DNA of 64,000 bases from Glycomyces sp. YM15. Its GTDB lineage: Bacteria; Actinomycetota; Actinomycetes; Mycobacteriales; Micromonosporaceae. Location of the stretch: assembly GCF_016918015.1 (NCBI RefSeq), contig NZ_JAERMK010000007.1, positions 85,839 to 149,838 of the forward strand, in the 5' to 3' direction. Positions 1 to 64,000 of this stretch are shown here, piece by piece. How positions within the stretch are numbered: position 1 is the first letter of the stretch; each line of letters starts with the position of its first letter. Made by a program: the position numbers and the translations under genes. A model generated the notes under the pieces. That model was not told where the DNA came from, searched no databases, and saw only the letters and a list, made by a program, of their open reading frames with translations.

Positions 1-66
1 ATGGGGGCCCCCCGGGCGGGGGGGGCGCCCCCCGGGGGGCACACTGCGGGGGGGGGGGGGGGGGGG
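1..66. other. G/C homopolymer-rich left edge
   Basis: The first 66 bases are almost pure runs of G and C, including one run of about 19 G. Nothing codon-like is present even though a frame happens to stay open through it. This looks like a contig end or a poorly resolved homopolymer tract rather than functional DNA. Confidence 0.6.
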
Positions 67-90
67 CCGCGATCGCCGGGCGATCGCGGC
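66..90. repeat. 12-bp perfect inverted repeat upstream of lacI-type gene
   Basis: GCCGCGATCGCC and its exact complement are separated by one G. It lies about 86 bp upstream of the LacI-type gene, so it could be an autoregulatory operator or a small hairpin. The choice is inference. Confidence 0.4.
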
Positions 91-175
91 CCTCGCCCGC
101 GCGCTCATGCGATACGGCCGGAGGACCGCGCGACGAGGCCAATAGCATGGGCGAGGACGATGGAAGGACGGCGAC

Positions 176-1165
176 GTGGCCAAACGGGTGACGATCCTCG
201 ATGTCGCGGCCGAGGCCGGGGTCTCCCGGCAGACGGTGACACGGGCGATGAACGACATGGCGGAGATCAGCGAGGGGACGCGCCGCAAGGTCCTCGACGC
301 CGCCGACAGGCTCGGGTACCGCCCGAGCCGTTTCGCGCGCAACCTGGTGACCCGGCAGAAGACCCACGCGATGGGCCTCCTGGTGGCCTCGTTCCGCAAC
401 CCGTACTTCACCGACATCGCCGCCGACATGCTCTCGGAGGCGTCGGCGCGCGGCTGGCAGCTGATGGTGGCCGCTTCCGAAGGCGGAGAACGCGAGGCCT
501 TGGCGCTCTTGTCGACTCAGGTCGATGTCGTGGCGGGCCACTTCAGCCTCTCCCATGCCGATCTCCTCGAAGCGACGCGAGGACTGCCGGTCGTCTGCCT
601 CGAATGGTCGAGCGACCTGCCGGGGGTGCACACCGTCGAGGTCGACATCGAGTCCGGGATCATCGAGGCGGTCGAAGCGCTGCGCCTGCGCGGGGCGCGC
701 CGTTTCGGCATGGTCGACTCGGGATACTCGGTGCGGACCCGCGGCGCGTACGAGCCTTCGTCCAAGCGCCAGTGGTTCGAGCGCGCCGTCGGGGATCAGT
801 TGACGGGTGTCGTCGTCGGCGAGGAGACCATCTCGGGCGGCGGCAGGGCCTTCGCCGAACTGCTGCGGATGCACCCCGAGACCGACGCGGTGCTCATGTT
901 CAACGACCTGATGGCCCTCGGCGCGGTCCAGAGCGCGCACGCGGTCGGCGTCGACGTTCCCGGGCGGGTCCGCATCGTCGGCATCGACGGCCTGGCGCTC
1001 GGCGAAGCGGTCGACCCGCCGCTCACCACGATCTCCCTCGACAGGCACGGGCTCGCATCGAACACGCTCGACATCGTGGAGCGCATCGAGCAGGCCGATT
1101 TCGCCCGCATCGACCCGATCCACCGCACCGTCCGATCCAAAATGCTCTGGCGCGCATCGGCCTGA
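176..1165 (+). CDS. LacI-family transcriptional regulator
   Basis: A 329-residue DNA-binding repressor of usual LacI length. The N-terminus carries the helix-turn-helix (VTILDVAAEAGVSRQTVTRA, residues 4-23) and the hinge helix region (YRPSRFARNLV). The rest is a periplasmic-binding-protein-like sensor domain, with the family phrase FRNPYFTDIA near residue 70. The start is GTG, preceded at about 9 bp by AAGGA. No sugar gene is adjacent, since the next gene downstream is a CrtA-like protein, so the effector cannot be inferred. The sensor domain lacks an obvious ligand signature I could assign. Confidence 0.9.
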   Translation: MAKRVTILDVAAEAGVSRQTVTRAMNDMAEISEGTRRKVLDAADRLGYRPSRFARNLVTRQKTHAMGLLVASFRNPYFTDIAADMLSEASARGWQLMVAASEGGEREALALLSTQVDVVAGHFSLSHADLLEATRGLPVVCLEWSSDLPGVHTVEVDIESGIIEAVEALRLRGARRFGMVDSGYSVRTRGAYEPSSKRQWFERAVGDQLTGVVVGEETISGGGRAFAELLRMHPETDAVLMFNDLMALGAVQSAHAVGVDVPGRVRIVGIDGLALGEAVDPPLTTISLDRHGLASNTLDIVERIEQADFARIDPIHRTVRSKMLWRASA

Positions 1166-1227
1166 GGCCGCGGGTCCGCATGGCCGGGCCGCTCGCCCCG
1201 TTCACACCGATAGGGTTGCATCGCAAT

Positions 1228-1920
1228 ATGAGTGTTCACTCCTTCCACCTCGCAGCGGTGCCGGTGCACCGAGCCGTCGGCGCACTGCTGCGTCCGCCAT
1301 CGGCACCGGGGCTGCGGCACATCGAGGTCCTCGCCGGGATGGAACTGGGCGCACCGGTGCTGTCCCCGCGCCGGATGCAGCTGCGGCGGCTCGCGGTGTT
1401 CGCCGAGTGGGACGACGAGGCGGCACTCGACGCGTTCCTCACCCAGCACCGGTTCGGTCGCTCGCTCGGGGCCGGATGGCATGTGCGACTGGAATTCCTG
1501 CGCCGATGGGGCACGGTCCGGGAACTCGAGCACCTCCCCACCGAAACCGGACGTACGGATCCCACCGAGCCCGTGGTCGCGGTGACGCTCGCCCGGGTGC
1601 GGCTGCCGGAACTGCCGCGATTCATCCGCTGGGGCAGGCCGGTCGAACGCCAGGTCCGGGACCACCCCGAGACGACGCTGGCGCTCGCGGCGATGCGGCC
1701 GGTCCGCACGGTCTCGACGTTCTCGGTCTGGACGAGCTCCCGCGCGATGACGGGCATGGTCTTCGGCCGCGGCGAAGGCGATGCGGCGCAGCGCCACAGC
1801 GCCGCGATGGCGGAACGCGACCGGCGGGACTTCCACCGCGAGTTCACCACCCTGCGCTTCCGGCCGCTGTCCGAACACGGTTCGTGGCAGGGGAGAACGA
1901 ACCTCGTCCCCGGCGGATGA
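1228..1920 (+). CDS. CrtA-like (spheroidene monooxygenase-like) protein
   Basis: A 230-residue soluble protein starting at ATG. The second half (WTSSRAMTGMVFGRG near residue 170, then an alanine/acid helix and a final RF-rich segment) has the pattern of the CrtA-like dimeric alpha-beta barrel family. Members of that family include haem-dependent carotenoid hydroxylase/ketolase. No carotenoid genes are nearby, so a carotenoid substrate is not supported. It may instead be one of the widespread actinobacterial CrtA-like proteins of unknown substrate. It lies 62 bp after the LacI gene on the same strand, possibly co-transcribed. Confidence 0.6.
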   Translation: MSVHSFHLAAVPVHRAVGALLRPPSAPGLRHIEVLAGMELGAPVLSPRRMQLRRLAVFAEWDDEAALDAFLTQHRFGRSLGAGWHVRLEFLRRWGTVRELEHLPTETGRTDPTEPVVAVTLARVRLPELPRFIRWGRPVERQVRDHPETTLALAAMRPVRTVSTFSVWTSSRAMTGMVFGRGEGDAAQRHSAAMAERDRRDFHREFTTLRFRPLSEHGSWQGRTNLVPGG

Positions 1921-1938
1921 CCCGCATCGGACGCCCGG

Positions 1939-2163
1939 TCAGTCGCGGCGCTGCGTGAGGTGCACGTCGACCGTGTCGCCGTCGCCCAGCGCCATGAACG
2001 CGCCCCGGAACGGGACGCCGTCGACGGTGCCCTCCGCCTTCACCAGGCCGCGGGTGCCGAACACCGCGGCCGAATCGGGCAGCTGGACGCAGGTCCAGGC
2101 GTCTCCGGGCCGGACCTGGCCGAGAGTGGCGTTGAACCGGATGTCGAGCGGTCCTGCAAACAC
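1939..2163 (-). CDS. DUF1905 family small protein
   Basis: A 74-residue protein matching the small beta-barrel DUF1905 fold. It shows an N-terminal FNATLG strand, W-x-x-V-x-L-P in the middle, the VEGTVDG-like turn (seen as [11 protein letters not shown]) and a final [10 protein letters not shown] strand. The start is GTG with GGAGGA four bases upstream. It converges with the CrtA-like gene, with 18 bp between stops. Function is unknown. DUF1905 is often found alone or fused to YdeI-like domains. Confidence 0.75.
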
Positions 2164-2412
2164 GGTTCCTCCTTCGACCGGCGCAGTTCAGGCGAGCAGG
2201 CCCACGAGCGCACCGATCACGGCCAGTTTCACGACAACGCCGCCCCGGTCGAGGACGCCGTGGACCTCTTCCTCGCGGGATACGGGACCAGGGGCCGCTG
2301 ACCGGCCGCAAGGGAAGAACCAGGTCCAAAAGCATCAATGCCGACACGCTCCCGATCGCATTCGGCCACATGGCTGAAGCGGAGCGGGCGCCGCCGCGCA
2401 CACGATTGAGGC

Positions 2413-3096
2413 ATGGACACTCCTCACGACCTCCTCCGACCGGACCGCCCTCGCCGCGAATGGCCGATCGCCGCCGGACTCCTGCTGCTCGCCCTCGTGC
2501 CCTCCATCGCCGGAGCCTTCCGGATCGGCGAGATCGCCTCAGGCGCAACCGAAACCGCAGCCAATGCCCGCTTCATGCAGATGCCGCTGCCGGTGCTGCT
2601 GCACATCACCGGCGCGCTCGTCTACTCGACGGTGGGCGCGTTCCAGTTCCTGCCGCGCCTGCGGCGCCGCCGCAACGGCTGGCACCGCTCCGCCGGCCGC
2701 TACCTCCTGGTCCCCGCCGGGCTCGTCGTCGCCGGGACCGGACTCTGGATGACCGCGTTCTACGACACGCCCGCCATCGACGACCGCGCCGTCGCCTTCT
2801 CCCGCTACGTCATCGGCGCGGCCATGCTCGCCTGCATCCTCCTCGGCGTGGCCGCCGTCCGCAGGCGCGACCACTTCGCCCACGGGTCGTGGATGATGCG
2901 CGCCTACGCGCTGGCGATGGGCGCGGGAACGCAGGTCCTCACCTCGGGTCCGCCGCTGCTCCTCTTCGGCGAGCCGAGCGAGCTCGCGCGGCTGCTCCAG
3001 ATGGACGCCGGCTGGATCATCAACGCCCTGGTCGCCGAGTTGATCATCGCCCGCAGACGCGCGGCCTCGCGTCGGCCTGCGACGATGGCCGCGTGA
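2413..3096 (+). CDS. DUF2306 integral membrane protein
   Basis: A 227-residue polytopic membrane protein with about six hydrophobic segments (near residues 20-38, 58-78, 95-115, 130-150, 170-190 and 200-218). It has the conserved H-x-x-x-G-x-x-x-Y pattern of DUF2306 (WHRSAGRYLLVPAGL, then HGSWMMRAYAL). Histidines and arginines at loop edges are typical of this family, whose biochemical role is not established. Its stop overlaps the histidine kinase start by 4 bp (GTGA), so it is probably translationally coupled to the two-component pair. It could be a membrane partner or a target of that system. Confidence 0.8.
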   Translation: MDTPHDLLRPDRPRREWPIAAGLLLLALVPSIAGAFRIGEIASGATETAANARFMQMPLPVLLHITGALVYSTVGAFQFLPRLRRRRNGWHRSAGRYLLVPAGLVVAGTGLWMTAFYDTPAIDDRAVAFSRYVIGAAMLACILLGVAAVRRRDHFAHGSWMMRAYALAMGAGTQVLTSGPPLLLFGEPSELARLLQMDAGWIINALVAELIIARRRAASRRPATMAA

Positions 3097-4223
3097 TCGA
3101 CCTGAGCGCCTTGCGGCGGACGATGGGCGGCGCGTGGTCGAGGCCCCGCGCCGCGGGCGGCGACGGGCCGCGGACGCGGGACGCGTTGCTCGCCACCGCG
3201 ATCGCCGCGATGTGCGTCTTGGAAGGCGCGCTGCGGCCCGACCTCGAATGGCGTGCCGTGACGGTGGTCGTGACGATCGCGATCCTGCCGGTGCTGCTGT
3301 GGCGTCGGACGCGGCCGCTGATGAGCGCGGTGGTCTTGACGGGCACGACCACGGCGTTCGCGTCGGCGCACGCCCTCGCGGGGATCGAGCCGAACGCGCT
3401 GATCGCCACCTTCGTGTTCCTCACGGTGCCGTATGCCCTGTTCCGTTGGGGCTCAGGCCGGGACCGTCTCATCGGCGGGGCCGTCATCGCGGTCGGCCTG
3501 GTGTGCTCGAGTTCGCTCGGCTCGGATCCGGTCGCGGACATCGCGGCCGGGGTCGCGTTCATGGGCGGGGCCTGCCTGATCGGGGCGCTGCGGCGCGAGC
3601 GCCTGGAGGCGCGGGCGCGGCTGCTCGACTCGGTGCGGGCGCGTGAGCGGGAGGCCCTGGCCCGCGACCTCCATGACACTGTGGCGCATCATGTCTCGGC
3701 GATCGTGATCCGCGCGCAAGTGGCGAGCGCGGACGTGGAGCGGGTGGCCGAGTCGCTCGACGTGATCGAACGCGAGGCGCAGGCGGTGCTGGGGGAGATG
3801 CGCTCGCTGGTGCGGACGCTCCGCGCGCCCGCCGACTACGCCCCGACCGCGGGTCTGCCCGAACTCGCGCGCCTCGCCGATCCGGGTCCTCCCGCGGTGA
3901 CCGTGCAGATCGCGGTGCCCGAGGAGCTCCCGGTCGTCCTCGCCTCGACGCTGTTCCGGATCGCCCAGGAAGGCGTCACCAACGCGCGCCGCCACGCCCG
4001 CGACGCCTCCCGCATCGACGTCGCGGTAACCGTGGCGAAGGACGCCGCGCGCATCGTCGTCAGCGACGACGGCGCGCCCGTGCGCCCGGCCGCGAACGGC
4101 GGCCACGGACTGCAGGGCATGGCGGAACGTGCGGCGCTGCTCGGCGGCGACGTGAGCGCCGGGCCCGATCCCTGCGGCGGCTGGACCCTGCGCGCCGCAC
4201 TGCCGTTGGGAGACGGCCGATGA
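3093..4223 (+). CDS. two-component sensor histidine kinase (HisKA_3, NarL/DesK type)
   Basis: A 376-residue kinase. Five hydrophobic segments span about residues 30-155, followed by a coiled region and the HisKA_3 phosphoacceptor box (RDLHDTVAHH, His about 194). A HATPase_c domain follows, with the N box around EGVTNARRHA (residues 292-302), DDG near 325-327 and a GHGLQGM glycine loop near 337. No large extracellular domain is visible, so the signal is probably sensed in or at the membrane. GTG start overlaps the DUF2306 stop, and its own stop overlaps the response-regulator ATG (ATGA). It phosphorylates the regulator encoded next. Confidence 0.92.
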   Translation: MIDLSALRRTMGGAWSRPRAAGGDGPRTRDALLATAIAAMCVLEGALRPDLEWRAVTVVVTIAILPVLLWRRTRPLMSAVVLTGTTTAFASAHALAGIEPNALIATFVFLTVPYALFRWGSGRDRLIGGAVIAVGLVCSSSLGSDPVADIAAGVAFMGGACLIGALRRERLEARARLLDSVRAREREALARDLHDTVAHHVSAIVIRAQVASADVERVAESLDVIEREAQAVLGEMRSLVRTLRAPADYAPTAGLPELARLADPGPPAVTVQIAVPEELPVVLASTLFRIAQEGVTNARRHARDASRIDVAVTVAKDAARIVVSDDGAPVRPAANGGHGLQGMAERAALLGGDVSAGPDPCGGWTLRAALPLGDGR

Positions 4224-4885
4224 TCCGCGTCATCGTGGCCGACGACCAGGAGCCGGTGCGCACTGGGCTGCGCTTGCTGCTCGACTCGCAACCTGACATC
4301 GAAGTCGTCGGCGAGGCGGCCGACGGCGTAGCGGCGGTCCGCCTGGCGCAGCGCGTCCGACCCGACGTGGCCCTTGTGGACATCCGGATGCCGGGCCTCA
4401 ACGGCATCGAGGTGACCGCGCTGCTCGCGGGCGACCGGATCGCCGACCCGATCGCGGTCGTGGTCATCACGACGTTCGACCTCGACGAGTACGTGCACGG
4501 CGCACTCCGCGCCGGCGCCAAGGGCTTCCTGCTGAAGGAAGCCGGTCCGCACCTCATCGGCGAGGCGGTGCGCGCGGCCGCGAACGGCGATGCGCTCATC
4601 GCGCCGCAGGTGACGCTGCGGCTCATCGGCGAGTTCTCGCGCCCGACCAGGCGGGTCCGGCAGCCGTCGTCGCCGCTCACCGCCCGCGAGGAGGACGTAC
4701 TCGCGCTCCTGGCCTCGGGATTGACGAACACCGAGATCGGCGAGCGGCTCTTCCTCTCCCTCGGCACGGTCAAGACCCACATCGCGGGCGTCCTCGCCAA
4801 GCTCGGCGTCCGCAACCGGGTCGAGGCCGCGATGTGGGCGTACGAGTCCGGCCGCGTGCGAGGCGATCAGGACGAGATCAGCTGA
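4220..4885 (+). CDS. response regulator, NarL/FixJ (LuxR-HTH) family
   Basis: A 221-residue regulator. The receiver domain has acidic pair DD at residues 8-9, phospho-acceptor Asp about 54 (VDIRMPG), a Thr/Ser near 84 (TTFDLDE) and Lys near 105 (KGFLLKE). A LuxR-type HTH follows at about 155-215 (LTAREEDVLALLASGLTNTE). It is the cognate partner of the overlapping kinase gene. Targets are not evident. The DUF2306 gene directly upstream in the same operon is the obvious candidate for co-regulation. Confidence 0.93.
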   Translation: MIRVIVADDQEPVRTGLRLLLDSQPDIEVVGEAADGVAAVRLAQRVRPDVALVDIRMPGLNGIEVTALLAGDRIADPIAVVVITTFDLDEYVHGALRAGAKGFLLKEAGPHLIGEAVRAAANGDALIAPQVTLRLIGEFSRPTRRVRQPSSPLTAREEDVLALLASGLTNTEIGERLFLSLGTVKTHIAGVLAKLGVRNRVEAAMWAYESGRVRGDQDEIS

Positions 4886-4945
4886 CAAGACCGCCCTTGC
4901 GGGGCCGGAAAAGGCCGACCAGCACGCCGTTCGCGCTGAGCCGGC

Positions 4946-5701
4946 TCAGGCCCGGCTCGATGACCACCAGGTCGCCGGCGTCGCGGCGACGAACCCCAGC
5001 TTCTCGTACAGGGGCACACCGAGTTTCGAGGCTGTGAGCGTGACCGGGACCTGCGCGAGGGGGGCGAGCGAGCCGAGCATGACGGCGCGGCCGATGCCCC
5101 GCGAGCGCGCGGCCTCGGTGGTGCCGACCCAGTAGTGGCTCGCGAACCCGTCAGCGGCCACCGTGACGCACGCCCCGGCGACCGTGCCGTCGACGCGCGC
5201 GACGAAGATCGCGACCCCGGGCTCATCGAGGAGCGCCGCCGGGAACAGTTCGCCGGGCCGGTGCGGCTCGAAGCGGCCCAGGCCGAAGCTCTCGATCACG
5301 GCCCGCTCCGCACCGTGCAGGTCCGCATCGTCATGCACCCGTTGCACCGCGACGGAAGGAGCATCAACCGCGCCCGGCCGGCGCAGCATGATCGGCATCT
5401 GCCAAGAACCCATGCCCAAGTGTCCGAGCTCGGTCACGCTGAACGGGTCCTCCATGTCGACCGGGCCGGAAGCGCGCCGCGCCAGTTCGGCGATCTCGGC
5501 CAGCTCCTCCCCGGTGAGGTCCGGTTCCTGGAGCAGCACGCGCAGGCCCGCGCGCTCATCGCCGACGACGGCGAGGAAACCGCGGCGGCGGATCACCTCG
5601 TGCTTCCGGGAACGTCCGGTCGCCGCCCAGAACGCGGCGGAATTGCGGGCCTGGAGCCGGGGCGCGTCGGCGAGCGTCGCGGCAAGGATCGGGTTCGTCA
5701 T
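4946..5701 (-). CDS. GNAT-family N-acetyltransferase
   Basis: A 251-residue protein. The C-terminal 130 residues form a GNAT domain with the acetyl-CoA loop (TTEAARSRGIGRAVM near residue 205) and the final strand-turn SKLGVPLYEKLGF. The N-terminal half is a less conserved extension that may help choose the substrate. The ATG (5701-5699) was preferred to an upstream in-frame start because the acetyltransferase homology begins there, although the Shine-Dalgarno is weak. It converges with the response-regulator gene. Substrate unknown. Confidence 0.75.
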   Translation of the reverse strand: MTNPILAATLADAPRLQARNSAAFWAATGRSRKHEVIRRRGFLAVVGDERAGLRVLLQEPDLTGEELAEIAELARRASGPVDMEDPFSVTELGHLGMGSWQMPIMLRRPGAVDAPSVAVQRVHDDADLHGAERAVIESFGLGRFEPHRPGELFPAALLDEPGVAIFVARVDGTVAGACVTVAADGFASHYWVGTTEAARSRGIGRAVMLGSLAPLAQVPVTLTASKLGVPLYEKLGFVAATPATWWSSSRA

Positions 5702-5923
5702 GCCCGCAACGATTCCGCATTCGCCGCCCGTCCGCCACCCGGCCGGTGATCGCGCCGACCCCGCTCGGCGCCGACCCGGGCCGGCAGACGCGCAAATCCG
5801 AAGCGGCGCTCCCGGGCCATCCACGTGCCGCAGGCGCAGGACCAGTCGGAGGCCGAGCACTTCCGCCCCACGGTCAGCGTCGCCGCCGAAGCCGCCGAAG
5901 AGCTCGGCGGCACTGCGGCCTCG

Positions 5924-6829
5924 CTATGCCGGGACGACCAGATGCAGATGGTGGTCCGCCAGGCCGATCGTGAGCTGCTGCCCCCACGTGACGGTGAGAT
6001 GGTCGGACTCCACGCCGTCGGCGAAGACCACCAGCCGCTCGCTCTCGCAGACCAGCCGCAACGCCTCGCCCCGGTTGAGCACGCCCGCAGTCAGGGTCGC
6101 GCCGGTCGCGGGCGACGGCCATGCCTCCCTGACGAACCAGGACAAGGACGGCTCCTCCGGTCCCGGCAGCCTCCCGCCCCAGCCCCGGTCGGCCGCGATC
6201 GAGGCGGTCCAGCCGGTCGCCCCGGTGCCAGTGCCGATCAGTACCCCGGAGGAGGACTGGCGCTCGGCCCGACCGTCAGCCCCGACCAGCCGGTAGCGCG
6301 CGGACTGGTGGGCGGCGTGGCCCGCGTACACCTCATTGAGCCCGGCCAGGACCTGGCCGTCGTCGAGTCGCGCCGCGACCATGGTGAGCCGACTGATCAC
6401 GGCCGTCTCCGCGGCCACCGCCCGCAGCGCGGCACCGACCACGCCGGCGTGGAACCGGATCAGCACGCCCGGATTGCGCCCCGGTTCCGGATCCACGCCC
6501 AGCACCGGTTGCCCCGCAAGGTACTTCGCGAGGTTCGCCACGAGCCCGTCCTGGCCGACAGCGACGACGATGTCCTCGGGTCCGAACAGGAACCTGGGCA
6601 GGTCCTCCCGGTCCACCCGGCCCCGGCGCCAATCGGCCGGGACCGCCGCGTCCACTGTGGTGAGCGCTGCCTGCAGCGCCTCGTGGCGGGCCGCGACCTC
6701 GTCCAAGTCCCGCCCGCGCTGGCGCAGAAAGTGCTCGGCCGCCGCGCGGGTGCCGTGCCGGACCAGCAGCTCGTCCAGCTCACTGCGGCGGCTGACGACC
6801 ACCACCCGCGGCGCGAGGGTCGCGCTCAT
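5924..6829 (-). CDS. NAD-kinase-like (ATP-NAD kinase fold) protein
   Basis: A 301-residue protein that keeps the layout of NAD kinase. A nucleotide-binding loop VAVGQDGLVAN (residues 90-100) stands where NAD kinases have GGDG. LNEVYAG (164-170) corresponds to the NE/D motif that holds NAD. IGTGTGATGW (198-207) corresponds to the conserved GTGSTAY-like segment. The first Gly of the GGDG motif is followed by Gln rather than Gly, so activity or phosphate donor may differ from housekeeping NAD kinase. Its ATG overlaps the SPFH gene stop by 4 bp, so the two are translationally coupled. Known family members phosphorylate NAD(H); a specialised NAD-related role here is inference. Confidence 0.75.
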   Translation of the reverse strand: MSATLAPRVVVVSRRSELDELLVRHGTRAAAEHFLRQRGRDLDEVAARHEALQAALTTVDAAVPADWRRGRVDREDLPRFLFGPEDIVVAVGQDGLVANLAKYLAGQPVLGVDPEPGRNPGVLIRFHAGVVGAALRAVAAETAVISRLTMVAARLDDGQVLAGLNEVYAGHAAHQSARYRLVGADGRAERQSSSGVLIGTGTGATGWTASIAADRGWGGRLPGPEEPSLSWFVREAWPSPATGATLTAGVLNRGEALRLVCESERLVVFADGVESDHLTVTWGQQLTIGLADHHLHLVVPA

Positions 6830-7827
6830 CGCTGACCGTCGGCGAGGCGTGCGAGCGTCCCGGTCAGCAGATCCGGCGTGATCGTGAGCTGACCGATTTC
6901 CGGCAGCCGGCCGGCGAGTTCACGCAGCGCCAGCCCCTGCAGCACCGACGGCGGCAGGTCGCGGTAGGCGGCGAGGCGTGCGGCCTCCGCTTCGGCCTCG
7001 GCCGCGCCCACCGCCCGGATCTTGTCGGCGTGGGCGCTCGCCAGCGTGCGCTCCCGTTCGGCTTCACCTTGGGCCGCAGCGAGTCCGGCGGAAGCCGTCA
7101 GTTCGGCCTGCCGTTGGGCGTTGGCGCCCTTCTGCTCGACGAGCTGCTGCTCGCGCCGGGCCAGCTCGATCTTGTTCTGCAGCTCGTTCTCGGCGATGGC
7201 CCGCTCCTGCTCGACGGCCTGAGCCCGCCGCGAGTAGGTGGCCTTGTCCGCGTCCCGTTGCACCGCTTCGCGAGTCGGGGTCTGCAGTGAACGCTCCAGT
7301 TCCGGCTCGGGGCGCACCGCGACGACGCGGGCGCTGACGACGGCGACGCCGATGTCGGCGAGCCGGGTGTCCGCGGCGAGCGCCGCGGCGACGTCCTCGC
7401 GAAGCTGCGGAACGGCGCTGGTGAGCGCCTCGGCGAGGGGCAGGCGGGCGAGCAGGTCGATAGCGGGCTGCTGGGCGAGCTCGGTGAGCAGGGTCGCGAC
7501 CTGGTCGAGCGGCCGGGCGCGGGCCTGGCCGCGGTACGGGTCGACGGAGAAGTCGAGGCGGGTGGCGGCGAGGGCCGGGTCGTCGATCCGATAGGTGACG
7601 GTGGCCTGGACGGTGACGTCGGCGAAGTCGGCGGTGCGGGCGTGGAACATGAGCGGCAGTTCGCGGTCGTCGACGGGCACTTCCGAGAGCACGGCGACCA
7701 GCGGGCGGTACCAGAACGACTGACTGGTGCCTTCGCGGAAGGAACGGCCGCGCTTCTGGTACCGGACCCACACCGTTGGAGTGCCGCGCAGGTGTCGCAT
7801 GTGGAGGAGCTTGGTGACATCGGCCAT
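6826..7827 (-). CDS. SPFH/Band 7 domain protein
   Basis: A 333-residue protein. An SPFH domain occupies about residues 20-180 (LMFHARTADFADVTVQ, then a TYRIDDP strand and PLAEALTSAVPQLRED). A long Ala/Glu-rich coiled coil follows at about 185-290, then a short C-terminal domain ending in TPDLLTG. No signal peptide or clear transmembrane helix is visible, so membrane association would be through the SPFH domain or partners. ATG is preceded by AAGGAGG at 8 bp. It is the first gene of a coupled pair with the NAD-kinase-like gene, and is divergent from an NrtR-type gene across a 69-bp region holding a perfect inverted repeat. SPFH proteins typically form membrane scaffolds. Confidence 0.85.
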   Translation of the reverse strand: MADVTKLLHMRHLRGTPTVWVRYQKRGRSFREGTSQSFWYRPLVAVLSEVPVDDRELPLMFHARTADFADVTVQATVTYRIDDPALAATRLDFSVDPYRGQARARPLDQVATLLTELAQQPAIDLLARLPLAEALTSAVPQLREDVAAALAADTRLADIGVAVVSARVVAVRPEPELERSLQTPTREAVQRDADKATYSRRAQAVEQERAIAENELQNKIELARREQQLVEQKGANAQRQAELTASAGLAAAQGEAERERTLASAHADKIRAVGAAEAEAEAARLAAYRDLPPSVLQGLALRELAGRLPEIGQLTITPDLLTGTLARLADGQR

Positions 7828-7854
7828 GGGGAAGGCCTCCTTTTCTCGTCACAC

Positions 7855-7885
7855 TGACGATAATCCATGTGCTAGGTTATCGTCA
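7855..7885. promoter_or_regulatory. candidate NrtR operator between divergent SPFH and nrtR-like genes
   Basis: TGACGATAA (7855-7863) and its exact complement TTATCGTCA (7877-7885) are separated by 13 bp. They fill the short gap between the divergent genes. The site is close to both starts, so one bound regulator could control both directions. Binding by the adjacent NrtR-like protein is inference. Confidence 0.6.
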
Positions 7886-7896
7886 AGGTGGTGATA

Positions 7897-8577
7897 ATGA
7901 GTTATCCGGTGTTCGCCGTCACTGTCGACCTCGTGGTCCTGACCGTCCGCGACGGCGAGTTGAACGTGCTGCTCGTGCAACGGGGTCTGAAACCCCACCT
8001 CGGCCGTTGGGCGCTGCCCGGCGGCTTCGTCCACGCCGACGAGGACCTGACCTCGGCGGCGCGGCGCGAGCTGGGAGAGGAGACGGGCCTTGAGGGTCCT
8101 GGCGGCCATCTGGAGCAGCTCGGCAGCTACGGCGACCCCGGCCGCGACCCGCGCGGCCGCGTCGTCACGGTCGCCTACTTGGCGCTCCTGCCCGACCTGC
8201 CCACACCGATAGCAGGAACGGACGCGGCGGAGGCCGCCTGGAAGCCGATCGGAGCGCACGGCCTCGCCTTCGACCACGACCGCATCTTGGCCGACGGCAT
8301 CGAACGCGCACGATCCAAACTGGAGTACACCCCGCTGGCCACGGCGTTCTGCCCGCCCGAGTTCACCATCGCCGCGCTCCGGCAGGTCTACGAAGCGGTC
8401 TGGGGCGAGAAGATCGACCCGCGCAACTTCCACCGCAAGGCCACGACCACCCCGGGCTTCATCGAACCCACCGGCCGCTCAACCGAAGGCGAACCGGGCC
8501 GCCCGGCCCGCCTCTACCGGCGAGGCGACGCCGCCCTCCTCAACCCCCCGATCCTCCGCAGGAATCACGATGGCTGA
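7897..8577 (+). CDS. NrtR-type Nudix-domain transcriptional regulator / Nudix hydrolase
   Basis: A 226-residue protein with a Nudix domain (about 5-130) fused to a C-terminal winged helix (about 150-226, PPEFTIAALRQVYEAVWGEK then FHRKATTTPGF). This is the NrtR architecture of regulators that sense ADP-ribose/NAD metabolites. The Nudix box is complete (G43 to L65, with REL-x-EE-x-GL), so hydrolase activity may be retained; several NrtR proteins lose it. ATG at 7897 was chosen over GTG codons at 7888 and 7891 because AAGGTGG sits at proper distance before it. Divergent from the SPFH/NAD-kinase-like pair, it likely represses that pair and itself. Confidence 0.8.
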   Translation: MSYPVFAVTVDLVVLTVRDGELNVLLVQRGLKPHLGRWALPGGFVHADEDLTSAARRELGEETGLEGPGGHLEQLGSYGDPGRDPRGRVVTVAYLALLPDLPTPIAGTDAAEAAWKPIGAHGLAFDHDRILADGIERARSKLEYTPLATAFCPPEFTIAALRQVYEAVWGEKIDPRNFHRKATTTPGFIEPTGRSTEGEPGRPARLYRRGDAALLNPPILRRNHDG

Positions 8578-8866
8578 GAAGACCACGCCGCGGCTACAGT
8601 CCACGAGTGACCATGCCGAACCCTGGAACGATGTGATGGTGTGGGACCGAACCGCTTCCGCCGCGGGCGATCCGCTGCCGGACCGAGTCGTCGCGCCCTC
8701 GCCGCGCGGACGGTCCTCGGAGCGTACGACGACATGATCCGTGAAGTCGCCCCCTTCACTGCGACGGCTACCTCAGCGGCGTCGAACTGGACCACGTCTC
8801 CGGCGAGGCGTACGCCGCCCCAGTCGAGAGGGCGAGGAGTCCAGTGGACGCCGACTCAGGCGGCGC
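8570..8866 (+). other. possible decayed small gene
   Basis: An ATG at 8570 overlaps the nrtR-like stop and opens a 55-codon frame ending at 8737. After that point two other frames read protein-like in turn (AYDDMIREVAPF, then CDGYLSGVELDHVSGEAY) and stop at 8866. The pattern suggests a short gene broken by one or more single-base shifts around the C-run near 8750. No family was recognised, and it may be chance. Confidence 0.2.
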
Positions 8867-10069
8867 TTAGTCGAGGCGGAGCTTTTCGATCATTCTCGTG
8901 TAGTCGCCGAAGGCCTCTTCGACCTGTTGGGGGTCGAGGCCGTAGCGGGTGAGTTCGTATTCGTGCTGGCGGCCGATGCCGGGGCGGGCGAGGACGGAGT
9001 CGAGGGTGCGGGCGTCCGCTTCGGTCCACTCGGCGCCCAGGCGTTCGTACAGCAGCGGCACCTTGTCGTGCGGTTCGGCGGCCAGCCACGGATACGGGAC
9101 GTCGATGAACGAGGCCCGCGGCCAGTCGACCCGCGCCTTCCGGGCGCGTTCGATCGCGGTCGACTGGAGCCGGAGCCAGGTCTCGCCGATGGCGTGCAGG
9201 TCCGGGTTGCGCTCGTGCATGACCTGCGAGGACTCCACCAGCGAGCACAGGGACCCCAGCACCGTGATCGGATCCCGATGCGTCCACACGATGGTCGCGT
9301 CCGGGAAGACCTTCTGGATCTCCGACAAGTGGTCGAGGTGCATGGGGGACTTGAGGATCCACCGCTTGCGCTCCCGCCCGTACTGCAGCACCTGCAGCGC
9401 GAGCTTCAAATACTCGTAGTCGGGCAGCACGTCGTGCTGCTCGATCCACTTGTAGTACTTCGGCATGTGCACCCGAGCGAGGTGCTGGTGGCCGTGCGGC
9501 AGCAGGTAGTTGCACTCGTCGGGCTTCTGGGCGTTCAGCGGGTGGATGACCTTGAACGCCGGGGCGAGGCGCATGAAGGTGCCGACCAGGCGCTCGGTCT
9601 GCCGGATGCGGCGGCGCCGCGCCTCCTCGCCGCGGTCGATGTCGGTGAACATCCACTCCCACAGCGCCGGGCCGCGGTGGTCGGCGGACTTGGCGATGAT
9701 GTTGTGGGCCAAGGTGGTCGCGGTACGGGGGAGCCCGACGATGAAGACCGGCCTCTCGATCGGCTCGGCGGCGATCTCGGGATGCTCGGTGACCAGACGC
9801 TGCACGCGCAGGCGGTTCTCGATCCGCAGACGCAGGTCGCCCTGCACGCTCTGCCAGCCCATCGGGCTCAACTTCGGGCTCTCGGCGAAGCAGCGCGTCA
9901 GGTACCGCATCCCCTCCAGGAACTCGCCGATCGCGGCACGGTCGCCCTTCGTGGACCGCTCGCCCTTCGCGACGATCCCGTCGAATATCCTGTCGGGATC
10001 GCGCCGGGTCGACATCGTCGGCTGCAGCAGCACGTTGAGCACGCTTGTGGTCATGGACTTGCGGCGCAT
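8867..10069 (-). CDS. sulfotransferase family protein
   Basis: A 400-residue cytoplasmic protein of the bacterial Sulfotransfer_3 type. The 5'-phosphosulfate loop is VFIVGLPRTATTL (residues 108-120), and the 3'-phosphate loop is IVWTHRDPITVLGSL in the second half. It should transfer sulfate from PAPS to an alcohol or amine acceptor. The ATG giving MRRKSMTT was chosen because GGGAAG precedes it, while the next Met lacks a ribosome site. It is monocistronic between a Nudix regulator and a sirtuin, so the substrate cannot be inferred. Confidence 0.85.
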   Translation of the reverse strand: MRRKSMTTSVLNVLLQPTMSTRRDPDRIFDGIVAKGERSTKGDRAAIGEFLEGMRYLTRCFAESPKLSPMGWQSVQGDLRLRIENRLRVQRLVTEHPEIAAEPIERPVFIVGLPRTATTLAHNIIAKSADHRGPALWEWMFTDIDRGEEARRRRIRQTERLVGTFMRLAPAFKVIHPLNAQKPDECNYLLPHGHQHLARVHMPKYYKWIEQHDVLPDYEYLKLALQVLQYGRERKRWILKSPMHLDHLSEIQKVFPDATIVWTHRDPITVLGSLCSLVESSQVMHERNPDLHAIGETWLRLQSTAIERARKARVDWPRASFIDVPYPWLAAEPHDKVPLLYERLGAEWTEADARTLDSVLARPGIGRQHEYELTRYGLDPQQVEEAFGDYTRMIEKLRLD

Positions 10070-10315
10070 AGGGGTTGCTTCCCATCCGTGAGGGTGTGAA
10101 TGCGCGCCATTCTCGCAGGGTCGGGAGTGCCCTGTCCAGTGTCGAATCGTGTCGTTCAGTCCGCTTCCCGCATCGGCTTGCGCCCGGTCTCGGAGGATCG
10201 CGCTCTTCCCCGACACCAAGCGCAAAGCGCTCATGGAACGGCGCTCGTGCGCATTCGCCCCCGAGACCATGCCCGCGGGCGCCCGCGCCGCCCGGTCTGC
10301 GGTACGTTCCGTGAG

Positions 10316-11068
10316 ATGAGCACGACTCCCACCGCCGAGGTGGCCCGCCGAATCCGCGAGGCCTCCTCGATCACGGTCCTCACCGGCGCCGGCGTCTCCA
10401 CCGACTCCGGCATCCCCGACTTCCGCGGCCCCCAAGGGGTCTGGACCAAGAACCCCGCCGCCGAGAAGCTCTTCACGATCGACGCCTACCTCGCCGACCC
10501 CGACGTGCGCCGCCAGGCCTGGGCCGCCCGGCGCCGAAGCCCCCTGTGGACCGCGACGCCGAACGCCGCCCACCGGGCCCTCGCCGAGTTCGAACGCACC
10601 GGACGGCTGCGCGCCGTCATCACCCAGAACACCGACGGCCTCCACCAGGCCGCGGGCTCCGACCGCGTCATCGAGATCCACGGCACCGCCCGCGACGCCG
10701 CCTGCCTCGACTGCGGCGCAAGGATGCCCATGACCGAGGTCCTGCCCCGGCTCGAAGCGGGCGAGACCGATCCGCCCTGCCTCGTCTGCGGCGGCATCCT
10801 CAAGTCCGCGACCATCTCATTCGGCCAGCAGCTCGACGGCGACGTCCTCGACGCCGCCGTGGAGGCAACGCGCCAGGCCGACCTCTTCATCGCGATCGGC
10901 ACCTCACTCGGCGTCTACCCCGCCGCCGGGCTCTGCGACTACGCGCTGGCCCACGGCGCCCGCCTCGTGATCCTCAACGGCGAACCGACCCCCTACGACG
11001 AGGTCGCCGACGCGGTACTCCGCGAACCGATCGGCGGAGTGCTGCCCGGTCTCCTCAGCGGAGTCTGA
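10316..11068 (+). CDS. Sir2-family NAD-dependent protein deacylase (sirtuin)
   Basis: A 250-residue sirtuin with all core motifs. These are TGAGVSTDSGIPDFRG (residues 23-38) for NAD binding, QNTDGLH (104-110), catalytic His about 122 in EIHGT, and two CxxC zinc pairs (about 130/133 and 155/158). GTS and NGE motifs for the adenosine end complete the set. It removes acetyl or acyl groups from lysines using NAD. The ATG lies in a GTGAG context. It converges with the DinB gene with only 3 bp between stops. Confidence 0.93.
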   Translation: MSTTPTAEVARRIREASSITVLTGAGVSTDSGIPDFRGPQGVWTKNPAAEKLFTIDAYLADPDVRRQAWAARRRSPLWTATPNAAHRALAEFERTGRLRAVITQNTDGLHQAAGSDRVIEIHGTARDAACLDCGARMPMTEVLPRLEAGETDPPCLVCGGILKSATISFGQQLDGDVLDAAVEATRQADLFIAIGTSLGVYPAAGLCDYALAHGARLVILNGEPTPYDEVADAVLREPIGGVLPGLLSGV

Positions 11069-11071
11069 CGC

Positions 11072-11581
11072 TCAACGCGATTCGAGCAGGCCGCGCACGT
11101 ACGCCGCCTGTCCCGCGTGCTGCTGGTTGTCGTTGACCACGCTCACCAGCCGGACGCCGAGGGTCACCGCCGGGTCCCACCGCGTGTCCACGATCCGGTC
11201 GAGATCGGCGGCCGTGAGGGTGTGGACGTACTCGAGCGTCGACGCGTGCACCGCGTCGTAATACGCCTGGAGCTCAGCCGCCTTGACGCCGCTGACCTGC
11301 TCCACCTGCTCGCTGGTGTGCCCGTATCCGATGTCGCGGGGTTCGAGCCGCAGCGCGAACCGATCGTGCCAGCCGTCCGCGGTCCAGGTCTGCTCCCGCC
11401 CGGCCGCTTCCGAGACGTGGTCGTCCTGAACCCGCGCGATATGCCACACCAGCCACCCGATCGAATTCGCCTCCGGCCCCGGCCGAGTGTCCAGATTCTC
11501 CTGGGAGAGCCCGTCCAGCACCGCGTGCACGTCTTCCCGTACTCGCGAGAACGCGTCCGCGAAGACGCCGCTGACCTCCAT
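11072..11581 (-). CDS. DinB-family (DUF664-like) four-helix protein
   Basis: A 169-residue protein with the DinB four-helix pattern. It has a metal-binding His in the second helix (WLVWHIARVQDDH, about residues 40-52) and a second His in the last helix (NDNQQHAGQAAYVRG). Proteins of this fold include mycothiol- and bacillithiol-dependent transferases and maleylpyruvate isomerase-like enzymes. A thiol-transferase role is possible but not shown. ATG follows AGGAG by 7 bp. Confidence 0.78.
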   Translation of the reverse strand: MEVSGVFADAFSRVREDVHAVLDGLSQENLDTRPGPEANSIGWLVWHIARVQDDHVSEAAGREQTWTADGWHDRFALRLEPRDIGYGHTSEQVEQVSGVKAAELQAYYDAVHASTLEYVHTLTAADLDRIVDTRWDPAVTLGVRLVSVVNDNQQHAGQAAYVRGLLESR

Positions 11582-11653
11582 GTCCGCTCCTGACTTCCAT
11601 AGCCGCCGTTGGTCTCCGGTCCATCCTCGCACCGGCCCGCCGCCGCGGTGGGC

Positions 11654-12199
11654 TCAGCCGCGCTTGACGACCGCCGCGCCGGTGGCCCAGAGCGCTGCGG
11701 CCGAACCGAAACCGGCCACCGCGCCCGCGAGTCCGACCCCGCCGGTGCCCGCCGCGATGCCCGCGATCCCGGCGACGATCATCGCGTACCCGGTCCAGCG
11801 GTACTTCGGCTCGTCGAACGCGCGGGCGAGCGGAATGAAGTGCGCGCCCACGATGGCCGCGATCGTGCCCGGCAGGAACCCGATGAAGTCGAGGCCGCGG
11901 AGGACGAGGATCGCGGCCACGATGAGGACGACCTCGAAGAGGATCCAGAAGAGGTAGCTCCGCTGCCAGTTCACCGGCAGCTCGCGCGGCCGCTCGCGGG
12001 TCGAGGCGACGCGGGGGACCGCGAAGACGAGGCCGATGCTGAGGGCCGCGGCCAGCGCGAGCCCGATCCAGTAGGCGGCGCCGTCGCCGAGTACTCCTGC
12101 GCCGCCGACGAACCAGCCGAATCCGAAGAACGCGCAGATGGTGACCCCGTTGCGGCGCATGTCGCGGCTCATCTTCGCTGGGGCGGTCAAGGTTTCCAT
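11654..12199 (-). CDS. hypothetical integral membrane protein
   Basis: A 181-residue protein with about five to six hydrophobic helices (near 18-40, 45-62, 83-105, 112-130, 137-155 and 157-177) and no catalytic motif I can name. Charged residues cluster at loop edges (RVASTRERPREL). It lies 4 bp from the stop of the alpha/beta hydrolase upstream on the same strand, which makes co-transcription with the TetR-hydrolase unit likely. Function unknown. Confidence 0.65.
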   Translation of the reverse strand: METLTAPAKMSRDMRRNGVTICAFFGFGWFVGGAGVLGDGAAYWIGLALAAALSIGLVFAVPRVASTRERPRELPVNWQRSYLFWILFEVVLIVAAILVLRGLDFIGFLPGTIAAIVGAHFIPLARAFDEPKYRWTGYAMIVAGIAGIAAGTGGVGLAGAVAGFGSAAALWATGAAVVKRG

Positions 12200-12203
12200 C
12201 AGC

Positions 12204-13097
12204 CTATTGTGGCGGAACGAGACCGATGCTCTCGTTAAGGAGGGAGCCGAGTGCGCTACCGAACTGCGTCGGGCGATCGACCGAACCGAGGTGCCCGCCG
12301 GGCAGTTCGGTGAGCGGCAGGCCGAGCCGGGACGCCAGGGCCGCCGTCGTCTGGAACGGCAGATCCTTGCGGGAATCGACGCCTACGGCCGGTATCAACC
12401 GGTCGGCCTGCGCTTCGAGCGCGGCCAGATCCGGTTCGCAGCCGGTGAACTGGACCAGCATGTGCTCCAGGAACAGCGGCTGCAGTTCGCTCAGGCGGCC
12501 CATGAGCTCGAGCAGCTCCGGGGTCGGCGCTTCGGGCGCGGTGCCCGCGTAGTCGTCGGCCCAAGTGCCGAAGCGGCGCACCGCCGGGGCCTCGAACCTG
12601 ATGTTGGTGTCGATCATCAAGGCGGCCAGGGCCGCCCCTGCCCCGGCGAAGTCCTCGGCGCGCGCCCGGTCGCGCACGGATCCCAGCTCGGCCCGCAGTC
12701 GCGCGGCTTCGGGCAGCAGGTGCACGAGCGGCGGTTCGTGGACCACCGCGAAGCGCGCGTGTTCGGGATGGCGGGCGAGCAGTTCGAGTGTCGTGACCGC
12801 CCCGGAGCTGAAGCCGACCACGATCGGCGCCTCGTCGAACAGCGACTCGATCAGGCCGGCGGCGTCCTCGGCGTGGACCTTCGGGTGCTGGTCGCCGAGC
12901 ACGGTGCCGGGCTGCTGCGGCGAGGCGACGCGACTGCTCATGGTGACGACGTCGTAGGCGTCCGCGAGCTGGGCGGCGAGTCGTTCGAGGACGCCGCCGT
13001 GGCCTGAGCCGCCGGGGATGAACAGCAGCGGCGGTCCTCCGCCGCGTCGCATATAGTCCACAGTGGCGTCTTCGCGGGTGATGGTGCCTTGCCGCAT
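12204..13097 (-). CDS. alpha/beta-fold hydrolase
   Basis: A 297-residue hydrolase. It has an oxyanion HG-like loop (PPLLFIPGGSGHGG near 20-33), nucleophile elbow GFSSG (Ser near residue 95) and C-terminal His in ELPGGHLGS. It probably cleaves an ester, lactone or similar bond. ATG at 13097 has AGGAG about 8 bp upstream, so longer in-frame starts were rejected. The upstream TetR gene ends only 20 bp before it, which suggests TetR controls it. Substrate unknown. Confidence 0.85.
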   Translation of the reverse strand: MRQGTITREDATVDYMRRGGGPPLLFIPGGSGHGGVLERLAAQLADAYDVVTMSSRVASPQQPGTVLGDQHPKVHAEDAAGLIESLFDEAPIVVGFSSGAVTTLELLARHPEHARFAVVHEPPLVHLLPEAARLRAELGSVRDRARAEDFAGAGAALAALMIDTNIRFEAPAVRRFGTWADDYAGTAPEAPTPELLELMGRLSELQPLFLEHMLVQFTGCEPDLAALEAQADRLIPAVGVDSRKDLPFQTTAALASRLGLPLTELPGGHLGSVDRPTQFGSALGSLLNESIGLVPPQ

Positions 13098-13117
13098 GGG
13101 GTTGCTCCTGTCCGGGT

Positions 13118-13687
13118 TCATATCCGTGACCATTCGGTCAGGGTGTGGTGGAGCGCGTCGACCGCGCGCCGCCACGAGGCGTCCAGGGAGCGGTCGGCGG
13201 TGAAGCCGCCCGTTGCCTCCAGGTCGCTGAAACCGTGGAAGGTGCTGCGCAGCAACCGAACCGCGTCGGTGGCGTCCGGTTCGGGCAGGTCGTAGCCGCG
13301 CAGCAGCGCGTAGCAGGCCTCGATGATGCGGGCGACGCCCTGGGAGGCCGCGAGCCGCTCCGGCGCGATCGGGTGCCGGGTGGCGGCGTACCGGCCCGGA
13401 TGACCGGTCGCGAACGTCCGGTACGCGTCGGCGAAGGCGGTCAGGGCCTCGTGGCCGGAGCGCCCGGCCACGGCCTGCCCCAGGACCTCCGCCCATTCGT
13501 CGTGGGCGAGCAGCGCCACGCCCTCCATGAGGTCGGCGAGACCGCGCACATGCGTGTAGAGGCTCGCGTCCCGCACGCCGAACCGCTTGGCCAGCACCGC
13601 GAGTGTCAGATGTTCGAATCCGATCTCGTCGGCGACGTCCGCTGCGGCGCCGATCAATGCGTCCCGGGTGAGCCCGACTCGCGGCAT
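13118..13687 (-). CDS. TetR-family regulator
   Basis: A 189-residue repressor. The N-terminal HTH is TLAVLAKRFGVRDASLYTHV (about residues 27-46), followed by an all-helical ligand domain resembling the TetR_C_33/WHG type (HGFSDLEATGGF). It heads a tight unit with the alpha/beta hydrolase. The sequence just upstream contains a nested inverted repeat that is a strong candidate for its own operator. Confidence 0.9.
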   Translation of the reverse strand: MPRVGLTRDALIGAAADVADEIGFEHLTLAVLAKRFGVRDASLYTHVRGLADLMEGVALLAHDEWAEVLGQAVAGRSGHEALTAFADAYRTFATGHPGRYAATRHPIAPERLAASQGVARIIEACYALLRGYDLPEPDATDAVRLLRSTFHGFSDLEATGGFTADRSLDASWRRAVDALHHTLTEWSRI

Positions 13688-13699
13688 GATTCCTAACCT

Positions 13700-13728
13700 T
13701 CCTAGGTTTTAACCTAAGATACCTAGGA
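13700..13728. promoter_or_regulatory. candidate TetR operator
   Basis: TCCTAGGT (13700-13707) and its exact complement ACCTAGGA (13721-13728) enclose 13 bp. A second inverted repeat, TAGGTT-TT-AACCTA (13703-13716), is nested in the left half. The site is 12-40 bp upstream of the tetR start, the usual place for TetR autoregulation. Confidence 0.65.
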
Positions 13729-13751
13729 TTCGGAACGATGCCAAGCCGACA

Positions 13752-15161
13752 TCAGGCCTGCTCCTCAAGAGCGGTCTGCAGGATCCGCGCCGCCTCGGGG
13801 AACCGGTCGGGGGCCGGGCCCGCGAAGTTGACCCTGACGTAAGGCCCGGCGGCCTCGGCCGGGAACCATTCCGTGCCGGGCGCGATGAGGAGCCCGCGGG
13901 ACTCGCACTCCCGCACCAGCCGTTCCACATCGGTGCCCTCGGGCATGCGCAGCCACAGGTTGAGACCACCGGCCGGGACGCGCTCGAGCGTCGCTCCCGG
14001 GGCGTGCTCCCGGAGCGCGTCGACGAGAAGGTCCCGGCGCAGCCGCACCTGATTCCTGAAGCCGCGCAGATGGTTCCGCCAACCCGGCTGCGTGACCGCG
14101 TCGAGCGCGGCCGCCTGCAGGACGCCGCTGACGTACATCGCCTCGGACCCCTGGTCGGCCACGATCCGGTCGCGCACCGGCCCGCGCGCGACCACGGCCG
14201 CCACCCGCAGCGCGGGGGACACGCTCTTCGTCAGCGACCGCACATAGATCACGTGCCCGCCGTCGTCAAGGGCCGCAAGCGGAGCCGGTTCCGCATCGAT
14301 CGCCAGGTCATGCGCCCAGTCGTCCTCGATGAGGAACGCCCCGTGCCCCCGCACGACCTCCAGCACCGCGCGCCCGCGCCGGGCCGACCACTGCACCCCG
14401 GTCGGATTCGCGAACGTCGGCTGCGCGTAGAACGCCCGCGCCCCCGTCTGCCGGAACGCCCGGTCCAATTCCTCCGGCTCCGGGCCCTCGGCGCCGCTGG
14501 GAACCGGCACGAGCGTCAACCCGGCCTGCTCGGCCCCGAGGATCGCGCCCCAGTACGTCGGCGACTCGATGAGCAGCGGACGGCCCGGCCCCACCACCGA
14601 GCGGAACACCGAACTGAGACCGCTCTGGCTGCCCGACACGATCATCACGTCACGGGCCGTCGGCGCGGCGACCCCGGCCGGGGCGGTAGCACCCAGCTCC
14701 GCCGCGAACCACGCCTGCAATTCCGGCAGCCCGCGCATCGGCGAGCGCGTCAGCGCCGCCTCCGATCGTGCCGCCCGAGCGAGCGCGGCCCGCACCATCC
14801 GCTCCGGCAGCAGCTCCCGATCCGGGTAGCCCGAATGCAGGCTGATCGCATCCGGCGCCGCCGAACGCTGCGTCGACGACACGACCGGCAACCGTGCATG
14901 CGGCGAGCCCAAAGCGGCGGTCTGCCAACCGAAGTCCGCCGCCCGCGGCGCGCGCACCGCCCGCACGAACGTGCCCACCCCGAGCCGGCTCTCCACCAGC
15001 CCGAGCGCATTGAGCGCGTGCATCGCCTTCTGCACGGTGACCGGCCCGGCGCCATACTCCCGCATGAGCTCCCGGTTCGTCGGGACCTTCGCGCCCGGCG
15101 GCGCGGTCGCGATCCACGCGCGCAGACCGTCCACGATCCGCTGAGTGCTACCATTCGACAT
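13752..15161 (-). CDS. MocR-type regulator (GntR HTH fused to class-I aminotransferase)
   Basis: A 469-residue fusion. The GntR winged helix (residues 1-70, VPTNRELMREYGAGPVTVQK) is followed by an aminotransferase-fold domain. That domain has NPTG (251-254), Asp about 280 (EDDWAHD) and the PLP lysine K312 in SLTKS. MocR proteins use PLP or an aldimine as effector and usually act as regulators rather than transaminases. ATG at 15161 overlaps by two bases the ATG of the divergent EamA exporter. Neither gene has a Shine-Dalgarno, so leaderless translation is likely. The exporter is its probable target. Confidence 0.9.
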   Translation of the reverse strand: MSNGSTQRIVDGLRAWIATAPPGAKVPTNRELMREYGAGPVTVQKAMHALNALGLVESRLGVGTFVRAVRAPRAADFGWQTAALGSPHARLPVVSSTQRSAAPDAISLHSGYPDRELLPERMVRAALARAARSEAALTRSPMRGLPELQAWFAAELGATAPAGVAAPTARDVMIVSGSQSGLSSVFRSVVGPGRPLLIESPTYWGAILGAEQAGLTLVPVPSGAEGPEPEELDRAFRQTGARAFYAQPTFANPTGVQWSARRGRAVLEVVRGHGAFLIEDDWAHDLAIDAEPAPLAALDDGGHVIYVRSLTKSVSPALRVAAVVARGPVRDRIVADQGSEAMYVSGVLQAAALDAVTQPGWRNHLRGFRNQVRLRRDLLVDALREHAPGATLERVPAGGLNLWLRMPEGTDVERLVRECESRGLLIAPGTEWFPAEAAGPYVRVNFAGPAPDRFPEAARILQTALEEQA

Positions 15162-15180
15162 GAATACAGAGAGTAGCACT
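15144..15180. promoter_or_regulatory. interlocked divergent promoters / MocR operator
   Basis: AGTGCTAC (15144-15151) and its complement GTAGCACT (15173-15180) flank the overlapping start codons. Read toward EamA, the left arm gives TGCTACCAT, an extended -10 (TGn-TAnnnT) ending 5 bp before the ATG. Read toward MocR, the right arm gives TGCTACTCT in the mirror position. Both mRNAs would therefore begin at or next to their ATG. The same arms may be the MocR binding site. Confidence 0.6.
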
Positions 15181-16128
15181 ATCGTCATCTCACGGCCCGC
15201 GCTATCGCAGCGCGCAGGACTGTGGTGGGGCTTCCTCGGGGTCCTGGCGTTCTCCTTCACCCTCCCGTTCACCCGCATCGCGGTCGAAGGCCTCTCGCCC
15301 CTGTTCATCGGCTCGGGGCGCGCCGTCATCGCCGCGGCGCTCGCGGCCGTCGCGCTGGCCGCGACGCGTCAGCGCCTTCCCTCTGCGGCCCAGTGGGGTC
15401 GGCTCACGATCGTCGCGGGCGGCGTCGTGATCGGCTTCCCGATGCTCACCTCGTACGCGCTCACCACCGCTTCTGCCGGGCACGGCGCGGTGGTGATCGC
15501 ACTGCTCCCGGCGGCGACGGCGATCACGGCGGTGCTGCGGGCGAGGGAGCGCCCGGCGGGATCGTTCTGGACGTTCGCCGGCCTCGGCGCCGCCGCCGCG
15601 GTGTGCTTCGCGGCGTTGCAGGGCGGCGGGTTCGGGTCGCTGGGCGACAGCGACCTGCTCCTGTTCGGGGCGGTGGCGGCCGCCGCGATCGGCTATGCCG
15701 AGGGCGGCCTGCTCGCTCGTGAACTCGGTTCCTGGCAGACGGTCTCGTGGGCGCTGATCCTGTCCGCGCCGGTCATGATCGCTCTGGGCGGCATCGCGAT
15801 CGCGCAGGAGCCGCCGTCGGCGACGCCGGTGCAGTGGCTCGCGTTCGCCTACCTTGCGGCCGTGAGCATGTACCTGGGCTTCTTCGCCTGGTACCGGGGT
15901 CTCGCGATCGGCCCGATGGCGCAGGTCAGCCAGGTGCAGCTCACGCAGCCGGTGATGACGATCGCCTGGGCCGCGCTGCTGCTCGGCGAGCCCCTGACCT
16001 GGACCACAGTGGCGGGTGGGCTCGCCGTGATCGCCTGCGCGGCCCTCGCCGTGCGCGCCCGCCTAGCGAAGGTCACGCCGAGGACGGCCGCCCGTACTCC
16101 TCGAGCAGCCGCAGCCAGATCTCACTGA
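15160..16128 (+). CDS. EamA/DMT-family transporter
   Basis: A 322-residue permease with ten predicted helices in two EamA repeats (about residues 20-150 and 165-300). The family glycine/proline pattern is visible (FSFTLPFTRIAVEGLSP, and LTQPVMTIAWAALLLGEPLTW in the second repeat). It likely exports an amino acid or other small metabolite. Its pairing with a MocR regulator resembles vitamin B6 or amino-acid-related exporters. It starts at an ATG interlocked with the mocR start. Its last 56 bp overlap the 3' end of the convergent flavoprotein gene. Confidence 0.88.
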   Translation: MNTESSTIVISRPALSQRAGLWWGFLGVLAFSFTLPFTRIAVEGLSPLFIGSGRAVIAAALAAVALAATRQRLPSAAQWGRLTIVAGGVVIGFPMLTSYALTTASAGHGAVVIALLPAATAITAVLRARERPAGSFWTFAGLGAAAAVCFAALQGGGFGSLGDSDLLLFGAVAAAAIGYAEGGLLARELGSWQTVSWALILSAPVMIALGGIAIAQEPPSATPVQWLAFAYLAAVSMYLGFFAWYRGLAIGPMAQVSQVQLTQPVMTIAWAALLLGEPLTWTTVAGGLAVIACAALAVRARLAKVTPRTAARTPRAAAARSH

Positions 16129-17503
16129 CGGTGGGGTAGGACGGCACGGCGTGCCAGAGCCGGTCGATGGGGACCTCACCGACGATCGCAGTGGTCGCCG
16201 CATGCACGAGCTCGGCCACGTCCGGGCCGACGAACGTCGCCCCGATCATGACGCCGCGGTCCTCGTCGACGATCATCCGCGCTGCGCCCCTGTAGTCGTC
16301 CCTGGAGAGGCTCGCCCCGGCGACCCAGCCGAGGTCGTAGTCCACGACCCGGATCGACTTGCCTTGCGCGCGAGCCTGTTCGGCCGTGGGCCCGACGGCC
16401 GCGATCTCAGGGTCGGTGAAGATGACGACCGGAACCGCATCGTGGTCGGCGGTCGCGACATGCGCTCCCCAGGGCGCGTCGTCGACCGGTCGGCCCGCCG
16501 CGCGGGCGGCGATCACGTCGCCCGCCGCGCGCGCCTGATACTTGCCCTGGTGGGTCAGCAGGACCCTGCCGTTGACGTCGCCCACCGCATACAGCCAGTC
16601 GAAGCCGTTGACGCGCAACGTGTCGTCGACTTCAAGCCGCTTGGCGGAGTCGAGTCCGATCCGCTCCAGGCCGAGACCGGCGAGGGCGGGGGACCGCCCG
16701 GCCGCGACCAGCAGTTCGGTGGCGGCGACCATGCCCTTGTCGGTCTCGACCAGGACGTCCCCTTCGGTGCGTTCGACTCTCAGTGTCGTTGTCTCCGTGA
16801 GGATCTTGACGCCATGCTCCCGCAGAGACTCAGCGACGCGCTCAGCCGCGAACGGCTCGACGCTGTCGAGGACGCCGTGCTTGGCGATCATCGTGACCGC
16901 CGCGCCGAGCGCCTTGAACACTGTCGCCATCTCGACGGCGACCACGCCGCCGCCGATGATCGCGAGGCTCTTCGGGATCGACTTGGCGCTCGTCGCGTCG
17001 CGGCTCGTCCACGGCTTCGCTTCGCGCAGACCGGGAATGTCCGGCAGATTCGGGGTCGACCCGGTCGCGAGCGCGACGGCGTGCCGGGCCCGCAGTACCG
17101 TGGTGCCCCCGTCCTTCGCCGTTACGGTGACCTCGCGTTCGCCGCTGAACTCGGCGGTGCCGCGCACCAGGTCGATGTTCGCGCTCTCGAGCCAGCTCAC
17201 CTGGCCGTCGTCGGACCATGCACTCGTGAACTCGTCCCGCCTGCGAAGCACCGCAGGCACATCGAGGCCGCCGTCGACGGCTTCGGCCACGCCCGGGAGC
17301 GCCCGGGCCGCGCCGAGCAGCTGCACCGGGCGCAGGAGCGCTTTCGAGGGCATGCATGCCCAGTAGGAGCATTCGCCGCCCACGAGTTCGCGTTCGACGA
17401 TCACCGTCTCCAGGCCGCCTTTGACGGCGCGGTCGGCGACGTTCTCGCCGACCGCCCCGGCGCCGATCACGACCAGGTCGACTTCGCGTTCCTCGGATGC
17501 CAT
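16073..17503 (-). CDS. FAD-dependent pyridine nucleotide-disulfide oxidoreductase
   Basis: A 476-residue enzyme of the lipoamide dehydrogenase/mercuric reductase class. It has an FAD Rossmann motif (VVIGAGAVGENVADRA), a redox CxxxxC pair (C45/C50 in GGECSYWACMPSK), an NAD(P) Rossmann motif (LAIIGGGVVAVEMA), the ATG-like FAD segment and a C-terminal dimerisation domain. The usual HPT-type base region reads HAVPSYPTVSE. The spacing between the Cys residues is normal, but the sequence differs from lipoamide dehydrogenase, so the substrate is uncertain. ATG at 17503 has AAGGGA at 7 bp; the GTG at 17509 is too close to it. Confidence 0.85.
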   Translation of the reverse strand: MASEEREVDLVVIGAGAVGENVADRAVKGGLETVIVERELVGGECSYWACMPSKALLRPVQLLGAARALPGVAEAVDGGLDVPAVLRRRDEFTSAWSDDGQVSWLESANIDLVRGTAEFSGEREVTVTAKDGGTTVLRARHAVALATGSTPNLPDIPGLREAKPWTSRDATSAKSIPKSLAIIGGGVVAVEMATVFKALGAAVTMIAKHGVLDSVEPFAAERVAESLREHGVKILTETTTLRVERTEGDVLVETDKGMVAATELLVAAGRSPALAGLGLERIGLDSAKRLEVDDTLRVNGFDWLYAVGDVNGRVLLTHQGKYQARAAGDVIAARAAGRPVDDAPWGAHVATADHDAVPVVIFTDPEIAAVGPTAEQARAQGKSIRVVDYDLGWVAGASLSRDDYRGAARMIVDEDRGVMIGATFVGPDVAELVHAATTAIVGEVPIDRLWHAVPSYPTVSEIWLRLLEEYGRPSSA

Positions 17504-17630
17504 CTCCACGTCCCTTCACGATGCGTCCCAAGGGCGAAGCCTACGCGTCTGCGCGATCCTGCGAGGCGGTTCGGGCCTGGGGGCGGCCGTGCCGTGGTTG
17601 TGCGGCGGCATTGCGGTCCTGAATGGCCGA

Positions 17631-17658
17631 GGTCAAACCTGGCAGCGATGGGGAGGTG
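17631..17658 (+). repeat. single copy of the GGTTCAA...GGCRGCGA repeat family
   Basis: The segment GGTCAAACCTGGCAGCGATG, followed by GGGAGG, matches the core of the units at 43056-43355 in the same orientation. Confidence 0.5.
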
Positions 17659-18502
17659 GATGGGTGGGGTGGGTTGGTCGGGTGGCGGGTGTGGTTTGGG
17701 TTGGGGCGCAGCGAGACTGGTCGGATTCAGGGTGCGGAATATGAGGAGGTTCTCCACCTGTGGGTGATGACAGTCGGGGGCTGTATGGGGGACAATTGAG
17801 GTACGTACAGGGACAGGAAACTGGTACAGGTGTCGGGGTAGGTGTAAGCAGACTACGACAAGCCTCTGGCCGATCCGACAAACCGACTTGTTTCGAGGCG
17901 ACGACCCGGTAAGCCAGGGTGGTCCTCCGCTGGAGGCGTCCGATCTCACCCCCGTGCCATCGCCCGCAGCTGTCCGCGCCCCCGATGGGCCGTGACTGGG
18001 TGGACGATCCTAGTTGGGATCACCCCAACCAGAAGGCGATGCCGTACCGACGGCATACGCGATCCGAGCACGACCCGCCAGCGTCAGCGGTGAGGCCACA
18101 CCGAGCGAATAGAGGACTCGGTACGGCGACACCGCAAGCACGTCCATGGCGAGCACCACCCCGTCCCGGCAGCGCCGCGCCCGCAAGCCCGCGCGACTGC
18201 AGGACGGATCCCAGGAACGGCAAGCGATCCTCGGGAGGCGAAACCGCCACCGGCATCCACCCGGCATCCACCCGGGCAAGCCACCGGAATCCGCCGGGAG
18301 GCCGCACCGCTCCCTCAGGGACGGTAGGCACCAGCACGCGTCCCCGGCAGGGACGGCGCGCGGCCAGGCGAAAGCCGAAGGGCCGGAACCGGAAGCCGAA
18401 GCAAGACCAGCAGGGCCAGCAGGGCCAGCAGGGCCAGCGAGGGAAGCAAGTAGAGCAGCGGGAAGGAGGCGACACAGGCGCATGAGGACCACGACCATGC
18501 AC

Positions 18503-18538
18503 ATGGACATGGACATGGACATGGACATGGACATGGAC
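18503..18538. repeat. (ATGGAC)6 hexamer array
   Basis: Six exact tandem copies of ATGGAC. A length change by whole units would not shift any reading frame. No gene around it could be confirmed. Confidence 0.9.
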
Positions 18539-18690
18539 AAGAGCGCAACCGAGCCGAACTCGGCGGCTGACGGCTCCCGTGCCGCCGACCGCCCCGCCGC
18601 TGCGGCATCAGGCCGGACCCACCCAGCCCCCGACCGGAGGCGACCACCGGCCCCCGCTTCGGCGACACACCCCCGGACCACCGCCTACCC

Positions 18691-18960
18691 TTCCCTCGCT
18701 GCCGGTTTGCACCTCGCTCCAAAGACGACCCCGGCCCCGGAGACGGAGCCTTAGGCGCTACCCCGCGTTTCCGTCGCTGCCAGTTCGAACCCCGACCGAA
18801 CCTCCGCCCGCCGACCCCGAACACGGGCCCTCAAGTGATACCCCGCGTTCCTTTTGTCGCTGGATTGAACCCGGGCCGAATCTCCGCCAGGCCCCGGGCA
18901 CCGGGCCTCCGGTTCCTTCCGGCCGCACCCGTCGCCGCAAGATTGAAGCTCGCCCGAGAC
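18691..18960 (-). repeat. tandem array of four degenerate ~75-83 bp repeats
   Basis: Four units, with cores near 18691, 18769, 18851 and 18925, each read TTCC(n)TCGCTGCC(n)GTTYGAACC on the plus strand. Two of the cores are directly preceded by TACCCCGCGTT. On the minus strand this is the same core as the array at 43056-43355. It ends just before the 3' end of the secreted lipase gene, so it is transcribed, if at all, as that gene's tail. Confidence 0.65.
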
Positions 18961-19006
18961 GTCGGCCGATCTCGGCCGCGCGCCTCCAGGCGAGCTTCAT
19001 CGTTCC

Positions 19007-20578
19007 CTAGTAGACGCTCGCTCCGATCCAGTCGTCGTATCCGTACCCGGCGGGGTCGGCGTAGTCGCGGTCGGCGAGGCTGAGGCTGCTTGACCCGCAC
19101 GGCGCCAGGACCAGCGGTGCTCCTGTGCCGGTGCCGTCGAACCCGAGGCACAGATTGGAGTGGCCGACGGGGTGGATGCCGGTGCCGGTCACGGTGAACT
19201 CCTGGTTGAGGCCGCCGTGGCAGTCCCACAGGACCAACGGGGTCCCGGCCTGCATCTTGCCGCTCTCCACGTCGACGCAGCGGTCGTGGCTCAGTTCCAC
19301 GTGCAGCGAGCCGCGCTCCTCGTCGAACCAGAAGCCCTGGTTGCGGGCGCCGTTGCAGTTCCAGGCGATCAGGTCGGTGCCGTTGCGGGAGTCGTAGCCT
19401 TCCGCGTCGGCGCACAGGCCGCCCGTCGAGCCCTTGAGGTCCTGGAACTCGAGCAGTCCTTCGTAGAGCACGGCGCTGCCGGTGCTCGCCGGATCGACGC
19501 AGGTCGAGGTCTGCCACTCCGGATGCTCGTAGAACTCGGTGATGCACTGCGCGAATGCGCCGTGACCGAGGTAGTTGGGGTGCAAGGACTGCCGGAACGC
19601 GTGCTCCGAAGGCAGTTCGCCCACTTCGACGAAGACGCCGCGCGCCCACGGCTGCGCCTCGCACACGCCGTGGCCGTCGAAGAGGCGCTGGGCGTCGAGG
19701 TAGCGCGCGCCCTTGCCCAATGCGGCCTCGCGGATGCCCCGCTCGAACAGGGGCACGGCCTTGTTGCGCGCGAAGGCCGCGTCCGCGAGGTAGAGCAGGC
19801 AGCCCCCGGCGTACCAGCCGGGGAAGTTCGGGTTGTCCTCCACGTCGGGCCCGCCGGGGCTGGGGTAGGACATGACGACGAGGTCGTAGTCGGTGGCGAG
19901 GTACCCGGCGTCCTGGAGGGTCTGCCGGACGCCGTCGATGGCGTTCTCGACGCCGTCCTGGCTCACCTCGACGCGGGCCGCCCAGTCGTCGGTATGGCCG
20001 TCCCAGCACGGGCCGAGGAACAGGATGCGGTTGGTGGCGCACTCGGTGGCGACGGGCCCGAACTCGATGCCGCCTTCATCGTTGGCGCCCACAACGATCC
20101 ACACGAGCTTCACGTGGGTGTTGCGGGCCTTGATCGCGAGCTGGTCGCCCTGGTTGAGCTCGTTCCACTGCTGCTCGCCGCTCCCCTCGAGGAGGTGCGG
20201 GGAGGCGGCGCCGGAGCACGCGACGTTGTACCGTTCGTCGCTCTCGATGCCGGTGCGGAACAGCGCCTGGTCGAGCGAGCGGTCGCACCAGTTGCCGTCC
20301 GTGTGCGTGCCGGGCTCGTAGTTGCCGACGCCTTCGCCGGAGATCTCGCTGTCGCCCAAGGAGACCAGCGAGGTCTTGCGCTGCTCGAGCGGGAGGATGC
20401 CGGGGTCGCCGTACAGCTCGGTCGCTTCGGCGGCGCGAACGGTTTCGAGGTGGTCGGGCAGCGGAACGGGGTCGGGCCGTTCCGCCGCCTGGGCCGATGA
20501 GGCCATTGTGGACAGAGTGAGGGTGGAGAACACCGCTGCTGCCAGCGCAGCGGTGATCCTGTTCCGGGGAGTGGACAT
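19007..20578 (-). CDS. secreted SGNH/GDSL hydrolase with C-terminal ricin-type lectin domain
   Basis: A 523-residue extracellular protein. A signal peptide of about 31 residues (ending SAQA-AE) leads into an SGNH hydrolase domain with nucleophile block SLGDSE (about 73-78), a GAND-like block (VVGANDEG) and the Asp/His block SLHPNYLGHGAF near 330. Residues about 385-500 form a ricin B-type beta-trefoil, with repeated LIAWNCNG.., LVLWDCHG.. and Q-x-F turns for sugar binding. It probably deacylates a lipid or polysaccharide at a surface recognised by the lectin. ATG start. Its 3' flank is the repeat array. Confidence 0.85.
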   Translation of the reverse strand: MSTPRNRITAALAAAVFSTLTLSTMASSAQAAERPDPVPLPDHLETVRAAEATELYGDPGILPLEQRKTSLVSLGDSEISGEGVGNYEPGTHTDGNWCDRSLDQALFRTGIESDERYNVACSGAASPHLLEGSGEQQWNELNQGDQLAIKARNTHVKLVWIVVGANDEGGIEFGPVATECATNRILFLGPCWDGHTDDWAARVEVSQDGVENAIDGVRQTLQDAGYLATDYDLVVMSYPSPGGPDVEDNPNFPGWYAGGCLLYLADAAFARNKAVPLFERGIREAALGKGARYLDAQRLFDGHGVCEAQPWARGVFVEVGELPSEHAFRQSLHPNYLGHGAFAQCITEFYEHPEWQTSTCVDPASTGSAVLYEGLLEFQDLKGSTGGLCADAEGYDSRNGTDLIAWNCNGARNQGFWFDEERGSLHVELSHDRCVDVESGKMQAGTPLVLWDCHGGLNQEFTVTGTGIHPVGHSNLCLGFDGTGTGAPLVLAPCGSSSLSLADRDYADPAGYGYDDWIGASVY

Positions 20579-20683
20579 GGCAGTCTCCTGTTCGGAAACA
20601 TCGCTGTCGACGGATCGTAAGAGCGAGACTACCGTTACTCCGCGGTAATGTGAAGATTGTCGGATTGATTAATTTCTATATCT

Positions 20684-21781
20684 TCAGGCCGCGGTCCAGT
20701 CCGCGTGAGCGGTGAGCGGCACCAGATCGGGGCGTTCCACCGCGGTCCGGATGTCCAGCCGCCCGCCGGTCTCGGCCGACCGCAGCAGCGAGGTCATCAC
20801 CTCGAGGACGTGGAGCGCCAGCGCGCCGTTCGCCCGCGGGGCCCGATCCGCTTGCGCGCGAGCCATGTCGATGAGTCCGACGCCCCGGCCCGACGCCGTG
20901 TACCCGGCGCTGGCCGGGAGCACGAGCCGGTCGTCACCGATCCGGTGCAGGCTTACCTCGCCGTCGAAGTGGTTCGGGTCGGGCACGCCGATGGTGCCCT
21001 CGGTGCCGTGGACCTCGATGTTCGGGGCCTGGGTGGCGTGCCCGTCGAAGCTCATCACGAGGGTGCTCAGCGCCCCGCCCGCGTGTTCGAGGATCCCGGT
21101 GACGTGCGTGTCGATCGAGACCGGGACCTGCTCGCCCGCACGGGGACCGGAGTGGATGGTGCGCTGGTCGCGCGAGCGGCTGGAGGCGCCCGTGACCGAG
21201 ACGACCGGGCCGAGCAGGTGCACGAGCGCGGTCACGTAGTACGGCCCCATGTCGAGCAGCGGCCCGCCGCCCTCGGTGTAGTAGAAGTCCGGGTTCGGGT
21301 GCCAGCGCTCGTGACCGGAGGCGATCATCGTCGCGGTGGCGAACGTCGGGATGCCGATGTCGCCCTTGTCGATCGCCGCCCGCGCGGTCTGGGTCCCGGT
21401 GCCCAGCACCGTGTCCGGGGCGCACCCGACCCGCACGCCGGCGGCGTCGCCGGCCTCGACCACGCGCACGGCGTCGTCGAAGGCGGCCGCGAGCGGCTTC
21501 TCGCCGTACACGTGCTTGCCCGCGGCGATGGCGCGCAGCGCGATGTCCGCGTGGGCCGCGGGGATCGTGAGGTTGAGGACGGTGTCCACATCGGGGTGTG
21601 CCACGAGTTCGTCCACGCTGAGCGGCACGGCCCCGGTCGCCTCGGCGACCTCGGCCGCGCGCGCCTCGTTGAGGTCCGCGACCGCCGCGATCCGGATGCC
21701 CGGGCAGGCCGAGAAGGTCTGGAGGTACTGGCCGGAAATGGCTCCGAGGCCGACGATGCCTACGCCGTGCGGGTCGCCCAC
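20684..21781 (-). CDS. Gfo/Idh/MocA family oxidoreductase
   Basis: A 365-residue NAD(P)-dependent sugar-type dehydrogenase. The N-terminal Rossmann motif is GIVGLGAISG (residues 8-17) and the EKPLA motif lies near 97. The C-terminal Gfo/Idh/MocA domain contains a GGGPLLDMGPYYV segment that places the catalytic Asp and sugar-binding residues. GTG start at 21781 with AAGGGG upstream overlaps the ThuA-like stop by 22 bp, so the pair is coupled. Such pairs commonly oxidise rare sugars or inositols. Confidence 0.88.
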   Translation of the reverse strand: MGDPHGVGIVGLGAISGQYLQTFSACPGIRIAAVADLNEARAAEVAEATGAVPLSVDELVAHPDVDTVLNLTIPAAHADIALRAIAAGKHVYGEKPLAAAFDDAVRVVEAGDAAGVRVGCAPDTVLGTGTQTARAAIDKGDIGIPTFATATMIASGHERWHPNPDFYYTEGGGPLLDMGPYYVTALVHLLGPVVSVTGASSRSRDQRTIHSGPRAGEQVPVSIDTHVTGILEHAGGALSTLVMSFDGHATQAPNIEVHGTEGTIGVPDPNHFDGEVSLHRIGDDRLVLPASAGYTASGRGVGLIDMARAQADRAPRANGALALHVLEVMTSLLRSAETGGRLDIRTAVERPDLVPLTAHADWTAA

Positions 21782-22461
21782 AGCATGCCCCTTTCGATGA
21801 TGGTGCGGACGTTCTCGTCCTGGAGGACGTCGACGCTGTGGCCGGGGGTGGCGACGACGATGCGGCCCTCGCCCCACTGGCGCGTCCACACGGCCGGGGA
21901 GGTGATCGGCCGGTGCCACGGGTGCCACGGCCGCACGGGGTGCGTGGTCGTGGCGAGGACGTCGATGAGGTCGTCGTGCAGGACCCAGTACTGCTCGGTG
22001 TCGAGTTCGAAGTCCTCGAGGCCCTCCATGATCGGGTGCTTGCGGCCGAGCTCGGTGAGTTCGACGGTGTAGGGCAGGTAGTTGTCCTCCTGGCCGCCCT
22101 TGCACCTCCCCGGCTCTTTCGAGGGGTGGGTCGCGAACTGGCCGCCGATGAGCTGCAGGTAGTCCGAGGAGTTCCGGTAGGAGTCGGCGATGCCGCCGTG
22201 CCAGCCCGCCATGCCGGTGCCCGCCGCGACGGCGGTGCGCAGGCCCTGCAGCTGGTCGTGGCTGATCTCGGACATCGTCACGCTCTGGACGATGAGGTCG
22301 GTCGCGGCGAGGACCTCGGTGTCGGCGTACACCTCGGGGGACTCCTCGACCCGCACTTCGAAGCCGTTCTCCCGCAGGAAGGGAAGAAACAGTTCAGTCG
22401 CTTCGACCGGTGCGTGCCCTTCCCATCCGCCTCGGACGACCAGGGCTTTTCGCTCGCTCAT
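21760..22461 (-). CDS. ThuA-like domain protein
   Basis: A 233-residue protein of the ThuA (class-I glutamine-amidotransferase-like) family. It has LVVRGGWEGHAPVEATELF at the start, AGWHGGIADSYRNSSDY near 90 and the WGEGRIVVATPGHS block near 200. ThuA proteins are linked to trehalose and related disaccharide keto-sugar metabolism but their exact reaction is unclear. ATG follows AAGGA at 6 bp. It is coupled with the Gfo/Idh/MocA gene, and both probably serve the same sugar pathway. Confidence 0.85.
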   Translation of the reverse strand: MSERKALVVRGGWEGHAPVEATELFLPFLRENGFEVRVEESPEVYADTEVLAATDLIVQSVTMSEISHDQLQGLRTAVAAGTGMAGWHGGIADSYRNSSDYLQLIGGQFATHPSKEPGRCKGGQEDNYLPYTVELTELGRKHPIMEGLEDFELDTEQYWVLHDDLIDVLATTTHPVRPWHPWHRPITSPAVWTRQWGEGRIVVATPGHSVDVLQDENVRTIIERGMLWATRTA

Positions 22462-22574
22462 ATGGTTCCTTCGCCGGTGCTCTGACACCGCTTGTCGAAT
22501 CGTTTTCATGCCTCGCCGATCGACCGTAGCCGATGGCGGGAGCGACCGCAACGGTCTTCTCGGCCCATGCTGAT

Positions 22575-23572
22575 TTACCGAGACATATAAAAAGTTTCCA
22601 ACTCTCGGCGCCGCTTCGGATCGGTCTCGGCCCGCTTCAGCAGCCCGTCCGCCTCCGTCAGGCTCATCGCCGTCTCCCAGCACGCCCGGAACAGGTGCGC
22701 GTCGAGCGACCGGTGCCGATCGCAGAAATGCTCGAGGTTCCGCATCAACTGCGCCTTCATGATCCGCCCGGCCGCGACCGGATCGGGGTCGGCGAGCGGA
22801 TGCACCTGGTGGTAGTTCACCGCCGCCGCGTGCACCGAGAACCGCAGGCCCTCCCGGTGCAGCCGGTAGCTCAGATCCGTGTCCTCCATGCCCCACCCGG
22901 TGAAGGCCTCGTCGAAACCCCCGACCTTCGCGACGGCCTCGCGCGGCACCGCCAGGTTCGCGGTCGTGGCCAGGCCCCAGGCGAACCGGAAATCCTCCAG
23001 GCCCGGCCCGAACGCCTCGACGACCTGCCGGTAGTTGTCGCGCTCCTCGCCCAGATCGACGCGGGCGAGCGCACCCTCCGCATCCGCCTCCAGCTCACCC
23101 GCCCCCAGCAGCCGCAGCGGCTCGCGCAGCCGCGCGGTCCCGCCCACCCGGAACGCCAATCGCATCAGGTCGGCCTCGCCGATCGGCAGCATCCCCGGCC
23201 GCCACCAGGTGAGCGCCCGGCGCTTCCATCCGATCACCCCGCCGCCGTTCGCCGCGTCCGCGTGCGCGGCCACGAAACCGGGCGCGGCCAACCGGTCGTC
23301 GTCGATGAAGACCACCAGATCCCCTTGCCCCGTTCGAGAGCCGCGTTCCGAGCCGCAGCCCTGCCCCGGTTCTCCTGCACCACGAGGTGGAGATCGAGCC
23401 GATCCGCGAACGGCGCCACCACATCAGCGACCCCGCCCCGCGTCCCGTCGTCGCACACCACCACCTCGAACCGCGACTCGGTCTGCGCGAGCAGCGCCTC
23501 GAGCGTGAACGCGAGGTACTCGCGCTTGTCGCAGGTCGCCATGACAAGGCTGACCGAAGGCCGGTTCGCCAT
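22575..23572 (-). pseudogene. family 2 glycosyltransferase, frameshifted
   Basis: The N-terminal GT2 half (start ATG 23572 with GGAG 7 bp upstream: SVSLVMATCDKREYLAFTLE and VVVCDDGTRGG) runs in one frame to ARNAALERGKG. The catalytic half beginning DLVVFIDDDRLAAPG, then the WGMEDTDLSYRL acceptor motif, continues in another frame to 22575. One extra base in the 4-base run at 23321-23324 would restore a single 332-residue protein. Either the gene is broken in this strain or the homopolymer was miscalled. It would transfer a nucleotide sugar in the cytoplasm. No polysaccharide cluster surrounds it. Confidence 0.8.
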
Positions 23573-23678
23573 CGAGGTCTCCAGAGGCGGTGAGGGGACG
23601 CCCGGCGCGCCCACCGTAACACCGGAGCGCCCCAAGATCGGGGCCTCGAACCGAGTGCGCGGCCCGAGACCCCGAAAC

Positions 23679-26264
23679 CTAAACCGTGGCCGGACGCGGG
23701 TCCGCGATCGTCCACTCGTACTCCCCGGAACCTACCTCGCACGGCTCGCACCCGGGCAACGCCACCAGCGCACTCGTGTTGGGCGGCACCGCGGCCCGCA
23801 CGACCACGCCGCCATCGCCCGCCTCCCAGCGCACCCGCGCGCGGCCGTACGGCGTCTCGTGCTCCGTCGCCGCCCATTCCAGCCCCGCCAGCGGCACCGG
23901 AGCGATCGCCATCCGCCGGTACCCCGGCTCGAGCGGCGCCAGCCCCGCCGCCGCGCGGTGCATCCAGTCCGCGATGGCACCGAACGCATAGTGGTTGAAC
24001 GAGGTCATCTCCCCGGGATTGATCGAGCCGTCCTCCAACATGGAGTCCCAGCGCTCCCAGATCGTCGTGGCGCCCATCGTCACCGGGTACAGCCATGACG
24101 GCGCGCCCGTCTGCAGCAGCAGCGCCCGCGCCGTCTCGGCGTGCCCCGTCCGCACGAGGGCGTCCTGGATCAGCGGGGTCCCCACGAACCCGGTCCCGAT
24201 CCGGTGGTCCGCCCCCTCCACCAGCTCGGCCAGCCGGTCGCCGAGGCGACCGACCAGTTCCGGCTCGGTCGCCAGCTCGAACACGATCGCCAGCGCGTAC
24301 GCCGTCTGCGCGTCCGACATGATCCGGCCCGCAGGAGTCACATACTCCCGCAACCACGCCGCACGCACCTCCTCCGCGTACTCGCCGTAGCGCTTCGCGT
24401 CCTCGTCATGGTCGAGCGACCGCGCCGCGTCCGCGACGAGCCGGGAGGACCGGAACAAGTAGGCGCTGGCGACGATGTCGTGGTCGGTCTTGGCCCGGAA
24501 CGGGTCGTCCGGCGGTGCGCTGGGGTCGAGCCAGTCGCCGAACTGGAAGTCGCCCTCCCAGAGCCGCCGTTCGCCGGCGAGCGCGGCGACCTGGTCGACC
24601 CAGGCCCTCATGCTCGGGTACTGCCGTTCGAGCACGGCCCTGTCCACGTACCGTTCGAAGAGGACGGAGGGCACGACGGTGGCCGCGTCCGCCCAGGCCG
24701 CCGCCGGGGTCTTCGCCCATTCGAGCACGTTCGGCACGATGAACGTGACACCGTTGTTCTCCTCCTGTTCGAGCGCGAGGTCCTCGAGCCACGACGAGAG
24801 GAACCCGTTCGCGTCGAACAGGTAGGACGCGGTGGGGGAGAAGACTTGGATGTCGCCGGTCCAGCCGAGGCGCTCGTCGCGCTGCGGGCAGTCGGTGGGG
24901 ATCGACAGGAAGTTGCCCCGCATGCCCCACACGACGTTCTCGTGGAGGCGGTTGAGCCGCGCGTGCGAGGAGTCGAACCAGCCGGTTCGGTCCATGTCGG
25001 AGTGCACGACCACGGCGGTGACGTCGGCCGGGTCGAACTCGCCCGGCCAGCCCTCGACCTCGGCGTACCGGAACCCGTGGAAGGTGAACGCGGGCTCCCA
25101 GGTCTCGACCCCGTTGCCCGCCAACGTGTAGCGGTCGGTGGCCTTGGCGTGGCGGAGCGGCCGCACGCCGAGCTCGCCGTGTTCGAGGACTTCGGCGTGG
25201 CGCAGCACGACGGTGTCGCCCTCCCGGCCGGAGACGCGAATCCGCAGGTGCCCGACGAGGTTCTGCCCGAAGTCGAGGATCGTCCGTCCACTGGGTGAGG
25301 TGAGTACCTCGGCGACAGGCAGCTCCTCGGTGGCGCGCACCGGCGGGGCGGTGCGCGGGACGGGAGTGACCGCCTCGGCGGCGTCCGTGCGCGCGTCGAG
25401 CCAGGACGCGTCGTCGAAGCCCGGTGAAGACCAGCCTGGCGACTCCCGCCGTGCGTCGTAGTCCTCGCCGGCGTAGATCCCGCTCGCGGTGAGCGGCCCG
25501 TCGACGGTCGTCCGCCAGGTCCCCTCGCCGGTGGCGATCACTTCCGCCGGACCATCGGCGTATTCGAGGACGAGCTGCGCGGCGAAACTCGGCTGTCCGC
25601 CGTAGAACGGCTCGGCCGCGCCGTGGAAGCCGAAGCTCTCGGTGTACCAGCCGCCCGCAAGCATGGCGCCGAGTGCGTTCGGGCCGGTCGTGAGCAGCGC
25701 GGTCACGTCGTTCGTCTCGTGCACGATCCGGCTCTGGTACGCGGTCCATCCGGGCTTGAAGCGCTCGTCGTCGACCGCGACGCCGCCGAGCTCGACCTGG
25801 AAGAGTCCGCGCGCGGTGCTGTACAGCGTTGCGGCCCGGAGCCCTTCGCGCACTTGGAATTCGTGGCGCAGCAGCACCGGCTGCCCGATGTCGGCGGGAT
25901 CGGGCGCGGAGAGGAACGCCGCCCGCCATTCGCCCTCGGCGAGGAATCCGGCGCGGATCTCCAGCGGCGCGCTCCAATCCGATGCTTCGCCGTCGGAGCC
26001 GCGCACGCGGACCCGCAGCTCCCCGCGCTCCCGGGGGAGCAGGGATTCGAACGGCCACTCGACGAACACCGACTCGGCGCCCTCGACCTGGGCGATCGCG
26101 GCCGCTTCGCCTCGCCGCCATTCGATTTCGGCGCTCACCTGCGTCCAGTTCCGAGTCCTGGTCATGGTCTTCCACGACAGCCGGGGTCGGCTCGTGCCGA
26201 CGAACGGGGCGTCGGTGCGGTATTCGGCGCGGAGGGAGTGGACTGAGGGGTGCAGAGGGTTCAT
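23679..26264 (-). CDS. alpha-L-rhamnosidase, GH78
   Basis: An 861-residue enzyme without a signal peptide. It has the GH78 layout of N-terminal beta domains, an (alpha/alpha)6 barrel and a C-terminal beta domain. The catalytic signature CPQRDERLGWTGD lies near residue 455, followed by the aromatic-rich barrel (WLDP, TSFNHYAFGAIADWMHR). It releases terminal L-rhamnose, probably from imported oligosaccharides or glycosides. ATG 26264 has AGGAAG at 7 bp. It lies downstream of the LacI gene on the same strand and is the likely target of that repressor together with alpha-galactosidase. Confidence 0.92.
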   Translation of the reverse strand: MNPLHPSVHSLRAEYRTDAPFVGTSRPRLSWKTMTRTRNWTQVSAEIEWRRGEAAAIAQVEGAESVFVEWPFESLLPRERGELRVRVRGSDGEASDWSAPLEIRAGFLAEGEWRAAFLSAPDPADIGQPVLLRHEFQVREGLRAATLYSTARGLFQVELGGVAVDDERFKPGWTAYQSRIVHETNDVTALLTTGPNALGAMLAGGWYTESFGFHGAAEPFYGGQPSFAAQLVLEYADGPAEVIATGEGTWRTTVDGPLTASGIYAGEDYDARRESPGWSSPGFDDASWLDARTDAAEAVTPVPRTAPPVRATEELPVAEVLTSPSGRTILDFGQNLVGHLRIRVSGREGDTVVLRHAEVLEHGELGVRPLRHAKATDRYTLAGNGVETWEPAFTFHGFRYAEVEGWPGEFDPADVTAVVVHSDMDRTGWFDSSHARLNRLHENVVWGMRGNFLSIPTDCPQRDERLGWTGDIQVFSPTASYLFDANGFLSSWLEDLALEQEENNGVTFIVPNVLEWAKTPAAAWADAATVVPSVLFERYVDRAVLERQYPSMRAWVDQVAALAGERRLWEGDFQFGDWLDPSAPPDDPFRAKTDHDIVASAYLFRSSRLVADAARSLDHDEDAKRYGEYAEEVRAAWLREYVTPAGRIMSDAQTAYALAIVFELATEPELVGRLGDRLAELVEGADHRIGTGFVGTPLIQDALVRTGHAETARALLLQTGAPSWLYPVTMGATTIWERWDSMLEDGSINPGEMTSFNHYAFGAIADWMHRAAAGLAPLEPGYRRMAIAPVPLAGLEWAATEHETPYGRARVRWEAGDGGVVVRAAVPPNTSALVALPGCEPCEVGSGEYEWTIADPRPATV

Positions 26265-26303
26265 GCGGTGCTTCCTGTTCGGTCGTTCGTAGTGCCGGTC
26301 GAT

Positions 26304-26314
26304 TGAACGATTCA
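26304..26314. promoter_or_regulatory. TGAA-CGA-TTCA palindrome upstream of GH78 gene
   Basis: An 11-bp inverted repeat 40 bp before the rhamnosidase start. A related ACGATTC core occurs upstream of the ThuA-like gene near 22500. A LacI-type operator role is a guess. Confidence 0.3.
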
Positions 26315-26341
26315 CTCGTGCGGCGGTGACCGCGCTGGACT

Positions 26342-27385
26342 TCAGCGGCCCCCGAGCGCCCGCGGCGGCCGGGTGCTGGAGCGGACGACGAGGTCGGGTT
26401 CGACCACCTCGTGTCGCGGTGCGGTGCGCCCCGCGAGGCGTTCGAGCAGCAGTTCGACGGAGCGGCGGCCCATCCGCTCGCCGTCCTGGCGCATGGTGGT
26501 GAGCGAGATGCCGGGGTGGCCGGCGATCGCGATGCCGTCGTATCCGGCCACCGAGACGTCGTCGGCGGTGAGCCCCGCGTCGGCGACGGCGCGCAGGACC
26601 TCGAGCGCCGGTTCGTCGTGGCAGGCGACGATCGCGGTCGGCCGTTCGGTCTCGGCGAGCAGCCGCAGAGCGGCCCGATGGGCGCCTGCGGTGACGCCGG
26701 GAACGTGGGCGATGTTGATGCGGTCGCCGAGGCCGGCCTCCTGCATCGCCGTCCGATAGGCCTGCAAGCGGATCGCCTGCGGCACACCGAAACCGGGATC
26801 GGAATCCTCCGGTTCTCCGGTGAGGTGGGCGATGTCGCGGTGCCCGAGGTCGAAGAGGTGCCGCATCACCGTGAGGGCCCCGGCCTCGTCGTCGCTCACC
26901 ACCGTGTCGTACTCCTCGGCCCGGTCGTGGCGTCCGAGCATCACCAACGGGACGGTGGCCGAGACCTCGCTGAGCCAGGCCTGTTCGACCAGCGGCGAGA
27001 CCGCGATGACTCCGTCGACCTGCCGGTCGACGAGGGCCTGGAGGGCCCGGTAGCCCTCGCTGTGCGCGGGATCGGCCGGGGCGATGACGAGCTGGTAGGG
27101 CGTGCCGGACAGCGCCGCGGTCGCTCCGGCGAGCAGCAGCGGGTAGAACGGGTTCGCCAGGTCGGGGATCTCGATGCCGAGCGTGAAGGTCTTGCCGCGC
27201 ATGCCCCTCGCCGAGACGCGGGGTCGGTAGCCGAGTCGCTCGATCGCGGCCGTCACGCGCTCGCGCATCGCCGGGCTGACCCCGTAGGCGTCGCGGATGA
27301 CCTTGGAGACCGCGGACCGCGAGACGCCCGCCGCGCGCGCGACGTCCTCGATGGTGGCTGGACCGGCCTGACCGCGAGCCGCCAT
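26342..27385 (-). CDS. LacI-family repressor of the glycosidase cluster
   Basis: A 347-residue LacI regulator. The HTH is TIEDVARAAGVSRSAVSKVI (residues 11-30), the hinge is YRPRVSARGM, and the sugar-sensing domain begins at FTLGIEIPDLANPFYPLLL. ATG follows GAGGAGG. It lies between GH36 and GH78 genes, all on the minus strand, with inverted repeats in the flanking upstream regions. It probably controls galactoside/rhamnoside use in response to a released sugar. Confidence 0.92.
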   Translation of the reverse strand: MAARGQAGPATIEDVARAAGVSRSAVSKVIRDAYGVSPAMRERVTAAIERLGYRPRVSARGMRGKTFTLGIEIPDLANPFYPLLLAGATAALSGTPYQLVIAPADPAHSEGYRALQALVDRQVDGVIAVSPLVEQAWLSEVSATVPLVMLGRHDRAEEYDTVVSDDEAGALTVMRHLFDLGHRDIAHLTGEPEDSDPGFGVPQAIRLQAYRTAMQEAGLGDRINIAHVPGVTAGAHRAALRLLAETERPTAIVACHDEPALEVLRAVADAGLTADDVSVAGYDGIAIAGHPGISLTTMRQDGERMGRRSVELLLERLAGRTAPRHEVVEPDLVVRSSTRPPRALGGR

Positions 27386-27417
27386 GGCAACCTCCTCCGT
27401 GAAGCAGTGGAGATCAA

Positions 27418-27434
27418 TCTACACATGATGTAGA
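27418..27434. promoter_or_regulatory. candidate LacI operator
   Basis: TCTACA-CATGA-TGTAGA, a perfect 6-bp inverted repeat, 33 bp upstream of the lacI-type start. A further half site TCTACA follows near 27440. The position is typical for autoregulation. Confidence 0.6.
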
Positions 27435-27520
27435 CCGATCTACAAGAGGCGCCCTCGGCAGAAGACCGGGGCCGACCGCCGAAGCGGACGACCCCGCATG
27501 ACCCGGCTTGCGCCGCTATG

Positions 27521-29656
27521 TCATTCGGCCGTCAGATGGATCATGACGGCCTGCACCGGCCACAGGCCCGGCAGCTGCAGCCCGACCTCGGCCAGCACGC
27601 GGCCCGGGACCGAGACGGGATCCTTGCCGAGCCACGGCGGCGTCGTCCAGCCGTGCTTCGGGTCGCCGATCTCCTCCCGCACCCGCAGCGTGTAGCGCCG
27701 CTGCGGGTCGAGCCCGTCGAGCCGGAGCCGTTCGGGCAGCGCGTCTTCGATCGAGGCGACCGTGGCGACGGTGAACACCGCTTCGGAGCGGTCGGCCGCG
27801 ACGACGCCGCGCACGCGCAGCGCCGGGTCCACCACGTCCGGGTGGACGACGCTGCCGGTGTGCAGGAGGCCGCGCAGCTCCTTGTAGAGCGCGCCGAACG
27901 CCTTGATGAGTTCCGTCTCTTCCTCGGTGCAGGACATGATGTCCCATTCGAACCCGGCCGAGCCCTGCAGCGAGGTCGCGATCCGGTAGGGCAGCGGCGT
28001 GGCCCGCCCGGACGAGTGGGCGGGGGAGGGGCCCACGTGCGCGCCGATCATCTCGGGCGGCAGCACGAGCTCGGTCCAGCGCTGGATCTCCTGGCGCTCG
28101 ACGGGGTCGTTCGAGTCGGAGGCCCAGACCCGGTCGGTGCGGGCGAGGATGCCGAGATCGGTGCGGGCGCCGCCGGAGGAGCACGACTCGATCTCCAGGC
28201 CCGGGTGGTCGGCTTTGAGCCGGTCGATGAGCCGGTAGGTCGCGAGGGTCTGCGGATGCGTGCCGGGCCGCCCGTCATGGACCGCTTCGACCAGGTCGCG
28301 GTTGTGGTCCCACTTGATGAACGCGATGCCGAGCCGCTCGACCAGTGTCGACATCTGGGAGCGGACGTGCTCGAACGCTTCGGGATTCGCGAGGTCGAGC
28401 ACGTATTGCGCGCGGAACGAGATGCCCTCGGGGGAGGGCACGGACGCCGGGTTGGCGAGCAGCCAGTCGGGGTGCGCGCGGGCGAGGTCGGAGTCGAGGT
28501 TGACCATCTCGGGCTCGAACCAGAGCCCGAACTGCATGCCCAGCGATCGCACGAGTTCGGCGAGCGGTTCGAGGCCGTCGGGCCAGACCGCCGGGTCGAC
28601 CTCCCAGTCGCCGAGACCGGACCGGTCGTGGCGGCGGGCCATGAACCAGCCGTCGTCGAGCACGAACCGCTCGACGCCGATGTCGGCCGCCTTGCGCGCC
28701 AAGGCCTCCAGTCGCGCCGGGTCGTGGTCGAAGTACACGGCCTCCCAGGTGTTGAGCACGAGCGGGCGGGCGGTCTTCGGGTGCTGCGGGCGTTCGCGCA
28801 TCCAGGTGTGGAAGCGGTCGGCGATGCCGTCGAGCCCGGCGTCGGACCAGGAGAAGTACGCGGTCGGCGCGCTGTAGGAATCGCCGTGATCGAGGCGGAT
28901 CTCGCTCGGGCGCAGCAGTTCGCCCGCGCCGATGAGCGTCACGTGGTCGGTGGGGCGGTCGGTGCGGTGGCGTACGTCGGCGCTCCAGCCGAGGTGCACG
29001 GCCCACACGTCGCCGCTGCGGTTCTTCGGGGTTCCGTTGGAGGCCAGAGTGACCCATGGCGAGTCGTGGCCGCCGCGGCCGCGCCGCGATTCGCGCACCG
29101 TGGTGCCGCGCGGGATCGCGGCCGTCGCCGGCGCCTTCTCGCGGGCCCAGCGGCCGGTGAAGGAGGTGAGGTGGTCGGCTGTCTTCGGCACGGGCAGTGT
29201 CGCCTCCAGCCAGGCGACCTCCACGGTCCCGCCGCCGTCGTTGCGCAGTTCGTGGTCCACGAGGACGAGCCCGCCCGCGCCGATCGCGAGCCGGGTCAAC
29301 AGTGTCAGGCCCGCTTCGGCGTCGACGGCCGCGACTTCCACGGCCGCGTCGTCCCTCTGCGTCAGGGTCGCCGTCCAGCGCGGGAAGAGCGGCCGCCCGT
29401 CCCTCGTGGCGAGGAGCGCCGGCCGGCCCGACCAGCCTTCGGATTCCTGCGGCGCCAAGGAGAGCCGCCATGCGGCGTCGAGGGTGCCGGGCGCGGTCTG
29501 GCGTCCTGTCAGCCGGTCGAGCCCGTCGAGGTCCCCGGCTTCCAGCGGCCCGAGGTCGGCGCCCCAGTGGAGCACGGCCGGCAGGCCTGTTTCCGGTGCC
29601 GAGATGACGAGGGCCACGCCGTCGCGGCGCAGGAGTGTCCAGGTTCCGTTGTTCAC
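27521..29656 (-). CDS. alpha-galactosidase, GH36
   Basis: A 711-residue cytoplasmic GH36 enzyme. The N-terminal beta-supersandwich is followed by a TIM barrel with nucleophile Asp in IKWDHNRDLVEA and acid/base Asp in WASDSNDPVERQ; LDDGWF and FGLWFEPEM are also typical. It hydrolyses alpha-1,6-galactosides such as raffinose-type sugars or galactomannan pieces. GTG start at 29656 has AAGGAG 4 bp upstream. It is the first gene of the minus-strand run that contains the LacI and GH78 genes. Confidence 0.93.
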   Translation of the reverse strand: MNNGTWTLLRRDGVALVISAPETGLPAVLHWGADLGPLEAGDLDGLDRLTGRQTAPGTLDAAWRLSLAPQESEGWSGRPALLATRDGRPLFPRWTATLTQRDDAAVEVAAVDAEAGLTLLTRLAIGAGGLVLVDHELRNDGGGTVEVAWLEATLPVPKTADHLTSFTGRWAREKAPATAAIPRGTTVRESRRGRGGHDSPWVTLASNGTPKNRSGDVWAVHLGWSADVRHRTDRPTDHVTLIGAGELLRPSEIRLDHGDSYSAPTAYFSWSDAGLDGIADRFHTWMRERPQHPKTARPLVLNTWEAVYFDHDPARLEALARKAADIGVERFVLDDGWFMARRHDRSGLGDWEVDPAVWPDGLEPLAELVRSLGMQFGLWFEPEMVNLDSDLARAHPDWLLANPASVPSPEGISFRAQYVLDLANPEAFEHVRSQMSTLVERLGIAFIKWDHNRDLVEAVHDGRPGTHPQTLATYRLIDRLKADHPGLEIESCSSGGARTDLGILARTDRVWASDSNDPVERQEIQRWTELVLPPEMIGAHVGPSPAHSSGRATPLPYRIATSLQGSAGFEWDIMSCTEEETELIKAFGALYKELRGLLHTGSVVHPDVVDPALRVRGVVAADRSEAVFTVATVASIEDALPERLRLDGLDPQRRYTLRVREEIGDPKHGWTTPPWLGKDPVSVPGRVLAEVGLQLPGLWPVQAVMIHLTAE

Positions 29657-29949
29657 GATGCTCCTTCGAAGGATGCGGACAAAGCTTGCGGCGCTTGGGA
29701 AGTCGATCGTAAAGCGCCGCCGCGCGTTTCGGCACGTCGATGGGCACGGTACATGACTTAACCGGGTTAACAAAATCGGATGCACAGCTGCTCAAAGTAT
29801 GTGATAGGTGATATGCCACTGCGAATCCAACGGCGTGAGGCCGGCGGCCGGCGGGTTCCAATGACGCGCACCCTTGCCCCGCACGCCCTCGCGAACGTGC
29901 GATAGGCCCCCATGATCAGCAAAGCAAGCTCTTCAGCACATTCATATAC
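29657..29949. promoter_or_regulatory. divergent control region of GH36 and CBM2-esterase genes
   Basis: About 355 bp separate the two divergent genes. It holds a perfect palindrome TTAACC-G-GGTTAA at 29758-29770, about 100 bp upstream of the alpha-galactosidase start, which fits a sugar-regulator operator. AT content is locally high near 29930-29970, where the promoter of the esterase gene lies. Confidence 0.5.
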
Positions 29950-29996
29950 TTGACTGTGTAAATTAAACCTCGCTACGATCTCCGGGAGCGCTCCCG
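29950..29996 (+). promoter_or_regulatory. promoter with CebR/CelR-like operator
   Basis: A -35 TTGACT (29950-29955), 18-bp spacer and -10 TACGAT (29974-29979) place the transcript start inside the perfect palindrome CGGGAGCGCTCCCG (29983-29996). This differs only at the two outer bases from the 14-bp cellobiose-responsive CebR/CelR box TGGGAGCGCTCCCA of Streptomyces and Thermobifida. It lies 15 bp before the ATG of a cellulose-binding esterase. Cellobiose induction is therefore expected. Confidence 0.75.
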
Positions 29997-30011
29997 AAAG
30001 GACGTAGCGAT

Positions 30012-31109
30012 ATGCGAAGCAAACGAAGCAGGCGGCTGGCCCTCACCACCACCGCCGCGGTCGCGGCACTCGGAGCGGGGGCGCTGACGATCGCCACCGC
30101 GAACCAGGCCCACGCCGAAGACGGCTGCGAAGTCGAGTACACGATCGCCAGCAGCTGGGGCGGCGGGTTCCAGGCGAACGTTTCGATCACCGCCGCCGAA
30201 CCCATCGACGGCTGGGAGATCACCTGGGACTTCCCGGCAGGAACCCAGGTCTCCAGTGCCTGGAACGTCGACTGGAACCAGGCCGGCACCGACTTCACCG
30301 GCGCCGACGTCGGCTGGAACGCCGCCATCGGCTCCGGCCAGACCCGCGAGGTCTTCGGCTTCATCGGCTCCGGCAGCACCGCCGCCCCGCAGGCCATCTC
30401 GGTCAACGGGGACCTCTGCGACGGCCAGGTCGACCCCACCGAGACCCCCACCGACCCGACCGAGACCCCGACCGAGGAGCCGCCCGGCGAAGCCGTGAGG
30501 ATCATGCCCCTCGGCGACTCCATCACCGGCAGCCCCGGCTGCTGGCGCGGCAACCTCTGGGACCTCCTCGACAAGGCCGGCCACGAGATCGACTTCGTCG
30601 GCTCCCTCTCCCAGGCCTGCAACCCCGCGGGCTCCGACCCCGACCACGAAGGCCACGGCGGCTACCAGGTCACTCAGTCGGTCGCGAACGGCGACGTCCG
30701 CGCCTGGCTCGAACAGAACACCCCCGACGTGCTCATGATGCACTTCGCCACCAACGACGTCTGGTCGAACCTCCCGCCCGCCCAGATCCTCGCGGCCTAC
30801 ACCCAGATCGTCGCGGACCTGCGCGAACTCAACCCGGACGCCGTCATCCTGGTCGCCCAGATCATCCCATTGCACCCGGACGCGTCCTTCGGCTGCACGG
30901 ACTGCCCGCAGCGGGCGATCGACTTCAACGCCGAGATCCCGGCCTGGGCCGCCGGCCAGACCACGCCTGAGTCCCCGATCGTCGTGGTCGACCAGTGGAC
31001 CGGTTTCGATCCCGCCGTCGACACCTATGACGGCGTCCACCCTGATGAGGACGGCTACGTCAAGCTCGCCGCCAACTGGTTCGAGGCCCTCGACCCGATC
31101 CTCTCGTGA
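30012..31109 (+). CDS. secreted CBM2-linked SGNH esterase (CE3-like acetylxylan esterase)
   Basis: A 365-residue extracellular protein. A signal peptide (about 1-35, ending QAHA) leads to CBM2 cellulose-binding module (about 38-135, with W residues in ASSWGGGFQ, GWEITWDF and WNAAIGSG). A Thr/Pro/Glu linker (138-156) and an SGNH hydrolase follow. The hydrolase has Ser in MPLGDSITG, Asn in FATNDVW and Asp/His in DGVHPDEDGY. The sequence is closest in pattern to CE3 esterases, which remove acetyl groups from xylan. AAAGGA precedes the ATG by about 9 bp. Likely induced by cellobiose through the CebR-like box. Confidence 0.87.
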   Translation: MRSKRSRRLALTTTAAVAALGAGALTIATANQAHAEDGCEVEYTIASSWGGGFQANVSITAAEPIDGWEITWDFPAGTQVSSAWNVDWNQAGTDFTGADVGWNAAIGSGQTREVFGFIGSGSTAAPQAISVNGDLCDGQVDPTETPTDPTETPTEEPPGEAVRIMPLGDSITGSPGCWRGNLWDLLDKAGHEIDFVGSLSQACNPAGSDPDHEGHGGYQVTQSVANGDVRAWLEQNTPDVLMMHFATNDVWSNLPPAQILAAYTQIVADLRELNPDAVILVAQIIPLHPDASFGCTDCPQRAIDFNAEIPAWAAGQTTPESPIVVVDQWTGFDPAVDTYDGVHPDEDGYVKLAANWFEALDPILS

Positions 31110-31114
31110 TCGAG

Positions 31115-31146
31115 GCCGCCGGGCGTCGCTCGCGGCGCCCGGCGGC
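31115..31146 (+). terminator. hairpin terminator after CBM2 esterase
   Basis: GCCGCCGGGCG pairs with CGCCCGGCGGC across a 10-base loop, 5 bp after the stop codon. There is no U-run, as is common in actinomycetes. Confidence 0.7.
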
Positions 31147-31233
31147 CCGGTTCCGCCGAAACTTCTGCGTTCCACCTGGACAACGGCTGCATCGGGCTTA
31201 CGGTGAGGGCGAGTCCTTCACGAGGAGGTCGAG

Positions 31234-31638
31234 ATGGACGGGGAATCGAAGGCGGCCTGGGCCGCCGGAGGCATGATGTTCGCCGCGGTCAGCATGATCA
31301 TGATCGGCGTGTGGCAGGCGATCGAGGGCATCTTCGGGATCGCCACCGATGAGTTCTACACCGAGGTCGCGGACTATGTGGTCAACATCGACACCACCGC
31401 CTGGGGCTGGGTCCACCTCATCCTCGGCGTGATCACGGCGCTCGTGGGCTTCGCGCTCTTCAGCGGGTCCACTTGGGCGAGGGTCCTCGGCATCACGCTG
31501 GCGTGCCTGGTGCTGATCAACAACTTCCTGTACCTGCCGTTCTATCCGTTCTGGTCGCTGCTGATCATCGCTCTCGCGGTCTTCAGCATCTGGGCCATGG
31601 CGGTGGCTCCGAAGCCTTCGGAGGCCGCCTACCGCTAG
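31234..31638 (+). CDS. four-helix integral membrane protein (DUF7144-like)
   Basis: A 134-residue protein with four hydrophobic helices (about 8-30, 55-75, 82-104 and 106-125). It shows the pattern W-x-A-I-E-G-I-F-G-I near the first helix and WGWVHLILGV near the second, shared by a family of small actinobacterial membrane proteins annotated as DUF7144. Function unknown. GAGGAGG precedes the ATG. It stands alone between two terminators. Confidence 0.75.
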   Translation: MDGESKAAWAAGGMMFAAVSMIMIGVWQAIEGIFGIATDEFYTEVADYVVNIDTTAWGWVHLILGVITALVGFALFSGSTWARVLGITLACLVLINNFLYLPFYPFWSLLIIALAVFSIWAMAVAPKPSEAAYR

Positions 31639-31656
31639 GACGACGGATCACCACGA

Positions 31657-31680
31657 CGGGACGGCCGAACGGCCGTCCCG
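31657..31680. terminator. hairpin terminator
   Basis: CGGGACGGCC and its complement GGCCGTCCCG with a GAAC loop, 18 bp after the DUF7144-like stop. Confidence 0.75.
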
Positions 31681-31747
31681 TTCGGCGTGTCCGGGGACCC
31701 TGTTGCGCGGGTGCCGCTCCCGGGCGGCGCCGTCGCCAGTTCCCAAG

Positions 31748-31786
31748 CAGCAGCGCCGCTCACCCAACGGGCGAGCGGCGCTGCTG
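31748..31786. terminator. second, convergent hairpin
   Basis: CAGCAGCGCCGCTC pairs with GAGCGGCGCTGCTG across an 11-base loop, followed by TGTTT. It lies between convergent genes and is close to the excalibur gene stop, so it may terminate both directions. Confidence 0.75.
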
Positions 31787-31804
31787 TGTTTCGCGACAGC
31801 GGCA

Positions 31805-32371
31805 CTAGCTTTCGCAAGCGATACCGTCGTTGTCGCCGTCCAGGTGCTCGGCGTACCCAGGTTCGTCTGGCTTGATGTCAGTCGCCCCGTCAGCGCGAGC
31901 CTCGGCGCAGTTCTGGTACTGAGATCCCTCGGGAGCCTGCGCAGGCCCGGACCAGTTCTCGCAGCCCGTGCCGTCGCTGTCGGCGTCCAGGTGTTCGCCG
32001 AACCTCGGGTGGCTCTCGTCGACGGGCGCCTCGCCCTCGGCGCGGGCCTCGTCGCAGTTCTCGAAGGGCTCCTCCGATGCCTCGGTGTCGGTCTCCTCCG
32101 GTTCGACAGCGGAGTCGACCGGGGCGTCGGACTCCTCCATCATGGCGTCGTCGTCGCCCGTGTCGAGCGGCTGGAAGTCGACCAGGACGAAGTCGTGGGT
32201 GACTTCCCGATCTTGCGTTCGTTCTCCGCCTGCGGGCGAAGTCGCGATGACGCCCAAGACGAGCGTCATGACCCCTGCTGCTTCGAGCAGCAGCCGAGGC
32301 ATTGGACGTTTGCGGTGAGATTGCTTCTCGTGCCGTCCGTTGTGGACTGACGGCGAGGACGGTGATCGCAT
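31805..32371 (-). CDS. membrane-anchored protein with two excalibur calcium-binding domains
   Basis: A 188-residue protein. One N-terminal hydrophobic segment (about residues 26-45, after MPRLLLEAA) acts as signal or anchor. A Glu/Asp-rich linker follows, then two excalibur repeats of about 37 residues. These have the signature N-C-x-E-A-R-A...L-D-x-D-x-D-G-x-x-C (FENCDEARAEGEAP.. and YQNCAEARADGATD..). Excalibur domains bind calcium through the DxDxDG loop and occur on extracellular actinobacterial and firmicute proteins. ATG 32371 follows GGAGGT. Role unknown. Confidence 0.85.
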   Translation of the reverse strand: MRSPSSPSVHNGRHEKQSHRKRPMPRLLLEAAGVMTLVLGVIATSPAGGERTQDREVTHDFVLVDFQPLDTGDDDAMMEESDAPVDSAVEPEETDTEASEEPFENCDEARAEGEAPVDESHPRFGEHLDADSDGTGCENWSGPAQAPEGSQYQNCAEARADGATDIKPDEPGYAEHLDGDNDGIACES

Positions 32372-32585
32372 CACTACCTCCAATAGCATCGCTTTCGTGC
32401 TATTCGACGGCCCCTCCGGGGCCTCCCTCGCAGGATAGGTCGGCGGCTGGGGTCGAGCACGCAAGATCCGGAATCAAGGTGCGGGACCCCTGGTCGCGAA
32501 GGGTGACGGGGCGCGTTCCGGCTGAATTCGGCACGGGACGACCATACCGAGAACAGCCGGAGAACGCGCCGGTCGGAAGGCGAAT

Positions 32586-34043
32586 CTAGAGCACCACGCC
32601 TTCGATCTCGAAGGTCTGCACGGTGTTCGCCGGGAACGCCCGCGAGAACCGCTTGGACGCGACCTGCGTGTCCGTGTACCGCGCGTACCGCTCGGAACCG
32701 CCGGTCTGGGTCGACCAGCGCGTGACCGTCCCGTTCGGCACCGTGGCGAAGCGCGAGAGGTCGTACGTGATCGTCTGGGCGTTACCGTAGTTCGTGGTGA
32801 CGAGCACGAGCCGACGCGCGTTCGCGTCGTAGGCGGCGACGGTGTTCGCCTCGCCTCCGTCGATGATCCGCATGCCGGGCCTGATGTGGCGGACGTACTG
32901 GGCGAACACGAAGTACTTGGCGTTCGCGGAGCCGAGCGAGCCGGTCTCGTTGTTGGCCTCGATGATGCCCCAGCCGCCGCCGTCGAGGACCTGCCAGTAG
33001 CACCACGCGGTCGGGTGCAGCCAGCGGAAGTCGAGGTTCAGGTTGCGCGCCAGGCGCATCCCGGAGGCGTCGTTCTCGCCGTACTCGGAGTTCCAGAGCT
33101 TCTTCCCGGCCGCGCTGACGGCGCTGTAGACCGAGTCGCGCCTGCCGCCCTCGTACTGGTAGCCGTGGACGTTGACCTTCGCGATCTTGCCCCTGGCGGA
33201 GCTCGTGAGCCCGTTCCAGGTGCTCACGGCCTGGTCGTACAGCGACTCGTCCGAAGCGGTGACCGCCATCCACGACAGCCCGCGCGCGTTCAGCTCGGCG
33301 CGCAGGTGATCGATGACGACCGACTGGGTGGCCACGTTGAAGTGGCAGCCCTCCTGCGTGCCGGTGGCCGTCCACCAGGTCGCGATCGGCTCGTTGAACG
33401 GGTCGACGTAGTCGAAGTCGACGCCCCAGTTGTCGTGCGCGTACTTCGCGATGGTGGCCATGTAGACGGCGTGCTGCTGCCGGTTCCACGACTGGAGGTT
33501 GTCGGCGTTGCCGTCCGAGCCGCCGGAGGGGTTGTGGTTGACGCACATCCACCACATCGGCGAGTTCGAGAACAGCTCGAAGAGGTTCGCGCCGCGGTCG
33601 CGGGCCTTCCACATGAGGTTGCGCTGGGCGCTGTCGACGAACCAGTCCCAGCTGGAGGAGGCCGGGTCGCTGGAGTTCCAGTCCTTCCAGTAGCCGTCGA
33701 TCTGGCGCGAGCGCATCATGTTCGGCGAGACCACCATGGACTCGCCGTTGATCGAGTTCCACGAGCACGCGCCCGCGTTGTAGCGCACGATGTTCAAACC
33801 CAGGCCCGGCAGGGTCGCGCCGCCGAAGGACACGTTGTTCCTGGTGAACATGATGTCGGCGAGGTCGTTCCGATCGCCGAAGGCCCTGCCCCACCAGGCG
33901 AGCGAGGTGCCCCAGCCCTCCCAGGCGCCCCAGTCGGTGCCGGGGTCGACCGTGGTCGAGTAGTCGGCCTGAGCGGCGGAGGCGACGGCCCCCGAACCGA
34001 GCGCGCCGACGCCGGCGGCGGTGAAGAGCGAACGGCGACGCAT
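32586..34043 (-). CDS. secreted GH30-type glycoside hydrolase (endo-beta-1,6-galactanase-like)
   Basis: A 485-residue secreted enzyme. It has a twin-arginine-like leader (MRRRSLFTAAGVGALGSG) and an N-terminus WEGWGTSLAWWGRAFGDR typical of endo-beta-1,6-galactanase-like GH30. The acid/base Glu is in DYVDPFNEP near 225 and the nucleophile Glu in KLWNSEYGEND near 325. A C-terminal beta-sandwich completes the GH30 fold. It would cut beta-1,6-galactan side chains of arabinogalactan proteins. TGGAGG precedes the ATG. Its promoter region carries a direct repeat. Confidence 0.82.
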   Translation of the reverse strand: MRRRSLFTAAGVGALGSGAVASAAQADYSTTVDPGTDWGAWEGWGTSLAWWGRAFGDRNDLADIMFTRNNVSFGGATLPGLGLNIVRYNAGACSWNSINGESMVVSPNMMRSRQIDGYWKDWNSSDPASSSWDWFVDSAQRNLMWKARDRGANLFELFSNSPMWWMCVNHNPSGGSDGNADNLQSWNRQQHAVYMATIAKYAHDNWGVDFDYVDPFNEPIATWWTATGTQEGCHFNVATQSVVIDHLRAELNARGLSWMAVTASDESLYDQAVSTWNGLTSSARGKIAKVNVHGYQYEGGRRDSVYSAVSAAGKKLWNSEYGENDASGMRLARNLNLDFRWLHPTAWCYWQVLDGGGWGIIEANNETGSLGSANAKYFVFAQYVRHIRPGMRIIDGGEANTVAAYDANARRLVLVTTNYGNAQTITYDLSRFATVPNGTVTRWSTQTGGSERYARYTDTQVASKRFSRAFPANTVQTFEIEGVVL

Positions 34044-34073
34044 GGGGGCCTCCAGAAGGTCGGGATGCCTCCG

Positions 34074-34116
34074 ATGATGGCACTGGTAATCGATAAAGTC
34101 AACTCCTTCGATAAAG
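34074..34116 (-). promoter_or_regulatory. promoter with direct repeats for the GH30-type gene
   Basis: CGATAAAG occurs at 34091-34098 and again at 34109-34116 on the plus strand. On the minus strand a -35 TTGACT (34102-34097) lies between them, with a weak -10 17 bp further on. The two sites are 18 bp apart (about two helical turns), fitting dimer binding by an unknown regulator. Confidence 0.4.
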
Positions 34117-34215
34117 CATGAGAATAAGACCCCCGGGCCAGTTCATCACTTCCCGTGACAGTCCCCCGAGGGTTGTGCGACAGTGACCGATGGACCGTGA
34201 CAGGGGAGGTCAGTG

Positions 34216-34656
34216 ATGACAGAGAAGCGCACCGCGACCGACACCGAGGATGTCGGCCCGCTCGCCAGCGACCAGGGGAAGACCGTGATCGCCGACCAGG
34301 TGGTCGCCAAGATAGCCGGGATCGCCACCCGCGAAGTCGAAGGCGTGCATCAGCTCGGCGGCGCCGGAAGCCGCGCCGTAGGCGCCCTCCGCGAGCGCAT
34401 CCCCGGCTCACGCACCAACTACGGCCAGGGCGTCTCCGTCGAGGTCGGCGAACGCCAGGCCGCCGTCGACCTGGACGTCGTCGCCGAATACGGCGTCGCC
34501 ATCGCCGATCTCGCCGCGGGCGTGCGCCGCAACGTCATCGCCTCGGTCGAGCGCATGACCGGCCTCGAGGTCACCGAGGTCAACCTCGTCGTCCACGACG
34601 TGCACCTCCCAGACGAAGCGGACGCCGAGCCCGAGGGCGAACCCAGGGTTGAGTAG
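34216..34656 (+). CDS. Asp23/Gls24 family envelope protein
   Basis: A 146-residue protein whose central part matches Asp23. It has GKTVIADQVVAKIAGIATREVEGVHQLG (quoted in two parts: GKTVIADQVVAKI, AGIATREVEGV), the VDLDVVAEYGVAIADLA strand, and the C-terminal TGLEVTEVNLVVHDVH. Asp23 proteins coat the inner face of the membrane through a membrane anchor and are linked to alkaline or envelope stress. ATG 34216 has GGAGG at 6 bp; the GTG three bases earlier is too close. It is first in a seven-gene operon that also encodes an AmaP-like anchor. Confidence 0.88.
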   Translation: MTEKRTATDTEDVGPLASDQGKTVIADQVVAKIAGIATREVEGVHQLGGAGSRAVGALRERIPGSRTNYGQGVSVEVGERQAAVDLDVVAEYGVAIADLAAGVRRNVIASVERMTGLEVTEVNLVVHDVHLPDEADAEPEGEPRVE

Positions 34657-34669
34657 CGGGGCCGGGCGG

Positions 34670-34969
34670 ATGCCGACCGACGACTTCGCCGCCGACGTCG
34701 ACGCCATCGCCGCCGCAGTCCGCGCCGTACCCGGCGTGAGCGACCTGCACGGCGGCGTGCAGAGCGAGGTCGCCGTCCTGCTGCCCGGACGCCGCGTCCT
34801 GGGCCTGCGCCTCGGCGACACCACCTGCGAGGTCCACATCGCCGTCGGCTGGGACGCCGACATCCCGCGGACCGCAGCCGCCGTCCGGACGGCGGTCGCG
34901 CCGCTCGCCGGCGGGCGGACCGTCGCCGTCACCATCGAAGACGTGGACGAACCGAGGAAAGAGAACTGA
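34670..34969 (+). CDS. small Asp23-operon protein
   Basis: A 99-residue protein (start ATG 34670; a TTG at 34649 overlapping the previous stop is an alternative). It has a beta-alpha-beta pattern similar to a shortened Asp23 domain (AVRAVPGVSDLHGG, then CEVHIAVGW and ALAGGRTVAVTIED-like end). It probably interacts with the Asp23 proteins, but no family was recognised with certainty. It is embedded in the operon with spacing under 20 bp on both sides. Confidence 0.6.
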   Translation: MPTDDFAADVDAIAAAVRAVPGVSDLHGGVQSEVAVLLPGRRVLGLRLGDTTCEVHIAVGWDADIPRTAAAVRTAVAPLAGGRTVAVTIEDVDEPRKEN

Positions 34970-34972
34970 CCA

Positions 34973-35149
34973 ATGAAGGCTTCCTTCGCCGGCCTGGTGG
35001 CCGGACTGCTGCTGGCGCTGGCCGTCATCGGCGGCGGCTTCACCGGCTTCCTGCTCGCCGTCGTCCTCGGCGCGATAGGCTTCGCGGTCGCCGGCAGTCT
35101 CAGTGGCGAGATCGACCTCCGCGAGCGCTTCCGAGGCCGCCGTGACTGA
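34973..35149 (+). CDS. 58-residue membrane protein (DUF2273-like)
   Basis: Two short hydrophobic helices (about 5-22 and 24-41) are followed by a basic tail (LRERFRGRRD). It is the same length as, and clearly similar to, the protein at 36677-36853, so the operon holds a duplicated gene. DUF2273-type small proteins accompany Asp23/AmaP operons and may help anchor the complex. It begins 3 bp after the previous stop and overlaps the next start. Confidence 0.75.
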   Translation: MKASFAGLVAGLLLALAVIGGGFTGFLLAVVLGAIGFAVAGSLSGEIDLRERFRGRRD

Positions 35150-35510
35150 GGACGCCTTCGCCCTCGCGGACCTCCCCGGCTCCGGCTCCGATCGGTCGGC
35201 TGAGGAGCGCGGGGCCCTGCGCCTGGCCGACACCGCGGTGGTCCACGTCCTAGAAGGCGCCGCGCGATCCTGCGGAGGCACCGCCGCCTCGCGCCGCCCG
35301 CGCGCCCACGCCACCGTCAGGCACGGCAGGATCTGGGCGCGACTGGACGTCGGCGTCACCTGGCCCGGCCCCGTCGGAGCGGTCTCGCGGGAAGTCACCC
35401 GGCGCGTGCGCGCCGAGACCGCCCGGATCACCGGCTACGACTTGGTCGCCCTCGACGTCGTGGTCCATCTCGTCGACACCCCCGAGAGGGCCGAACGGAG
35501 AGTCCTGTGA
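35142..35510 (+). CDS. second Asp23-family protein
   Basis: A 122-residue protein. A variable acidic start is followed by an Asp23-like core (TAVVHVLEGAARSCGG, ARLDVGVTWPGPVGAVSREV, and ITGYDLVALDVVVHLVD). GTG 35142 was chosen because it overlaps the stop of the membrane gene (8 bp) and removes a low-complexity extension. It is more diverged than the first Asp23 protein, which suggests a specialised partner in the same coat. Confidence 0.7.
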   Translation: MTEDAFALADLPGSGSDRSAEERGALRLADTAVVHVLEGAARSCGGTAASRRPRAHATVRHGRIWARLDVGVTWPGPVGAVSREVTRRVRAETARITGYDLVALDVVVHLVDTPERAERRVL

Positions 35511-36028
35511 AGCTCCGCGATCCCCGCCGCCGGCCGGTCGTCTCCACACTCGCCGTCCTCGCCGCGCTGCTGCTCATCGGCCTCGCCGCGGTGCTCGCGC
35601 AGCACGCGGCCTCGGAGCGCGGCTGGACCGGCGCGGACTCGTGGCTGCGCGCCGCCCTTGCCGTCCTTGACGACCCGCGGCCCTCGGTCTGGGTGCTGAC
35701 CGGCGGCATCGCGGCCGCCCTGCTCGGCCTGTGGTTCCTGGTCGCCGCGTTCCTCCCCGCCCGCCGCAGCCACCTGCCCGTCGACGGCATCGGCGACCTC
35801 TGGGTCTCGCCCCGCGCCGTCGAAGCGCTCGCCTCCGACGCGGCCGAACGCACGCCCGGCGTGCTCCACGCCGCCAGCGAGATGCGCCGCCGTCGCCTCA
35901 AAGTGAAGGCCCTGCTCGCCCCCGAGCACGAAGCGGCCGTCGCCGACATCCTCGAAGCGGTCGGGGCGCGGTTGCACGGGATCGCCGAGGTCGAGATCGT
36001 GGTGCAGGCCAAGGAGGCGAACCGATGA
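35507..36028 (+). CDS. DUF6286-like membrane protein of the Asp23 operon
   Basis: A 173-residue protein with two N-terminal hydrophobic helices (about 13-32 and 62-84) and a cytoplasmic beta-alpha domain. The latter contains ISPRAVEAL-like WVSPRAVEALASDAAERTPG and a charged tail ending EVEIVVQAKE. This is the actinobacterial DUF6286 pattern seen next to Asp23 genes. GTG start overlaps the previous stop by 4 bp. It likely contributes to tethering Asp23 at the membrane. Confidence 0.7.
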   Translation: MKLRDPRRRPVVSTLAVLAALLLIGLAAVLAQHAASERGWTGADSWLRAALAVLDDPRPSVWVLTGGIAAALLGLWFLVAAFLPARRSHLPVDGIGDLWVSPRAVEALASDAAERTPGVLHAASEMRRRRLKVKALLAPEHEAAVADILEAVGARLHGIAEVEIVVQAKEANR

Positions 36029-36588
36029 CGACGCCGAAAGCCGACCGCCCCGCGACCGCCGTCATCGGCCTGCTGCTCCTGGCGGCGGGCGCCGCCGTCG
36101 TCGACTGGCGCTGGGACCTCGCGGGCATGTGGACCCGCCTCGACACCGGCGAGGTGGACGCCGCGGTGGACGCCGGCTGGTTCCCGTGGGTCGCCCTCGC
36201 GGCCGCGGTCGCGCTCTCCGCCTTCGCCCTGTGGTGGCTCCTCGCGCGGCTCCCGCGCCGCGCCGACGGCAGAGTCGCCTTGGCCTCCAGCGGGTCCGAC
36301 CGGATCGACCTCGACGCGCGCTCGATCGTGCCGCGGCTGCGCGACGACCTCGAACGGAGCGCGCCGGTCGACCGCGTCACGAGCCGCCGCTCCGAGCTCA
36401 GAGGCGGCCAGCTCGTGCAACTGCGCGCCAATGTGGACCCACGGGCCGACGCGGCATCGCTCGTCAACGCCGCCGGGAGCCTCACCGAAGCGGTCAGGAC
36501 GGCCTTCCCCGACGGCGAGATCACCGTCCGCGTCCTCGTCGACGAACCGCGCCGCGAACGCGCCCGCCGCACGCCCCGCGTCCACTAG
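36025..36588 (+). CDS. AmaP-like alkaline shock response membrane anchor
   Basis: A 187-residue protein with two transmembrane helices (about 9-28 and 50-72) and a C-terminal cytoplasmic domain (LDARSIVPRLRDDLERSAPVD, then LRANVDPRADAASL). This matches the AmaP layout. In Staphylococcus AmaP anchors Asp23 to the membrane. ATG overlaps the DUF6286-like stop by 4 bp. A basic ending (RRERARRTPRVH) may bind lipid head groups. Confidence 0.75.
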   Translation: MTTPKADRPATAVIGLLLLAAGAAVVDWRWDLAGMWTRLDTGEVDAAVDAGWFPWVALAAAVALSAFALWWLLARLPRRADGRVALASSGSDRIDLDARSIVPRLRDDLERSAPVDRVTSRRSELRGGQLVQLRANVDPRADAASLVNAAGSLTEAVRTAFPDGEITVRVLVDEPRRERARRTPRVH

Positions 36589-36676
36589 TGCCAGTCCGAG
36601 GTTCGCCGCCGCCCGCCCGGGTACCCACAGTGGATCAGACCGCTCCCTTCGCGGTCCCCGACACTGAGGAGGCGCG

Positions 36677-36853
36677 ATGCGCGCGTCGTACGTTGGACTG
36701 CTGGCCGGAATGCTCCTGGGCCTGGCCATCATCGTCGGACAGGGCATGGCCGTGCTGCTGGTGATCGTGCTCGGCGGGCTCGGCTTCGTCGCCGGGGCCC
36801 TGCTCAGCGGCGAGAACCGATCATTCCGTCGCACCAAGCGCCGCCGCCGTTGA
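36677..36853 (+). CDS. second 58-residue membrane protein of the Asp23 operon
   Basis: A paralog of the protein at 34973-35149, of identical length: RASYVGLLAGMLLGLAIIVGQ followed by a second helix and a basic tail (FRRTKRRRR; the first stretch is shown from residue 2). GAGGAGG precedes the ATG. A gap of 88 bp separates it from the AmaP-like gene, so it may have its own promoter. Confidence 0.75.
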   Translation: MRASYVGLLAGMLLGLAIIVGQGMAVLLVIVLGGLGFVAGALLSGENRSFRRTKRRRR

Positions 36854-36896
36854 CACAGGTAGGGTGGGGCCGTCGAAACGACGAAAGGGGCTCCAT

Positions 36897-37895
36897 ATGA
36901 CCGTCAGCGTGCTGTTCATCGGCGGCACCGGCCGCATCTCCACCTCCTGCGTGCGCGAGGCCGTGCGCCAGGGCATGGACGTCACCGTCCTCAACCGCGG
37001 CAGGACCTCCGAGCGGACCCTCCCGACCGAGGTCGCCCTCCTCACCGGCGACGCCAACGACCCGCAGTCGGTGCGGGACGCGCTCGCCGACCGCACCTTC
37101 GACGCCGTCGTCAACTGGGTCAACTTCACCCCCGAACAGGTCCAGCGCGACATCGACCTGTACGCCGACCGCACCGGCCAGTACCTGTTCATCAGCTCCG
37201 CAAGCGCCTACCAGACCCCGCCCGCCTACCTGCCCGTCACCGAGTCCACCCCGCTCAAGAACCCCTACTGGCAGTACTCCCGCGACAAGATCGCCTGCGA
37301 GGACCTCCTCGTCCGGGCCCACCGCGACCGCGACTTCCCGGCCACCATCATCCGGCCCTCGCACACCTACGACGAGACCATGCTCCCCTTCGACGGCGGC
37401 TGGACCGTGGTCGACCGCATGCGCTCCGGCAAGCCCGTGATCGTGCACGGCGACGGCACCTCACTGTGGACCATCACCCACGCCCGCGACTTCGCCGTCG
37501 GCTTCACCGGCCTCCTCGGCAGGGCCGAAGCCATCGGCGAGGCCTTCCACATCACCGGCGACGAAGCCCCCACCTGGAACCAGATCTTCTCCTGGGTCGC
37601 CGAAGCCGCGGGCGCCGAAGCGAACCTCGTCCACGTCCCCAGCGACGCCATCGCCGCCGCCGACCCCCGCTGGGGCGCCGGCCTCCTCGGCGACAAAGCC
37701 CACTCCATGGTCTTCGACAACGCCAAGGTCAAACGCCTCGTCCCCGAATTCGGCCTCGGCGCCACCCCGTACCGGCTCGGCGCCCGCGAAGTCGTCGACT
37801 GGTACGACGCCCACCCCGACCACCAGAACATCGACGCGGACATCGACAAGACCATGGACCGGCTCGCCGAACGCTACGCACCCCGAGCCATGTAG
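36897..37895 (+). CDS. NAD-dependent epimerase/dehydratase-like SDR
   Basis: A 332-residue atypical SDR. The NAD motif is VLFIGGTGRISTSCVREA near residue 5 (GGTGxIS, one letter off GxxGxxG). The active-site region SSASAYQTPPAYL and the YSRDKIACED segment supply Tyr/Lys. The sequence resembles the CSP41/RNA-binding-type epimerase group that includes isoflavone reductase-like and nucleoside-sugar enzymes. AAAGGGG precedes the ATG. A possible -10 TAGGGT lies at 36860, and its stop is 17 bp from the convergent serine hydrolase. Substrate unknown. Confidence 0.82.
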   Translation: MTVSVLFIGGTGRISTSCVREAVRQGMDVTVLNRGRTSERTLPTEVALLTGDANDPQSVRDALADRTFDAVVNWVNFTPEQVQRDIDLYADRTGQYLFISSASAYQTPPAYLPVTESTPLKNPYWQYSRDKIACEDLLVRAHRDRDFPATIIRPSHTYDETMLPFDGGWTVVDRMRSGKPVIVHGDGTSLWTITHARDFAVGFTGLLGRAEAIGEAFHITGDEAPTWNQIFSWVAEAAGAEANLVHVPSDAIAAADPRWGAGLLGDKAHSMVFDNAKVKRLVPEFGLGATPYRLGAREVVDWYDAHPDHQNIDADIDKTMDRLAERYAPRAM

Positions 37896-37912
37896 TCGAC
37901 GAGGCGCGGCGC

Positions 37913-39652
37913 TCAGTCCTCTACGAGCTCCCAGCCGTCCGGCACCAGGTCCGCGTCCTCGCACACGAGGGCGCGGCCCTCACGCACCCGCACCTTGTCG
38001 ACGTACACGCCGCGACCCTGATACGCCGGGTCGCTCGTGTACCGCCAGCGCACCCGCGTCGTCCCCTCCGGCAGCGCCGCCTCCGCGTCGATCCACTGCC
38101 GACCCGCGAACCCCGAGAACCCGCCCTCGGTCCGCCAGCAGTGGTCCTCAGTGCGCAGATCCAACGGCACCGGCGCCCACGCCGCGCCGTCCGGACTCGA
38201 CTCCAGCACGGCCACATCGGTCGACTCCGTGTCGTACCAGAGCTTGAACGAGACCCTCGCCCCCGAGACCGCGCGCGGCAGCACCCCCGTCAGCGTCGCA
38301 GTCGCGGCGTCCGCCTGGCCCGCGTACCAGGCCCGGTCCTTGATCCGCACCGGCACCGCGCGTCCCATCGGACGGCTCGCCGCCCGCCGGTACGCGGAGG
38401 CCGTGCCCCAGTTGCGAGTCGGATGCACGCGATTCGTGAGCAGCACGAGCAGGGTCCCGGCGAGCGGGTCGAGCACGATGGACGTCCCGGTGTACCCGGT
38501 GTGGCCCACCGTGACCGGCGAACTCATCGCGTCCATGTACCAGCGCTGGCCGAGCTGCCAGCCCAGACCGCGCGCGGCGCCCTCGCCCATGCCGGCGTTC
38601 ATGTCGGTGAAGACCAACCGGGCGGTGTTCTCGGTGAGGATCTCGGCGCCGCCGTAGCGGCCGCCGCCCAGGATCATCTGCCCGAACACCGCGAGGTCCC
38701 ACGCGGTGGCGAACACGCCCGCGTGCCCGGCGACGCCGCCGAAGGCCCACGCGTTCTCATCGTGCACCTCGCCGTGCACCATCCCGCGGCCCGTCCACGG
38801 CTGGTACTCGGTGGCAGCGGTCCGCGCCCGGTCGACCGGGTTGTAGCCGGTGTCCTCGAGCCCCAGAGGCCCGCAGATGAGCTCGTCGACGAGGGCGTCC
38901 AGGGGCTTCTCGGCCACGAGCTCGAGGATCTTGCCGAGCACGATCAGGTTGAGGTCGGAGTACTCGTAGCCGCTCCCGGGCGGGCGCCGCAGCGGCCGGG
39001 CGTAGATCGCCTCCATGCGGGCCTGCTCGTCGGGCAGGCCGTACAAGTTGATGAACGCGATCATCCCGGAGGTATGGGACAGCAGATGCCCCAAGGTGAT
39101 CGGGGTCTTCTGCGGGTCGAACGCGTCGAAGTCGGGCAGGTACTCGACGACCGGCAGCTTCAGGTCGATGAGCCCCTCGTCCATGAGCGCGCCGGTCACG
39201 GTGGCGGTGAACAGCTTCGAGATCGAGGCCAGGTCGTAGACCGTGTCCGCCTCGGCGGGCAGCCATTCGTCCTTCGGCAGCTCGATCGCGCTCTTCGTCG
39301 CCTCGTCCCAACCGGAGTAGCGCAGCCGGTGGCCGCCCGCCGAGTGCTCGACCACGACCCCGTCACGCGCCGCGAGGACGGTGTAGCCGGGGAACGCCGG
39401 CGCCGCTCCCTCCGTGAAGGCCTCGAGGCCGGGAGCGATGCGGGCGATGTGGGCGGCGGTGAGCCGGGCCTCCCGGCAGGTGCCGTACCGCAGTCGGACA
39501 GGGCTTTCAGGGAAGGTCACGTCGTAGGGGCCGGCCGCTGGCGGGCCGGTGAGTTCGGGCATTGAGGGGATCTCCTCGGCGTTGGCACGGGAGGCGAACG
39601 CGAGCGCCAGCGCCGCCCCCGCCGCGCCCCCGAGCATGGTTCGACGCTGCAT
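37913..39652 (-). CDS. secreted serine beta-lactamase-family hydrolase, AmiE-like (N-acetylmuramoyl-L-alanine amidase candidate)
   Basis: A 579-residue exported protein with a twin-arginine-like leader (MQRRTMLGGAAGAALA...SRANA). The serine-hydrolase domain has the SxxK motif S143-I-S-K146, the YxN-type triad as YSD(LN) at 231-235, and HTG near 378. A C-terminal beta-sandwich extension (about 430-579, ending CEDADLVPDGWEL) is not part of the minimal family and may bind carbohydrate. It is third in an operon after GH3 NagZ-like and DUF1343 NamZ-like genes. That is the set in which Bacillus AmiE (YbbE) removes the peptide from MurNAc. Amidase function is inferred from this context; a peptidase or esterase role remains possible. 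Confidence 0.75.
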   Translation of the reverse strand: MQRRTMLGGAAGAALALAFASRANAEEIPSMPELTGPPAAGPYDVTFPESPVRLRYGTCREARLTAAHIARIAPGLEAFTEGAAPAFPGYTVLAARDGVVVEHSAGGHRLRYSGWDEATKSAIELPKDEWLPAEADTVYDLASISKLFTATVTGALMDEGLIDLKLPVVEYLPDFDAFDPQKTPITLGHLLSHTSGMIAFINLYGLPDEQARMEAIYARPLRRPPGSGYEYSDLNLIVLGKILELVAEKPLDALVDELICGPLGLEDTGYNPVDRARTAATEYQPWTGRGMVHGEVHDENAWAFGGVAGHAGVFATAWDLAVFGQMILGGGRYGGAEILTENTARLVFTDMNAGMGEGAARGLGWQLGQRWYMDAMSSPVTVGHTGYTGTSIVLDPLAGTLLVLLTNRVHPTRNWGTASAYRRAASRPMGRAVPVRIKDRAWYAGQADAATATLTGVLPRAVSGARVSFKLWYDTESTDVAVLESSPDGAAWAPVPLDLRTEDHCWRTEGGFSGFAGRQWIDAEAALPEGTTRVRWRYTSDPAYQGRGVYVDKVRVREGRALVCEDADLVPDGWELVED

Positions 39653-39679
39653 TCGTGTCTCCTGGTTATCGTGCCATCA

Positions 39680-40924
39680 CTAAGCGGTGCGGCGATAGAG
39701 CAAATACGACTCTCTTTGCTCGGAAAACGCATCCAAATCGGCGGCCCACAGCGTCGTCACCTCGTCGACGTCCGCGCCCGCCTCGATCGCCAGGCGGACC
39801 GCCTGATTCCCCGTCAGCTTGTCCAGCCAGAACGAGGTCGTGTCCTGCGAACGCCACCCGTACTGAGGGAAGGCCCTGCGCTGCTCGATGATCATCGCCA
39901 GCGCCGTCCGGATCGGATCGAACTCGCGCCGCGAGGTCACCTGCAGCTCCACGCCGCCGCAGACCTTGGCGGCCCACTTCGAGAACGTCGGCGTGAAGTA
40001 CGCCTCGCGGAACCGCGCCCCCGCGAGCCCCTGGACCGCCTCGGCCCACGTGTGATCGATCCCCGGCGCGCCCAGCAGCTCGAACGGCTTCGTCGTCCCG
40101 CGCCCCTCGGACAGTGCCGTGGCCTCGAACAGGCAGGTCCCGGGGTACGCGACGGCGGTGTCCACCGTGGGCATGTTCGGCGAGGGCGCCACCCACGGCA
40201 GGCCCGTCTCCTCGAAGTGCATGTCCCGTGTCCAGCCGCGCATCTTCACCACGGTGAGGTCCGCCGGGGCCGGCAGGAACTCGCCGTTGAACAGCGACGC
40301 CAGCTCGCCAACGGTCATGCCGTGCCGCTGCGCGATCGGTTTGAGGCCCACGAAGGTGGCGTGCTCGGGGTGCAGCACCGGCCCGCTCGCCTCCCGGCCC
40401 GTGACCGGGTTCGGGCGGTCGAGCACGACGAACCGCAGCCCGAGCTGACCCGCCGCCTCCAGTGCGAGGTACATGGTCCAGATGTAGGTGTAGAACCGCG
40501 AGCCGACATCCTGGATGTCGAAGACCAGCGTCTCGACCCCGGTGTCGGCGAGGAGCTCGGCCATCCGGTCCTTGTTGTTGTACGCGTTGTACACCGGGAT
40601 CCCGGTCTTCGGGTCGAGGAAGAAGTCCTCGCCCTCCCCGGCCTGCGAGACCCCGCGGAAGCCGTGCTCGGGGCCGAACACGGCCACGAGGTCGACCTTG
40701 CCGCTCGCGTGCATGAGGTCCACTTCGTGGCTCAGATCGGGGAGCACGCCCGTCGGGTTCGAGATGATCCCGACGCGCTGGCCCGCGAGCGCGGCGAAGC
40801 CGTCCTCGGCGAGGACTTCGATGCCGGTGCGGACCCGCCGGCCTCCGGCCTGGGCGGGGACGGCGACGGTGGTCGCGAGTGCGGCCCCGGCCAGTGCGCT
40901 CCCGAGGAGCTTTCTGCGCTGCAT
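39680..40924 (-). CDS. namZ: secreted DUF1343 protein, NamZ-like exo-N-acetylmuramidase (GH171)
   Basis: A 414-residue protein with a Tat/Sec leader (MQRRKLLGSALAGAALATTV). It carries the full DUF1343 signature: VGIISNPTGVLPDLSHEVDL, VAVFGPEHGFRG, VFDIQDVGSRFYTYIWTMY, LDRPNPVTG, and the C-terminal SPNMPTVDTAVAYPGTCLFE. The characterised member NamZ (YbbC of Bacillus) removes terminal MurNAc from peptidoglycan chains and founded GH171. ATG 40924 has AAGGGA 6 bp upstream. It is spaced 11 bp from the GH3 gene and 27 bp from the AmiE-like gene, a co-transcribed trio. Confidence 0.9.
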   Translation of the reverse strand: MQRRKLLGSALAGAALATTVAVPAQAGGRRVRTGIEVLAEDGFAALAGQRVGIISNPTGVLPDLSHEVDLMHASGKVDLVAVFGPEHGFRGVSQAGEGEDFFLDPKTGIPVYNAYNNKDRMAELLADTGVETLVFDIQDVGSRFYTYIWTMYLALEAAGQLGLRFVVLDRPNPVTGREASGPVLHPEHATFVGLKPIAQRHGMTVGELASLFNGEFLPAPADLTVVKMRGWTRDMHFEETGLPWVAPSPNMPTVDTAVAYPGTCLFEATALSEGRGTTKPFELLGAPGIDHTWAEAVQGLAGARFREAYFTPTFSKWAAKVCGGVELQVTSRREFDPIRTALAMIIEQRRAFPQYGWRSQDTTSFWLDKLTGNQAVRLAIEAGADVDEVTTLWAADLDAFSEQRESYLLYRRTA

Positions 40925-40935
40925 GGGGTGTCCCT

Positions 40936-42711
40936 TCACTCGTACGAGAGACCGTGGCCGAAGCCGAACAGGACCGATTCGGGGTCGTCGGCGCGGGGGA
41001 TGTCGACGGGCAGCTTCCCCTGCGGGGCAAGATGGCCGAGCACGACCGCGACGGCCGATTCGAGCCCGTCCGCCGAGTACGAGTAGGTCGCGAGGTAGGC
41101 GTTCACGGCTTCGGTGAGGTGCGCGATGTCGTACGGGTTCCGGACACCGAGGGCCACTACGGGCACGCCCGTCGCCGCGAGCGCATCGACGAGGTCCACT
41201 TGGGCGGGGTTGGCGCCGACCCCGTTGGTGCTCACCACGATGAAGCCCTTGCCGTCCGCGGCGGCGACGGCGGCGTCGATCTGCGCCGGGGTCGGGGCGA
41301 TCCCGGTGACGACGCGGGTGGGGGTGAAGCCGCGCTTGGTGAACTCGGCGGTGAGCAGGTTCGTGGTGGTCTCGCCCCAGCCGGTCACGAGCAGCGGTCC
41401 GCCGTCGGTGGGGATCGGGAGGGTGCCGTCGTTCTGGACGAGTGTCGTGGTCCGGTCCGAGAGGGACTGGGCCGCTTCGAGATGCGCGGCGGTGCCGACG
41501 ATCGCGGGGATCTCGTCAGGGTCGGCGTACGGGTCGTCGTACAGTCCGAGCCGGTACTTGAGTCCGAGGATGCGCGTCACGGACTGGTCGATGCGCTGCT
41601 CGGTGAGCTCGCCCGCCGCGACGGCGGCGAGCACCGCGTTGTACGCCAGGTCCAGGTCCACGGGCATGAGCAGCATGTCGATCCCGGCCTGCAGCGCCAG
41701 CACCGGGATCCGGTCGTCGCCGTAGCCTTCACGCACGCCTTCCATGGCGAGCGAGTCGGTGACGATGACGCCGTCGTAGCCCAGTTCTTCGCGCAGCAGC
41801 CCGGTGAGGATCGGCTTCGAGAGGGTGGCGGGCGTCAGGGTCGGGTCGAGGGCGGGGAACTGAATGTGGGCGCTCATGATCGCTCCGACCCCCGCGTCGA
41901 TCGCGGCTCGGAACGGCGGTGCGTCGACCTCCTGCCACTCCTCGTAGGTGTGGTCGATCTGCGGCAGGTCGGTGTGGCTGTCGTCCTCGGTGTCACCGTG
42001 CCCGGGGAAGTGCTTCACGGTGGCCGCGAGGTCGCCCCGGGCCTGGTAGCCCTCGACCTGGGCGGCGGCGAACCCGGCGACATGCGCGGCGTCGGAGCCG
42101 AAGGAGCGCACGCCGATCACCGGGTTGGCCGGGTTCACGTTGACGTCCGCGTCCGGCGCGAAGTTCACGTTGAGGCCCATCGCGCGCAGCTCGGTGCCGC
42201 TGATGACGGCCGCTTCGTAGGCGGTGGTCGTGTCGTGGGTCGCGCCGAGCGCCATCGCGCCGGGCAGCTGCGTCGCGGGCGCGGTGATGCGCACGACGAG
42301 GCCGTGCTCCTGGTCGGTGGCGATCAGCAGCGGCTCGCCGTCCGCTGTGGACGCGGCCTGGAGCCCGTTGGAGAGGCCCGTGATCTGGTCCGGGTCGGCC
42401 ACATTGTTCGACCAGGCGAAGTAGATGATGCCGCCCACCTTGTAGGCGGCGATGAGCTCCGCGGCGTTGTTCACGCCGTGCGTCTCCTGGTTCTTGGCGA
42501 CGTCGGCGGGGTCGCTCGTGTCGGCCGTGCGCCCGTAGGCGTAGACGGTGAAGAGCTGGCCGACCTTCTCCTCGAGGGTCATGGCCTTCAAACGGCGCTT
42601 GACGAACCGCTTCTCGCTCGAGGCGCCACCGGCTTGCGCGGGGATCGCGGTGGCGGCGGCCGCGGCGGCGCCGAGGGCGGCTGCGAGCACGGTCCGGCGG
42701 GGATGCGTCAT
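40936..42711 (-). CDS. nagZ: secreted GH3 beta-N-acetylglucosaminidase, NagZ-like
   Basis: A 591-residue exported GH3 enzyme (leader MTHPRRTVLAAALGAA...PAQA). It has the NagZ hallmark KHFPGHGDTEDDSHTDLP, whose Asp-His dyad replaces the usual acid/base, and nucleophile Asp in GVIVTDSLAMEGV. A C-terminal (alpha/beta) GH3_C domain follows as in Bacillus NagZ (YbbD). It would release GlcNAc from murein chains. GGAGGAG precedes the ATG. It is the first gene of the trio with NamZ-like and AmiE-like proteins. Confidence 0.9.
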   Translation of the reverse strand: MTHPRRTVLAAALGAAAAAATAIPAQAGGASSEKRFVKRRLKAMTLEEKVGQLFTVYAYGRTADTSDPADVAKNQETHGVNNAAELIAAYKVGGIIYFAWSNNVADPDQITGLSNGLQAASTADGEPLLIATDQEHGLVVRITAPATQLPGAMALGATHDTTTAYEAAVISGTELRAMGLNVNFAPDADVNVNPANPVIGVRSFGSDAAHVAGFAAAQVEGYQARGDLAATVKHFPGHGDTEDDSHTDLPQIDHTYEEWQEVDAPPFRAAIDAGVGAIMSAHIQFPALDPTLTPATLSKPILTGLLREELGYDGVIVTDSLAMEGVREGYGDDRIPVLALQAGIDMLLMPVDLDLAYNAVLAAVAAGELTEQRIDQSVTRILGLKYRLGLYDDPYADPDEIPAIVGTAAHLEAAQSLSDRTTTLVQNDGTLPIPTDGGPLLVTGWGETTTNLLTAEFTKRGFTPTRVVTGIAPTPAQIDAAVAAADGKGFIVVSTNGVGANPAQVDLVDALAATGVPVVALGVRNPYDIAHLTEAVNAYLATYSYSADGLESAVAVVLGHLAPQGKLPVDIPRADDPESVLFGFGHGLSYE

Positions 42712-42783
42712 GGGCTCCTCCAGTAAGGCGCGGGGGATCGGGTGGCGGTTTTGACCTACTGGCCCGATCGGCTCATACTGGCA

Positions 42784-42823
42784 GAAAACTTCAAGTGAAG
42801 GCAAGACTACGGAGAATATTTTC
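42784..42823 (-). promoter_or_regulatory. control region of the murein-hydrolase operon
   Basis: GAAAACTTC (42784-42792) and a near-palindrome GAGAATATTTTC (42812-42823) lie 70-110 bp upstream of the GH3 start. On the minus strand a possible -35 TTGCCT and -10 CAGTAT bracket the first motif. The peptide-transporter operon has a similar GAAAGTTTTC before its promoter. A shared regulator, perhaps MurR/RpiR-like, is inference; no such gene is in the window. Confidence 0.4.
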
Positions 42824-43055
42824 AGATGATGTTCAGGCGAGGTCCGCTTCGTCCAATCGGAAGGTCCCGGCGTCGGCAGGGCATGTCCGAGAGGGCCTTC
42901 CAAGTCGAGTTGTCCAGGTCGAGAATGCAACGGCACGGTGCGACATCAGCGTAAGGTCGGCTTCGCAGATCCTTGGCAGCGATCAGACCTGTCGCACCTC
43001 TCCGGGCGTGGAGTGGCGCGGGCAGCGCTGCGGTCCCGAGGTTCGATACCGATGC

Positions 43056-43355
43056 GGTTCAAGCGGGCAGCGATGAAGAGGTGAGGGTGGGACCGGGTCC
43101 TGTTCCGGCCCCCGGCCGGATTGGGCCGGGGTTCAGGCCGGCGGCGATGAAGAGGTGAGGGAGGGGTCGGGTCTGCCTCCGGCTTCCCTGCCTGATCGGG
43201 CTCGGGGTCCAGGCTGGCGGCGACGATGGGGTGTATGGGGGCTTGGGTTCGTCTCCGGCCTCTCGGCCTGGTCGGGTCGGGGTTCAGTCCGGCTGCGATG
43301 GTGGGGTGTGTGGCTGGGGTGGGGTGGGTTTCCTGGTGTGGGCATGCTGAGGGGC
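43056..43355 (+). repeat. tandem array of four ~75-bp degenerate repeats
   Basis: Units start at 43056, 43130, 43206 and 43281, each with GGTTCAGGCCGGCGGCGATG-like cores followed by a G-rich run and a CCTCCGGCCT-like end. The period is 74-76 bp. The last three units overlap the Pro/Arg-rich tail of the HNH gene on the other strand. A weaker fifth unit may follow near 43372. Confidence 0.75.
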
Positions 43356-45106
43356 CCGGCCCCTGTTGGGGTTCGGGCTGCGCTGCGTGGTGTGTGCGGC
43401 GCTTCCCCCAGCAGTCGCCTGCTGGGGCAGCCTAAGAACGGCGGGTCGCCGTAGTCGGCTGTCGCTGACCTTGCAGCTGTCGCTGTCGATGCCGGTGGTG
43501 CGGGCGCCGCGACTGCTACTTCGGCGCTTGAGGCGTCGCGTATGCCGAACGTCGCTCGGCATTTCGCTTTCGCCGCTCGCATGGCTTTGATGGCCCGGTC
43601 GCGGTCGATGGCCTCAGCGATGCCGTCGAGGTCGGGCTTCAAGGTCTCGGACCATTCGGTGCGGTAGAGCCCGGTGGGGAACACGTCCCAGTCCGAGCCT
43701 GCATGCTCGGCGTCCATGTCGGCATCGGTGCGCCAGTCGGCGCACCCGCACCCGGCCGAGCCACCGGCCGAGGCACCGGCGGTGCCGCCCTGGCCTTGGC
43801 CGCCTCGGAGGCCGTGGAGGCCTTCGTGCCCTTCGTGGCCGTCGTGGTGGGTGATGATCGCCTGACCGGGGCCGGTCTTCTCCACCGACCAGCCCGGGGT
43901 GTGGATGCGTCCGTGATGGAACCGGCACAGCAGGATCAGATTCTCCGCGACCGTGGGGCCGCCGTCGGCCCAGTGGGTGATGTGGTGCGCCTCGGTCCAG
44001 GCGATGGGCCGGTCACAACCGTGCCAAGCGCACCCGCCTGGCTGCTCAAGCTCGAGCTTGCGTCGCAGGGCCGCGTTCGGCAGGCGCAGCGCCCGGCCCA
44101 GCTCGACCGCTTCCCCCTTGGCGTAGTTGAACACCGAGGGGATGACGAGGCCTTCGCAGGCCAGCAGCCGGGCCCGGGCGAGGGAGATCGGTTGGCCTTC
44201 CAGGAGGGGGAGGCGCCCGGTGTCCTTGCCCTGCAACGTCTCGATGTCGACGGTCAGGTCGAGGGTGGCGGTGTGCCCGTGGCGGGTCGCGGCCTGCGGG
44301 GAGGACCCGTACCCGGCCAGGAGCTGGTGGAGGGCCTCGGCGTGGCGGTTGGCCTGCGGGGGCAGCAGACCTTCAGCGTCGGTCTCGTCCTGGCGGGGTG
44401 GTGGGCAGGCGGTCTGCAGGTACTTGTCGAGCATCCGTCCGGTCGCATTCGAGAGGTGCCCTTCCAGCGCCCACATGCCATTGCCGCACTCGATCAACTC
44501 CAGGCGCTGCATCGACTGCTCGCCGAGCCCATCAAGGAGCTCAGTCTCTCCGGCGATCGCGGCCCACAGCCCCTCGAGGTGACGTTGCAGGTCCTTGAAG
44601 GAAGCATGAGCGCAGTACTCGACCACCATCGCCTCCGGCGTCGCGCAGAGGGTCTCGGGGTCGAAGGGGGAGACGACCGGGGCGGTGAAAGGAGTGCGGG
44701 CGAACAGGCGCATGGCCGGGGTCTGGTCGAGCTGGCGGACGGCGTAGGCGACCTGGTCAATCCGGGCCTGCCCCGACACCGCCGCCGAAGCAAGAAGACG
44801 GAACTTCCCCGACAGCCGCGCGATGGCGGCGATGGCGCTGGCGGTGTTGAAGGTGAAGTCGAACTGGGACAGGAGGAGGTCGCGGAGGGCGGAGAACCCG
44901 AACTCGGAGCGGTGCAGGTTCGCCTCCTTCATCGCGATCACCGCAGACAGGACCTGGGCGTGAAAGGCGTTGATCCCCGCGGCGGCCTCATCGAGGGTCG
45001 AGCGGATCGCCGCAGCCTGGGAGCGGCGGTCAGGGGAAGCGGAGAGGAGCGAGGCGGCGGGGAGGACCGGAGCGACCGGGCTGGTGTGGGTGTTGCATGC
45101 GGCCAT
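43133..45106 (-). CDS. 13E12-family protein (DUF222 plus HNH endonuclease domain)
   Basis: A 657-residue protein. The N-terminal DUF222 region (about 30-330) precedes a short HNH nuclease domain CAWHGCDRPIAWTEAHHITHW...LCRFHHGRIH (about 390-435). A low-complexity Gly/His-rich linker and a long Pro/Arg/Thr-rich tail follow. The last 70 or so residues are encoded by the tandem repeat array, so the tail is probably not a folded domain. These multi-copy actinobacterial genes behave like mobile or repeat-associated nucleases. GGAGG lies 8 bp before ATG 45106. The gene is bounded by inverted repeat copies and separates two murein-salvage operons. Confidence 0.88.
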   Translation of the reverse strand: MAACNTHTSPVAPVLPAASLLSASPDRRSQAAAIRSTLDEAAAGINAFHAQVLSAVIAMKEANLHRSEFGFSALRDLLLSQFDFTFNTASAIAAIARLSGKFRLLASAAVSGQARIDQVAYAVRQLDQTPAMRLFARTPFTAPVVSPFDPETLCATPEAMVVEYCAHASFKDLQRHLEGLWAAIAGETELLDGLGEQSMQRLELIECGNGMWALEGHLSNATGRMLDKYLQTACPPPRQDETDAEGLLPPQANRHAEALHQLLAGYGSSPQAATRHGHTATLDLTVDIETLQGKDTGRLPLLEGQPISLARARLLACEGLVIPSVFNYAKGEAVELGRALRLPNAALRRKLELEQPGGCAWHGCDRPIAWTEAHHITHWADGGPTVAENLILLCRFHHGRIHTPGWSVEKTGPGQAIITHHDGHEGHEGLHGLRGGQGQGGTAGASAGGSAGCGCADWRTDADMDAEHAGSDWDVFPTGLYRTEWSETLKPDLDGIAEAIDRDRAIKAMRAAKAKCRATFGIRDASSAEVAVAAPAPPASTATAARSATADYGDPPFLGCPSRRLLGEAPHTPRSAARTPTGAGPLSMPTPGNPPHPSHTPHHRSRTEPRPDQAERPETNPSPHTPHRRRQPGPRARSGREAGGRPDPSLTSSSPPA

Positions 45107-45519
45107 GGGTCTCGCCTCCTCACCGATTCTCGAATGTCCTGCCTGTTTTCGGTTCCTTGTTCGTGCTTCAATGATGACAGAATGTTGTAGCGGTGTCATC
45201 ACCCAACCGGGTGAACATTCCATGAGGGACACTCACGCCCCGCCCCCACTTCGCCTGGGACGCAGGGAAACCGGCAGATCATCGGTGCCAGGCTCCGCCC
45301 CGGGTGGATCGCTACCGGGCAGCCGCACCGCACACCTCACCACCATGCGACCCTTTTGTCGCCGCCCGCTTGAACCTCGGGTTAGTGCGCTCTGGCGGCC
45401 GCACTGTGACCCCGCACTTCAGCCAAGTGATGCTATGAAAGCGCAGGCAGACCTCACGGGCGATCCCGAATGAATCGAGCCGGAACCGTTCAGCGCATCT
45501 CGATTCTCTGACGGTAGTG
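45107..45519. other. gap holding HNH promoter side and right boundary repeat
   Basis: 412 bp without a gene. It contains the region upstream of the HNH gene, with a CGGTGTCATCA / TGATGACAG-like inverted pair near 45170-45200, and the single repeat copy at 45350-45376. Nothing else is recognisable. Confidence 0.4.
45350..45376 (-). repeat. inverted single copy of the repeat core, right boundary of HNH cassette
   Basis: The minus strand reads GGTTCAAGCGGGCGGCGACA then AAAGGGT. Its first 13 bases are identical to the unit at 43056, with most of the next 14 also matching. Orientation is opposite to the left array, so the two resemble terminal inverted repeats of about 27 bp. Confidence 0.65.
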
Positions 45520-46443
45520 CTAGCGCAGTGCCGGCTCCGCGAATTCGAGAGTCCCCGCATCGGCGTCCAAGGTCGCCTTGAGCCCCAAGGGAATCGTGAG
45601 CGCACCGGCGCAGTGCCCGAATCCGAACTCCTCCACCACCGGGATGGCCCTCCCGAAGAACTGGTCGTACAGCACCTCGCGGACCTCCTCATACGGCCCG
45701 CAGTCGACCCACGAGCCGAGCACGACCCCGGCGATCCCGTCGAAGTATCCGGCCCGCCGCAGCTGCGTCAGCGCCCGGTCGATCCGGTACGGCGCTTCGC
45801 CGATGTCCTCCAGGAGCAGCAGTCCGCCCGCCACGTCCCGCCGATGGTGGAGCGTGCCCGCCTCGGCTGCCAGGAGCGTCAGCGTCCCGCCGAAGGTCAC
45901 GCCGGTGGCCGTGCCGCCCCGCATCGTCGTGGCGGTGGCCGACGCGATCCATTGGGCCCGTTCAGGTTCGAACAGGGCCAGCCGCAGGTGCTCCTGCACC
46001 ACGGGATTCTCGGCGAACTGCGTCCAGCTCGGCATGGGACCGTGGATCGAGGCCGTACCCAGTTCCAGCGCGACCGCCTCGTGCACCGCGGTCATGTCGC
46101 TGAAGCCGACGAACGCCTTCGGTTCGACCGAGGCCAGGGCCTCCCAGTCGACGTGCTCGATCATCCGCTGCGAGCCGTAGCCGCCCCGCGAGGCGATCAC
46201 GGCCGCGAACGACGGGTCGAGCCAGGCCTTCGCGAAGCCGACGGCCCGGTCGCCGTCCGCCCCGGCCAGGTACCCCGTGGTCGCAGCCGCACCGGGCATC
46301 ACGACCGGCTCGAGCCCCCAGCCGCGCAGCACCTCGAGACCGGCGTCCAGGCCCCCTGGAGGGAACGGGCTCGCTGGGGAGACGATCGCGACCCGGTCGC
46401 CCGGGACGAGCCGCCTCGGGCGGCGCAGCGGTTCGAGGCTCAC
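45520..46443 (-). CDS. LD-carboxypeptidase, peptidase S66 (LdcA-like)
   Basis: A 307-residue cytoplasmic enzyme without a leader. S66 features are present: RGGYGSQRMIEHVDWEAL, nucleophile Ser in FVGFSDMTAVH (about residue 114), Glu in GGLLLLEDIGE and His in EFGFGHC. These enzymes remove terminal D-Ala from tetrapeptides after murein recycling. ATG overlaps the S9 peptidase stop by 4 bp. It is the last gene of the transporter-peptidase operon, so it acts on imported murein peptides. Confidence 0.9.
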   Translation of the reverse strand: MSLEPLRRPRRLVPGDRVAIVSPASPFPPGGLDAGLEVLRGWGLEPVVMPGAAATTGYLAGADGDRAVGFAKAWLDPSFAAVIASRGGYGSQRMIEHVDWEALASVEPKAFVGFSDMTAVHEAVALELGTASIHGPMPSWTQFAENPVVQEHLRLALFEPERAQWIASATATTMRGGTATGVTFGGTLTLLAAEAGTLHHRRDVAGGLLLLEDIGEAPYRIDRALTQLRRAGYFDGIAGVVLGSWVDCGPYEEVREVLYDQFFGRAIPVVEEFGFGHCAGALTIPLGLKATLDADAGTLEFAEPALR

Positions 46444-48446
46444 GGCTCCAGCTCCAGTTCGAAGTCGGGAACGGGGAACGCGAGGACCTGCGCGTAGAGC
46501 GCGTGCTCGGCGAGCACGGCATCCACAATGGTCGACGCCTGCCGGAAGCCGTGCTGCTCGCCCTCATACGTGCGGTAGGCGTGCGGCACGCCCCGGCCCG
46601 CCACGGCCCGCAGCAGCTGCTCGGCCTGCGCCGGCGGGCATATCGCGTCCTCCAGGCCCTGCAAGAGAAGGAATGGCACCTCGATGCGGTCGGCGTGGTG
46701 CACCGGCGAACGCTCGATGGAGCGTTCCTCCAGCACCTCGGGCGGGCCCACGAGCGAGTACACGTACTGCGATTCGAAGTCGTGCGTGTCGTTCCCGGTC
46801 CAGCCCGAGAGGTCGAGGATCGGGTACTTCACCACCGCGCACGCATAGAGGCCCTGGGCCGCTTCCGAAGTGAGCGACGCGGCGGCCGTCCAGCCCCCGG
46901 CGCTGCCGCCGCGGATCGCGAGCCGCGCCGGGTCGGCCGTGCCTTCGGCGGCGAGCGCCCGGGCCACGGCCGCGCAGTCCTCCACGTCCACCTCGCCCCA
47001 CCGCTCACGCAGCCGCTCCCGGTATTCGCGCCCGTAGCCCGTGGACCCGCCGTAGTTCACCTCGACCACGCCGATCCCGCGCGAGGTGAAGTACGCCAGC
47101 TCCATGTCGAGCACTGCGCGCACACCGCTCGTGGGCCCGCCGTGCACCCACACCACATACGGCGGCCGTTCCCCCTCGGGTCCTGTGAACTCGGGATTGC
47201 GCGGCGGGTAGACGTGGGCATAGATCTCACGCCCGTCCGGACCACGGAAGGTCCGATGCTCGGGGACGGGGTAGTAGGCCGGATCGACCTTGTCGGTGTG
47301 CGCGTTCGCGATCACCCGGGCCGCGCCCGTGTACGAGTCCACTTCGACCAGCTCGTACCCGGACACTGGGCTCGCCGCCAGGCCGTACACCTTGTCGCCG
47401 ATCACGCAGAGCCCGCCGAGCCAGTCGGTCCACGGGCCCGCGACCGGCCGCAGCTCCTGAGTCCCGTCGCCGTACAGGCTGAGGCGGTTCTCGCCCTTGC
47501 CGTGAATCATGGCGAACGCACACTGAGCGCCCGGCCTGGGTATCGGCAGGAACCACCGCGACCCCAGGGTCCACAAGGGGCCGGCGAACTCCTCCTCGGC
47601 TCGGATCAGCATTCCTGTGGACTCGTCGAACCAGTCCCGCCAGTGCAGGTTCCACCAGCCGGTCGCATCCGAGGCGTAGTAGACCTCGGCGGCTGCTTCG
47701 TTCCCGCCGATCTCGACCTGCGCGATCGAGGTGCCGGCTCCGCCCGCGACGCGGCGGTCCATCCGCAGCTCGCCCGCCGGATCGATCTCGGCGATCCGCA
47801 GATCCGTGCCGTCCCAGGGCATCTGCGGATGGTTCCACGCGATGTACCCGACCGTCTCCTCACCGGGGCCGACCTTCGGTCCGGTCAGGAACCGGTATGA
47901 GCCGTCGGTGAGCTCCCTGATCTTCGACCGGTCGGCGGCGGCCGATCCGTCGAGCGGGACCGCCGCCAGCACCCGCCGCACGTCGGTCGGGCGCTCCCCG
48001 GTGAACTCTTCCATGACCGCCCAGGCCTCACCGAAGCGCTCCACGATCACCGGCTCGCAGAACCGCAGCCCGCCTGGGACGGCCGGTTCCGGCGTCAGCG
48101 GCACCGGCTCGCCGCCGTCGTCCGGCTCGAACCGGTGGAGCCGCTGGTCGGCGAAGTTCGTGAACACCACGACCGGCCCGTCCTCGCGCATGACGCCCGC
48201 CCACGGGCGGCCGCCGTACTCGTGGACCCGGTTGCGCGGGTTCCACGGCGGCGGCAGCACCGACTCGGTGGTGCCGTCCTCGCGCCGCCGGATCAGCGCC
48301 CGCCGCCCGCCCTCGGCCGGGCGCGGCTCGGTCCACCACAGCTCCCCGCCGACCGCCCCCAGCGCACCGGGCCAGCCGTCGGCCTCCGCGACCATCTCGA
48401 CCGTGATCGGCGATGCCCAAGCACCGTAAGGGGACTGCTGCACCAC
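46440..48446 (-). CDS. S9-family prolyl oligopeptidase-like peptidase
   Basis: A 668-residue serine peptidase without a signal peptide. A seven-bladed beta-propeller (about 1-370) gates an alpha/beta-hydrolase domain with nucleophile GGSAGG (Ser about 512), Asp in LEDAICPP and His in EGEQHGFR. It should cleave short peptides inside the cell. It is spaced 9 bp from the M20 gene and overlaps the LD-carboxypeptidase gene, so it belongs to the salvage operon. The exact cleavage specificity, perhaps acyl-aminoacyl or dipeptidyl, is not evident. Confidence 0.9.
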   Translation of the reverse strand: MVQQSPYGAWASPITVEMVAEADGWPGALGAVGGELWWTEPRPAEGGRRALIRRREDGTTESVLPPPWNPRNRVHEYGGRPWAGVMREDGPVVVFTNFADQRLHRFEPDDGGEPVPLTPEPAVPGGLRFCEPVIVERFGEAWAVMEEFTGERPTDVRRVLAAVPLDGSAAADRSKIRELTDGSYRFLTGPKVGPGEETVGYIAWNHPQMPWDGTDLRIAEIDPAGELRMDRRVAGGAGTSIAQVEIGGNEAAAEVYYASDATGWWNLHWRDWFDESTGMLIRAEEEFAGPLWTLGSRWFLPIPRPGAQCAFAMIHGKGENRLSLYGDGTQELRPVAGPWTDWLGGLCVIGDKVYGLAASPVSGYELVEVDSYTGAARVIANAHTDKVDPAYYPVPEHRTFRGPDGREIYAHVYPPRNPEFTGPEGERPPYVVWVHGGPTSGVRAVLDMELAYFTSRGIGVVEVNYGGSTGYGREYRERLRERWGEVDVEDCAAVARALAAEGTADPARLAIRGGSAGGWTAAASLTSEAAQGLYACAVVKYPILDLSGWTGNDTHDFESQYVYSLVGPPEVLEERSIERSPVHHADRIEVPFLLLQGLEDAICPPAQAEQLLRAVAGRGVPHAYRTYEGEQHGFRQASTIVDAVLAEHALYAQVLAFPVPDFELELEP

Positions 48447-48455
48447 TGTGCTCCT

Positions 48456-49760
48456 CTATGCGTTCCGCAGGAAATCGTCCAGGACCCGCACCCCGAAATG
48501 CAGCCCCTCCACCGGGACCCGCTCGTCGACGCCGTGCGCGAGCCGCCCGTATCCGAGCTCGGCCGTCTGCCCGAGCGGTGAGAAGCCGTAACCGGTGATG
48601 CCCAGCTGCGCGAACTGCTTCGCGTCCGTGCCGCCGGACATGCAGAACGGCACCGGATGCCCCTCGGGGTCGAACTTCCGGACCGCCGCGCGCATCGCCG
48701 CGAACGCGGGGGAGTCGACCGGAGCGGCGAGCGGCTGCGTGCGGTGCTGGTACTCCCATTGCACGTCAGGCCCGCACAGTGCCTCCATCGTGGCCTCGAA
48801 CTCGGCCTCACCGCCGGGCAGCACCCGGCCGTCCACTTCGGCGTAAGCGTGCTCGGGGATCACGTTCACCTTGTACCCGGCCCGCAACACCGTCGGGTTC
48901 GCGCTGTTGCGCAGCGTCGACTCGACCAACTGCGCCGCGGGTCCCAGCTTCGCCAGCAGCCCGTCGACGTCGTCCAGATCCGGCTCCACGCCGTAGACCT
49001 CGGCGAGCTCCGTCAACGCCGCCCGCACCGTGGGCGTCAACCGCAGCGGCCACTCGTGCGCGCCGATCCGCGCGACGGCGGCCGCCAGCTTCCCGACCGC
49101 GTTGTCCGGGTTGGCCTTCGAGCCGTGCCCGGCCGTCCCCGAAGCCGAGAGCCGCAGCCACGCCGTACCGCGCTCACCGGCCGCGATCGGATAGAGCCGC
49201 AGTCCGTTCCCGCCGTGGAAGGTGAACCCGCCCGACTCCGAGACGCCCTCGGTGCACCCCGCGAACAGTTCCGCGTGCGCCTCCGCGAGGTACCCAGCGC
49301 CGTACTCGGCACTGGCCTCCTCGTCGGCCGTGAACGCCACGACGATCGGCCGCCGCGGCCGGACCCCGGCCCTCGCCCAGGCGCGCACGGTGGCGAGGAC
49401 CATGGCGTTCATACTCTTCATGTCGATCGCGCCGCGCCCCCAGAGCATCCCGTCGCGGATCTCCCCGGAGAACGGGTGCACGCTCCAGTCCGCAGCTTCG
49501 GCCGGAACCACGTCGAGGTGACCGTGCACCAGCAGCGCATCGGCCTCCGGGTCCTCGCCCTCGATGCGAGCGACCACATTGGAGCGATTCGGGGCCTTCT
49601 CGAGGATCCGCGCCTCGACGCCGACCTCCGCGAGCTTCCCGGCCGCGTACTCGGCGGCCTCACGCTCGTTCCCGTCCCCGCCGCCGTGATTCGTGGTGTC
49701 GATCCGGATCAGCTCGGACGTGAAGCGCACGACCTCGTCGAGCGCCCGCGCGTCAACCAT
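48456..49760 (-). CDS. M20 family metallopeptidase
   Basis: A 434-residue zinc peptidase. The metal/catalytic residues lie in VHGHLDVVP (about 79-87), WGRGAIDMKS, and ADEEAS (Glu-Glu near 145). A dimerisation lid domain is followed by SGGTDAKQF near 395. M20 proteins of this type are dipeptidases or carboxypeptidases. The ATG overlaps the DppA stop by 8 bp, and GGAGGAG lies just before it. It likely completes peptide breakdown after transport. Confidence 0.9.
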   Translation of the reverse strand: MVDARALDEVVRFTSELIRIDTTNHGGGDGNEREAAEYAAGKLAEVGVEARILEKAPNRSNVVARIEGEDPEADALLVHGHLDVVPAEAADWSVHPFSGEIRDGMLWGRGAIDMKSMNAMVLATVRAWARAGVRPRRPIVVAFTADEEASAEYGAGYLAEAHAELFAGCTEGVSESGGFTFHGGNGLRLYPIAAGERGTAWLRLSASGTAGHGSKANPDNAVGKLAAAVARIGAHEWPLRLTPTVRAALTELAEVYGVEPDLDDVDGLLAKLGPAAQLVESTLRNSANPTVLRAGYKVNVIPEHAYAEVDGRVLPGGEAEFEATMEALCGPDVQWEYQHRTQPLAAPVDSPAFAAMRAAVRKFDPEGHPVPFCMSGGTDAKQFAQLGITGYGFSPLGQTAELGYGRLAHGVDERVPVEGLHFGVRVLDDFLRNA

Positions 49761-50577
49761 AATGCTCCTCCATGGACGCCGAAGCGATCGTCGTGACGGC
49801 CTTGAAGCACCGGATGGCCGCATACATAGTGGGCAGCTCGAACGCGACCCGCCGCTCGCCATCACGCTCCACGCCCGGGATGACGGTGACCGCCCCGGCC
49901 AGATGCTCCGCGTCGAACTCGACCTCGATCCGGTGCGCCTCCAGCACCGGCTCACGCCGCCCGGCCAGCGATACCGCCTCGGCCGCGCCCTTGCGGATCG
50001 CGCGGACTGCCCACTTCGGCGTGCGGCACGCGGCCGCGTACCGCGAGACGTAGTCCTTGACCGCGATACCGACCGCCCCGGGCGCATAGCCCCGCGCGTC
50101 CTCGATCGTCTTGTCGTCGCCGGTCACCATGATCACCGGCACCCCGAACTCGGCGGCCACGGCGGCGTTCAACCGGCCCTCGCTCGCACGCACCCCGTCG
50201 AGCCACACGCCCGTGATGGTGTTCGCCAGGTAGGTGTGCGCGAGCACGCCCTCCAAGCCCGCCCCGGCGTGATACCCCAGGAACACCACTGCGTCAGCGC
50301 CCTGCACGCCTTCCATCATGGAGAGATCCTTGTGGCGCCCGGCGATCAGCGTGACCGGCCATTCGAACCGCTCGGCCATGAGGTTCCGCATCGACCAGTG
50401 CGCGTCGTTCACGACGATCTCGCGGGCCCCGCCCCGGTGCAGGCCCTCCACAGCGGCGTTCACCTCGTCGGTGAACAGCGGCCGCATCCGCTCCCAGCCA
50501 GGGCCTCCCGGCAGCACGTCGTCGGGGCAGGTGACGCCCGTGGCGCCCTCCATATCGGCACTCACGAGTATCTTCAC
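49753..50577 (-). CDS. dppA: D-aminopeptidase DppA, peptidase M55
   Basis: A 274-residue enzyme with the M55 pattern. SADMEG near residue 6 supplies two zinc ligands (DxE). VVNDAHWSM supplies His near 60 and VFLGYHAGAG His near 104; NTITGVWLDG follows with a conserved Glu/Asp. Bacillus DppA prefers D-Ala-D-Ala and D-Ala-Gly-Gly. GTG start overlaps the ABC ATPase stop (GTGA). Its place behind a dipeptide transporter argues for use of D-amino-acid peptides from murein. Confidence 0.92.
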   Translation of the reverse strand: MKILVSADMEGATGVTCPDDVLPGGPGWERMRPLFTDEVNAAVEGLHRGGAREIVVNDAHWSMRNLMAERFEWPVTLIAGRHKDLSMMEGVQGADAVVFLGYHAGAGLEGVLAHTYLANTITGVWLDGVRASEGRLNAAVAAEFGVPVIMVTGDDKTIEDARGYAPGAVGIAVKDYVSRYAAACRTPKWAVRAIRKGAAEAVSLAGRREPVLEAHRIEVEFDAEHLAGAVTVIPGVERDGERRVAFELPTMYAAIRCFKAVTTIASASMEEHYG

Positions 50578-51575
50578 CCCGCCATCCTCGCATCCCCGTG
50601 CAACGTGCGATCCAGATGGCACGCGACGAGATGCGGCTTCGACTCGGGCCCAAGGATCTGCAAGTCCTCACCCGAGCACTGGTGCAGCACCGGAGCGGCA
50701 TTCCCCGAGGCCGCCTCCTGGCATCGCGGCCGGAACCGGCACCCGCCCGGGATCCGCGACGCGTCCGGCAGCTCCCCGGCCAGCACGATCGGCTCCGCCA
50801 CAGGGGAGTCCGGGAGCACCGACACCAGCGCCCGCGTATACGGATGCCTCGGCGCCGTGAGCACCTGCTCCACCGGGCCCTGCTCGACGATCCGACCCAG
50901 GTACATGATCGCGATCCGGTCCGCGATGCTCCACGCCAGACCCAGATCGTGCGTGATCACCAGCGCCCCCAGGCCCTGCTCCTCCTTGAGCCGCAACAGC
51001 AGCGACAAGATCTCCCCGCGCACCGAAGCGTCCAGCGACGCCACCGGCTCATCCGCCACGAGCAGGCTCGGCCGCAGCACCAGCGCCCCCGCGATCACCA
51101 CCCGCTGCCGCTGCCCGCCCGAAAGCTCATGCGGGTACGCCAGGAAGAACTGCTCCGGCGGCCGCAGGCCCGCCCGCGACAGCGCCTCGGCCACCCGGCC
51201 CGGCTCGTCATCGGCGATCCCGTGGATCCGCAGCCCCTCGGCCACCGCGTCGTAGACCGTGTGCCGCGGATTCAACGCGCCCGTCGGGTCCTGCAGCACC
51301 AACTGCACCTGCCGCCGGTAGGCCTTCAACGCCCGCGTCGAATACCGCAGCGGCACCCCGTCGAACGCCACCGTGCCGCCCGTCGCCCGTTCCAGACCGA
51401 GCAGCGTCCGCGCCAGCGTCGTCTTGCCGCAGCCGGACTCGCCCGCCAGCGCCACGATCTCACCGGGCGCCACGTCCAGGTCCACCCCGTCCACCGCCCG
51501 CGCGACCCGCCCGCCCGGCAACCCGAACTCGACCCGCAGGCCCCGGGCCGTGAGCGTCTTCTCCTCAGAGGACAA
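50574..51575 (-). CDS. dipeptide/oligopeptide ABC transporter ATPase (DppF/OppF type)
   Basis: A 333-residue ATPase. Walker A is ALAGESGCGKTTLA, the Q-loop is QLVLQDP, the signature is LSGGQRQRV, Walker B is LLVADEP, and a C-terminal oligo_HPY domain carries four-Cys-type CRFRPRCQEA. TTG start 51575, with AAGGGA six bases upstream, overlaps the preceding ATPase gene by 11 bp. It pairs with the DppD-type ATPase to power the DppB/C permease. Confidence 0.92.
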   Translation of the reverse strand: MSSEEKTLTARGLRVEFGLPGGRVARAVDGVDLDVAPGEIVALAGESGCGKTTLARTLLGLERATGGTVAFDGVPLRYSTRALKAYRRQVQLVLQDPTGALNPRHTVYDAVAEGLRIHGIADDEPGRVAEALSRAGLRPPEQFFLAYPHELSGGQRQRVVIAGALVLRPSLLVADEPVASLDASVRGEILSLLLRLKEEQGLGALVITHDLGLAWSIADRIAIMYLGRIVEQGPVEQVLTAPRHPYTRALVSVLPDSPVAEPIVLAGELPDASRIPGGCRFRPRCQEAASGNAAPVLHQCSGEDLQILGPESKPHLVACHLDRTLHGDARMAG

Positions 51576-52575
51576 CGGGCATCCCTTCCTGCGCAACGAA
51601 ACAAGCACTCGACCACGACGAACCGCCGGCGACGCTCGCGGAGCCGCGCACGGGCAGCGCCAGCAGCTCCGGCGACTCCCCGCCGCACCGCTCCACCGCC
51701 ACCGCGCACCGCGGCCGGAACGAACACCCCTCCGGCAACCGCGCCGGATCCGGCGGATCGCCCGCCAGGCCACCCGGATGCATCCGCGCCGCCGGATCCC
51801 CGATCACCGGGAACGCCGCCCCCAACGCCGCCGAATACGGATGCCGCGCCTGCGCGAACACCGCACGCGCCGGACCCTCCTCGACGATCCGACCCGCGTA
51901 CATCACCGCCGCCCGGTCGCACACCGCCGACAGCACCGACAGGTCGTGGCTGATCATCACCAGCCCCACCCCGCGCTCGGTCACCAGGTCCGAGATCAAC
52001 CGCAGCACCTGCGCCTGCACCATCACGTCCAGCGCCGTCGTCGCCTCATCGGCGATGATCAGATCCGGATCGCACGCCAGCGCCATCGCGATCATCACGC
52101 GCTGCCGCTGCCCGCCCGACAGCTCATGCGGGAAACTCCGCGCCCGCGACGGCGGCAGCCCGACCCGCTCCAGCAGCGCCTCGGCCCGCCGCGCCGCCGC
52201 CCCCGGCGTCGTCTTCGCCTCGTGCACCAGGATCGGTTCCGCGATCTGCCTCCCGATGCGCTGCACCGCGTTCAGCGAATGCATCGCCCCCTGGAACACG
52301 ATCGACGCGCCCGTCCACCGCACCGCCCGCAGCCGCCCCCATCCCATCTGCAGCAGGTCCTCGCCGTCGAGCAGGATCTCCCCGCTCACCTCGGCGCTCT
52401 TCGGCAGCAGCCGCAGCACCGCCATCGCCAGCGTCGACTTCCCGCACCCCGACTCCCCGGCGATCCCCAGCGTCTCCCCGGCGTCCACGCGCAGATCCAC
52501 ACCCCGCACGGCCGGCAGCCGCCCGCGCGAACCCCGGTACGTCACCCGCAGGTCCCTGAACTCCAGCAGCGTCAC
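51565..52575 (-). CDS. dipeptide/oligopeptide ABC transporter ATPase (DppD/OppD type)
   Basis: A 336-residue ATPase with Walker A GIAGESGCGKSTLA, signature LSGGQRQRVM, Walker B DLIIADEATTALD, and a C-terminal CSFRPRCAVA iron-sulfur-like cysteine region of the oligo_HPY domain. GTG start overlaps the permease stop (GTGA). Walker A and signature are intact, so it should form an active heterodimer with the next ATPase. Confidence 0.92.
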   Translation of the reverse strand: MTLLEFRDLRVTYRGSRGRLPAVRGVDLRVDAGETLGIAGESGCGKSTLAMAVLRLLPKSAEVSGEILLDGEDLLQMGWGRLRAVRWTGASIVFQGAMHSLNAVQRIGRQIAEPILVHEAKTTPGAAARRAEALLERVGLPPSRARSFPHELSGGQRQRVMIAMALACDPDLIIADEATTALDVMVQAQVLRLISDLVTERGVGLVMISHDLSVLSAVCDRAAVMYAGRIVEEGPARAVFAQARHPYSAALGAAFPVIGDPAARMHPGGLAGDPPDPARLPEGCSFRPRCAVAVERCGGESPELLALPVRGSASVAGGSSWSSACFVAQEGMPVVL

Positions 52576-53477
52576 GACCCACCCCGCAGCCTCGGATTGA
52601 ACACGGCCTCCAACGCCCGGCCGCACATCATGAACGCCAGCACCACCACCAGGATCGCCAGACCCGGCGGCAGCAGGTACCACCACGCGTGCGCCGAGAC
52701 CGCCCCGTTCTCCGAGGCGCGGTTGAGGATCGAGCCCCACGACACCACGCTCGGGTCGCCCAGGCCCAGCCACGCCAGCGAGGACTCCATGAGGATCGCC
52801 GAGGGCACGAGCAGCGTGGCGCTGGCGAGCACCAGCGGCAGCACATTGGGGAGGAGGTGCTTGGTCATCTGGTGCCAGTGCCCCGCGCCGAGGGCTTTGG
52901 CGCGCTCCAGGTACGGGCGCGACTGCACGGTGAGGGTCTGGGCGCGCACGAGCCTGGTCGTGCCGGGCCAGGAGACGAGGGCGATCACGGTGATGGTGGT
53001 GGCCATGCTGCGGCCGAGGACGGCGAGCAGCGCGATGGCCACGACGAGGCTGGGCAGCACCATGAACCAGTCGGAGAGGCGCAGCGCGATCCAGCCGTAC
53101 CAGCCGCCGATGTGGCCGCTCGTGACGCCCACGGTGGTGCCGATGACGATGGCGACCACGGTGGCGGTCAGTCCGATCACGAGCGAGAGGCGCGAGCCCC
53201 AGAGGGTCAGCGCGAGAATCGATCTGCCGGTCTCGTCGGTGCCGAGCGGGTAGGCGGCGCTCGGCGGAGCCATCCGCTCGCCCGTGGCGCGGGTGACGCT
53301 GAGGGCGGACTCGTCGATGAGGATCGGGGCGGCGAGCGCGAGGACCACGATGGCTCCCAGCAGGACCAGGCCGATCATGCCGGTCCGCTGACTGCGGTAG
53401 GCGGCCCAGGAGCGGGCGAAGGACTGCCGCCGCCGCGCCCGTCTGAGCGCGCGCGGTGAGACTGTTGTCGTCGTCAT
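52572..53477 (-). CDS. ABC transporter permease (DppC/OppC type)
   Basis: A 301-residue permease. The N-terminal OppC_N helix (GMIGLVLLGAIVVLALAAP) is followed by five more helices and the EAA loop (ERAKALGAGHWHQMTKHLLPN) for contacting the ATPase. YPLGTDETGRS is the typical entry motif. ATG overlaps the DppB-type stop by 4 bp. It forms the membrane channel with the DppB-type protein. Confidence 0.92.
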   Translation of the reverse strand: MTTTTVSPRALRRARRRQSFARSWAAYRSQRTGMIGLVLLGAIVVLALAAPILIDESALSVTRATGERMAPPSAAYPLGTDETGRSILALTLWGSRLSLVIGLTATVVAIVIGTTVGVTSGHIGGWYGWIALRLSDWFMVLPSLVVAIALLAVLGRSMATTITVIALVSWPGTTRLVRAQTLTVQSRPYLERAKALGAGHWHQMTKHLLPNVLPLVLASATLLVPSAILMESSLAWLGLGDPSVVSWGSILNRASENGAVSAHAWWYLLPPGLAILVVVLAFMMCGRALEAVFNPRLRGGS

Positions 53478-54517
53478 GACCTGCGAATCCTGGGATCGAT
53501 GAACCAGTAGAGGATCTCGGCGCACAGCACGGCGAGGATGGTGGAGCTGGAGAACAGCACGAACAGCGCCTGCAGCACGGGCCGGTCCGGGTAGAAGATC
53601 GAGTTCACGAACAGCGTGCCGAGGCCGGGCCAGCTGAAGACGGTCTCGGTGACGATGGAGCCGTTCACGACCGAGCCGAGCGCGAGGAACACGAGCGTCA
53701 CGGTGGGCAGCAGCGCGTTCGGCACGGCGTGCCGCTGGCGCACCTCGTCGTCGCGCAGCCCTTTGGCGCGGGCGGTGGTCAGGTAGTCGCTGCCGAGTTC
53801 GTCCAGAATGGAGGAACGCATGATCATCAGGTACCCGGCGTAGACCACGGCCGTGTAGGTGAGCACCGGCAGCACGAGGTGGTGGCCGATGTCGACGGCC
53901 TGCGACCAGAAGTCGGGCGGGGTGCTCGGCGAGCGCATCCCGTTGACGGGGAACAGTCCCAGGTACCGGGCGAAGACGAGGATCACGATCATGCCGAGCC
54001 AGAACGTGGGCGCCGAGTAGAGGACGAGCCCGGTCGCCACGTGCCCCTTGTCGAACCTGCTGCCCTGCTTCCAACCCGAGCGGGTGCCGATCCAGAATCC
54101 GAGCAGCACTGCGAGGACCATCCCGGTGCCCGAGAGCAGGAGCGTGGCCGGGAGCCGTTCGACGATGAGGTCGAAGATCGGCCGGCGGTACTGGAACGAC
54201 TCGCCGAGGTCCATGGTGAGCGTGCCGGTGATGTAGTCCCAGAACTGCTGCCACAGCGGCCGGTCGAGGCCCATCTCGGCGCGCATCGCCGCGCGCTGCT
54301 CGGCCGAGACCGGCCGTTCCTTGGTGAGCTGGTCGATCGGGTCCCCGGCGATGAGCCGGAAGATGAAGAACGAGGAGAACAGGACCAGCAGGAGCGAAAC
54401 GGCCGCGCCGCTCACGTGCTTGAACAGGTAGCGCCCGAAGCCGCTCGAGGCCCGGCCGCGCCCCGTGGACGGCGCCTCGACCGAGGCGCCGTCCACGGGC
54501 AGGGAACGCTCGGTCAT
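53474..54517 (-). CDS. ABC transporter permease (DppB/OppB type)
   Basis: A 347-residue permease with six helices, the DppB N-terminal segment (FRLIAGDPIDQL then MGLDRPLWQQFWDY) and the EAA loop (TTARAKGLRDDEVRQRHAVPN). Codons 7-19 lie in an 18-bp perfect hairpin (54462-54499). It starts 4 bp inside the binding-protein gene. Together with the DppC-type subunit it imports di- or oligopeptides. Confidence 0.92.
   Translation of the reverse strand: MTERSLPVDGASVEAPSTGRGRASSGFGRYLFKHVSGAAVSLLLVLFSSFFIFRLIAGDPIDQLTKERPVSAEQRAAMRAEMGLDRPLWQQFWDYITGTLTMDLGESFQYRRPIFDLIVERLPATLLLSGTGMVLAVLLGFWIGTRSGWKQGSRFDKGHVATGLVLYSAPTFWLGMIVILVFARYLGLFPVNGMRSPSTPPDFWSQAVDIGHHLVLPVLTYTAVVYAGYLMIMRSSILDELGSDYLTTARAKGLRDDEVRQRHAVPNALLPTVTLVFLALGSVVNGSIVTETVFSWPGLGTLFVNSIFYPDRPVLQALFVLFSSSTILAVLCAEILYWFIDPRIRRS
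54462..54499 (-). repeat. 18-bp perfect hairpin inside the dppB-type start
   Basis: CCCGTGGACGGCGCCTCG and its exact complement are separated by two bases. In mRNA this is a very stable stem beginning 18 nt after the permease start codon. It may protect the upstream binding-protein mRNA from 3' decay or lower permease translation, which would give the usual excess of binding protein. This role is inference. Confidence 0.65.
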
Positions 54518-56346
54518 TCGCGCTCGTCAGCCGTCTTCTTGCGCCGCATCGCGAAGACCACCGCGGCCGCCGCGACGGCGACCGCCGCCGCCCCGACGGC
54601 GATCCACACGCCCATCGGCGCGCCGCCGTCCTCGGTCGAGCCCGCGGGCTGCGCCGTGTAGTACGCCCACGTGAAGCCCTGCTGGCCGGTGTACATGCCG
54701 CCCTCGGTCGGCTGCGAGGTCATGCCGGTCACCCGGTCGTGGTTGTAGGCCTCCATCACGTTCTGGTAGTACAGCCAGATCACCGGCGTTTCCGTGTACA
54801 GCAGCTCCTGCTGCAGTTTCACGAGCTCCGCCCGCGCTCCGGGGTCGGACTCGACCTTCTGCTGCTCGTGCAGCCCGTCGAACTCGGCGTTGCAGTAGGA
54901 GTTCTCGCTCGAGCGCTCCGAGCCGTCGGTGAGGGTCGGCAGCACCGCGCACGTGTGCATGCCCAGCTGCTCGGTCGGGTTCGGTCCCACACCCCAGCCG
55001 GAGAACGCGATGTCGAACTCGCCCAGGTAGGCCAGGTCGTTCAGGGTGCCCTGCTCGATCGCCTGCGCCTCGACCGCGATGCCCAGCTCGGCCCACCACT
55101 CGGTCGCGAACTCCACGATGGTGGCGTACGCGGTGTTGTCGGCGTGGTGGTAGAACCGGAAGTTCAGCGGCTCGCCGCCGCCGGGCATCGTGCGGATGCC
55201 GTCGTCGCCGCGCGCGTAACCGGCTTCGTCGAGCAGCCGGTTCGCCTCGGCGAGGTCGAACTGGACGAGCGCGTCGCCCCCGTCCCAGTGCCACTGCTCG
55301 AAGATCGCGGGGATCAGCGAGGTCGCCGGGGTGCCGCTGCCGTCGAGAACGGTGTCCACGAGGGCCTGCTTGTCGATCGCCATGTGCAGCGCCCGCCGCA
55401 CGGACGGGTCCTTCAGCGCCGGGTGCCCGTCGCCGAACTCGGTGCCGTCCTTCGTCACCGTGCCGTGGTTGATGGTGAGAGAGACGTACCGGCGGCCCTG
55501 CACGTCGTTGGTGGTCACGTGCTCCTGGGACTTGAGCGCGTCGATCTGGGCCGGGTTGAGCGCCCCCTGCATGCCGTTGCCGACGATGTCGACCTCGCCC
55601 GCTTCGAGTGCGGCCACGGCCGCGTCGGTCTCGACGTAGTAGTCGTAGACGACCTCGTCGAAGCCGGGCGCGCCCTCCCAGTAGTCCTCATTGGCTTCGA
55701 GGCGGATGAACTCGTCCGTCTGGTATTCGGTGACCTGGAACGGGCCCGAGCCCACCAGCGGCAGCTGGTTCGCGTCGTCCGCCGCCGGGTCGGGGTACTC
55801 GGACCAGATGTGCTCGGGGACGATGTAGACCTCCCGGCTGAGTACCTCCGCGGGGGCGGGGGCGGCCAGTGTCAGCACGAACGTCGACTCGTCGGTCGCC
55901 TCGGCGCTCACGAGGTTCTGAGCGAAGTCGATGTTCCAGTCGCGGATCGCCTGGTTCTCGATGAGCAGCCCGTACGTGTAGGCCACGTCGTCCGCGGTGA
56001 GCGGTTCGCCGTCAGACCAGGTGGCGCCCTCACGGATGCGGAACGTCCACGTCAGACCGTCCGCGGACTCCTCCCACTCGGTCGCCAGGCCCGGCACCGG
56101 CTCGTAGTTCTCGGCGCTCATCCGGACCAGCGTCTCGTACGTCATCATGCTGGTCTCGTAGGTGATCACGAACCGCCGCTTGAACGGGTTGAAGGTGTCG
56201 ACCTCCTGGTTCGTGGCGATCCGGAGGGTGTCGGTGTCGTCCTCCTGGGCGGCGGCGCCGGGCGCGGCCACCGCGAGCGCGCCGGCCGCGAGGGACAGCG
56301 CGGCGACGGCCGAGAAGCACCGACGCATCAGGGCATGGGGATTCAT
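54514..56346 (-). CDS. peptide ABC transporter substrate-binding protein, SBP_bac_5, with C-terminal membrane anchor
   Basis: A 610-residue binding protein. The signal peptide has no lipobox cysteine (ends APGAAAQED). An SBP_bac_5 domain follows (about 38-565: TLRIATNQEVDTFNPF, then YEPVPGLATEWEE, GSGPFQVTEYQ). The end carries a hydrophobic helix (GVWIAVGAAAVAVAAAAVVF) and RRKK stop-transfer. It thus seems anchored at its C-terminus rather than by lipid. It is the first gene of a nine-gene operon and delivers peptides to DppB/C. A GAGGA site precedes the chosen ATG by about 10 bases. Confidence 0.9.
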   Translation of the reverse strand: MNPHALMRRCFSAVAALSLAAGALAVAAPGAAAQEDDTDTLRIATNQEVDTFNPFKRRFVITYETSMMTYETLVRMSAENYEPVPGLATEWEESADGLTWTFRIREGATWSDGEPLTADDVAYTYGLLIENQAIRDWNIDFAQNLVSAEATDESTFVLTLAAPAPAEVLSREVYIVPEHIWSEYPDPAADDANQLPLVGSGPFQVTEYQTDEFIRLEANEDYWEGAPGFDEVVYDYYVETDAAVAALEAGEVDIVGNGMQGALNPAQIDALKSQEHVTTNDVQGRRYVSLTINHGTVTKDGTEFGDGHPALKDPSVRRALHMAIDKQALVDTVLDGSGTPATSLIPAIFEQWHWDGGDALVQFDLAEANRLLDEAGYARGDDGIRTMPGGGEPLNFRFYHHADNTAYATIVEFATEWWAELGIAVEAQAIEQGTLNDLAYLGEFDIAFSGWGVGPNPTEQLGMHTCAVLPTLTDGSERSSENSYCNAEFDGLHEQQKVESDPGARAELVKLQQELLYTETPVIWLYYQNVMEAYNHDRVTGMTSQPTEGGMYTGQQGFTWAYYTAQPAGSTEDGGAPMGVWIAVGAAAVAVAAAAVVFAMRRKKTADERE

Positions 56347-56435
56347 GGGGTGTAAGTCCTCGCATTCCGTTCCAAGAGCCGGGCGCCCCGGCGGGCACGC
56401 CACCGGTCCTCGATGTACCGACCAGAATGACGGAA

Positions 56436-56472
56436 CACTTCTTGAGTTGTCAATGAAGTGAAGAAAGTTTTC
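56436..56472 (-). promoter_or_regulatory. promoter region of the peptide-transport/salvage operon
   Basis: On the minus strand a -35 TTGACA (56453-56448) is flanked by the inverted pair CACTTC / GAAGTG (56436-56441 and 56455-56460). It is preceded by the palindrome GAAAGTTTTC (56463-56472). Similar GAAAACTT and GTGAAG elements occur before the murein-hydrolase operon. Confidence 0.5.
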
Positions 56473-56638
56473 ATTGCCGCAACATGGCGAAGCCCTCCTG
56501 GCGGCGCCTGGGGCATCGCCCTCGGGCCCGTGGCCGGCACCCTCCTCGCGGGCGTCGGCATCGTCTTCGACGGGATCGACATCCCCGACCTCGTCGGTGT
56601 TCCACTCTGGTGGACGGGGAGCGGCTTATGCTGCGGTG

Positions 56639-57256
56639 ATGGACAAGTACGATGTCAAGAAGGCGCACCGGGACCTGTACTCGGCGTCGGCTGCGGACTT
56701 CGCCGTCGTGGAGGTTCCCGAGCTTCAGTACCTCTCCGTCGACGGGAGCGGCGACCCCGACTCCGGGGCCTTCGCGCAGGCCGTCGAGGCGCTCTACGGG
56801 ATGTCCTACGCGCTCAAGTTCACCAGCAAGAACGCGCTCGGACGGGACTTCGTCGTCGCACCGCTCGAGGGCTTGTGGCGCGCGGAGGACCCGCATGTCT
56901 TCGCTGAACTGCGCAAGGAGTCCTGGGAGTGGACGCTGCTGGTGAATCAGCCGGAGTGGGTCACCGAGGCGATGACCGCGACCGCCGCGGCGGCGGTCGC
57001 CCAGAAGCGGCCCAACCCCTCGCTCGGCCTCGTCCGGCTGCAGACGCTCACCGAGGGCACGTGCGCGCAGATCCTCCACATAGGCTCGTACGAGTCCATC
57101 TCGTCCACCTTGGATCGCATGCATCGGTCGTTCATGCCGGAGCATGGGCTGACCTTCAACGGCGACCACCACGAAATCTATCTCAGCGACCCGCGGCGGA
57201 CCTCCGAAGCCAAGTTGAAGACGATCCTCAGACAGCCGGTCCGCCCCTCCGGCTTA
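56639..57256 (+). CDS. GyrI-like small-molecule-binding protein, stop codon displaced
   Basis: About 205 residues match a stand-alone GyrI-like protein (VEVPELQYLSVDGSGDPDS, LEGLWRAEDP, GTCAQILHIGSYESISSTL, then the usual final FNGDHHEIYLSDPRR and LKTILRQPVRP). The usual stop after this end is absent in frame; a TAG at 57255-57257 is one base out of phase. Without it the frame runs on antisense through the whole SMP-30 gene to 58162. A recent one-base change or a sequencing error near 57240-57250 is likely. ATG 56639 lacks a ribosome site and follows TATGCT, suggesting a leaderless message. Confidence 0.7.
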
Positions 57257-58144
57257 GAGGCTCCAGGCCCCGTTGGTGTTCAGCATGATCGAGTAGACCG
57301 AGTCCGTGGCGGTGATGAACAGCCGGTTGCGCTTCGGGCCGCCGAACACCAGGTTCGACACCGAGGGCTGGGGGATCGGCAAGGTCGCCAGGTGGGTGCC
57401 GTCAGGGTGGAAGCAGTAGACGTCCGCCGCCGCGGCCCACACCCGGCCCTCGACGTCCACGCGCAGGCCGTCGAAGTTCCCGCCGGGGGACTCGCAGAAC
57501 AGCTCGCCGCCGCTGAGCCTCCCGCCGTCGACGTCGAAGCGGCGGAGGTGACCGCGGCGGGTGTCGGCGATGTAGAGCACGGACTCGTCGGGGGAGAAGG
57601 CGAGCCCGTTGGGACGCTCGAAGTCGTCGGCTACGCGCTCGACCGCACCGGTGCCGGGGTCCACTCGGTACACGTGGCAGCCGTCGATCTCCGGTTCCGC
57701 CCGGTGACCTTCGTAGTCGCTGGTGATCCCATAGGGCGGGTCGGTGAACCAGATCGCGCCGTCGTTCGCGACCACCACGTCGTTGGGGCTGTTGAACCGC
57801 TTGCCCTCCCAGCGGTCGGCGATGACGGTGAGCGAGCCGTCCAGTTCGGTGCGCGTCACGCGCCGCGCCCCGTGCTCGCAGGAGACCAGGCGGCCCTGCC
57901 GGTCGAGGGCGTGCCCGTTGGCGTACCCGGCGGGGGAGCGGAAGACGCTCACCGAACCGTCGGTCTCGTCCCAGCGCATGATCCGGTCGTTCGGGATGTC
58001 GCTGAACAGCAGGTACTTCCCGGAGGGCACGTACACCGGGCCCTCGGTCCAGCGCCCGCCGGAGAACAGGCATTCGAGGTAGTCGTCGCCGGCGACCGCG
58101 AAGCGCTCGTCGAGTTCTCGGAAGCCCACCGGAGCATTGTGCAT
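57254..58144 (-). CDS. SMP-30/gluconolactonase-family hydrolase
   Basis: A 296-residue six-bladed beta-propeller. Family metal-site segments are visible: WTEGPVYVPSGKYLLFSDIP near 32-51 (Glu), FNSPNDVVVANDGAIWFTDP near 118 (Asn), and NGLAFSPDESVLYIADT near 178 (Asp). It probably opens sugar lactones made by dehydrogenases such as the Gfo/Idh type. ATG follows GAGGAG. Its stop faces the GyrI-like gene end. Confidence 0.88.
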   Translation of the reverse strand: MHNAPVGFRELDERFAVAGDDYLECLFSGGRWTEGPVYVPSGKYLLFSDIPNDRIMRWDETDGSVSVFRSPAGYANGHALDRQGRLVSCEHGARRVTRTELDGSLTVIADRWEGKRFNSPNDVVVANDGAIWFTDPPYGITSDYEGHRAEPEIDGCHVYRVDPGTGAVERVADDFERPNGLAFSPDESVLYIADTRRGHLRRFDVDGGRLSGGELFCESPGGNFDGLRVDVEGRVWAAAADVYCFHPDGTHLATLPIPQPSVSNLVFGGPKRNRLFITATDSVYSIMLNTNGAWSL

Positions 58145-58243
58145 CGAAACTCCTCGATATAACCTGATCGTGTGATCGTGCACAGTCTCGTCACGGTCAC
58201 CTGTATGCGGTGCGAAGCCGCACTCACGTTAGCTCAATTCCAA

Positions 58244-58268
58244 GGCGGCCGGGCCCGGCCCGGCCGCC
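58244..58268. repeat. 12-bp perfect inverted repeat before the CBM2-protease gene
   Basis: GGCGGCCGGGCC and its exact complement are separated by one C, ending 21 bp upstream of the chosen ATG. Since the neighbouring genes are divergent it is not a normal terminator. It could form a hairpin in the leader or an operator. Confidence 0.5.
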
Positions 58269-58289
58269 GCTATGAGACGGGAAACGAAC

Positions 58290-59540
58290 ATGGGACCGGC
58301 ACTCCCCAGTAGACGGCGCCTGCGCGCCGCGATCGCCGCGACAGCGGTGGCCGTGGTCGCCGCGGGCGCGACGGCGTTCACCCTCATGACGGCCGAGGCG
58401 GCCACCGTCGGCTGCAAGGTCGACTACCAGGTCACCGCCTCGTGGCCCGGCGGCTTCAACGCCAATGTGGAGATCACCAACCTCGGCGACGCCGCGGTCG
58501 ACCCGTGGAAGCTCGAATGGGACTTCCCCGGCACCCAGAAGGTCCAGAACGCCTGGAACACCACCGCGGCCCAGTCAGGGGCGCACGTCACCGCCACGGG
58601 CGTGGAACACAACAAGCGGATCGCGGCCGCCGCTTCCGCGAGCTTCGGCTTCAGCGGCACCTTCACCGGCAGCGACAACGCGGTGCCGACCTCGTTCGAG
58701 CTCAACGGGAACACCTGCACCGGCGCCGTCGGCCCCTCGCCCACGAACCCGCCCACCAACGTCACCGCCTCGCCCACCGAGGTGCCCACGGGCGGTCCCG
58801 GCCAGGACGAGTGGAACCCGCCCTCGAATCTGGTCCAGCCGCTGGGCGAGGTCTGGGCGCACGTCGAGGACACCTACGACCTGGACTTCCGCAACTTCGG
58901 CTGGGACCAGGTGATGGCCACCGGCGGCACGATCAACTACTGCGTCCGCTGGGACTCGCGGAACTCGGTTTCGGTGCAGACGCGCGACGCGATCGAGGCG
59001 AAGCTCCAGCAGCAGTACGACCTCTGGTTCGACCAGATGAAGGGCTGGAGCGAGTGGCCGTTCGACCGGATCGACGTGAACGTCGTCGGCTGGGCCGCTT
59101 ACGACCGCAACCTCCTCCAGTGGAGCGACAGTTCGGTCGACGTCTACATCGGAGACATCCGCGAGGACGCGCCGCAGTGCTCCGAGGACTGCGGGCGGTT
59201 CTTCCACCAGGACGGGAACTACTCCCGGTGCCCGGGCGGCGCGGCGCGCCACTACGACCAGAGCCTGTGGCTGACCCAGGGCATGGGCGGCGGCGCGGGC
59301 GGCGACTGGGGCCAGCGCATGGGCCAGGAGTACTTCGTGAACTCACTGAGCTCCACGCAGATCACGATCTATCTGCACGAGCTCGGCCACACCTTCGGCC
59401 TGGACGACTTCTACGACTGGACGCCGACGGGCCAATGCTGCTTCATCATGAAGGCCGGCTCCTCTTCGACGATCACCACGTTCGACCAGTGGATGCTGCG
59501 CGACTGGTGGCGCCACCTCAAGAGCCGCTACGGCTATTAG
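58290..59540 (+). CDS. secreted CBM2 - zinc metalloprotease-like fusion
   Basis: A 416-residue exported protein. A signal (ending AEAA near 39) is followed by CBM2 (about 42-145: KVDYQVTASWPGGFNANVEI and WKLEWDFPGT), a Pro/Thr linker (146-170) and an extracellular domain of about 240 residues. The last part carries HELGHTFGLDDFYD, a metzincin-like zinc motif HExxHxxGxxD. Paired cysteines (APQCSEDCGR, GQCCF) suggest disulfides. The fusion of a cellulose-binding module to a peptidase domain is unusual. ATG 58290 is preferred by weak GGGAAA; 58272 is an alternative. Confidence 0.8.
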   Translation: MGPALPSRRRLRAAIAATAVAVVAAGATAFTLMTAEAATVGCKVDYQVTASWPGGFNANVEITNLGDAAVDPWKLEWDFPGTQKVQNAWNTTAAQSGAHVTATGVEHNKRIAAAASASFGFSGTFTGSDNAVPTSFELNGNTCTGAVGPSPTNPPTNVTASPTEVPTGGPGQDEWNPPSNLVQPLGEVWAHVEDTYDLDFRNFGWDQVMATGGTINYCVRWDSRNSVSVQTRDAIEAKLQQQYDLWFDQMKGWSEWPFDRIDVNVVGWAAYDRNLLQWSDSSVDVYIGDIREDAPQCSEDCGRFFHQDGNYSRCPGGAARHYDQSLWLTQGMGGGAGGDWGQRMGQEYFVNSLSSTQITIYLHELGHTFGLDDFYDWTPTGQCCFIMKAGSSSTITTFDQWMLRDWWRHLKSRYGY

Positions 59541-59552
59541 TCCTTTCCTCCG

Positions 59553-59583
59553 ACGGCGGCGGGCCCTCCGGGTCCGCCGCCGT
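59553..59583 (+). terminator. hairpin terminator
   Basis: ACGGCGGCGGGCCC pairs with GGGTCCGCCGCCGT (one G-U) over a TCC loop, 12 bp after the stop of the CBM2-protease gene. Confidence 0.75.
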
Positions 59584-59655
59584 TCCCGTGCGCGCGAACG
59601 TTCCCAAGCCTCGGACGACCCCGCCCTGGACCCGAACCTGGTCGGCAAGAGCCGA

Positions 59656-59678
59656 TAGCGTTTAGCATTGTCGAACGC
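59656..59678 (+). promoter_or_regulatory. gylR promoter and operator
   Basis: A -10-like TAGCGT (59656-59661) overlaps GCGTT-N11-AACGC. It contains the 14-mer GCATTGTCGAACGC (59665-59678), which recurs exactly before glpF. It lies 107 bp upstream of the regulator start. It is the probable GylR binding site for autoregulation. Confidence 0.7.
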
Positions 59679-59785
59679 GGCAGCGTTAAGATGGTCCCCG
59701 CCGAGCTCGGCGCGGCCCCGGCGCGACCCATGAGCCGTCATCGGCTCACGGCCGGGTGGGATCCCGAAGGAACGGAGGCGCTCGG

Positions 59786-60550
59786 ATGGCCAAGAACATC
59801 CAGTCGCTGGAGCGGGCGGCGGCCATGCTGCGGCTGCTCGCGGGCGGCGAGCGGCGCCTCGGCCTGTCCGACATCGCCTCCTCGCTCGGCCTGGCGAAGG
59901 CCACGGCCCACGGCATCCTGCGCACCCTCCAGCACGAGGGCTTCGTCGAGCAGGACCCCGGCTCGGGCCGCTACCAGCTCGGCGCCGAACTGCTGCGCCT
60001 GGGCACCACCTACCTCGACGTGCACGAGCTGCGGGCCCGCGCCCTGGTGTGGACGGACGACCTCGCGCGCTCCTCGGGCGAGGCGGTCTACCTCGGTGTG
60101 CTGCACCAGCACGGCGTGCTCATCGTCCACCACGTGTTCCGCCCCGACGACAGCCGTCAGGTCCTCGAGGTCGGCGCGATGCAGCCGCTGCACTCGACGG
60201 CCCTCGGCAAGGTCCTCGCCGCGACCGACCCCGTGGCCCACGCCGAACTGGTCGACGCCAAGCGCGAGCCGTTCACGGCCCGCACGGTCACCGAGCTCGA
60301 CGAGATCGAGCGGACGCTGGACCTGACCCGCGCCCAGGGCTACGCCGCGGACAACGAGGAGACCTTCGAAGGGGTGGCCGCGGTGGCGGCCCCGATCTAC
60401 GACCGGCGCCGTCTCGCGGTCGGCTCGGTCGGCATTACCGGTGCCGTCGAGCGGGTCTGCCGGGACGGCGAACTGCGTCCGGAGCTCATCGCCGCCGTCC
60501 GCGACACGGCACGCTCCGTCTCGCGGGACCTCGGGGCCAAGCCCTTCTAG
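59786..60550 (+). CDS. gylR: IclR-family regulator of glycerol genes (GylR-like)
   Basis: A 254-residue IclR protein. The winged HTH is LSDIASSLGLAKATAHGILR (about 30-49), with the IclR effector domain from about 80 (GTTYLDVHELRARALVWTDD, MQPLHSTALGKVLAA and DNEETFEGVAAVAAPI). Streptomyces GylR, of the same family and position, controls the gylCABX glycerol operon. GGAGG precedes the ATG at 8 bp. It lies upstream of glpF/glpK/glpD and shares an operator 14-mer with glpF. Confidence 0.88.
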   Translation: MAKNIQSLERAAAMLRLLAGGERRLGLSDIASSLGLAKATAHGILRTLQHEGFVEQDPGSGRYQLGAELLRLGTTYLDVHELRARALVWTDDLARSSGEAVYLGVLHQHGVLIVHHVFRPDDSRQVLEVGAMQPLHSTALGKVLAATDPVAHAELVDAKREPFTARTVTELDEIERTLDLTRAQGYAADNEETFEGVAAVAAPIYDRRRLAVGSVGITGAVERVCRDGELRPELIAAVRDTARSVSRDLGAKPF

Positions 60551-60640
60551 CGTTTCGCCCGATTCCGCCATATTTCTTCGCCTGTCGTGTGACCCTGGTA
60601 TGCCTGTCTTGCAGGCGTTTCGGTTGGTTCGCAACTAAGG

Positions 60641-60658
60641 ATGTGATGGCGATCACAT
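60641..60658. promoter_or_regulatory. CRP-type site upstream of glpF
   Basis: ATGTGATGGCGATCACAT is a perfect 18-bp palindrome with the core TGTGA-N6-TCACA of cAMP-CRP binding sites. It ends 6 bp before the likely -35 of the glycerol operon. Confidence 0.75.
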
Positions 60659-60663
60659 AATAC

Positions 60664-60721
60664 TTGACGCGTCGGTGATGAAGGAGAACACTTTCGTACA
60701 TCGGTCGGCATTGTCGAACGC
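60664..60721 (+). promoter_or_regulatory. glpF promoter and GylR operator
   Basis: A -35 TTGACG (60664-60669) with 17 bp to AACACT (60687-60692), then the 14-mer GCATTGTCGAACGC (60708-60721) followed by TTAACG. It is the same 14-mer as before gylR, at nearly the same distance (about 104 bp) from the start codon. Confidence 0.65.
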
Positions 60722-60824
60722 TTAACGGGTTTCAGCGTCCGCCTCGCCTTCCGAGTCGAACAAGCCCTTCCAACGAGGTCGGAACCCCCCGGTGACGGCC
60801 TCGGACGCAGACAAAGGAGTCGGT

Positions 60825-61598
60825 GTGTCCAACGCAGACATCATCATCGGAGAGATCCTCGGCACCGCGCTGCTGATCCTCCTCGGCGCGGGCGTGTGCG
60901 CCGCGGTGACCCTCAAGAAGTCCAAGGCCCAGAACGCGGGCTGGCTCGCCATCACCTTCGGCTGGGGATTCGCGGTCCTCACCGGCGCCTACGTCGCCGC
61001 CGGCGTCTCCGGCGCCCACCTGAACCCGGCCGTCACCCTCGGCCTGGCCATCCAGGGCGGCACCGAGTGGGCGGACGTCCCGCTCTACCTCGCCTCCGAA
61101 CTGATCGGCGCGATGCTCGGCGCCTTCCTCGCCTGGGTCGCCTACTACGGACAGTTCAAAGTTCACATGGCCGACCTCGCCCACCAGGCCGACGCCATCG
61201 AGGGCGCCAAGGACGCCGAGTCCGGACCGGTCCTCGGCGTCTTCTCGACCGGGCCCGAGATCCGCAACACCGGGCAGAACCTCCTCACCGAGATCATCGG
61301 CACCTTCGTGCTCGTCATCGCGATCCTCACCCAGGGGCTCAACGACGAAGGGAACGGCCTCGGCACCCTCGGCGTGCTCATCACCGCGCTCGTCGTCGTC
61401 AGCATCGGCCTCTCCCTCGGCGGGCCCACCGGCTACGCCATCAACCCCGCCCGCGACCTCGGCCCGCGCATCGTGCACGCCCTGCTGCCCCTCAAAGGCA
61501 AGGGCCGCTCGGACTGGGGCTACTCGTGGATCCCCGTCGTCGGCCCCCTCGTCGGCGCGGCATTCGCCGGCGGCCTCTACAACATCGCCTTCGCATAG
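60825..61598 (+). CDS. glpF: glycerol uptake facilitator (aquaglyceroporin)
   Basis: A 257-residue MIP-family channel with six helices and two NPA half-helices: [10 protein letters not shown] (near 65) and [13 protein letters not shown] (near 207). An Arg follows the second NPA in the selectivity filter with the GlpF-type Asp (NPARD) typical of glycerol facilitators. GTG start 60825 has AAAGGAG five bases upstream. It is first in glpF-glpK-glpD. Confidence 0.95.
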
Positions 61599-61665
61599 CC
61601 ATGCGGACACAATCGACGTATCCCTCGCCGACTCCCACCACGACAACGACGTTCTGGAGCGAACC

Positions 61666-63195
61666 ATGACCGACACGCACACCGGCCCGTTCATCGCCGC
61701 CATCGACCAGGGCACCACCTCCTCGCGGTGCATCATCTTCGACCGCGACGGCCGCATCGTCGCCGTCGACCAGAAGGAGCACGAGCAGATCTTCCCGAAA
61801 CCCGGCTGGGTCGAGCACGACGCCGCCGAGATCTGGAAGAACGTGCAGGACGTCGTCTCCGGCGCCATGGTCAAGGCCGGCGCCTCCCGCGAGGACATCC
61901 TCTCGATCGGCATCACCAACCAGCGCGAGACCACCATGCTGTGGGACAAGCGCACCGGCAAACCCGTCCACAACGCCATCGTCTGGCAGGACACCCGCAC
62001 CGACGTCCTCTGCAAGAAGCTCGGCGGCGACGTCGGCCAGGACCGCTGGCGCCGCGAGACCGGCCTCCCCCTCGCCGCCTACTTCGCCGGCCCCAAGATC
62101 GCCTGGCTCCTGGACAACGTCCCGGGCCTGCGTGAACGCGCCGAAGCCGGCGAACTCCTCTTCGGCACCATGGACTCCTGGGTCATCTGGAACCTCACCG
62201 GCGGCGTCAACGGCGGCGTGCACGTCACCGACGTCACCAACGCCTCGCGCACCCTCCTCATGAACCTCGACGACCTCAAGTGGAACGAGGAGATCGCGGC
62301 CGAAATGGGCGTGCCCATGCAGGTGCTCCCCGAGATCCGCTCCTCCTCCGAGGTCTACGGCACCGTCACCGGCGGCCCGCTCGGCGGACTCCTCGCGGGG
62401 GTGCCCGTCGCCTCCGCCCTCGGCGACCAGCAGGCCGCCCTCTTCGGACAGACCTGCTTCAGCACCGGCGAGGCCAAGTCCACCTACGGGACCGGCACGT
62501 TCATGCTCATGAACACCGGCGAGAAGCTCATCCACTCCAAGTCCGGCCTGATCACCACCGTCGGCTACCGGATCGGCGACCAGGACCCGGTCTACGCCCT
62601 CGAAGGCTCGATCGCCGTCACCGGCGCGCTCGTCCAGTGGATGCGCGACCAGATGGGCCTCATCAAGACCGCGGCCGAGATCGAGACGCTCGCGATGTCC
62701 GTCGAGGACAACGGCGGCGCCTACTTCGTGCCGGCGTTCTCCGGGCTCTTCGCGCCCTACTGGCGCTCCGACGCCCGCGGCGTCATCGCGGGCCTCACCC
62801 GGTACGTCACCAAGGCCCACATCGCCCGCGCCGTCCTGGAAGCCACCGCCTGGCAGACCCGCGAGATCAGCGACGCCATGGTCAAGGACTCCGGCGTCGA
62901 ACTGGTCACGCTCAAGGTCGACGGCGGCATGACCTCCAACAACCTCCTCATGCAGTTCCTCGCCGACGTGCTCGACGCGCCCGTCGTGCGCCCCATGGTC
63001 GCCGAGACCACCTGCCTCGGCGCCGCCTACGCCGCGGGTCTCGCGGTCGGCTTCTGGGACGGCGTCGAGGACCTGCGCGTCAACTGGCGCCGCGCCGCCG
63101 AATGGACCCCCGACATGGACCCCGAGGTCCGCGACCGGGAATACAAGAACTGGCTCAAGGCCGTCGAGCGGACCATGGGCTGGCAGGACGAGTAG
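61666..63195 (+). CDS. glpK: glycerol kinase
   Basis: A 509-residue FGGY kinase with both signatures. The N-terminal [19 protein letters not shown] (from residue 11) is followed by catalytic Asp in [17 protein letters not shown] and the C-terminal [19 protein letters not shown]. It phosphorylates glycerol brought in by GlpF. ATG start lies 67 bp after glpF in the same operon. Confidence 0.96.
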
Positions 63196-63208
63196 AGGGA
63201 GCATCGCG

Positions 63209-64000
63209 ATGACCACCTTGCAGCACGTCTCCGGCCCGGAGGCGAACCCGACCGGTTCCATTCGCTTCACGGGGCGGATGGGCCGAGCCGAAGCGCGCGA
63301 GCAGCTGTCGAGCGCCACGTTCGACCTGCTCGTCATCGGCGGCGGCATCCTGGGCATCTCCACCGCCTGGCACGCCGCCCAGTCGGGGCTGCGGGTGGCC
63401 CTCGTGGACGCCGGCGACTTCGCCGGCGCCACCTCCTCCGCCTCCTCGAAGCTCCTCCACGGCGGCCTGCGCTACCTCCAGACCGGCGCGGTCAAACTCG
63501 TGGCGGAGAACCACTTCGAACGCCGCGCCGTCACCCGCCAGGTGGCGCCGCACCTGTCCCGCCCGCTCAAGTTCTACCTGCCCGTCTACAAAGGCGGCCC
63601 GCACGGTGCCGCGAAACTCGGCGCGGGCGTCTTCGCCTACTCCGCGCTCTCCGGCTTCGGCGACGGCGTCGGCCACCTGCTCAGCCCCGCCAAGGCCCGC
63701 GAGGCCGTGCCGGAACTGCGCGTCAAGAACCTCAAAGCCGTCGCCGTCTACGGCGACAGCCAGATGAACGACGCCCGCATGGCCCTCATGACCACCCGCG
63801 CGGCGGTCGAAGCGGGCGCCACGGCGCTGAACTACGCCGAAGTGACCGGCCTGCGGTTCACCGACGGCCGCGTGACCGGCGCCGACCTGCGCGACAAGGT
63901 CGACGGCACCGAGTTCGGCGTGAACGCCCACGTCGTCCTCAACGCCACCGGACCCTGGGTGGACCACCTGCGCCGCATGGAGAACCCTGTGGCCGACCCG
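63209..64000 (+). CDS. glpD: glycerol-3-phosphate dehydrogenase, FAD-dependent (N-terminal part)
   Basis: The first 264 residues of a GlpD-type enzyme, cut by the window end. The FAD motif is LLVIGGGILGISTAWHAA (near 40) and the substrate/FAD segment is SSASSKLLHGGLRYLQ. It oxidises glycerol-3-phosphate to dihydroxyacetone phosphate at the membrane. ATG has AGGGAG upstream and begins 13 bp after the glpK stop. Confidence 0.93.
   Translation, partial: MTTLQHVSGPEANPTGSIRFTGRMGRAEAREQLSSATFDLLVIGGGILGISTAWHAAQSGLRVALVDAGDFAGATSSASSKLLHGGLRYLQTGAVKLVAENHFERRAVTRQVAPHLSRPLKFYLPVYKGGPHGAAKLGAGVFAYSALSGFGDGVGHLLSPAKAREAVPELRVKNLKAVAVYGDSQMNDARMALMTTRAAVEAGATALNYAEVTGLRFTDGRVTGADLRDKVDGTEFGVNAHVVLNATGPWVDHLRRMENPVADP

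Follow-up and report, generated by a model that had tools for sequence, protein, structure and literature searches.

The DUF222-HNH gene of Glycomyces sp. YM15 is part of a mobile element whose two ends are arrays of 75-bp units in opposite orientations. The mobility of this HNH element is well supported. The element occurs in multiple copies that have their ends in common and repeat one layout, it has empty sites in related genomes, its protein is under selection, and a partner family carries the same ends. Binding of the units and mobilisation of the element are functions that we infer for the HNH protein.

The HNH gene lies in an insertion that congeners lack

The window, by which we mean the complete stretch of 64,000 nucleotides that was analysed, lies on contig C60 of the 5.67-Mb draft genome of this strain (G000). 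Within it, the DUF222-HNH gene has a GH3 glycosidase gene (nagZ-like, 40939-42708) as its left neighbour and the LD-carboxypeptidase gene ldcA (45523-46443) as its right neighbour (Table 1). An earlier note on this DNA had placed a transporter operon on the right-hand side, but ldcA and then an S9 peptidase gene are found there instead. Antisense ORFs are present inside the HNH element.

Table 1. Coordinates of the features of the HNH element and of the second element in the window
Feature	Position	Strand	Basis
Insertion (DNA without counterpart in congeners), approximate limits	42878-45519		Both flanks versus congener empty sites
Duplicated ldcA 3′ end, left copy, with 14 codons and the stop codon: ADAGTFRLDEADLA and stop (45-bp extent and codons are our reading of sequence and alignment)	42833-42877	-	Alignment to L070-L073
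Right copy of the duplicated segment, the present ldcA 3′ end: ADAGTLEFAEPALR and stop (extent and codons read likewise)	45520-45564	-	Congener flank comparison
Array of 75-bp units, starting at 43056, 43130, 43206 and 43281 (core only)	43056-43307	+	
DUF222-HNH gene, 657 aa from the assumed ATG at 45106; stop at 43133-43135	43136-45106	-	ORF 43133-45232
HNH motif (invariant H374, H375, H378, N389, H398, H402)	43901-43990	-	Alignment
Single inverted unit of the 75-bp type, 5′ side of the HNH gene	45314-45376	-	
5′ region separating the start codon from the terminal unit; related in sequence to the second family	45138-45316	-	
Second, HNH-less element; units at 17631 (+), 18713 and 18791 (-)	17556-19003	-	

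Fourteen ldcA loci, taken from 21 genomes of the same genus, were compared with the window. The HNH protein had no match in any of the 14, the array was likewise absent, and nagZ adjoined ldcA in 13 of them; at the remaining locus (L081), nagZ was not found within the stretch. Since the congener sites lack both the gene and the array, the arrays and the gene arrived together. None of the 29 empty-site stretches scanned contained a unit at seven mismatches or fewer, and the idea that the repeats pre-existed at the site was rejected on this ground. The earlier note had named the retention of both repeats in relatives without the HNH gene as a finding that would speak against a cassette, and such relatives do not retain them. 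Isolated unit matches with eight mismatches occurred in seven of the 14 ldcA stretches, and element-like nucleotide matches (50-159 bp, E values of 3e-5 to 0.005), which were taken for chance, occurred outside the nagZ-ldcA gap in five of the 14 loci. Near-gapless empty sites were also detected for the copies at L010, L020/L011 and L017/L022.

The inserted DNA is larger than the interval of 43056-45376 that the earlier note had drawn between two 27-bp repeats (Table 1). For the copies in general, homology with congeners is in most cases regained 45-230 bp beyond the first unit and 9-170 bp beyond the last one (approximately 270 and 700 bp at L019/L016), which means that the inserted DNA includes degenerate outer stretches. 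At L016, about 700 bp to the right of the HNH element (1276-1960) match neither the element nor the empty sites of G014 and G002, and these may represent another insertion.

With one setting applied to all sites, the flanks of the window insertion overlapped by 38-43 bp on six of seven congeners and missed each other by 15 bp on the seventh (L077), the 3′ end of ldcA being present at both flanks (38-45 bp). The corresponding values were 32 and -6 bp at L010, -4 and 0 bp at L020/L011, 2 and -10 bp at L017/L022 (where two additional congeners displayed gaps of 146 and 721 bp), -354 bp at L013, and -81 and -379 bp at L019/L016. A duplication repeatable across congeners was seen only at the window (six of seven), while L010 displayed one in one of two congeners and L020/L011 and L017/L022 in none; the flanks in this comparison are too diverged for duplications of a few bases to be visible. 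When flanks were compared directly with each other, 0 of 25 copies, the window included, rose above the between-copy null. The search for target-site duplications suggested by the earlier note thus gave no general duplication across insertion sites, and such a duplication is not shown. A single 27-bp terminal inverted repeat with an ordinary target-site duplication was rejected as a description of the element, because its ends are arrays and the direct flank comparison revealed no such duplication.

The ends are inverted arrays of 75-bp units

The two 27-bp arms (43056-43082 and 45350-45376) pair at 22 of 27 positions; their first 13 bases are identical, as had been noted before. This pairing exceeds chance: five mismatches were observed against a shuffle minimum of nine, and none of 1,000 Markov shuffles of the 400 bp around the right arm reached seven or fewer. 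TRF confirmed the left tandem array (43056-43300, period 76, 3.3 copies). The earlier reading of the arms as terminal inverted repeats was correct as regards the inverted ends, but these ends consist of inverted tandem arrays of 75-bp units and not of a single 27-bp repeat. On both strands of the window, the left arm has eight matches at up to eight mismatches, itself included, which are located at 43056, 43130, 43206 and 43281 (+), 45376 (-), 17631 (+), and 18713 and 18791 (-). These eight are the ends of the HNH element and of a second element described below. The conserved core of the units reads GGTTCA..C.GGCAGCGAC....

The typical layout in G000 comprises tandem 75-bp units at the 3′ end of the element, in most cases two to eight of them, while the 5′ side has one to four inverted units. 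Among 22 copies from five genomes, the inverted 5′ unit was present in all 22 and an array on both sides in 18, at a threshold of nine mismatches that lets scattered background matches into these counts. The 3′ forward array was not found in four of these copies (L145, L147, L151 and L152) and was weak in L150. In G. amatae, the inverted units number up to four and the forward units up to six, and further named Glycomyces species display a similar layout. Two of the three copies of G. artemisiae (G010) had no recognised 3′ array. A sequence-only profile built from 31 units retrieved at least 55 units in G000, at least 59 in G014, at least 27 in G002 and none in G007, among at most 150 scored candidates per genome. 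Eight further congeners each had at least one unit, with one in G010 and one in G013 among the candidates scored. G007, in which no unit was found, is the only one of seven genomes searched that has just a 27-bp HNH match.

Inner units of the left array overlap the variable 3′ tail of the HNH reading frame. In the window, the C-terminal tail of the frame is encoded by these inner units (43133-43307), and tail length and sequence consequently differ among copies. When the units, of about 75 bp, were checked for hairpin palindromes, only a weak consensus fold was obtained (-4.6 kcal/mol, seven pairs), and single-strand fold z-scores of -1.5 to +0.9 for three units likewise indicated weak structure. 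A structured RNA was rejected, given this weak fold and the lack of any Rfam match at E ≤1 in 42700-45600.

Copies of the HNH element are grouped by species

When G000 was searched with positions 43000-45450, 25 matches were obtained. Besides the window copy, four complete ones (L002, L003, L005 and L006) extend from query base 40-68 to query base 2371-2379, that is, between both repeats. The main subfamily counts at least 11 copies, namely five complete ones, five half-copies (putatively paired by way of the congeners) and one unpaired half-copy, and three diverged copies (L023, L024 and L025) come in addition. Many matches stop where a contig stops, an expected outcome of draft assembly, in which similar copies collapse. 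At seven of the ten right ends compared, the homologous unit runs on for about 14 slightly varied bases beyond the right arm, which are absent from the window copy, L009 and L010; the outer end therefore lies slightly beyond position 45376, where the earlier note had set it. Its more general proposal of a bounded mobile cassette is borne out in substance by paralogues that stop at or near the repeats, by congener sites that are empty and without array, and by repeats that border other HNH copies in G000 and in other Glycomyces genomes.

In a tree built from 24 copies, a single branch sets the copies of each of three species apart from the others, with supports of 100/100 for G000, 85/91 for G006 and 71/87 for G014. 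Two insertion sites (loci A and B) are common to different species, yet the copies at these sites group by species. As insertion sites are shared between species, part of the copies must be old. For the clustering at the shared sites, gene conversion is favoured over sites that were hit twice, and the similarity of copies therefore does not date their insertions. In a preprint, REP13E12 loci are listed among the gene-conversion hotspots of M. tuberculosis (PMC13061034).

A second, gene-less family shares the ends

The second family is a repeat of 1.1-1.4 kb. In G000 it has at least 28 matches at E <1e-100, of which three lie at the start of a contig, in a scan that scored 40 of 174 candidates. 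About 25 copies are present in G000, one of which lies in the window (match 17731-18810); another one, L219 (C60:169602-170664), is located on the same contig outside the window. Among 22 copies examined, an inverted unit was found on the right in 21 and a forward unit on the left in 15, at up to seven mismatches and with four core variants, some of which were drawn from the copies under test; the background of the same scan was one match per 167,628 bases of congener loci. In L220 and L229, the inverted unit is situated about 360-400 bp beyond the second-family match. Eight places in G000 carry units away from HNH genes: three are at second-family ends, four are by partial second-family matches, and C29:344 remains.

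Furthermore, the first 240 bp of the second family resemble the 5′ end of the HNH element, from the terminal unit to the start codon, in six of six comparisons. Each of these scored above the best of 100 single-base shuffles on G-rich DNA, one of them barely (69 versus 64.5). At the site of the second element in the window, the flanks are adjacent without the element in G016 and G002, while G014 has partial diverged matches and only one flank was found in G006.

The second family is apparently non-coding. Five translated stretches had no match in Pfam, gap lengths did not come in threes (656, 889 and 522 for remainders 0, 1 and 2), and the synonymous share was 0.28-0.34 in all six frames, which is a weak test with frames set per ungapped block. 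Counting against a non-coding nature are the most recurrent ORF of at least 150 aa, which is kept in 13 of 21 copies, and the sorted mismatch-by-phase count of 22, 33 and 45%, for which there is no null. Altogether, the second family is a candidate non-autonomous partner of the HNH element.

The DUF222-HNH protein and its relatives

The HNH protein of the window matches PF02720 (DUF222; E 1.2e-7) and PF01844 (HNH; E 1.6e-6) in Pfam, both above the cut-offs. As in the 13E12/DUF222-HNH family, DUF222 is followed by a conserved HNH motif and the gene is repeated in the genome. An alignment of 26 proteins, among them ones from Rhodococcus, Kribbella and an Acidobacteria bin, shows no variation in the HNH residues, and of 47 loci scanned, 44 have the motif within an open frame. 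The dN/dS values of 0.08-0.20 for 12 pairs chosen among 13 sequences (391 aligned codons) show purifying selection on the HNH gene, both between copies and between species.

Only DUF222 and HNH were identified by Pfam, there was no NCBIfam match, and a known transposase domain was not found; in particular, Pfam detected neither an HUH (Y1) transposase nor a P-element-type transposase in the protein. The AlphaFold model of 497 residues was of moderate quality (mean pLDDT 69.7, pTM 0.38), and a fold search with the protein against the PDB gave no match at E 0.001. Hidden homology of DUF222 to a known enzyme was rejected, as PDB sequence and fold searches returned only weak HNH-type matches among the plausible ones. 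The same applies to a known defence protein (no PADLOC match) and to phage or plasmid cargo (no phage record matched, and one plasmid record, from Arthrobacter, did so at 8%).

Multi-copy DUF222-HNH genes of Rhodococcus rhodnii and Kribbella have a sharp 5′ edge, and no consistent inverted repeat was detected in eight aligned R. rhodnii loci, a comparison without null, or in four Kribbella loci judged by inspection only. The arrays would thus appear to be a trait of Glycomyces among the genera compared, and the defined boundary described in the earlier note holds for the Glycomyces copies, but is not shown for 13E12 genes in general. In L192-L204 (Kribbella and R. rhodnii), the gene copies begin sharply just upstream of the gene at a TGTCCACAG-like sequence or at TGTGGA[CT]AA, which we take to resemble a DnaA box.

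Discussion

We lean, with modest confidence, towards a transposon-like element that has inverted arrays of 75-bp units as its ends and is mobilised by its own DUF222-HNH nuclease. The nuclease would recognise the conserved core of the units and nick or cut at both arrays, upon which the DNA between them would be moved or copied into new sites. The gene-less family, having kept the same ends, would be moved along by the HNH nuclease, and after insertion the copies within a species would be homogenised by gene conversion. Speculatively, insertion might proceed by two separate nicks or be repair-mediated, and the combination of no regular short duplication with a long one at the window would fit this better than a classical DDE transposase. 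What speaks against this explanation is the lack of a consistent target-site duplication, the arrays not being seen in Rhodococcus and Kribbella, the gaps in the G010 arrays, and the old shared sites.

The gene-less family needs to be moved in trans in any case. Conceivably, though in our estimate rather improbably, the entire array-bounded element depends for its movement on an unlinked transposase or recombinase that acts in trans. The HNH gene would then be a passenger, or would serve only as a homing-like endonuclease, promoting gene conversion among the copies. The grouping of copies by species even at shared sites would suit this view, and the hotspots at REP13E12 loci mentioned above would suit a homing-like role. 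On the other hand, the purifying selection on the HNH gene across copies and species argues against mobilisation in trans, as does G007, where only a 27-bp HNH match and no units were detected. The eight places with units away from HNH genes could also be taken to mean that the units are an independent dispersed repeat, and that the HNH gene was inserted into, or became flanked by, pre-existing arrays. We give this very little credence, and it is already largely refuted: all of these places except C29:344 are at or beside second-family matches, the empty-site stretches contain no unit at up to seven mismatches, and the two-sided inverted layout recurs at many sites in several species.

The strong clustering within species, including at the two shared loci, is what would be expected if the copies were ancient duplicated chromosomal segments, gene-converted and immobile, with their absence in relatives due to loss. 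This appears highly improbable to us. All 14 congener ldcA loci lack the gene, 13 of them with close gene spacing, and loss would require many precise deletions that include both arrays; moreover, at many sites one species has the element while another has an empty site.

Insertion sequences and MITEs have terminal inverted repeats, empty sites and gene-less derivatives with the same ends. The Glycomyces element resembles such DNA transposons in its inverted ends, in its empty sites in relatives and in its gene-less derivatives, but neither a known transposase domain nor a regular short target-site duplication was found for it. In REPtrons, RAYT genes are flanked by inverted REPs, RAYTs being HUH enzymes and REPs short palindromic hairpins. 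Both systems have one gene flanked by a repeat in inverted orientation, and this repeat is also present at other places of the genome where the gene is missing, whereas the Glycomyces enzyme is an HNH protein and its units are weakly structured. Foldback and Galileo of Drosophila have variable numbers of units and non-autonomous copies. The Glycomyces element shares with them inverted ends made of tandem units; they are, however, eukaryotic, and the transposase of Galileo places it with the P element, while DUF222-HNH is the only gene recognised in the Glycomyces element. To our knowledge, no HNH nuclease acts as the sole transposase of such elements, and we know of no bacterial transposon in which an HNH nuclease is the sole mobilising enzyme on foldback-like tandem-unit ends. 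If our explanation is true, the HNH-driven element would accordingly be a kind of bacterial transposon without known precedent.

The mycobacterial REP13E12 repeats resemble the Glycomyces element in encoding a DUF222 and HNH protein, in being multi-copy and in having homogenised copies. They differ from it in that the inverted 75-bp arrays and the gene-less partner belong to the Glycomyces element and were not found in the accessible portions of the REP13E12 literature. More broadly, the literature searched, which lay mostly outside subscription journals and was available in part, yielded no description of array ends or of a gene-less partner for DUF222/13E12 genes. REP13E12 is described as a prophage attachment site in mycobacteria (PMC13061034, PMC2323391), and a 2026 preprint states that REP13E12 regions are still without a defined biological function (PMC13061034).

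The Glycomyces version has clear ends, empty sites and a gene-less partner, and makes the questions of a mobile element and of an HNH enzyme directly testable. These questions reach beyond the genus, as 48 of 119 genomes drawn from across the phylum contain DUF222 (PF02720), with up to 21 matches per genome. It is possible, if still short of probable, that bacterial DNA transposons include a new class with DUF222-HNH proteins as enzymes, in which a single HNH nuclease would act on inverted tandem-unit ends and move its own element together with a non-coding satellite family that is larger, the insertions having no short target duplication of fixed length. The mycobacterial REP13E12 repeats would then be relatives that lost the arrays or never had them.
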